Virus record (IMG/VR): IMGVR_UViG_3300009285_000830
Span: 1 to 25,606 of that record
Direction: 5' to 3' (one strand)
DNA from: a virus
DNA length: 25,606 nucleotides
In this document: one piece after another, positions 1 through 25,606 of the stretch
Numbering within the stretch: position 1 is the stretch's first letter
Layout of the letters: the number at the start of each line of letters is the position of its first letter
Notes under the pieces: generated by a model
What the model saw: only the letters and a program-made list of their open reading frames with translations
Database searches by the model: none
What the model was told of the DNA's origin: nothing
Made by a program: the position numbers and the translations under genes

Positions 1-2192
1 AATTCAGCAGGCCTACCCAAAATATTTGAAATCCACCATTTTGTATATTTCTGTGCGTTTGGAGGGAGTAATTTTATAAAAGGAGCTATTTGCTTTAATA
101 CAGGATCCAAAGCTAATTTTTTTTCTGTCATGGATATATAAGCATTTAAAGCTTTCCAAATATCTCTTTGAATTGGCATACCACCAGTGCGACGTTGCAA
201 GAAAGGATCGTAAATTTGTTTAGGAGTTATTTGATCTAGGATAGCAAGCAAAGAACTGTCTATCGGTTTTTTTTCTTTTATCGCTAATTTAACATCTTCC
301 TGAATTAAATTAGTTATGTAATTAGTTTTACGATTTATGATAGGTAAGCCTTGCTTTATTAAAGATTCATCAAGCTTATCAGCATAATCATTTAATAGAG
401 ATTTAATATCATCAATAACTTGTAATTCTTTTTGTTTAGGAATTAATTGTGCATTTTGCGGATCATTAATTGCATCAAAAATTCTTCGAGATTGTAATTT
501 ATTATTTTTTTTGTTGAACCTTTTTTTTGCGCCTACTGTATCTTGCCATTTTCTAACTAATGTTTCTTTATTTGCGATATTATCTCTCATCTTTTCCAAT
601 ACAGTTACAACAGGATTTGCTATTTCTTGTGTTGCCCCAATTCTTTTAAAAACACGTTCTGGGCTTTGTATTTGACTACCTACACCTATTTCATTATACG
701 TTTTTAATGCTTGCTCTTGAGTAATTAATGCTTTAGTTTTGGGGATTGAATATGGTTTGCCTAATTTCCCTGGTTTTATTTGTTGTAATATTTTAATAAA
801 ATCACTTGCTTCTGGTTTAGTAATATCTTGAATAGTATCAATTCCAGTATAAGATTTAGCTAATTTTTTAAGTTGAATTGGCCCCAGTTTTAAATCTGAT
901 TTTAAAATATTTATTAATGCTTGCTGTTCATTCGTTACAGTTTGAGTTGTTGCTGTTTTTGATATATTCTCAAATAACCTAATAGGTTTTAAATTTTTAG
1001 GTAATACATTAATTTTAGGGTTTAATGCTTTAAATATTCTATTTTCTTTTTGTATTAATTTTTTAGGTTTAGGTAAACTTAGTTGAGGTATAGGTTTAGG
1101 TAAACTTAGTTGAGGTATAGGTTTAGGTAAACTTAGTTGAGGTATAGGTAATTCTTGTTGTATTTTAGTCAACCCTTGCTCTTGTTTAATTAATGGTATT
1201 TTAATAAAAGCCGCAGTACTTTTAACATTTGTTAAAAATTGCTGTAATTCATTTGGTGAATATCTAATCAATTCACTCTCTAATGAGCCTTTCATATTAT
1301 TGAATACTTTAGAATCATTTATAATTTGATTAATAAATGATTTTATGTCTTCAATAAGATTACGCTTAACTTTTATAATTGCTTTTTTATCCCCAATCAA
1401 ATAAGCTTTTCGTTCTGCCCCTGTTAAAGTTTTAAGAAAATCAGTAGCTTCTTGTGTTGAACCAGGAGCCCCCACTTGAGATGCTTTTAATTGTTCAATA
1501 GGAATCAATTTCTTTTCAAGTAAGAATTTTTCTAAAACAGAAGGCAATAGTTTTTCAGAAGCATACGATACTAATCTAGGAGAATTCAACACAGCTAATC
1601 CAGCCAGCATACTTGCTGGTTCAGAAATATATGGGTTCTTAGAAATAGATTCTTTACCTGTAAAACCAGTTACAAATCTGGTTTTAGCTCGATTAATTAA
1701 ATCAGTTTTTTGCGGCATTGATATTTGTTCATTCCTAGACAAAATATCTTTTAACAAAATAGGTTGATTTTTTATTAATCCTAAACTAGATAAAATATCT
1801 TTATTATATTTGTCAGGTGTGGAAGAAGTTGTAACAGGCAAATTTAAAGCACCTTTTAATGAAGTTATTGCACCAGTACCTATTTGCGTTGGTAAATTTA
1901 AAATTGATAATAATCCTTTTCCTACTTGAGATGGGGTTGGAACTTCTGGTAAATATTCATCGTAAGGTATAGCAGGTTTATTTTCAGTAAATAAATTTCT
2001 TAATTCACTTAAATTTATAGTGGTATTTGTCTTAGCTTGATTTTGTTGCTGCATATATTGATTAAATGCAGATTTAAAATCTTTTTGAATAGGTTGCGTT
2101 ACAGTATTAAGATTTTTTAAAAAATCCTGAACCTCATGGTTCTTTGCAACATTCTTACCTATTAATGATAATATGTTTAAAATTGTAGACAT
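1..2192 (-). CDS. Large virion-associated protein, possibly ejected or polyvalent (C-terminus cut by window)
   Basis: I translated this frame by hand from the ATG at 2192-2190. It stays open to base 1, giving about 730 residues, and the true C-terminus lies outside the window. The start overlaps the upstream stop as TAATG, so translation is probably coupled. The protein is rich in Lys, Ile, Leu, Asn and Gln, with long helical stretches and no signal peptide. Three perfect 9-residue repeats (PIPQLSLPK) sit near residues 350-376. Close to the window edge come NYITN, then FLQRRTGG and a segment ending LNAYISMTEKK. This order of an NY-x-P/T-x motif followed by a K/R-R-T-G motif and an aromatic helix recalls large phage proteins thought to be packaged in the head and injected. 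The resemblance is from memory only. Position at the end of the structural block supports an internal virion protein. No enzyme motif is recognisable. Confidence 0.7.
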   Translation of the reverse strand, partial: MSTILNILSLIGKNVAKNHEVQDFLKNLNTVTQPIQKDFKSAFNQYMQQQNQAKTNTTINLSELRNLFTENKPAIPYDEYLPEVPTPSQVGKGLLSILNLPTQIGTGAITSLKGALNLPVTTSSTPDKYNKDILSSLGLIKNQPILLKDILSRNEQISMPQKTDLINRAKTRFVTGFTGKESISKNPYISEPASMLAGLAVLNSPRLVSYASEKLLPSVLEKFLLEKKLIPIEQLKASQVGAPGSTQEATDFLKTLTGAERKAYLIGDKKAIIKVKRNLIEDIKSFINQIINDSKVFNNMKGSLESELIRYSPNELQQFLTNVKSTAAFIKIPLIKQEQGLTKIQQELPIPQLSLPKPIPQLSLPKPIPQLSLPKPKKLIQKENRIFKALNPKINVLPKNLKPIRLFENISKTATTQTVTNEQQALINILKSDLKLGPIQLKKLAKSYTGIDTIQDITKPEASDFIKILQQIKPGKLGKPYSIPKTKALITQEQALKTYNEIGVGSQIQSPERVFKRIGATQEIANPVVTVLEKMRDNIANKETLVRKWQDTVGAKKRFNKKNNKLQSRRIFDAINDPQNAQLIPKQKELQVIDDIKSLLNDYADKLDESLIKQGLPIINRKTNYITNLIQEDVKLAIKEKKPIDSSLLAILDQITPKQIYDPFLQRRTGGMPIQRDIWKALNAYISMTEKKLALDPVLKQIAPFIKLLPPNAQKYTKWWISNILGRPAE
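1065..1145. repeat. Three perfect 27-bp tandem repeats inside the large partial gene
   Basis: Copies at 1065-1091, 1092-1118 and 1119-1145 are identical. They encode the 9-residue unit PIPQLSLPK three times on the minus strand. A proline every three to five residues suggests an extended linker between two helical parts of the protein. Identity at DNA level points to recent duplication by slippage. Confidence 0.9.
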
Positions 2193-3364
2193 TAATTTCC
2201 AAATATATAATTATAAACAGAGTCTAAAGTGGGCAATAGTTGAATTCCCCTTTGCCCACCATAATAATCATTCATTTTTTGATTACGTACATCTGTAGTA
2301 TCTGAACCAATTACTCCTGCTAGAATCTCGTCTTTAGATAAACTAGAAATATTTTGTTCTGTAGGGATATTAAGATTAAAAGCATTATAATTTTTACTAG
2401 ATTCACCTACATTCAATAATTCACCTAAATAATCCAATCCTTGCCCTGTATATTCTGGTATTTTAGGTGCTAATTCTTGTCTAGCCTGCTGATATAAATA
2501 TTTTAATTGGCTAATCAAGTTAGGATTACGTGTAGCTGAATTTTTATAAGAGTCCTCAATTTGTTGGAATGCTTGCATATCTGTTATTTTACCAGAAGAA
2601 GCTTGTTCAGCTAATAACTTTAAAAAGCCAGCATCATCTTGTGTAACATCATCTTGTGTAACATTTGCACTTACTGCGCCTCCTCCACTCTTTAAATCAA
2701 ATCCTAACCCTTCAAGATTACGAGATAAATCTCCCGTTTGAGGATTTATTGAATATCCAAGTGAAGAATAATAATCTTGTAAGGCTTGTTGCTGTGCAGA
2801 TTGAGATTGCTGAATTGATGCTAAACGTTGTGCAGCCATGTCAGCCTGCCTTTGCGCTTCAGTCCTTTGTTCATCGTAAATCCCCAATCCAGTACCTAGA
2901 AGATCATTAGCAGTCTGTCCTCGTTGGTTAATGGCATAATCAAGATTTTCTAGCTGCCCCATCAATCCTCCCTCACGGAGTGCAATAATACGGTTTTGTT
3001 CAGCAGGAGATAAATTAGTTAACCCTGATTCTTGAGCATACATCGTATCAGGAGCTGCAAATAATTGAGCACGTAAGTTTTTACGTTCTTCCATAAGTTT
3101 AGTCCCACCAGCCTGCCCCATCGCTGTTTGAATCGCTTCTTTTAATTTCTGCCCAAATGTCGTTGGGCTAGAATATTTACCTACATCACTACTAGCTTGA
3201 TTATAAACCGCAGTCTGATATTGCGTCTCTTGTGGTAATGTTCGTTTAGTTTCTGAGATATTCCCTAAATTTCTTAATTGTAGTTGTCTAGCATATTCAT
3301 CTTGAGTAAGCAATCCCTGTTTATATTGTTGATATAATGATAATTCACGTGTATTTGTAGCCAT
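2192..3364 (-). CDS. Gln-rich coiled-coil virion protein, possible internal/ejection protein
   Basis: This is a 390-residue protein starting at ATG 3364, 11 bases after the upstream stop, with the SD-less leader ACAATTA. It is very rich in Gln, Ala, Leu and Tyr. A coiled-coil-prone region near residues 155-195 is full of Gln and Ala (EAQRQADMAAQRLASIQQSQ), followed by a Gly/Ser-rich linker. A 15-bp tandem duplication (2633-2662) gives a doubled VTQDD. There is no signal peptide, membrane segment or catalytic motif. Similar Gln/Ala-rich proteins occur near the ends of podovirus structural blocks as internal core proteins, and its tight coupling to the neighbours on both sides suggests a shared role. 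The function is inferred from context. Confidence 0.75.
   Translation of the reverse strand: MATNTRELSLYQQYKQGLLTQDEYARQLQLRNLGNISETKRTLPQETQYQTAVYNQASSDVGKYSSPTTFGQKLKEAIQTAMGQAGGTKLMEERKNLRAQLFAAPDTMYAQESGLTNLSPAEQNRIIALREGGLMGQLENLDYAINQRGQTANDLLGTGLGIYDEQRTEAQRQADMAAQRLASIQQSQSAQQQALQDYYSSLGYSINPQTGDLSRNLEGLGFDLKSGGGAVSANVTQDDVTQDDAGFLKLLAEQASSGKITDMQAFQQIEDSYKNSATRNPNLISQLKYLYQQARQELAPKIPEYTGQGLDYLGELLNVGESSKNYNAFNLNIPTEQNISSLSKDEILAGVIGSDTTDVRNQKMNDYYGGQRGIQLLPTLDSVYNYIFGN
2633..2662. repeat. 15-bp tandem duplication
   Basis: The 15-mer ATCATCTTGTGTAAC occurs twice back to back (2633-2647 and 2648-2662). In the minus-strand gene it encodes a doubled VTQDD in a flexible linker, so the change is in frame and tolerated. 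Confidence 0.85.
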
Positions 3365-3375
3365 TAATTGTTTTT

Positions 3376-4959
3376 TTAAGAATATAATTGAGAATAATAA
3401 TCAAGCATTTTTGCTCTTTCTGATTCCTTTTGAGATAAAATGTCAGCATATTTTTGATTTTCAAGCGCTGTTTGCCCCCTACCATAAAGACTAGATAACC
3501 GATCTTGAGTTGTTGAAATATCTTGTTGCCCCCTTGTATAAGTTGTTGGTAAATATCCCTGTAAATTATCATAAGGGCTTGTATAAGATATTCCCGTAGG
3601 TAGGTTGGATAATCCATATTGTTGTTCAAATCCTTGAAGTGATTGTTGTCTAGCTCTTTCAATTTCTTCTTGGCTACGTTTGGCTGATTGTTCAATATTA
3701 GCTTGATTTTCTGATGTTTGTGTTGCAAGTTTTGATTCAGTCTTACCACGAGTCCCGCCACGACTGAGTCCGACATTAGCAAGATAATTTTGAGAATCTG
3801 TAACTGCTTGTTCATAATTACGGGCTTCAAGTGTCGCTGCTTTTGTTTTATTTTCTTCAACTCGTGTTTTTTCAGTTTGTAATTGCAAAATTTGATCTTC
3901 AATACCTTGTTGTCCAACCTTTAATTGATTAACAAAATCCTCTTTTTGTCTTGTTGAAGAAGTTTCAAGCCCAGCTTTTTCATAATTAAAATCTTCTAAA
4001 GCTTGCCGTTCGAGTTCTTTATAATAAGGACCGAATCGTTCTTCCGCTTTGGTTGCAATATTAGCTAATTGTTCATCTGTAAGCTCACTAGGTGGCTGAT
4101 CTACTCCATATTCTTGCTCAATTAATGGGATAACTATCTCCATCATTGCATCAAAAACCGGATCACCAGTTGGTGTATATCCTGATGGTGTTTCATTTGT
4201 AGTATTTGATGAATTATTTTCTGTAATAAGTTGTTTAATCCCATTACCTGTTCCATTTTCGCTAACATTATTTGTTTGTTTAATCCCATCTCCTGTCCCT
4301 CCTTCTTGAATAGGGACTATCTCATAAACACTTCCTATTAATGGGCTACCTTTAGAAACCATTCGTTGCTCACCAGTTTGCTTATTTTTAACTAAAACTT
4401 TTGTTGAATCACTTGCAGTAAATTTTAATTTAGTTTTAATTGCTTCACTTGATGTTTTTACCTTAGCCATTGGCTCTGTGGATATGGTATCTAAACTTTT
4501 TAATCTATCTTGTTCATTTTGTGTTGATTTCCAAGATTGATAAGCTGAATCAATATTTTTAAAAGTATTCAAATCTTCACTTGAAATTTTAGGCTGTCCT
4601 GTTCCATTACTTGTCATTGATGGGAAAAGTTCTTGTTCCGTTTTTATTTCATCTGCTGAAAGTTCAGGTACTTCTATATTTAAACCGAACTCATTTATTA
4701 GACGATTTCTAAGTTCATTATAAGTTTTAACCCGATCACTACTAACAATACTACCAAAATTAGCAAGTGCCGTTCTAGCTTTTAAAAATGATTTATTTAA
4801 TTCTTCTTCATTTAGTTTTGTTTTATCTCCTCTTGAGAGAGCACCCACAATATCACTAATATTGTCTAAAAGTTCTCGGTCAACAACTTGTCTAACATCC
4901 ATAGTTATACCTTTACTTTTTAGGTACTGAGAAGCTGATTGTTGGTAATTTGTTGACAT
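3376..4959 (-). CDS. Coiled-coil virion protein, possible internal/ejection protein
   Basis: The protein has 527 residues. ATG 4959 lies two bases after the stop of the upstream 104-residue gene. The N-terminal half is mixed alpha/beta-like and acidic. A low-complexity linker near residues 220-260 carries the imperfect repeat GTGDGIKQ / GTGNGIKQ. The C-terminal half is strongly helical and rich in Gln, Glu and Arg (for example KRSQEEIERARQQSLQGFEQ), predicting coiled coil. The extreme C-terminus again has Gln/Tyr-rich helices resembling the next gene. I see no signal peptide or membrane span. Placement between the tail-fibre gene and the large partial protein suggests an internal or tail-tip component. 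A precise function cannot be read from the sequence. Confidence 0.75.
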   Translation of the reverse strand: MSTNYQQSASQYLKSKGITMDVRQVVDRELLDNISDIVGALSRGDKTKLNEEELNKSFLKARTALANFGSIVSSDRVKTYNELRNRLINEFGLNIEVPELSADEIKTEQELFPSMTSNGTGQPKISSEDLNTFKNIDSAYQSWKSTQNEQDRLKSLDTISTEPMAKVKTSSEAIKTKLKFTASDSTKVLVKNKQTGEQRMVSKGSPLIGSVYEIVPIQEGGTGDGIKQTNNVSENGTGNGIKQLITENNSSNTTNETPSGYTPTGDPVFDAMMEIVIPLIEQEYGVDQPPSELTDEQLANIATKAEERFGPYYKELERQALEDFNYEKAGLETSSTRQKEDFVNQLKVGQQGIEDQILQLQTEKTRVEENKTKAATLEARNYEQAVTDSQNYLANVGLSRGGTRGKTESKLATQTSENQANIEQSAKRSQEEIERARQQSLQGFEQQYGLSNLPTGISYTSPYDNLQGYLPTTYTRGQQDISTTQDRLSSLYGRGQTALENQKYADILSQKESERAKMLDYYSQLYS

Positions 4960-4961
4960 AA

Positions 4962-5276
4962 TTATTGATTTTTAGATTCAGTATAAAAATTGTCATTATT
5001 TTTTAATTTTTCAATATATTCATCTCCTTCAAAATATTCAATTATTTTTTCTTCACCTACCTCATCTTTATAATAACCGATAGATGGGGAAATATCATCA
5101 AAAACTTCTTTATTTGTATAGTATAAATCAGCACTTATTATAGCCCCAGTTTCTGATTCAATATAGAGATATTGTTTTAATCCATTAATTTGAATGATTT
5201 TTAACCCAAACTGAGCGCCTTCATGGAAATTTAATGAATTTTTTTTTAGTTTTATTCTTAAAGGATATTGGGACAT
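4962..5276 (-). CDS. Hypothetical small protein downstream of the tail fibre
   Basis: A 104-residue protein starting at ATG 5276 after an A/T-only leader, 16 bases downstream of the 915-residue tail gene. It begins with a basic segment (MSQYPLRIKLKKNSLNFHEG), continues as alternating beta-like strands (IQINGLKQYLYIESETGAII) and ends in an acidic, Lys-rich tail. There are no Cys residues, signal peptide or membrane segment. Its position directly after a large fibre gene would suit a small fibre chaperone or accessory tail protein, but nothing in the sequence proves this. Confidence 0.7.
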   Translation of the reverse strand: MSQYPLRIKLKKNSLNFHEGAQFGLKIIQINGLKQYLYIESETGAIISADLYYTNKEVFDDISPSIGYYKDEVGEEKIIEYFEGDEYIEKLKNNDNFYTESKNQ

Positions 5277-5292
5277 TTATTTAAAGTTATTA

Positions 5293-8040
5293 TTAAAATA
5301 ATTGATTTAAGGCTGCAATAATCTTGTCTCCTCCTGCGCCACCTCCTCCTCCGCCACCTCCATTACCAGCGCCGGCTCCAGCCGCGCCTGCTGTGCCTCC
5401 AGTACCTTGCCCATTTGCACCAGCGCTGCCAGCTGCGGGGGCACCACCAATACCACCACCACCACCATACCCGCCAGATTGACGATTATTACCAGCTGCA
5501 CCTCCTGCCCCACCACCAGGGCCTATAACCGTATTCCCATTACCACCTGCTGCGCCATTACCACCATTCATTGTATATGTCCCAGTATTTGCGGTTAATT
5601 TATTATATGCAACAAAAATAGTTCCAGATGCACCACCGCCGCCGCCACCACCTCCTGCACGGTTAGCGGCTTGATATGCTTGCCCACTGGTTCCATTAAC
5701 ACCACTTACATTAATAGTGCCTGTAAAATTGTAATACCCACCACATAAAATAGCTAACCCTCCGCCACCACGTCCACCTGCACCACCGTCTCCATCGTTC
5801 GCATCTGTAGAACCACCACCACCTGCACCACCACCAGAACCGCATCCAATTTTTATAATTCCTGCTGATAACCCAAAAATGTTTTCTACAGTTGCAGAAG
5901 TTGTATTTGTTGCCGTCGACGCCTGTCCACCATTACCTTGAGAAAATTGAGCCAATATTGTATTCCCCCGTGCACCATCTGTACCGTCACCTAATGGGGA
6001 TACTCCACCAGTTCCTCCAGCCCCACCCATACCACTTGCATTAATAGTCCCTGCAACAGTGATATTTCCTTGAGATTTCAAAACAATCAAAGTCCCATTC
6101 GTCCCAGGATTTGAAAAGGCTAATGTTGCACCGCTTGAAACATTAATTGAGGTGTAGTTTTTAACTACGACATCAACACTTCCTAAGTCGATGGTTGTTG
6201 TCCCAGATGTTACATTCAATGCTCCGTCGGAGCCATCACCTACATTTAAAAGAGAACCCATTACTTGTATTGAGTTTGAATCACCCTTTATCCCTGATCC
6301 CGCACTATTTAAAAAATAAAAATTTCCATTATCAGCATCTAATCCTATGGAACCCTGGCCAGAACTATTAAATCCATATAAACCAGCTGAATTTAAAAGC
6401 ATTCCACCAGTATCATATAAAGTAGAACTTGTTTGAATTTCTCCTTGTGTAGCTGAGAAAATACGGAAATCATTAACTCTAAATCCAGTTTGATCTGTAT
6501 ATGAAGAAGTATAATTAACCCTTATGTAAAAAAAAGTGATATCAGCGGCATTTGGAGTGCCCGTTATAGATGCTGTTGCCCAGTCAAATTCGATCAAATT
6601 CCATCCATTTTCAAATGAGCTACCATCTTTTTGCGTAGTTACAGTTTTATTCCAAGAATTACCCCCATCCGTCCCCCAAAACAAACGTACCGAAGTAAAA
6701 TTTGTTACACTGGGAATATAAATCCATAATCTCATTTTACCAGTATCTTCATAAGCAGATAAATCTATCGCTGGAGAAGGATTGAAATCAATCCTTGAAT
6801 AATCATTAATAGATGCTGACACATCAACATCGAATGAAACAGAGCTACCATGATACTTAAATACAGAAGTATCAGTTATTAAATTCACCGTGTCCCCAGT
6901 ACCAACCATCCAAGACCCATAAATTGAACTATCATAAGCTTCGCAAGCATGGATTATTTTACTTCGTGTATTAGCAGCAGTTAATAATCCAGAACTCATT
7001 GTCCATCCTCCAACTGTACCTGTATCAAATAAGCAAGTCTTACCTGATATACTCATTGTTAAGATTTCTGTGCCGGTGATAGTATTTGCAGCAATCTCAT
7101 TAGCCGTGATTGTGTCTGCGGCGATATTATCAGCTGTGATAAAGGTTCCTATACCTCCTGATCCACCGAATGCTTGGAATGTAGCATCCTTTGTAACTTC
7201 TGTATTATTTTGAGCTACTGCAACCAAGATTTTACCTGAACCTACAGCATTTGTAGCCGTGGTTGTTGTTTGTAAAACTGTAGTTGACGTTGCAATAGCT
7301 AAATAAATATAAGTCAATGCAGCCATATTCCCAGTATTCCCGCCTGAAATTGTGTAAACAGTTCCATCAAGTAAGGTTATCGCACCAGCCGTCCATGCAA
7401 CCGTGTCACTATCAGTAGCTGAGAATATTAATGTTGACTGCCAGCCTTGTATCCCTATTTCAGAGCCAGATTGTAATCCTGATAAGGTTACATTTGTTGA
7501 TAAAGTAACATTTTTAAATTTTGCTTCTCCGGTATTTAATATATAAGCGTTGGCGTTCTCATGGTTTGCTGTCCAATTAGTTTGAGTACATCCCCACCAA
7601 GTATCCCCATCAGATTCTGCATGAAAAGAATTAGCAGTAGTGTTGATATCGGGGATGTGAATATTACTAGCGGTTAAAGTACCCGAAATAGCAGCATTCG
7701 TGATAGTTAAAAAATCCGCAGTAGTATAATTCCAATCCATGTGACTCGACGAATCACCCAAAACAAATTGTTCATCTTTGCCATTAAAGCCAAGAATCCC
7801 TCCTGCTATTGTGTCAGTAAAATCAGTTTTACCGAACTTTATTGCTTGATTAAAAACCAGAGTATCAATTGTTGTTTGTGATAATGATATGCTCCCAGTT
7901 GGGATACCACTTGCCGCAGCCCCAGCATAAAACCCACTTACAGATGATAACTCGGAATCAAGGCTTGAGTAAGCAGAGCTTTCAGATAAATCTCTTTTCT
8001 CAATATTGTAATCAAACCCTAATTCTAAATAATCACTCAT
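5293..8040 (-). CDS. Large tail fibre/receptor-binding protein with glycine-rich C-terminal domain
   Basis: A 915-residue protein whose ATG overlaps the upstream stop as ATGA (8040-8037), so the two are translationally coupled. The N-terminal 300 residues are Ser/Thr-rich beta material with phrases typical of phage tail proteins (ITADNIAADTITANEIAANT). A middle region, roughly residues 350-530, looks like a carbohydrate-binding jelly-roll domain (RIDFNPSPAIDLSAYEDTGK, later RVNDFRIFS). From about residue 670 to 905 the protein is dominated by runs of Gly with scattered Ala, Asn and short beta strands such as GTINVSGVNG. Polyglycine-rich adhesins with stacked glycine helices are known at phage fibre tips (phage S16 gp38). 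A host-recognition role is therefore likely, but the receptor cannot be guessed. Confidence 0.82.
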   Translation of the reverse strand: MSDYLELGFDYNIEKRDLSESSAYSSLDSELSSVSGFYAGAAASGIPTGSISLSQTTIDTLVFNQAIKFGKTDFTDTIAGGILGFNGKDEQFVLGDSSSHMDWNYTTADFLTITNAAISGTLTASNIHIPDINTTANSFHAESDGDTWWGCTQTNWTANHENANAYILNTGEAKFKNVTLSTNVTLSGLQSGSEIGIQGWQSTLIFSATDSDTVAWTAGAITLLDGTVYTISGGNTGNMAALTYIYLAIATSTTVLQTTTTATNAVGSGKILVAVAQNNTEVTKDATFQAFGGSGGIGTFITADNIAADTITANEIAANTITGTEILTMSISGKTCLFDTGTVGGWTMSSGLLTAANTRSKIIHACEAYDSSIYGSWMVGTGDTVNLITDTSVFKYHGSSVSFDVDVSASINDYSRIDFNPSPAIDLSAYEDTGKMRLWIYIPSVTNFTSVRLFWGTDGGNSWNKTVTTQKDGSSFENGWNLIEFDWATASITGTPNAADITFFYIRVNYTSSYTDQTGFRVNDFRIFSATQGEIQTSSTLYDTGGMLLNSAGLYGFNSSGQGSIGLDADNGNFYFLNSAGSGIKGDSNSIQVMGSLLNVGDGSDGALNVTSGTTTIDLGSVDVVVKNYTSINVSSGATLAFSNPGTNGTLIVLKSQGNITVAGTINASGMGGAGGTGGVSPLGDGTDGARGNTILAQFSQGNGGQASTATNTTSATVENIFGLSAGIIKIGCGSGGGAGGGGSTDANDGDGGAGGRGGGGLAILCGGYYNFTGTINVSGVNGTSGQAYQAANRAGGGGGGGGASGTIFVAYNKLTANTGTYTMNGGNGAAGGNGNTVIGPGGGAGGAAGNNRQSGGYGGGGGIGGAPAAGSAGANGQGTGGTAGAAGAGAGNGGGGGGGGAGGDKIIAALNQLF

Positions 8041-9491
8041 TTTTTACTTTCTTGTTTAAGTTCTACAACAAAACCCAAGAATGAGCATGGTGGATTCGTT
8101 GAACTTTCTGAAATTTCTACCTGGAAATCATATCCAGGAGTCGCATTCATATCAAAAGAACTAACTTCCTTATAAACTTTCCTCCCTTTTTCAATCCTAT
8201 TTTGATTATCTAACTTAACATTAACTAGCATCCCCTGTGGTTCATCACATAAAACATGAATTTTACTAATACCTTTTTGCTGTTCAGGTAATTGTAAATC
8301 ATATCTACGAGTTTTTAAATAACCATTGATTGCAAAAGTATCATCTGAATAAACTGCATCTCTTGTGCGTGCACGTTGCATAATTTCTCCATCTGCACAT
8401 CCTGCATAAATCCTACGCAAATTTGAACTACGCATAGAAGTATAACAGGTAAAATTATCATAAAATGAATTAATCCAGAATTCTCCTGTTGAAAATTTGT
8501 AAACCACTTCACAATTTGTAAACGTTTCCCCATCGATTGTTAAATCCCCAACATAAAGATAATAATGATCTGAATCATGTGCCGAAAATGATCCAGATGC
8601 TTGAGCATAAGTTAACCCATCAAATATATCCTGTATACGTCCAGAAATAGGCTTTGAAATACCGCCAGCATAAACACGCAAACTATAACCCTCATCCGTC
8701 TGACCAAGAAAATAAGTTATTGCACCGACTGTCTGAATTGATCGATGAGATGCACATCCAACAGCGTCAATTTGCCACAATGCGGAATTATTCCATGCGT
8801 GCATGGATGTTTCTTTAAACAAAATCAAATTATTACCGTTTACAGTCCCACCCATTAATTCTTCTCCATCATCTTCATCAACAGCCTCATAATCTCCAGT
8901 ACCTTCGGTGACATTCCAAGTGATAGCCAATGGCGCCCCGGTTGGTAAAGAAGAATAATAGAATCTTGAGGGGAAATTAGTTGCCGCAGTATTGCAATTT
9001 AATAAATAAAGCCTGTCTTTATAGACTATGCAATATTTGGCTTTAGGTGCGTTTGTGACATTAGTTGTAGTCGAATAGGTAGTACCAGTCAAAGACCCAG
9101 TTGTCATCGTTCTACCGCCAACTATAAAAGCATAATCAATGAACGTAGCAAATTCTGACTTAACGCTGGCTGGTAATGTTGTTGCACCAGTAATATCTGT
9201 CCAAGTCCCCGCATTATTATATTTTAATACTGACTGAGTTGCAGCAGAATTATTTATTGTTGCTAAATGATAATCCGTACCAGCTTTTACGTAATATCCA
9301 TGCTGGCCAAGAACAGATTTATTAGCTTGTAGTGTGTCTCCAACTTGAGAATACCCTAAACGTTTTGTTCTAGCACCAATTTTATCACCATGGAAGTTTA
9401 CAATTATATCACATTCATTGTCACGTTTAAGCAGACGAGATGTTCTTCGTTGCATACCACCACTAAACTCGATAAAGGGTATTCTAGTCAT
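8037..9491 (-). CDS. Beta-propeller-like head-closure/tail hub protein
   Basis: A 484-residue protein starting with MTRIPFIEFSGGMQRR. The start overlaps the end of the adaptor gene (stop TAG at 9484-9486), and the stop overlaps the next start, so three virion genes are coupled. The sequence is a series of beta-hairpin blades with recurring aromatic phrases (KYCIVYKDRLYLLN, NNLILFKETSMHAW, TYFLGQTDEGYSLRVY, VVYKFSTGEFWIN). An opening SGGM motif followed by a beta propeller is common in podovirus proteins that plug or extend the connector; P22 gp10 is the model for such a hub. Direct placement after the adaptor supports this. The assignment rests on pattern and context rather than a specific signature; a nozzle protein is an alternative. 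Confidence 0.6.
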   Translation of the reverse strand: MTRIPFIEFSGGMQRRTSRLLKRDNECDIIVNFHGDKIGARTKRLGYSQVGDTLQANKSVLGQHGYYVKAGTDYHLATINNSAATQSVLKYNNAGTWTDITGATTLPASVKSEFATFIDYAFIVGGRTMTTGSLTGTTYSTTTNVTNAPKAKYCIVYKDRLYLLNCNTAATNFPSRFYYSSLPTGAPLAITWNVTEGTGDYEAVDEDDGEELMGGTVNGNNLILFKETSMHAWNNSALWQIDAVGCASHRSIQTVGAITYFLGQTDEGYSLRVYAGGISKPISGRIQDIFDGLTYAQASGSFSAHDSDHYYLYVGDLTIDGETFTNCEVVYKFSTGEFWINSFYDNFTCYTSMRSSNLRRIYAGCADGEIMQRARTRDAVYSDDTFAINGYLKTRRYDLQLPEQQKGISKIHVLCDEPQGMLVNVKLDNQNRIEKGRKVYKEVSSFDMNATPGYDFQVEISESSTNPPCSFLGFVVELKQESKK

Positions 9492-10872
9492 CGTAATAAG
9501 AAGTAATATTAGTATTTGAATCTGATGGTCTGAAATTTCTTTGTTGTGAAGGAGTTTCTTTAGCTAACCCTTCTTTGAGAATTTGTCTAAACCTAGCTTC
9601 ATAATTATCAGCCATTTTATTTGGATCACCTTTTTTAATCTCTATCTTCCACATTAAATAATAATGTGCTGAATTGTAAAACGGAACAGATGTAGTTGAG
9701 GCATCTTCAGTCAAATCAGTAATCGTGGAATAATAATCCATATAAATACTCATCCCTGCATAGCTACTGTTTGGTAGTGGCCAAACATGTAATTTCCCAC
9801 CACGAATTGTATAATAAATAGGGAGTCCAGTATCAGCGCCTTGCCATACCTCGTCATCTGTAGTATGTGTTGCAGTTATCCCAGTTACTCCTGATAAGAC
9901 GTTAGCACTCTTAGAAGTATATTCAATTTCATCTCCTTGAATATTTATTGATCCACTATCCGTTAAATCGTTATCATTATCAACCGTAATTGTTGTAGCA
10001 GCCAAGGCCACATCTGATGCTAAGAAAGTCTTTCCTGAATCACCTACTTTAACCAAGAAGTCATCAGGTGATAAATATTTTAATGTTGTCTGTGTACCAA
10101 TTCTCAATAGATCAATCGACTCATTTGAATCGTTGTTTTGGATATCCGTTGGTAGTGTATATTCTTGTTGATCTTGGACTAAGGTAATTGACGAAGCTTC
10201 ATTATTAGTTTTAAGCCAACTCCATTTACGTTTCTGTAAAGATACTTCATCCTGCCAATCATTTAAGCATTCCATTAAATAATCTCTTGTCAACCCTTCG
10301 AAGCTTTCAAGTTTAGTATTTGTCTCTTTTAAGGCATAATCCATCATTTTACGCGCTGTATTCCTCCCTAGTCCTGTAGCGGCAACTGCGGTAGAATATT
10401 GAGAATAAGTTGTTGTTTGAGCATTATAATATCTTGCGTAATAGTAAGCATAGGTCGTACTTGCCACAATATCATTAAATCCACGGGAAACATCCAAATC
10501 TACCGCTGAACCAATCGCAGTTGGTGATGTTGATGTTGATGTTGCATGCCCATATAAAGCAACCTGGTTATATCTTATTAGTGATACTGGTTCTTTTTTA
10601 GAATGAGCAAAAACTAACGCTCCAACAGTTATTGAGGTTCCTCTAGTTACCGCAGCGCCTATTTTAACGATTTCTGTTTTTTCATCACCAGGATACCCGA
10701 TTGGGAGATAATCATTGTTAGCCAATCCTGTATTATCTAAAACTGTTAAGGTTACACCAGCTGCGGCAACATCAGCTGTTAAATAAGTTCTATCAGATTC
10801 CTCAATAAAAGGTAAATCAACCCTAACGATGTTATGTTTTACCTGTAGTATTTGTGGCTTTTCAGTTGCCAT
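9484..10872 (-). CDS. Head-tail adaptor (connector) protein with inserted beta modules
   Basis: A 462-residue protein starting at ATG 10872 after an A/T leader. The central and C-terminal parts contain helical segments typical of adaptors that dock under the portal (TRDYLMECLNDWQDEVSLQK, RKWSWLK, then YTLPTDIQN, and near the end HYYLMWKIEIKKGDPNKMAD). Two related beta modules are present. One lies near residues 28-95 (YLTADVAAAGVTLTVLDNTG ... AHSKKEPV). The other, near residues 280-345, begins FLASDVALAATTITVDN and contains GDEIEYT. They look like copies of one small domain, one preceding and one inserted within the adaptor core. Overlap with the propeller gene downstream fits ordered connector assembly. 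Confidence 0.62.
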   Translation of the reverse strand: MATEKPQILQVKHNIVRVDLPFIEESDRTYLTADVAAAGVTLTVLDNTGLANNDYLPIGYPGDEKTEIVKIGAAVTRGTSITVGALVFAHSKKEPVSLIRYNQVALYGHATSTSTSPTAIGSAVDLDVSRGFNDIVASTTYAYYYARYYNAQTTTYSQYSTAVAATGLGRNTARKMMDYALKETNTKLESFEGLTRDYLMECLNDWQDEVSLQKRKWSWLKTNNEASSITLVQDQQEYTLPTDIQNNDSNESIDLLRIGTQTTLKYLSPDDFLVKVGDSGKTFLASDVALAATTITVDNDNDLTDSGSINIQGDEIEYTSKSANVLSGVTGITATHTTDDEVWQGADTGLPIYYTIRGGKLHVWPLPNSSYAGMSIYMDYYSTITDLTEDASTTSVPFYNSAHYYLMWKIEIKKGDPNKMADNYEARFRQILKEGLAKETPSQQRNFRPSDSNTNITSYYDD

Positions 10873-10891
10873 ATTTTATGAAATTATAAAT

Positions 10892-11626
10892 TTAAACTGT
10901 TACTCTACCAACTGCATTAGTTCTCCCGACTGCAGCCGTTTTTAATTTACTAAATGTTACTCCTGACCATTGTGGAGTATTATTAAAAGTTGCATTCATT
11001 CCATTCCCCGAAGTATCTGCAACTGTAGTCCCTGTCCCTTCACTAAATAATAATTCTTGTTGTAAACCAGTACGGCTAAAAGAATTGTCTCGATAATAAG
11101 AAAGCCATTCAGCCGCGGAAAATGCAACTCCTGTAAATATACGATATTCCGTTGTGAACCCATCTAACTTATTTGATAAAATTCGATTATTTAAAATAAT
11201 CAAATTACCGTCATTTGAAGAAGGTGCTACAGGTGCGTTAATATCTTGAGTGATTGCTCCATTTTCTCCATAATAAACACTTACATTTGGAATATTAAAA
11301 TTAGATGAGATACCAATGAAATACCACTTATTTTGCGTAAATTTCTTTGTTCCTGCAATCGCTGTACCGTCTAATACTGTAGTGATAACACCTGGAACTG
11401 TTGGCCAATATAAATAAGCTCTACCAGTGCCGCTGCCTGATAATTGAGCCAATAAAGTCGGCAAATTAACACTAGCCCTCAATAAAACCCATATACCGAT
11501 TGAAAAAATAGTATTGCTAGGGTTTATTGCATAATTAGTCTTTAAATATGATGTATTAACAGTTGTAAATAAAGAATAAGACTGGTTTCTTGTAATAATG
11601 CGATTTGATGCTGTAGTTCTAGGCAT
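10892..11626 (-). CDS. LamG/concanavalin-like lectin-fold virion protein
   Basis: A 244-residue protein with ATG at 11626 and an SD-less leader. It has the strand order and sequence style of the laminin-G/concanavalin-A-like jelly roll: FSIGIWVLLRAS, then FTQNKWYFIGISSN, VSVYYGENG, and the diagnostic tail LDGFTTEYRIFTGVAFSAAE followed by LLFSEGTGTTVADTSGNGMN. The last phrase matches the usual 'xGxTVxDxSGNGxxG' ending of such domains. Phages use these domains on the capsid or tail surface to bind glycans. There is no signal peptide. The short basic C-terminus (AAVGRTNAVGRVTV) is unassigned. A glycan-binding decoration role is inference. Confidence 0.7.
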   Translation of the reverse strand: MPRTTASNRIITRNQSYSLFTTVNTSYLKTNYAINPSNTIFSIGIWVLLRASVNLPTLLAQLSGSGTGRAYLYWPTVPGVITTVLDGTAIAGTKKFTQNKWYFIGISSNFNIPNVSVYYGENGAITQDINAPVAPSSNDGNLIILNNRILSNKLDGFTTEYRIFTGVAFSAAEWLSYYRDNSFSRTGLQQELLFSEGTGTTVADTSGNGMNATFNNTPQWSGVTFSKLKTAAVGRTNAVGRVTV

Positions 11627-11635
11627 ATTTTGAAA

Positions 11636-11884
11636 TTATAAAGGAAAATTGTTTTGTTCCCATTCATTAGCCATATTCTGCAATACAGAATTTTCTATGG
11701 TTTTATCTTCTTCTGTATTTTGTTGAAAATGTTCCAATTCATAATATTGATCGATGCTATGGCCTCCGTTCCGATCAGTTTCTAGTTTAACCCATAGTTT
11801 CTTTTTGTTCTTACTAACTCCACTTACCTGAAAAGTTTCTTGATTATTATGTTCTCCATTGAGAATTGTGAATGTTGCTGTCAT
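11636..11884 (-). CDS. Hypothetical small protein
   Basis: An 82-residue protein starting at ATG 11884, behind a leader that carries the shared 12-base A/T motif. The N-terminal half is beta-like (TATFTILNGEHNNQETFQVS). The middle is basic and aromatic (KNKKKLWVKLETDRNG), and the C-terminal half is acidic and Gln/Asn-rich. There is no recognised family, signal peptide or metal-binding motif. It sits between two lectin-like/structural genes with only 9 bases to the next gene, so it is presumably a small virion accessory protein. Confidence 0.6.
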   Translation of the reverse strand: MTATFTILNGEHNNQETFQVSGVSKNKKKLWVKLETDRNGGHSIDQYYELEHFQQNTEEDKTIENSVLQNMANEWEQNNFPL

Positions 11885-11896
11885 AAATTATAAAAA

Positions 11897-11908
11897 TTAA
11901 AAAATAAA
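11897..11908 (-). promoter_or_regulatory. Shared 12-base A/T leader motif, copy 3
   Basis: TTTATTTTTTAA on the minus strand, 12 bases before ATG 11884 of an unknown small gene, directly after the previous stop codon. Confidence 0.5.
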
Positions 11909-11909
11909 A

Positions 11910-12350
11910 TTAAGCAGCGACAACATTGCCGTCGCTAGATTTAGGAATCCATTCAACATAAATAGTCAATGTTCCTTGGGTGATGTCATCCGCGCTACGA
12001 GTCAAAACAATATCATTCCCATTCCCAAGAATATATTTTGTTGTTGGTTTTGCTTTATAAGTAACATCCGGATTGTTGTCAATCCAGACCGTATTAGCTC
12101 CAAAATCAGAATTGTCGATAGTTGTTTGAGCTATTAAAAGCGCAGTACTACCAGAGACTCCAACTTCTAAGGTTGTAGTGCCTGATGTAGATTGAATTGC
12201 TGTTGCCCCAACTACTGCATAAACCAATACTTCAACAACTCCTGTGACGGTAAACGCCGTTGCAGTATCAAACCCTGTTAAATCTGCATAGGCTTTAGAT
12301 GTTAGCCTTGTATCTGTAGGTTTTATAATTAATCCTGTTTGTCCGTGCAT
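11910..12350 (-). CDS. Small beta-rich structural protein
   Basis: A 146-residue protein starting at ATG 12350. It consists almost entirely of predicted beta strands rich in Thr, Val, Ile and Gly (FTVTGVVEVLVYAVVGATAI, then TTLEVGVSGSTALLIAQT) and ends with TLTIYVEWIPKS. This pattern, ending in a 'y-v-e-w-x-p' strand, is often seen in small phage virion proteins encoded next to fibre-like genes. It has no Cys and no catalytic motif. The 18-bp gap from the 592-residue gene upstream suggests co-expression. The exact role is unknown. Confidence 0.68.
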   Translation of the reverse strand: MHGQTGLIIKPTDTRLTSKAYADLTGFDTATAFTVTGVVEVLVYAVVGATAIQSTSGTTTLEVGVSGSTALLIAQTTIDNSDFGANTVWIDNNPDVTYKAKPTTKYILGNGNDIVLTRSADDITQGTLTIYVEWIPKSSDGNVVAA

Positions 12351-12368
12351 ATATTAAATTTTTAAGAA

Positions 12369-14147
12369 TTAAGCTTTAAATTCAGAAGTCGAAAACATGA
12401 TACTACCTGCGATTGTTAGAGTTACATTCGTTGTTGAACATACTAAAACAATGCCAGTTGAAGCCGCCACGGGAATGTCCCCGTCAGTTCTTATATTGAA
12501 TGTAGAAGGAGTTCCAGTTGTGTGAACTACTGGAACAGGAGCAATCAAATGAGTCACTGCACCATTTCCAGGGACACTTGCCGCATTTAAAGTTAAAATA
12601 AAATAAGTTCCGGAAGCAGCCGTAGAATCAATAAACCCATAAGCTTTATAAAAATTAGCAGCCGCAGCACTAGAAATAGTACTTGCCTCTAAAGCCGCAG
12701 AAGTATCATTACTCAAGGCATTCGTTGTAGCAGCAGAAGGTCTTGGAATTGATGCAACCTCATCATTAACACCGTCAAGTTTAGTCCCTAAGTTAGTTAT
12801 TAATCTACCATTTACATCGATTTCAAAAGGTGCAACGTCTCCATCAGTTACGGTTTGCGGAGATGATTGATAAAGACCACCAACTAAAACATGTTTAGAT
12901 GTTGAATCTGTCCAATCTGCATCGTCAATATAAACAACATCATCGATATATTCTAATGTATCTTTAATAGCAAGGCTATATTCATCCCTAACATGCAAAC
13001 GGCCAGTATCGTTAGTAATTAATGGTTGATAATCTCCGTCAGTTGTCCCAAGTGCAGCGGCCGTGTCTTGACGTACTGTAAGTCCCATAACCCCAACATC
13101 TCCACTACCATGCACAGCATCTTCTGCCTTCCCTAAAGAATCCGAAGCTGTCCCAGGGATAATATTGGTTACATCAACATATAAAGCACCTACGGAATTA
13201 ACTTGCAATGGGGTTATTTCATTCGTGGTATTCGCTAAAGAATCCAATGTATCATTTCTAACTGCTCCAATAATTAAACCTTTAGTTGTAGCTTCTAAAT
13301 AAGTTGTTGTCCCAAGTGTCGCTACTGCGTCATCTATAAGTTCAACAGATGTTTTAATTGAAGACGAATTTTGATCTAGTACATGTAACCGACCATTCGT
13401 ATCGGTAATTAACGGCTGATAGTCTCCATCAGTTGTCCCAAGTGCGACTGCCGTATTTTGACGCACCGTAAGACTCATAACTCCAACATCTCCACTACTA
13501 TGTACGGCATCTTCTGCTTTTCCCAAATCTGTAGCACCAGTACCAGTTGAAATTTCAACATCTATTTTCTGACCTGCTTTAATATGTTTTCCTAGATCAG
13601 TCAAAACAAAATAACTCAAATCAACATTATCTGCATCTGAATTTGAGATATAAACAGATTGTGGTGTAATCCCAACATGATGACCAGCAGATACAGAATG
13701 AGAAGCGACGCAAGTATCAGCAATAAAAAATTTAACATTCATAGGAGTCCATTCGATCCTATATTCAGTTGCTGCATTTTCCCATCCTGATACCCAAGTC
13801 ACAGTGGTTGTCGTTGCTGTCCCGTTATCATCATAGGAAACACAAGTGAAAACAGTCGCAGCAATTTCAAAGTATGAAGACCCGCGAGTAGTAAATCCAC
13901 TTGAAACAAATCCCCATTTTTTAGCTTCAGTCCCGCTTGGAGTGGTTGGGATATTCAAAACCATGGTGAGTTTTCCAAATTGAAAATCATCCCATGTTTG
14001 GACACCAGCCGAAGTCAATCTTAATTTAGATGAGCTAATCGCTGGTGTACCAGATAATGCGCTTAACATCGTTGTCTCATACCCAACCTTAGAAGGGTCA
14101 TAAACAAAGATGTTGTCCTCTGATTCCGTTCGAACGTTCGTTGCCAT
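12369..14147 (-). CDS. Lectin-like structural protein with a duplicated 51-residue module
   Basis: A 592-residue protein starting at ATG 14147. Residues 1-185 look like a concanavalin/GH16-type jelly roll (TWDDFQFGKLTMVLNIPTTP, then AATEYRIEWTPMNVKFFI), but I see no glycosidase E-x-D-x-x-E signature, so a binding rather than hydrolytic role is more likely. Two copies of a module beginning LGKAEDAVH-x-SGDVGVM and ending GRLHV lie at residues 207-257 and 337-387, separated by 130 residues. This module type is frequent in phage metagenome virion proteins. The C-terminal 120 residues form a beta-rich domain ending ITIAG-like and GSIMFSTSEFKA. It is probably a surface or fibre-associated virion protein. 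Confidence 0.72.
   Translation of the reverse strand: MATNVRTESEDNIFVYDPSKVGYETTMLSALSGTPAISSSKLRLTSAGVQTWDDFQFGKLTMVLNIPTTPSGTEAKKWGFVSSGFTTRGSSYFEIAATVFTCVSYDDNGTATTTTVTWVSGWENAATEYRIEWTPMNVKFFIADTCVASHSVSAGHHVGITPQSVYISNSDADNVDLSYFVLTDLGKHIKAGQKIDVEISTGTGATDLGKAEDAVHSSGDVGVMSLTVRQNTAVALGTTDGDYQPLITDTNGRLHVLDQNSSSIKTSVELIDDAVATLGTTTYLEATTKGLIIGAVRNDTLDSLANTTNEITPLQVNSVGALYVDVTNIIPGTASDSLGKAEDAVHGSGDVGVMGLTVRQDTAAALGTTDGDYQPLITNDTGRLHVRDEYSLAIKDTLEYIDDVVYIDDADWTDSTSKHVLVGGLYQSSPQTVTDGDVAPFEIDVNGRLITNLGTKLDGVNDEVASIPRPSAATTNALSNDTSAALEASTISSAAAANFYKAYGFIDSTAASGTYFILTLNAASVPGNGAVTHLIAPVPVVHTTGTPSTFNIRTDGDIPVAASTGIVLVCSTTNVTLTIAGSIMFSTSEFKA
12987..13139 (-). repeat. Second copy of duplicated coding module
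   Basis: Encodes residues 337-387 of the 592-residue protein. It matches the first copy at 13377-13529 almost residue for residue (LGKAEDAVHGSGDVGVMGLT here, LGKAEDAVHSSGDVGVMSLT there). The DNA copies are clearly diverged at silent sites, so the duplication is not very recent. Confidence 0.85.
13377..13529 (-). repeat. First copy of duplicated coding module
   Basis: Encodes residues 207-257 of the 592-residue protein. It is 390 bp from its partner at 12987-13139. Both end in the phrase DGDYQPLIT followed by GRLHV. Confidence 0.85.
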
Positions 14148-14173
14148 ACAGAGTTATTTTATGATATAAAAAT

Positions 14174-14536
14174 CTATTTTGATAAGGCCTGTAATGCCTT
14201 AATAATTTCTTCTTTTTTAGTTTCCTTAGTAACATCCATCCCTTTACTTTTTGCATAAGCTTTAAGTTGCATGAAATTAGTCGGTAATTCTTCTCCGGTT
14301 TCTAAATCAGATTGTTCTTGTTTCAGAACTTCTGTTTCAGGTTCTGGTACAGATACAGACTTAACTTTGCTGCTTTCAGCCGATTTTACTTCAAGAAGAA
14401 ACCCAAAAGTTTGTAATAAAGCTTTACCCATTTCTTCGTTTACTTCTACGACCTCACCACACCCGACATTCATTAAATTAGTTCTATAATTAAAACCTTT
14501 AATCGATGCAGTTCCCGTAGGATTCTTGATGAACAT
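14174..14536 (-). CDS. Small protein with C-terminal SAP/HeH-like domain
   Basis: A 120-residue protein starting at ATG 14536. The N-terminal 55 residues (MFIKNPTGTASIKGFNYR, ending LLQTFGFLLEV) resemble small phage head or head-tail accessory proteins that begin with a 'v-kn-p-g' turn. An acidic Pro/Glu linker follows. The last 35 residues (PTNFMQLKAYAKSKGMDVTK, then KEEIIKALQ) have the helix-extended-helix pattern 'L-x-x-x-A-x-x-x-G-x-x-v-x-x-x-x-k-x-e-l-i-x-x-l' of SAP/HeH domains, which often bind nucleic acid. It may link DNA or packaging components to the capsid. The fold is a pattern match and the role is inference. Confidence 0.65.
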   Translation of the reverse strand: MFIKNPTGTASIKGFNYRTNLMNVGCGEVVEVNEEMGKALLQTFGFLLEVKSAESSKVKSVSVPEPETEVLKQEQSDLETGEELPTNFMQLKAYAKSKGMDVTKETKKEEIIKALQALSK

Positions 14537-14545
14537 AATGATTTT

Positions 14546-14557
14546 TTAAAAAATAAA
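14546..14557 (-). promoter_or_regulatory. Shared 12-base A/T leader motif, copy 1
   Basis: TTTATTTTTTAA on the minus strand, 9 bases before ATG 14536 of the SAP/HeH-like gene. The same 12-mer occurs before three other genes in the window. Confidence 0.5.
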
Positions 14558-14563
14558 CTTCAT

Positions 14564-14589
14564 TCTCCCCATGAAAAATCAGGGGGAGT
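14564..14589 (-). other. Intergenic hairpin between two small genes
   Basis: CTCCCC (14564-14569) pairs with GGGGAG, separated by an 11-12-base A/T-rich loop. On the transcribed strand it is followed by AATGAAG before any T-run, so it is a weak candidate for a terminator and more likely a processing or stabilising hairpin within the operon. Confidence 0.5.
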
Positions 14590-14595
14590 GGAAAC

Positions 14596-14844
14596 CTATT
14601 TTTTAGATTTCACAACCGCAGTTTCAACTGGGATTGCTTTCTTTTCTTCTCCATCTAGGAGAAGTTCACCCAACTGTTTAAACTCACCTCTTAACTGTAA
14701 TTGTCTGTCTCGGATAGCTGAACGTTGCTGTTGAGCTAATTTGATCTGCTCAGAGAGAGTTTTATCTTTCTCTGTTAGCGTCTCAAATTCTTTCTCAACT
14801 GCACTTTTGCGTGCTTCGAGTTTAGACTTTAAGTCGTCGGTCAT
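14596..14844 (-). CDS. Short coiled-coil protein
   Basis: An 82-residue, highly charged protein starting at ATG 14844. Residues 1-60 form one long amphipathic helix (KLEARKSAVEKEFETLTEKD, then QIKLAQQQRSAIRDRQLQLR) with clear heptad spacing of Leu/Ile/Ala, followed by a short loop and a basic tail VVKSKK. No Cys residues, signal peptide or enzyme motif. The leader contains the shared 12-base A/T motif. It sits between the repeat fibre gene and the SAP-like gene. It may be a small scaffold, fibre-assembly helper or tail protein; the family is not recognised. Confidence 0.65.
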   Translation of the reverse strand: MTDDLKSKLEARKSAVEKEFETLTEKDKTLSEQIKLAQQQRSAIRDRQLQLRGEFKQLGELLLDGEEKKAIPVETAVVKSKK

Positions 14845-14856
14845 AGGATAAAAGGG

Positions 14857-14868
14857 TTAAAAAATAAA
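14857..14868 (-). promoter_or_regulatory. Shared 12-base A/T leader motif, copy 2
   Basis: TTTATTTTTTAA on the minus strand, 12 bases before ATG 14844 of the coiled-coil gene. Confidence 0.5.
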
Positions 14869-14885
14869 AAGTTAATTAAATCTGA

Positions 14886-17513
14886 TTAAACAGCATCCGG
14901 AACTATAGCCGTGATAACTGCACCTAATTCATCGACAGCTTCAAGTATCCATGTAGCTGTAGCCACACAAGTAAATGTACAAAGAGTCGTTGCAGGGATT
15001 GCAGCTTCATTAGCACCATCACAATCGACACCATTGATTGTGTTATTACTTGCAGCTGGCGTCCTAACCTCACACCCTGTCGCCCCAATATATAATCTGA
15101 TTACATGCCCAACAACAGCTGTAGGTAACGTTACGATATCATTTGCGGAACCACCTGATGTAACAATAACCATTGAAGTCCCAGATGGAATCAAACCTGT
15201 TGTCAATCCATCATTAGTAGATGTTGCAGCGTATGTCCCAACCTGTAATCCTTCATCAACAACAACCATACCATCATCCACCTTAAGAGCTTCTACATTT
15301 GCTCCAGTAGCAGAAATATGAACAGCATAAGCTCCAGCTGTTCCAGCTCCAGTCCTTTGTATAACTGAAAGCAAATTTGAAGTAGAAGAAGGAGAACCAG
15401 TAGAATCAAGTCTAATTAAATCAGCTCCAGCAGCTAAATTACCACTATGTGTAACGTTAAGGGCTGAACCTTCATCGGAAGTACCAGTAGCAGCAGAATC
15501 AACAGAAATGGCCATACCAGCAACGTTTGTACCCATATTGATATCAAACGCATTACCTGTATGAGCGTCAGTAGCATAGGTTACATCCATGAAATTACCA
15601 GAACCTGCGGCATCGATGTTTACATCGAATACCATTGCAGCGCCAGCATCCGTGATTTCAAGCTTAATAACGTCATCCGTTCTTGTACCTGCGGCATCGA
15701 TTGTTAATGCAGACCCAGCCACATTATCAGCCATAGTAATAGCAATAGCATCGTTAGTAGCCGCCGCAGAATAAGTAATGTCAAGCACATGAGCAGTCGT
15801 AGCAATACCAGATACATTGATGTCAATTACACCAGCAGAACTCGTTCCTGCATCATTTACCAAGATTGCAGCAGCGGCATTTGCCCCACTACCACGTGTG
15901 ATAACTATTGGAGAAACATTAACAGCTGTATTCCCTTGACTAATATCCAAAACTGCATATGTACCGGTTCCGGTTGTATTAATGTCGAAAATCGACCTAG
16001 CGCCAGCACCTGTTGAGGCATCGTCAATTTGGATACAGTCATCTGTTCGAGCGCCAGCCAATGTGATTGCCAACGAAGGAGCCGCAACCGCTACTGTCAT
16101 ATCAAGACTAATAGTAGCCGCCGTAGCAGTACCACCAGCACCATAAGTAACATCAAGAATTGAACCAGTAAAAACACTGGTTACATCAATATCCCAATAA
16201 TCCGAAGTGCCTCCTGCCCCTGTATTTGTGATGTTAATATCCCAGAATGGAGCAGTACCATCACCATCAAAAGTGACTTGACACATATCTTCGGTACGAG
16301 TACCAGCACCATAATCCAAAGTTAGAAAAGGTCTAGCAACTGCAGCATCCATATCAACATTCATTACAGCACCAGTTGCCGTAGCTCCAGTCATATTGAT
16401 ATCAAATACAGAACCTGAACCTGTATTTGAATCGTCAATTTGGAAAACATCGACATTACCAGCACCATCATGAGTGATTGCGAATAGATTTGCAGTCCTT
16501 ATACCAGCACCAGCGTCAATATTCATAACTTCTGCACCCAACGCAGCATCCATATCAATATTAAATACGCCAGCACCTGAACCATTACCATTCATATCAA
16601 TATCAAAAATGGCTCCAGTGCCTGTGTTTGTAGCAACAACATAAAATACATCCGTATTGCCATCACCATCATGTTTTACTTCGATCAAATCAGCAGTACG
16701 AGTACCAGCTCCGTTGTCAATGTAGATCGCCTTGGCTCCTACTGCGGCATTCATATCAATATTGACAACTTCACCTGTAAGGGTGCCATCCATATTAATA
16801 TCAACCACAGAACCAGACCCTGTGTTTGTAGAGACAACTGATAAGACATCGGTATTCCCGTCACCATCGAATTTTATATCAATTAAATCTGCTGTACGAG
16901 TACCAGCTCCACAATCTAAATAGATTGCCTTAGCTCCGACAGCGGCATTCATGTCGATATTAATAACTTCACCCATTAGAGTACCATTCATGTCAATATC
17001 AAGGACTGAACCACTACCAGTGTTTGTAGAGGCTACATACATAGCATCTGCATTCCCATCACCATCGAATTTTATATCAAAAATGTCAGCAGTACGTGTC
17101 CCCCCACCACCATCAAGGTAAATAGCCTTAGAACCAACACCAGCATTCAAATCAATATCAATAACATTGCCAGTGAAGGTAGTGTTTACAACGGCATCAA
17201 TAATATTTCCAGTACCTGCACCACTTTTAACAAAAGCTAACGTATTTAACGCACCCGTTGTGGCATCCGTGAGAGTAATCGGCCCTTCATCAATCGTAAT
17301 TGATTGGCCGTTACTATAAACCCCATCGAGATCACCAACTCCACTACCACCACCACTTGAAGTTGGAATGGTAAATACTCCAGTCTCACCATACGCACGG
17401 AACCCAGTTCCGTTTACGTATGTTACTTCTCCTTCTGCTGTAGGGTCAGTCGAAGCAGAAGTAAGTTGTAATTTTGGGGTATTTACATTTGAAAGAAAAT
17501 GTGTATTTCCCAT
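14886..17513 (-). CDS. Repeat-rich beta-solenoid fibre/spike-like protein
   Basis: A protein of about 875 residues. I choose ATG 17513 (MGNTHFLSNVNTPK) rather than the in-frame TTG at 17540, because the ATG has the A/T leader typical of this genome and its N-terminus looks like phage fibre starts. After an N-terminal Gly/Ser linker, roughly residues 100-470 are built from repeats of about 66 residues. Each repeat contains GTRTAD, then D-GDGN, then NTGSGS and a D-M-G/N-A segment (DINMDGTLTGEVVNIDMNAA). Later repeats become degenerate and shorter (TRTDD-x-I). The pattern of short hydrophobic strands separated by Asp/Gly/Asn turns predicts a beta solenoid. The C-terminal 100 residues contain TLPTAVVGHVIRLYIGATGC, similar to globular fibre ends. 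It is probably a fibre, spike or capsid-attached appendage. Confidence 0.75.
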   Translation of the reverse strand: MGNTHFLSNVNTPKLQLTSASTDPTAEGEVTYVNGTGFRAYGETGVFTIPTSSGGGSGVGDLDGVYSNGQSITIDEGPITLTDATTGALNTLAFVKSGAGTGNIIDAVVNTTFTGNVIDIDLNAGVGSKAIYLDGGGGTRTADIFDIKFDGDGNADAMYVASTNTGSGSVLDIDMNGTLMGEVINIDMNAAVGAKAIYLDCGAGTRTADLIDIKFDGDGNTDVLSVVSTNTGSGSVVDINMDGTLTGEVVNIDMNAAVGAKAIYIDNGAGTRTADLIEVKHDGDGNTDVFYVVATNTGTGAIFDIDMNGNGSGAGVFNIDMDAALGAEVMNIDAGAGIRTANLFAITHDGAGNVDVFQIDDSNTGSGSVFDINMTGATATGAVMNVDMDAAVARPFLTLDYGAGTRTEDMCQVTFDGDGTAPFWDINITNTGAGGTSDYWDIDVTSVFTGSILDVTYGAGGTATAATISLDMTVAVAAPSLAITLAGARTDDCIQIDDASTGAGARSIFDINTTGTGTYAVLDISQGNTAVNVSPIVITRGSGANAAAAILVNDAGTSSAGVIDINVSGIATTAHVLDITYSAAATNDAIAITMADNVAGSALTIDAAGTRTDDVIKLEITDAGAAMVFDVNIDAAGSGNFMDVTYATDAHTGNAFDINMGTNVAGMAISVDSAATGTSDEGSALNVTHSGNLAAGADLIRLDSTGSPSSTSNLLSVIQRTGAGTAGAYAVHISATGANVEALKVDDGMVVVDEGLQVGTYAATSTNDGLTTGLIPSGTSMVIVTSGGSANDIVTLPTAVVGHVIRLYIGATGCEVRTPAASNNTINGVDCDGANEAAIPATTLCTFTCVATATWILEAVDELGAVITAIVPDAV
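16295..17290 (-). repeat. Coding tandem repeats of 198 bp
   Basis: The landmark encoding GTRT recurs at 16697, 16895 and 17093 with exact 198-bp spacing, and at 16499 and 16295 (204 bp) in weaker form. Copies around 16690-17100 are the most similar in both protein and DNA, suggesting more recent expansion at that end. Confidence 0.85.
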
Positions 17514-17543
17514 AAAATAAATAAAAGTTAAATGTTTCAAGAG

Positions 17544-17614
17544 AGACTCCCGCTATATAACCTGTTAAGGCTTTCCTATTGCGATGAAACAACGCAACGT
17601 CAACACGGGAGTCT
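17544..17614 (-). ncRNA. Three-way-junction RNA element after the capsid gene
   Basis: Nine perfect base pairs, AGACTCCCG with CGGGAGTCT (17544-17552 and 17606-17614), enclose two hairpins. TTGCG/CGCAA (17579-17583 with 17593-17597) has a 9-base loop. A five-pair stem with loop TAAC lies at 17559-17572. The second stem needs a G-U pair that exists only in the minus-strand transcript, so the fold favours the transcribed strand. The element begins 8 bases after the capsid stop codon. No T-run follows, so it is not a standard terminator. A cis-acting mRNA stabiliser, processing site or attenuator for the abundant capsid message is plausible. Size is tRNA-like but there is no tRNA signature. Confidence 0.6.
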
Positions 17615-17622
17615 ATAAATCT

Positions 17623-18585
17623 TTAGCTAGAATAAGCAGCGGCATCACCTTTTGACCCCCAAACACCCCTCCAATCACTCCATCCATAGGAAAATCTTGT
17701 ATATCCGTAGATAGAAAGAGTCTGGGTGTCTTTTACCGTCTCAGCTTCAGTTTCAAATGGAACACGCATAAAGAAATTCAAATCATGTTCACCCTTTAAA
17801 ATAACAAACCAATAAAGATCTGTACCTGCACCTATTGTTGAATTTGTTGATTTAGCAGACATCCAAGGATTTACCATGACATCAATCTGTTCATTCTCGA
17901 AATAGTAGTTCATATCGTTATCAGCAGTCTGTGAACGATACTTACTACCAACAATTTCAAGTGCAGTTTTCTTATAATATGGAGAAACCATCAAAATAGG
18001 TTTAGCATCCATAAAATCAATCAATTCACCTTTATCGTCTGTTACTTCACGAACTGCAAGCAATGCAGTATTCAAATTAGGCTCACTCAATACAACACCT
18101 GTTGAACTAGCATTTGATTGAGTTGAGCTGCCAAAAGTACTTGTGTGTAGCGTTGAAGCAAGGGGTAAATTATCCCCATAGCTTGTTTTGGCTGTATTAA
18201 AAGCATTCCGGAACATATCCCCCATGGCATAGTAATCGTAAGTACGTGATGCAGCCTTACCCAAAGCAGCAGAACGCTTACTTAAAACATTATATTGATC
18301 GTCATCGAAGGCCTCACGAGATACATCAACTCTCTTACGGAAGATTTTATGATTGTATCGAGTTTTGTATCCTTGAAGCATATCTTCCGAAGAAACACTT
18401 CCGGATTCTGTAGTCTCTTCAAGTTTACCAAGGCCAACGACAGCAACATCATCTTCATAAGCACGAGAAGATTTATTTACCTTAAATAAACTAGGATAGC
18501 GTGGCGTGTATCGGTTGAATTCATCAACCATAACTTTTCTTAGCCCAGGGGCAATGAGATTACCCCAATTAGCTGTAGTAGACAT
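17623..18585 (-). CDS. Major capsid protein (HK97-fold type)
   Basis: A 320-residue protein starting at ATG 18585 after a pure A/T leader. Features typical of HK97-like capsid proteins of this size are an N-terminal arm (NWGNLIAPGLRKVMVDEFNR), an E-loop-like segment with a KIFRKRVDVSREAFDDDQYN motif, helices with AALGKAASRTYDYYAMGDMF, a central strand PILMVSPYYKKTALEI and a C-terminal P-domain strand phrase YWFVILKGEHDLNFFMRVPF, ending with YGWSDWRGVWGS. The V(D/S)xEAxxDD and 'GSKY' region resemble Mu-type head subunits. Order scaffold, decoration, capsid agrees. Strong stems flank the gene downstream, which may raise message stability. Confidence 0.85.
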   Translation of the reverse strand: MSTTANWGNLIAPGLRKVMVDEFNRYTPRYPSLFKVNKSSRAYEDDVAVVGLGKLEETTESGSVSSEDMLQGYKTRYNHKIFRKRVDVSREAFDDDQYNVLSKRSAALGKAASRTYDYYAMGDMFRNAFNTAKTSYGDNLPLASTLHTSTFGSSTQSNASSTGVVLSEPNLNTALLAVREVTDDKGELIDFMDAKPILMVSPYYKKTALEIVGSKYRSQTADNDMNYYFENEQIDVMVNPWMSAKSTNSTIGAGTDLYWFVILKGEHDLNFFMRVPFETEAETVKDTQTLSIYGYTRFSYGWSDWRGVWGSKGDAAAYSS

Positions 18586-18616
18586 AAAAATTAAAAATTA
18601 AAATATATTAAAACAC

Positions 18617-19159
18617 TTAAGCAATACCTACAAACTCAACAGGAGTACAATAAACATTATTCCCACCTAGAACTGGGTCTTGCCCAAGCCCCATAAACTG
18701 CCCAACCGTTGTCAAACTTGTGCTTTCATCTAATTGGTCAGACGAAGCAGGCACATCCATATAGTAACCTGAAAGACCTGAGCCAGTTGTTGTATTAATG
18801 GTCGCGTCAAGAGGTGAACTCAAAACCATACCAGGTTGGAACAAACGAACACGAGCCATAACCTTTTTATCTGTCTGATTATCTGATGTCGCAATATATG
18901 TACCAACTCCAGTACTACCAGTTGTGTAAGTACCATCATATTCAGACGAAAGGGCAGCCTCTAATGGAGTCCCTTTTAAAGTAACAAAACCTTCAACTAA
19001 ACCAAGTGAACGATAAGTAGCACCAACCAATGCAGAAAAACCAGAATCATACTTAACAACATCGCCAACAGTAAGTGTCTGGCTATTCTTGATAATAACA
19101 TCTCTATGTGCATTTTTTGGGGCAGCACCTTCGTATTTAACGAATTTCATTCCTGCCAT
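18617..19159 (-). CDS. Possible capsid decoration/stabilisation protein
   Basis: A 180-residue protein starting at ATG 19159, whose leader contains the shared 12-base A/T motif. It begins MAGMKFVKYEGAAPKNAHRD, then shows KNSQTLTVGDVVKYDSGFSA, a beta turn typical of head decoration proteins that bind the capsid surface, and RSLGLVEGFVTLKGTPLEA. The remainder is beta-rich with Gly/Thr turns. It lies directly between scaffold and capsid genes, the usual place for a lambda-D-like or head-fibre protein. No signal peptide or enzyme motif. An alternative is a second minor capsid subunit. Confidence 0.6.
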   Translation of the reverse strand: MAGMKFVKYEGAAPKNAHRDVIIKNSQTLTVGDVVKYDSGFSALVGATYRSLGLVEGFVTLKGTPLEAALSSEYDGTYTTGSTGVGTYIATSDNQTDKKVMARVRLFQPGMVLSSPLDATINTTTGSGLSGYYMDVPASSDQLDESTSLTTVGQFMGLGQDPVLGGNNVYCTPVEFVGIA

Positions 19160-19169
19160 AAAATTAAAA

Positions 19170-19181
19170 TTAAAAAATAAA
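19170..19181 (-). promoter_or_regulatory. Shared 12-base A/T leader motif, copy 4
   Basis: TTTATTTTTTAA on the minus strand, 10 bases before ATG 19159 of the possible decoration gene and immediately after the scaffold stop codon. Confidence 0.5.
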
Positions 19182-19182
19182 A

Positions 19183-19953
19183 CTAATTTGAGTACTTCTC
19201 ATATTCCTCAGGAGTCATATTAAATTTCTGTGCGATTTTTAATTGATCTTGAGAAAGTTTTGGACTTGCTTTTTGTGATGTAGTACCACCACCACTACCC
19301 AATGAAGCTTCTTCAACTTTTTTATTATTGATTAATACTTCATTAACGGCTTCTTGTTTTAAATATTCATTCGATCTTGGGAATGCCCATTCATAGGATT
19401 TCTCTAATATTTCATCAAATGACGTTGTTTTAGGGTTGAACTTATTAAAATGTTTTGCCATTTGGTTCCAACGTATGTTGTCAGGATCAGATTGAGAAAC
19501 CATGTCTGGATGTCTCTCATAAAACCGATTTAACTTTTCAGTTTTCTTCTCTTCATAAATCGGTCTTAAATATTTCTCCAGATCATCTTTGTGTAGATAC
19601 CCCATTTTTGAAAGAGCCTCCCTTGCCTGTTGTTCCTCAGGCGTTAATTCAGTAGTCGATTGAGATTCCGTCGGTTCGATAGTTGTTGAACGTTTCAAAG
19701 TATTCATTTCCTCAATTTGCTTCTTGAGTAGATTCTTTTCTTCGTTAACCTTATCGAATCGGTCTCTAGGAATAAATTTTTCCTTTTCTTCTACCTTAGG
19801 AGTTTCCTCAACTCCATTTACCTCGGTCTCGGCTTGAGTATCTTCACTAACAGCTGATTCCGATGTAACTGTTTGTTGTTCTTCTGTTGACGAATCAGAT
19901 GGCTGAGTAACATTCTCAGCAACATTACCGTCATTTGTAGCTTGTTTAACCAT
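19183..19953 (-). CDS. Capsid scaffolding protein (probable)
   Basis: A 256-residue, highly acidic and helical protein. Start ATG 19953 has an SD-like AGGA about 10 bases upstream, unlike most genes here. Residues 1-60 are low-complexity Glu/Thr/Ser. A coiled coil near residues 60-90 (RFDKVNEEKNLLKKQIEEMN) follows. A Pro/Glu-rich middle contains LTPEEQQAREALSKMGYLHK, then a helical domain (EYLKQEAVNEVLINNKKVEE) and a C-terminal helix LSQDQLKIAQKFNMTPEEYEK. Acidic N-terminus, coiled coil and a basic/amphipathic C-terminal helix are the usual scaffold plan, and it immediately precedes decoration and capsid genes. No protease motif is visible. Confidence 0.72.
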   Translation of the reverse strand: MVKQATNDGNVAENVTQPSDSSTEEQQTVTSESAVSEDTQAETEVNGVEETPKVEEKEKFIPRDRFDKVNEEKNLLKKQIEEMNTLKRSTTIEPTESQSTTELTPEEQQAREALSKMGYLHKDDLEKYLRPIYEEKKTEKLNRFYERHPDMVSQSDPDNIRWNQMAKHFNKFNPKTTSFDEILEKSYEWAFPRSNEYLKQEAVNEVLINNKKVEEASLGSGGGTTSQKASPKLSQDQLKIAQKFNMTPEEYEKYSN

Positions 19954-19976
19954 AGTGTGTTGTTCCTAATCCCACC
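19954..19976 (-). promoter_or_regulatory. SD-bearing leader of the scaffold gene
   Basis: The bases before ATG 19953 read GGATTAGGAACAACACACT on the transcribed strand. AGGA about 10 bases from the ATG is one of the few Shine-Dalgarno-like sequences in the window and supports this start. Confidence 0.5.
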
Positions 19977-20021
19977 CGTTTTTACCGAGGTTTCGTGCCT
20001 CGCAAAGGATTTTGGATATTA

Positions 20022-20053
20022 ATAAAATAAAAAAGACCCCAATTAAGGGGTCT
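20022..20053 (-). terminator. Strong rho-independent terminator before the scaffold gene
   Basis: AGACCCC (20034-20040) pairs with GGGGTCT (20047-20053) around a 6-base loop. On the minus transcript the stem is followed by TTTTTTATTTTA. This separates the terminase-portal group from the scaffold-capsid group and implies either a new promoter or regulated read-through. Confidence 0.8.
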
Positions 20054-20150
20054 CATAAGACTCAAAACAGATGAGACAAGGGTAATGTTTAACATCTGCT
20101 TAGAGTCTAATAAGACTCCTTAAAAGCGTTACCCTTGTCTAAACTGTTTT
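20050..20150 (-). promoter_or_regulatory. Attenuator-like structured leader upstream of the terminator
   Basis: A long stem pairs AGACAAGGGTAA (20074-20085) with TTACCCTTGTCT (20129-20140). A 3x3 internal loop leads to a further 7 bp (AAAACAG 20064-20070 with CTGTTTT 20144-20150). Inside lies a perfect hairpin GAGTCT-AATA-AGACTC (20103-20118). Separately, ATGAGAC (20071-20077) can pair with GTCTCAT (20050-20056). That alternative pairing would break both the long stem and the terminator stem. This mutually exclusive arrangement is what attenuators and riboswitches look like, but no ligand or known class is recognised. Confidence 0.55.
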
Positions 20151-20161
20151 TTCAAAGATCA

Positions 20162-20389
20162 TTACTCACCACTTACTAAACTTTCAACTTTTCTGAATAA
20201 CTCTGCAATACCCATTCCCTTACTCAACATAATTGCCGTATTTAACCCTGTCTTCTGCATATCTTCTCCCATTCTAATATCATTTTTATATCCTGATTGC
20301 ATTTCTTTTGCTAATTCTATAATTAGTTTCCATCCGTTAGTATGGATTGTTTCTTTTAAATAATCTTTCTCATCTTTAGATAGCTTCAT
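20162..20389 (-). CDS. Hypothetical small helical protein
   Basis: A 75-residue protein whose ATG (20389) lies inside the end of the portal gene (14-base overlap), so it is probably translationally coupled. It is predicted to be mostly helical and mildly charged (MKLSKDEKDYLKETIHTNGW, LIIELAKEMQSGYKND, AELFRKVESLVSG). No Cys, signal peptide or membrane span. Small genes between portal and scaffold are common and usually uncharacterised. The stop codon lies 12 bases before the outer stem of the attenuator-like RNA, so a terminating ribosome could touch that structure. Function is unknown. Confidence 0.65.
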   Translation of the reverse strand: MKLSKDEKDYLKETIHTNGWKLIIELAKEMQSGYKNDIRMGEDMQKTGLNTAIMLSKGMGIAELFRKVESLVSGE

Positions 20390-22328
20390 TCGTATTTGAA
20401 ATTAATTGATTTATACCTGCACCTACTTGGCCTTGTGGAACTACTGATTGAGGACCACCTATCCCTTGTGGTTGAGCATTTTGTTGCATACCACGAGCGA
20501 GCATTTGTTCTTTTAATAATTCATCCTGTGTCTTCATCCAATCATCCGGATCCTCATCGAATATCTTCACAATCTGAGTTTCTGCCTTATTTATATCAGT
20601 ATCAGGCAATTTCGCAACAATATTAAATAAATCAAGTTTCTGCTTTTGTTGTAATGCCTTACTAACTGGAATAGTGCTCATCGCAATAATTTTAACATCT
20701 CCCTCGAATCGTACATCCTCAGGAGTAATTTCAAAACTCTTTTCCTTACCTGTAAATTCCACTTCTCCATCTGGAGTCTTACTAAGTGGCAACCTAACTG
20801 TACGGAACTGTTTTTTATAAATATTCTTTGTCTCTTTATCCTCTGCATAAATTTGATTCCATTTATCGCCCATTTTTGCCATCTCCTGCATGGCTACATC
20901 AATGTCTTTTTGATCTGTTAATAGAACTAAATCTTGAGGATTAGCATAGCATTGTTGAATTAAAGCAATCCGCAGCTTTGCCTCTTCAGTCAAAGAATAT
21001 TCTAAATTGTCTAATGGGATTTTCATTCTTCTCAATCCTGATTCGCGATTGATCGAAGCCTCAAAGGCTGTTTTACCTATTGGAGTTCCTGAAAGAGTCT
21101 TTGTAATTCCCGTATCCTCATCAAGTGAGTCGCGAATCATCTCTTCCTCTTTGTAACTCTCTTGACCTGGCCCTGGCATCTCTAAAAACTTAAAATTATT
21201 AGTATCAAATACTTTAAACGCTTTCCCTGGTTCAGTCTCAAAATCCTCAGCATTAATATCATCACTACCTCCATATATTAACATCTTATGGACCATCAAC
21301 ATGACCTGATCCATACGCATATTTACTATTCTATCTAATAATTCTTGTTTAGGCTCAATGATTTCCATTAATCCAATTCCAAATGGGCTTTCAGAACTTC
21401 TCAGAGTCCATATTCCTTGCACTAAACTTAATTTCTTGTGTTTATAAGGTAAAACTGAGTCTAAAAGTAGTACTCGATTCCCTGCATCATAAATCATAAA
21501 TTCATCATCAATCTTATTCTCATAAAAATATAATTCAATTTCATGCTTATCACCTTTAAAAACAACTGCGTGTTCATCTGAGTTCTGCTTTTGATTGTTC
21601 CCTGCACGCACATATTTAGCATTCGGATATTTTTTAACTGGAAATTTCTGTTTGAATTCAGCCTCATCGTAAACTTTTCTATAGCACCAATCATTCGTGC
21701 TCAATCTATTATTTGGTTTATTGTGTGGGTCAATCCAGACATCATAAACATTCATATTCTCAAAATACACATCATCAAAATCTTTAATAACTTTCTCTTC
21801 ATAAGATGTCTCACCTGATTCAGGATCATAATTTTTTAATTCCTTAATCGTTCTAGTATCTTTACGGTAATAAGTACGCCCACATCCCCATCCATATTTA
21901 CCAATATTAAACAAAAACTTTCTGAGTTCTTGCTTACCGTCTCCTGCCTCCCAACTCAAATTGTAAAGCCCCTCAAATAATTTAACTTTTTTCTCGAATT
22001 GATCTGAGTTAGGCATCAACTGGATTGCTGGGTTCTGATCGATCATCAATGACAAAGCTGTTTGCAACTTAACATACCCTAAAGGTTGAGATACTTTTGA
22101 TTGCCAATTCCTTAGATTCTGATTCGCATATTCATGAGGTGGATACAATCGATCTGCTTTTCTCCAAATACTCTCAATCGACACTCCTTCAACATTATTT
22201 GATACCTCATTCTTTCTCCAATCCTTAAGCTCATTAATTCTGTTTTCTAAAAAATCCCGACGATCGCGTTCAGCTTTCTTAGGATTATATTCTTTTGTAG
22301 TTGTTGATTTGTATTGATTCAGGGGCAT
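20376..22328 (-). CDS. Portal protein
   Basis: A 650-residue protein starting at ATG 22328, with AAGGGG about 12 bases upstream. Recognisable portal traits are an N-terminal clip/wing region with ESIWRKADRLYPPHEYANQN and VKLQTALSLMIDQNPAIQLM, a central segment LVQGIWTLRSSESPFGIGLM, the stem/crown helix region EPKQELLDRIVNMRMDQVML, and KTLSGTPIGKTAFEASINRE, followed by a long helix and a Gln/Pro/Gly-rich C-terminal tail. The length matches podovirus (P22-like) portals rather than the shorter lambda type. It sits between large terminase and scaffold, as expected. The portal is the dodecameric ring through which DNA enters the head. Confidence 0.82.
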   Translation of the reverse strand: MPLNQYKSTTTKEYNPKKAERDRRDFLENRINELKDWRKNEVSNNVEGVSIESIWRKADRLYPPHEYANQNLRNWQSKVSQPLGYVKLQTALSLMIDQNPAIQLMPNSDQFEKKVKLFEGLYNLSWEAGDGKQELRKFLFNIGKYGWGCGRTYYRKDTRTIKELKNYDPESGETSYEEKVIKDFDDVYFENMNVYDVWIDPHNKPNNRLSTNDWCYRKVYDEAEFKQKFPVKKYPNAKYVRAGNNQKQNSDEHAVVFKGDKHEIELYFYENKIDDEFMIYDAGNRVLLLDSVLPYKHKKLSLVQGIWTLRSSESPFGIGLMEIIEPKQELLDRIVNMRMDQVMLMVHKMLIYGGSDDINAEDFETEPGKAFKVFDTNNFKFLEMPGPGQESYKEEEMIRDSLDEDTGITKTLSGTPIGKTAFEASINRESGLRRMKIPLDNLEYSLTEEAKLRIALIQQCYANPQDLVLLTDQKDIDVAMQEMAKMGDKWNQIYAEDKETKNIYKKQFRTVRLPLSKTPDGEVEFTGKEKSFEITPEDVRFEGDVKIIAMSTIPVSKALQQKQKLDLFNIVAKLPDTDINKAETQIVKIFDEDPDDWMKTQDELLKEQMLARGMQQNAQPQGIGGPQSVVPQGQVGAGINQLISNTNEAI

Positions 22329-22359
22329 AGACCATGCGTTCCCCTTGTCTTGAATTAAT

Positions 22360-22378
22360 ACTTTATATTAACTTTATA
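22360..22378 (-). repeat. Short direct repeat upstream of portal
   Basis: TATAAAGT occurs twice, 11 bases apart, on the transcribed strand (22371-22378 and 22360-22367), about 30 bases before the portal start. It could belong to a promoter or regulator site, but with only two short A/T-rich copies chance is possible. Confidence 0.35.
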
Positions 22379-22407
22379 ACATCCCTAAAATAAAACACAA
22401 TAGATTT

Positions 22408-24549
22408 TTACATCTTATACATATCAGAAAATCTATTCGTACCCTTTTTACTGTTCTTAATTCTAATCTCACGTGGAGATAAAGGCTCACTGATTTGTTT
22501 TTTTATGCTGTCTTTTCTCGGTGTTGCAAACTTATGGATAAAGTACCTTGTGCAGTCACAATTTGAAACTAATATACCATTTGCAAAATACATTCCATAC
22601 TCAGTTTTAAGATTGTAAACATCTTCTTCTTCTCCTAAGTGCTGCCTGTCTGCAATTATTCCGACTCTTTCCTCGATGACAATACTTTGTTCTTTCTGGA
22701 AATGGTGTTTTAAATTCTTCTCCACAGATCTCACAAATTTTTGAGTAATATTTTTTATTTTCCCAAGCCATTTTGCCAATCCTTTTATGGAATTTAATAC
22801 CTTCTTCGGTACCATGCCAGATGCTTGCAAATTTTCTAGCATATTCAATGTTTTTCTTAGCAATCGGAAGCATCTCCTCGTAGTGTCTTTGAGCATGTTC
22901 TTTAGTTGATACCAATTCCAAATTATCCAATTCATTATTAAGAAAATTATTATCTTTATGATGAATATGATAACCCTTAGGAATTTCACCATTATATTTC
23001 CCCCAAATATATCGATGTAGTCGTTCTGTTCTATAGCCTGTCTTAGCCGTCTGAGAACACATAAAATACTTTCTAAGCTCCATCTTCTTCGATTGTGGAT
23101 ACCTTCTGAAACTGATCCCATCAATAATGATTTTCTCTGATTTAATTTGCATACATAATCATTATATCGCAAAGCATCAAACCTAACAAGCCCTCTTTGT
23201 GTAAAAATCTTATGACTACCTGTAATCCCCCCATTACCAAATCTAAAAACTTTTGAATGCCCAGTTTTTCCACATTCTAATACTTTAGAAACTCCAAATG
23301 GAGTTCTAACTCTATCCCCCTTTTTTATCTTATATATAGGTACTTCCCCATTATCTGTTAAAACCTTTACATCTTTTGTAAAACATGCGTGGTTGAAATA
23401 ATCCTCTGGGAGATCACTTTTATTCTTATCATCTCTACTGTCTTCTGGATACCGATAGTTTTCAAACTCATCGATTGTGTTGATACAATTCTTATCAACA
23501 AACAATCTAGGTTTCCCATTCGCTCTAACTTGCAAAAAGTTTCTAACTTGCTCAATACCAGCTTGAATTGAACCAGGCCCTTTGATACAGGCCTGCACTT
23601 CAATCCCCTTAACCATCATGTCTTTGATCATTTGGGGATTAGCTGAGTCACCTAAACTCCATTTGTATTTCTCACCAAAGCTTAGTGCCTTAATCATTTC
23701 AGCATGATAGTCCGTTGGTTGCTCTGCCTCATAATGTTCACGATAAATATAAACATTTGAATCGAAATCGACAGCAATCCACAAACAACAAAACGGATCA
23801 TTATAGCCCCAGTCGATTGATCTATAGAGTGCCCAACCAGGTTTAAGCTTAACATCAATGACGTGCACATTGCGATCAAAGTCACGATAAACTAATCCTG
23901 AAAACTTTCTAAATATTCCACGGTATCGCATGTCAAACATCTCTTCACTTAAAGTTTGTTTCATGCGTTCGTACTCCTCTTTTGGAAAGTACGGAGAATC
24001 AATCGAAGAGAACGAGATAACATCATAACTTTTATTACCTGATTCAAACTGTTTAACAAAATCATTCCTCACCCAATTCATTGAATAAGGTGTAGTTGTG
24101 AGCATCGCCTCGCCCATCTCGATTGCAAGTCTAGCTTGTAGAACAATCCAAGCCATCGACTTCATCTGACCAGCCTCATCAAGCCAAGCTGACTTCAGTG
24201 TCATCCCTTCAAGCCCTACAGGGTTCTCCGTTGATCTGATAAATATTTTTCCACCACCTGGGAGATCAATAACACCATCCTGTTTTTTGTAGTATTTTAA
24301 TAAGGTTGGCCATAACTCAAAGAATTTCGGCAATGTTGATTGAGATAGAATTTTATAAGTAGGTGCAGCTATAAGATGGTTCTTATTTTGCATACTCAAA
24401 GCTCGAACCCCCAACCACAAAGCCCCGCAAACCGTTTTACCACTCTGAACTCCTGCTATTAATGCTTTGAATCTGGAAGTACTCTCAAAAATCCTCGTCT
24501 GATACTTGTGAAGTTTGATACTTAATTGAGTTGTGTTTGATTCTGTCAA
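22408..24549 (-). CDS. terL: Terminase large subunit interrupted by an intein
   Basis: A 713-residue precursor that becomes a 438-residue DNA-packaging motor after removal of a 275-residue intein. The ATPase domain shows Walker A AGVQSGKT (residues 32-39), Walker B LKSAWLDEAG with the catalytic Glu, and coupling motif TTTPYSMNW. The nuclease domain shows SIDWGYNDP (first Asp) and LGDSANP (second Asp). The third acidic motif, NHA-C-D-C-T-R-Y, is split by the intein between A388 and the C-extein C664. The start is TTG at 24549; an in-frame TAA lies just upstream and the next Met is residue 53, past the Walker A motif, so the TTG is the best choice. The small-terminase candidate lies upstream and the portal downstream. 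Confidence 0.88.
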   Translation of the reverse strand: MTESNTTQLSIKLHKYQTRIFESTSRFKALIAGVQSGKTVCGALWLGVRALSMQNKNHLIAAPTYKILSQSTLPKFFELWPTLLKYYKKQDGVIDLPGGGKIFIRSTENPVGLEGMTLKSAWLDEAGQMKSMAWIVLQARLAIEMGEAMLTTTPYSMNWVRNDFVKQFESGNKSYDVISFSSIDSPYFPKEEYERMKQTLSEEMFDMRYRGIFRKFSGLVYRDFDRNVHVIDVKLKPGWALYRSIDWGYNDPFCCLWIAVDFDSNVYIYREHYEAEQPTDYHAEMIKALSFGEKYKWSLGDSANPQMIKDMMVKGIEVQACIKGPGSIQAGIEQVRNFLQVRANGKPRLFVDKNCINTIDEFENYRYPEDSRDDKNKSDLPEDYFNHACFTKDVKVLTDNGEVPIYKIKKGDRVRTPFGVSKVLECGKTGHSKVFRFGNGGITGSHKIFTQRGLVRFDALRYNDYVCKLNQRKSLLMGSVSEGIHNRRRWSLESILCVLRRLRQAIEQNDYIDIFGGNIMVKFLRVIIFIIKIIIFLIMNWIIWNWYQLKNMLKDTTRRCFRLLRKTLNMLENLQASGMVPKKVLNSIKGLAKWLGKIKNITQKFVRSVEKNLKHHFQKEQSIVIEERVGIIADRQHLGEEEDVYNLKTEYGMYFANGILVSNCDCTRYFIHKFATPRKDSIKKQISEPLSPREIRIKNSKKGTNRFSDMYKM
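22561..23385 (-). mobile_element. Intein in terminase large subunit
   Basis: Residues 389-663 of the terminase precursor. The first residue is Cys389 (CFTKDVKVLTDNGEVPI), and block B has the T-G-S-H motif (residues 443-446) in GITGSHKIFTQRG. The C-terminal blocks read DVYNLKTEYGMYFANGILVS, then Asn663, and the next extein residue is Cys664. The penultimate residue is Ser rather than the usual His, as in a subset of phage inteins. Blocks A/B and F/G are in one frame. The stretch between (about residues 468-636) has no recognisable endonuclease in that frame because the endonuclease is encoded in another frame (22607-23152). Splicing is predicted, not shown. Confidence 0.85.
22607..23152 (-). 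CDS. HNH homing endonuclease nested out of frame inside the intein
   Basis: A 181-residue protein starting at ATG 23152. An in-frame TGA lies two codons upstream (23161-23159), so it begins here rather than as a continuation of the intein. The N-terminus has an IIIDGISFRRYPQ beta segment. The HNH core is RLHRYIWGKYNGEIPKGYHI, then HHKDNNFLNNELDNLELVS and KEHAQRH, with H64/H65 and the Asn-rich loop as expected of the HNH_3 family. A C-terminal zinc-ribbon-like module has C140, C143, C158 and C167 and ends in Arg repeats. It presumably cuts intein-free terminase genes to drive homing. It lacks an SD sequence, like most genes here. The frame is shifted by 2 (or -1) relative to the surrounding intein. 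Confidence 0.8.
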   Translation of the reverse strand: MQIKSEKIIIDGISFRRYPQSKKMELRKYFMCSQTAKTGYRTERLHRYIWGKYNGEIPKGYHIHHKDNNFLNNELDNLELVSTKEHAQRHYEEMLPIAKKNIEYARKFASIWHGTEEGIKFHKRIGKMAWENKKYYSKICEICGEEFKTPFPERTKYCHRGKSRNNCRQAALRRRRRCLQS

Positions 24550-24624
24550 GAGCTTGAAAACTTAATCTGTTAAAGGCAACTTTTCCCCCCACAACCGATT
24601 CGATTCACTTATGTTTTAATTTAA

Positions 24625-24918
24625 TTATTCATGAGTTAGCTCAATTTTAACTAATAATTCATTCTTGATCTCACCTTTAATGTCTTTTCTTTCAAGTTTA
24701 GGCCATTTATACTCCCTCCATCCCTCAAACCTATTCATAAATTCTAGCTCAGCCTTACTTAATTCTTCTCCTCTTGCAAGTTTATCTAACTTATTCGAGT
24801 ATTCCTCCAAGGCTCCGTCACCTATAACTGAAAAGAATACCTCACTCATCCGATTAAGATTTTCTTTTTTAGATTTATGTGAGTCAACCCACAATGTATT
24901 CCCTTTTTGAAATGGCAT
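24625..24918 (-). CDS. terS: Probable terminase small subunit
   Basis: A 97-residue protein starting at ATG 24918, first gene of the packaging block. It begins MPFQKGNTLWVDSHKSKKEN, a basic start often seen in small terminases of this type. Helices follow (NRMSEVFFSVIGDGALEEYS, then LDKLARGEELSKAELEFMNR and FEGWREYKWPKLER). The 'F-x-x-w-x-P-K-L-x-R' ending followed by an acidic beta tail resembles small terminase C-termini that contact the large subunit. The 75-base gap to the terL start agrees. It is short for the family, so the identification rests on context plus style rather than a firm signature. It would recognise the packaging site, perhaps in the spacer just upstream. Confidence 0.6.
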   Translation of the reverse strand: MPFQKGNTLWVDSHKSKKENLNRMSEVFFSVIGDGALEEYSNKLDKLARGEELSKAELEFMNRFEGWREYKWPKLERKDIKGEIKNELLVKIELTHE

Positions 24919-24950
24919 GTTATAACATTGACTAGTGATCTGTTATTTCT

Positions 24951-24978
24951 CTTATACCATGATTGAAATAGAAAGCAA
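24951..24978 (-). promoter_or_regulatory. Candidate promoter for the packaging/head operon
   Basis: On the minus strand TTGCTT (24978-24973) and TATAAG (24956-24951) are 16 bases apart, and a TG at -15/-14 gives an extended -10 (TGGTATAAG). Transcription would start about 25 bases before the small-terminase ATG. Match is partial and AT-rich DNA gives false positives. Confidence 0.4.
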
Positions 24979-25000
24979 GAAGAAATGGAAGAACTTGTTT

Positions 25001-25046
25001 AAAAGAAAAAGAAGAAGAAAAGGGTAAAAGAAGAAGAAAAAGAAAA
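25001..25046. repeat. Perfect 21-bp homopurine mirror repeat
   Basis: The left arm (25001-25021) read backwards equals the right arm (25026-25046) at all 21 positions, with the 4-base centre GGGT. All bases but one central T are purines on the plus strand. Mirror symmetry of a purine tract is the classic requirement for intramolecular triplex (H-DNA). Confidence 0.85.
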
Positions 25047-25069
25047 GAAACGATTTATAAATTATCGCC

Positions 25070-25103
25070 TCTGGGATCATCTTGGAATTGATGTCTGGGA
25101 TCA
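25070..25103. repeat. 10-bp direct repeat
   Basis: TCTGGGATCA occurs at 25070-25079 and 25094-25103, starts 24 bp apart. Short direct repeats next to a small-terminase gene can be terminase-binding sites; two copies alone are weak evidence. Confidence 0.55.
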
Positions 25104-25129
25104 AGAGTTTAATCTCATGTGTCCCACGA

Positions 25130-25147
25130 AGCCTATTTAATTAGGCT
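25130..25147. other. Small hairpin
   Basis: AGCCTA pairs with TAGGCT around a 6-base A/T loop. No T-run follows on either strand, so it is not a clear terminator; it may be part of a protein-binding or DNA-cleavage site. Confidence 0.45.
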
Positions 25148-25153
25148 AACCAC

Positions 25154-25182
25154 TTGACATTCAGAATTTTTTACCGTATCCT
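25154..25182 (+). promoter_or_regulatory. Candidate sigma70-type promoter on the plus strand
   Basis: A perfect TTGACA (25154-25159) is followed after 17 bases by TATCCT (25177-25182). A start near 25189 would run into the hairpin at 25212-25246, giving an RNA of roughly 60 bases. It is the only good promoter seen on the plus strand. The -10 matches at four of six positions. Confidence 0.35.
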
Positions 25183-25211
25183 TTAGTCATTGATTTGGTT
25201 ATCAACATTAT

Positions 25212-25246
25212 AAAAGTCCTCGCAGAAATTGCAAGGGCTTTTATAT
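25212..25246. terminator. Bidirectional terminator hairpin
   Basis: AAAAGTCCTCGCA (25212-25224) pairs with TGCAAGGGCTTTT (25230-25242) with one mismatch and one G-T. A T-run follows on the plus strand, and the A-run start provides TTTT on the minus strand. It lies 13 bases after the stop of the Cys-cluster gene, so it most likely ends that minus-strand transcript. Confidence 0.7.
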
Positions 25247-25258
25247 ATTGTGAAAATA

Positions 25259-25603
25259 CTACTCCTTTATAAATATTCCTATCTTATTATAAGCTAAGAA
25301 TTGTTTTTGCGTGATCTCTTTTTGTTGTTTTTTATTTGAAGAATCATTAAATTCCACGAAATATTTATTTTTATATTTTGCTAATTTTTCAAAAGCTTTG
25401 TCATGTTTCTTTCTAAGAGTATCCCTCTTTTTTTCTGTTTTACAAGTTTCACATGTCCCACAACCATAACATGTGTAAATTATTATATAATTACTTGTGA
25501 TCATATCAATATATTGTTTCCCTAATTTTTTTTCAACTTCATCTTTATTAATACAAATTTTTTTAATAATTAAACTATTAACTAATTGATATCGAATTTC
25601 CAT
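25259..25603 (-). CDS. Hypothetical protein with Cys cluster (start near window edge)
   Basis: A 114-residue protein read from ATG 25603; only three bases remain upstream, so the real start may lie outside the window. A cluster of four cysteines with two-residue spacing (TCYGCGTCETCKTEKK, C45, C48, C51, C54) follows a hydrophobic beta segment (MITSNYIIIYT). The rest is a Lys-rich helical region (RKKHDKAFEKLAKYKNKYFV) and a Gln/Lys tail. The cluster could bind zinc or an iron-sulfur centre. It is separated from the packaging genes by a terminator and so belongs to a different transcription unit. Family is not recognised. Confidence 0.6.
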   Translation of the reverse strand: MEIRYQLVNSLIIKKICINKDEVEKKLGKQYIDMITSNYIIIYTCYGCGTCETCKTEKKRDTLRKKHDKAFEKLAKYKNKYFVEFNDSSNKKQQKEITQKQFLAYNKIGIFIKE

Positions 25604-25606
25604 TAT

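Follow-up and report, generated by a model that had tools for sequence, protein, structure and literature searches.

Fractured genes, reportedly described by Dassa in 2009, are known in which an endonuclease gene separates the two halves of a split intein, and the endonuclease family concerned is said to be different from the HNH family treated here. In canonical inteins, such as the LAGLIDADG inteins known from the gene for the terminase large subunit (terL) (PMC5050341), a Hint domain and a homing endonuclease occupy a conserved site and the endonuclease is read in the intein frame. The closest arrangement in print is the ShiLan element, in which a mobile HNH gene occupies the third frame of an open host gene, a methylase, without an intein (PMC11855218). 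According to that report, the element lacks a splicing domain and is believed to remain part of the protein, and the authors propose leaderless translation of the HNH gene; by our own arithmetic its GTG at bases 18-20 is equally at offset +2. Among titles and beginnings of abstracts no paper on an out-of-frame HNH gene inside an intein was found, although Gosselin et al. 2025 (bioRxiv 10.1101/2025.01.02.630785, by the group behind the ShiLan report and titled on non-canonical architecture in actinobacteriophage inteins) and Gorbalenya 1998 (Non-canonical inteins) may overlap.

The window, the whole stretch of DNA analysed here, is a virus record of 25,606 bases, in which terL and a nested HNH gene both lie on the minus strand. 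Very probably, this locus is a mobile terminase intein with its homing endonuclease gene overprinted in another frame and separately expressed. Its features are the following.

22408-24549, minus strand: terL (terminase large subunit), one open frame through the intein, ORF of 713 aa; PHROG terminase E 2.6e-45, Pfam Terminase_6N E 1.9e-12
22561-23385, minus strand: intein, 275 aa, CFTKDVKV ... GILVSN; limits from the translation, intein_Cterm, the alignment of relatives and the model
23140-23385, minus strand: intein N part (blocks A and B), extent of our own profile match
22558-22623, minus strand: intein C part (blocks F and G) including Cys+1, extent of our own profile match; TIGR01443 19.6 bits
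22558-22560, minus strand: Cys+1, directly after the intein
22607-23152, minus strand: HNH endonuclease gene, 181 aa, nested at offset +2; ORF, HNH_3, PHROG HNH E 4.8e-25
23161-23166, minus strand: possible -10 box TATAAT, 8 nt before the HNH ATG
23184-23189, minus strand: possible -35 box TTGTTA, spacer 17

The first-pass annotation, made from the sequence alone, had placed intein blocks A and B before and blocks F and G after a complete 181-residue HNH protein in a frame shifted by -1/+2, with a TGA barring read-through and a terminase frame free of stops, and each of these statements held. In the ORF list the terminase frame runs through 713 codons without a stop, its TTG start at 24549 being the first possible and an uncertain one. 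The HNH ORF, which starts at +2 (equal to -1) relative to this frame, is complete and matches Pfam HNH_3 with E = 1.6e-15 (56.9 bits against a gathering score of 24.8). It begins behind block B, its last 17 bases overlap the C-part match, and in its frame the codons TAA TGA TTA TGT precede the ATG, so that read-through from upstream is barred by the two stops. The intein blocks are recovered by our own profiles, and the C-terminal end also by NCBIfam intein_Cterm (19.6 bits, above the cut-off of 15.6), while NCBIfam intein_Nterm (11.5 bits against 24.5) and Pfam Hint_2 (20.6 bits against 28.4) stay below their cut-offs. Flanked by the terminase residues NHA and CDCTRY, the intein carries the motif residues C1, T55 and H58 (TxxH of block B), N275 and C+1; T55, H58 and N275 are invariant across 56 aligned inteins, and the residue before the terminal Asn, usually His, is Ser in the window.

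An AlphaFold model calculated from the 56 inteins aligned in the terminase frame (mean pLDDT 76.3, pTM 0.50) predicts with confidence that the two outer intein parts build a Hint-like core: residues 1-80 and 251-276, with average pLDDT values per block of 90-97, take up a Hint-like arrangement of strands, and the overprinted part, with averages of 43-88, is modelled as mostly helical. The top Foldseek matches are inteins, with the gp41-1 intein as the best PDB match (E = 2.3e-5), which a profile search equally ranks first among solved structures; the HNH profile finds the HNH homing endonuclease 1u3e as its best solved structure, with E = 0.0039 only.

Set against the known systems, the locus shares with canonical inteins the Hint domain and a presumed homing endonuclease in a conserved site, but its endonuclease is not in the intein frame. 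Its intein is not divided into two separate genes but is a single unbroken frame, in which it differs from gp41-1, the nearest solved intein and a split one, and from split loci in general, where the HNH gene lies between IntN and IntC. It resembles the ShiLan element in its out-of-frame HNH gene, yet here a Hint domain surrounds the HNH gene, and two registers as well as promoter-like sequences occur, unlike in the ShiLan element as described in PMC11855218. PHROGs 30251 and 35162 match the HNH region when it is read in the terL frame, and thus such readings already reside within public families. One IMG/VR contig, L002, encodes a terL protein 100% identical to that of the window; it represents the same virus or one almost identical to it and does not count as independent evidence. 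Over 6.2 kb the two differ by no mismatch and by one gap opening of 21 bases, outside terL. Upstream of terL, a 97-aa ORF (24625-24918, minus strand), which found no match in Pfam, faces an 81-aa ORF on the opposite strand (24665-24910, plus strand).

With the intein as query, tblastn identified the Rhodobacteraceae phage MD07, aligned over the whole intein, and the Acinetobacter phage Highwayman, and with the HNH protein MD07, Highwayman, TJE1 and the unverified scaffold MT838676; each of these four has a single open intein frame with the HNH gene at +2. IntN, HNH and IntC were found together in 68 of the best 80 viral loci and 17 of the 56 genome loci from scans with an HNH profile, and in 79 of the best 80 viral loci from a scan with an intein profile; a second HNH profile, built from split-like and +1 forms, contributed its best 80 loci. 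Altogether 304 HNH genes were classified and grouped into 157 clusters (70% nt), each judged by its representative. Since the scans favour relatives of their own queries and the best 80 loci per scan were kept, the proportions that follow are not prevalences.

Both intein halves surround the HNH gene in 128 of the 157 clusters. Among these 128, the HNH gene lies at +2 in an unbroken intein frame in 100 and at +1 in 11; in two more (L028, L124) it is at +2 relative to IntC and the N half lies in another frame, and 15 are interrupted and split-like. The dual-frame intein proposed by the first-pass annotation is supported, and the check that it had suggested, whether relatives keep both frames open, came out in its favour. 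An HNH gene in the intein frame, which it had named as a finding that would speak against its reading, was looked for and occurs in none of the 128 clusters, and intein-frame stops, named equally, are confined to the separate 15 split-like clusters, which resemble split loci. Consistent with separate production of IntC, 12 of these 15 have an ATG, GTG or TTG start codon 24-27 nt upstream of the C-half match. The pipeline is able to detect in-frame HNH genes, as in L135 (L135:1-3940), a canonical intein in a ribonucleotide reductase (identified by eye, without a family search) on an Armatimonadetes contig, where the other frames hold 33 stops against 33 expected and 25 against 21 expected; an additional intein C end is present near the start of this contig.

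As far as the tests reach, the genes that carry the insertions encode terminases, with phrog_2 alone matching 61 of 88 N-side exteins. Three loci carry two +2 inteins within one open frame (L089:535-3553, L105:1330-4732, L151:933-4152), and in L228:512-3743 one open frame contains two overprinted inteins, one per register (+2 and +1). Overprinted inteins are also present on two contigs with archaeal titles (L096:2731-3706 and L108:2710-3676; Thermoplasmatales, Nitrosotalea), which are probably archaeal viruses.

Whether the open intein frame could be a product of chance, an ordinary HNH gene happening to leave it free of stops, was assessed by shuffling synonymous codons within each HNH gene. 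For the window alone 2.4 stops are expected and the frame is open with P = 0.017, which is suggestive; in favour of chance, +2 is the frame with fewer expected stops. The first-pass annotation had cautioned that openness alone is not proof, and the relatives settle the question. Across 103 clusters at +2 the intein frame contains 0 stops against 291 expected, with 2106 against 2135 in the remaining frame; across the 11 clusters at +1 it contains 0 against 107, with 132 against 117 in the other frame, so that in this class it is the alternative frame that is kept clear of stops. These zeros are partly circular, as the open classes were defined by openness, and the fair figure is that 114 of 132 clusters with an intein half are open against a summed chance of about 6. 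No avoidance is seen in the split-like clusters (97 stops against 102 expected, 219 against 256 in the other frame) nor in 25 clusters of free-standing genes (185 against 185, and 564 against 594), as in an earlier count of 32 free-standing genes (199 against 194, none open). Only one of the 304 genes, L121, has an open frame although no intein half was detected beside it; 0.3 stops are expected there. Chance is refuted by the relatives and retains a practically negligible probability. The same is true of assembly or sequencing indels that shifted an in-frame HNH gene out of frame, a reading we hold to be extremely improbable. Most relatives are metagenome contigs and the N half is broken in L028 and L124, yet the same offsets recur in the named phage genomes MD07, Highwayman and TJE1 and in 100 clusters, every case would call for two indels, and stop avoidance requires long evolution.

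Over 42 locus pairs, which include redundant contigs and therefore give approximate figures, divergence at HNH codon positions 1, 2 and 3 amounts to 0.287, 0.244 and 0.447, and that of IntN at intein positions 1, 2 and 3 to 0.299, 0.246 and 0.481; the HNH proteins are 62% identical, against 43% for the intein frame over the HNH region and 58% for IntN. HNH is a maintained, conserved protein. Strong selection on the amino acids of the linker is unlikely, because divergence peaks at the third HNH positions, which are the second positions of the intein frame; the overprinted linker seems to be free apart from stops, with the intein frame mainly kept open. The statistics show selection both to preserve the HNH protein and to keep the intein frame clear of stops.

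Signals at the HNH start were compared in 90 representatives, 75 of which have an ATG near the start, 28 with and 47 without a Shine-Dalgarno sequence (a match of at least 4). At 23 of the 47 starts without a Shine-Dalgarno sequence, and at none of the 28 with one, a -10-like hexamer stands exactly 6 nt upstream of the ATG; any other spacing is seen in at most 6 of the 47. Against sequences re-coded synonymously for the intein, and with a hand-written score matrix, promoter scores are raised in the former group (mean 7.1 against 3.9, Fisher p = 2.5e-13; 17 of 47 below 0.05, the other 30 not individually significant) and not in the latter (p = 0.15; 1 of 28 below 0.05). The +1 representatives are without a Shine-Dalgarno sequence in 11 of 11 cases, with the box at 6 nt in four and at 9 nt in four. 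Several members display TTGACA-N16/17-(TATAAT or TACACT)-N6-ATG, in part built by the codons of an LDALRYGD-like stretch of the intein. For the window by itself the promoter score is not significant (p = 0.08), and a plain promoter scan of its stretch returned fewer promoter-like sites (5) than shuffles (8.9). This sequence pattern suggests a leaderless or nearly leaderless HNH mRNA from a promoter inside the intein. Programmed frameshifting, weighed here from upstream stops only, would instead produce HNH fused to the terL N part and IntN. It would agree with the constant offset within each class and with the 12 of 90 representatives whose HNH frame extends upstream for over 90 nt without a stop; 45 of the 90, on the other hand, have an HNH-frame stop within 15 nt of the HNH match, promoter or Shine-Dalgarno signals are found at the HNH start and both registers occur, and we regard frameshifting as very unlikely.

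Mobility of the element is suggested by the relatives of Highwayman. A 1971-base stretch around its intein has matches in 78 Acinetobacter phage records, of which one, Highwayman itself, covers at least 80% of the stretch; 29 other records among the matches listed cover 49-50% of it in two pieces. The empty-site junction was read in two of them, Acba_21 and MRABphi22, against which Highwayman has a precise insertion of 981 nt (327 aa) with a +1 Leu to Cys exchange. Identity to Acba_21 per 100 bases is 95, 97, 100, 100, 100 upstream and 93, 100, 100, 100 downstream, a divergence near the insertion site as expected of co-conversion; the comparison with MRABphi22 (95, 92, 93, 99, 100 and 88, 97, 90, 91) is less clear, its divergence not being confined to the site. 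A contrasting proposal holds that HNH is kept for packaging with the terminase, mobility being secondary or lost. HNH proteins that aid the terminase are cited in PMC11855218 and PMC12613952, and free-standing relatives lie directly 3' of an intein-free terL in L022, L101, L042, L102 and L009. The patchy presence of the element, the precise empty sites with local divergence in Highwayman's relatives and the several insertion points within terL argue against this role, which we judge to be quite improbable. In the Acinetobacter phage BP10, a related free-standing HNH gene (L008:2498-3139) is located just upstream of terS, and its terL is annotated without the extra length of Highwayman's terL. 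In Ec1-ASingh (L009:4593-5426), an apparent intein N end is seen in a head-morphogenesis-like gene downstream of terL and the free-standing HNH gene.

To return to the overprinted mobile intein, the arrangement is found repeatedly, in many unrelated phages, and selection appears to maintain it. Ribosomes would read terL straight through and translate the HNH DNA as a linker, roughly 150 residues long, within the Hint domain, and, judging from motifs and model, the Hint halves would fold around this linker and splice. HNH would be a product of its own, translated from a start codon within the intein; many members would use a nested promoter whose transcript has no leader or almost none, and others a start preceded by a Shine-Dalgarno sequence. 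The enzyme presumably cleaves intein-free terL where the intein inserts, and repair would copy intein and HNH into the cut gene, of which one relative displays the precise empty site.

On the HNH trees, free-standing, overprinted and split-like forms are intermixed. The window groups with L011, L017, L012 and L013 (SH-aLRT 99), in a second tree without L013. A set of 31 rows, with support label 97 under midpoint rooting, contains 11 +1, 10 +2, 9 split-like and one free form, and the +1 class requires 6 changes on the tree, 2 of them forced by starred branches. With weak deep branches, long branches that meet and re-rooting at the midpoint, the direction of change between the forms is not readable. 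The intermediate between states envisaged by the first-pass annotation fits this mixture of forms. The free-standing L022 shares a single-linkage cluster with 50 overprinted genes, a cluster counted as free because L022 is its representative; a recent switch between forms was considered here and rejected, as the longest matches are only 66-68% identical. HNH genes of this family have been seated beside terL, where they are not inside an intein and do not avoid stops, as well as between split-like halves and, out of frame in either register, within an intein. That the arrangement is common, that both out-of-frame registers are used and that a promoter-like sequence often lies inside the intein are additions to the earlier reading.

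On balance we incline to a broader interpretation, in which overprinting would be a third, widespread union of endonuclease and intein beside the in-frame fusion and the split locus, with one stretch of DNA carrying the Hint protein, the promoter and start of the endonuclease and the endonuclease in another frame; free, overprinted (in two registers) and split-like forms would interconvert, and a stop in the overprinted frame could lead to natural split inteins. Should this hold, the mobility enzyme of many phage terminase inteins is encoded in an overlapping frame that one-frame surveys would miss, and a single stretch of DNA acts at once as a splicing domain, as a promoter and as the start of a further gene. 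Equally, a large natural data set on overlapping genes would become available, with the two registers and the split-like and free-standing relatives as built-in controls, and the route to natural split inteins would become testable. The HNH genes of L116, L118 and L121, on Selenomonadales/Quinella contigs, show repeated C-terminal profile matches, as if zinc-finger units had multiplied.
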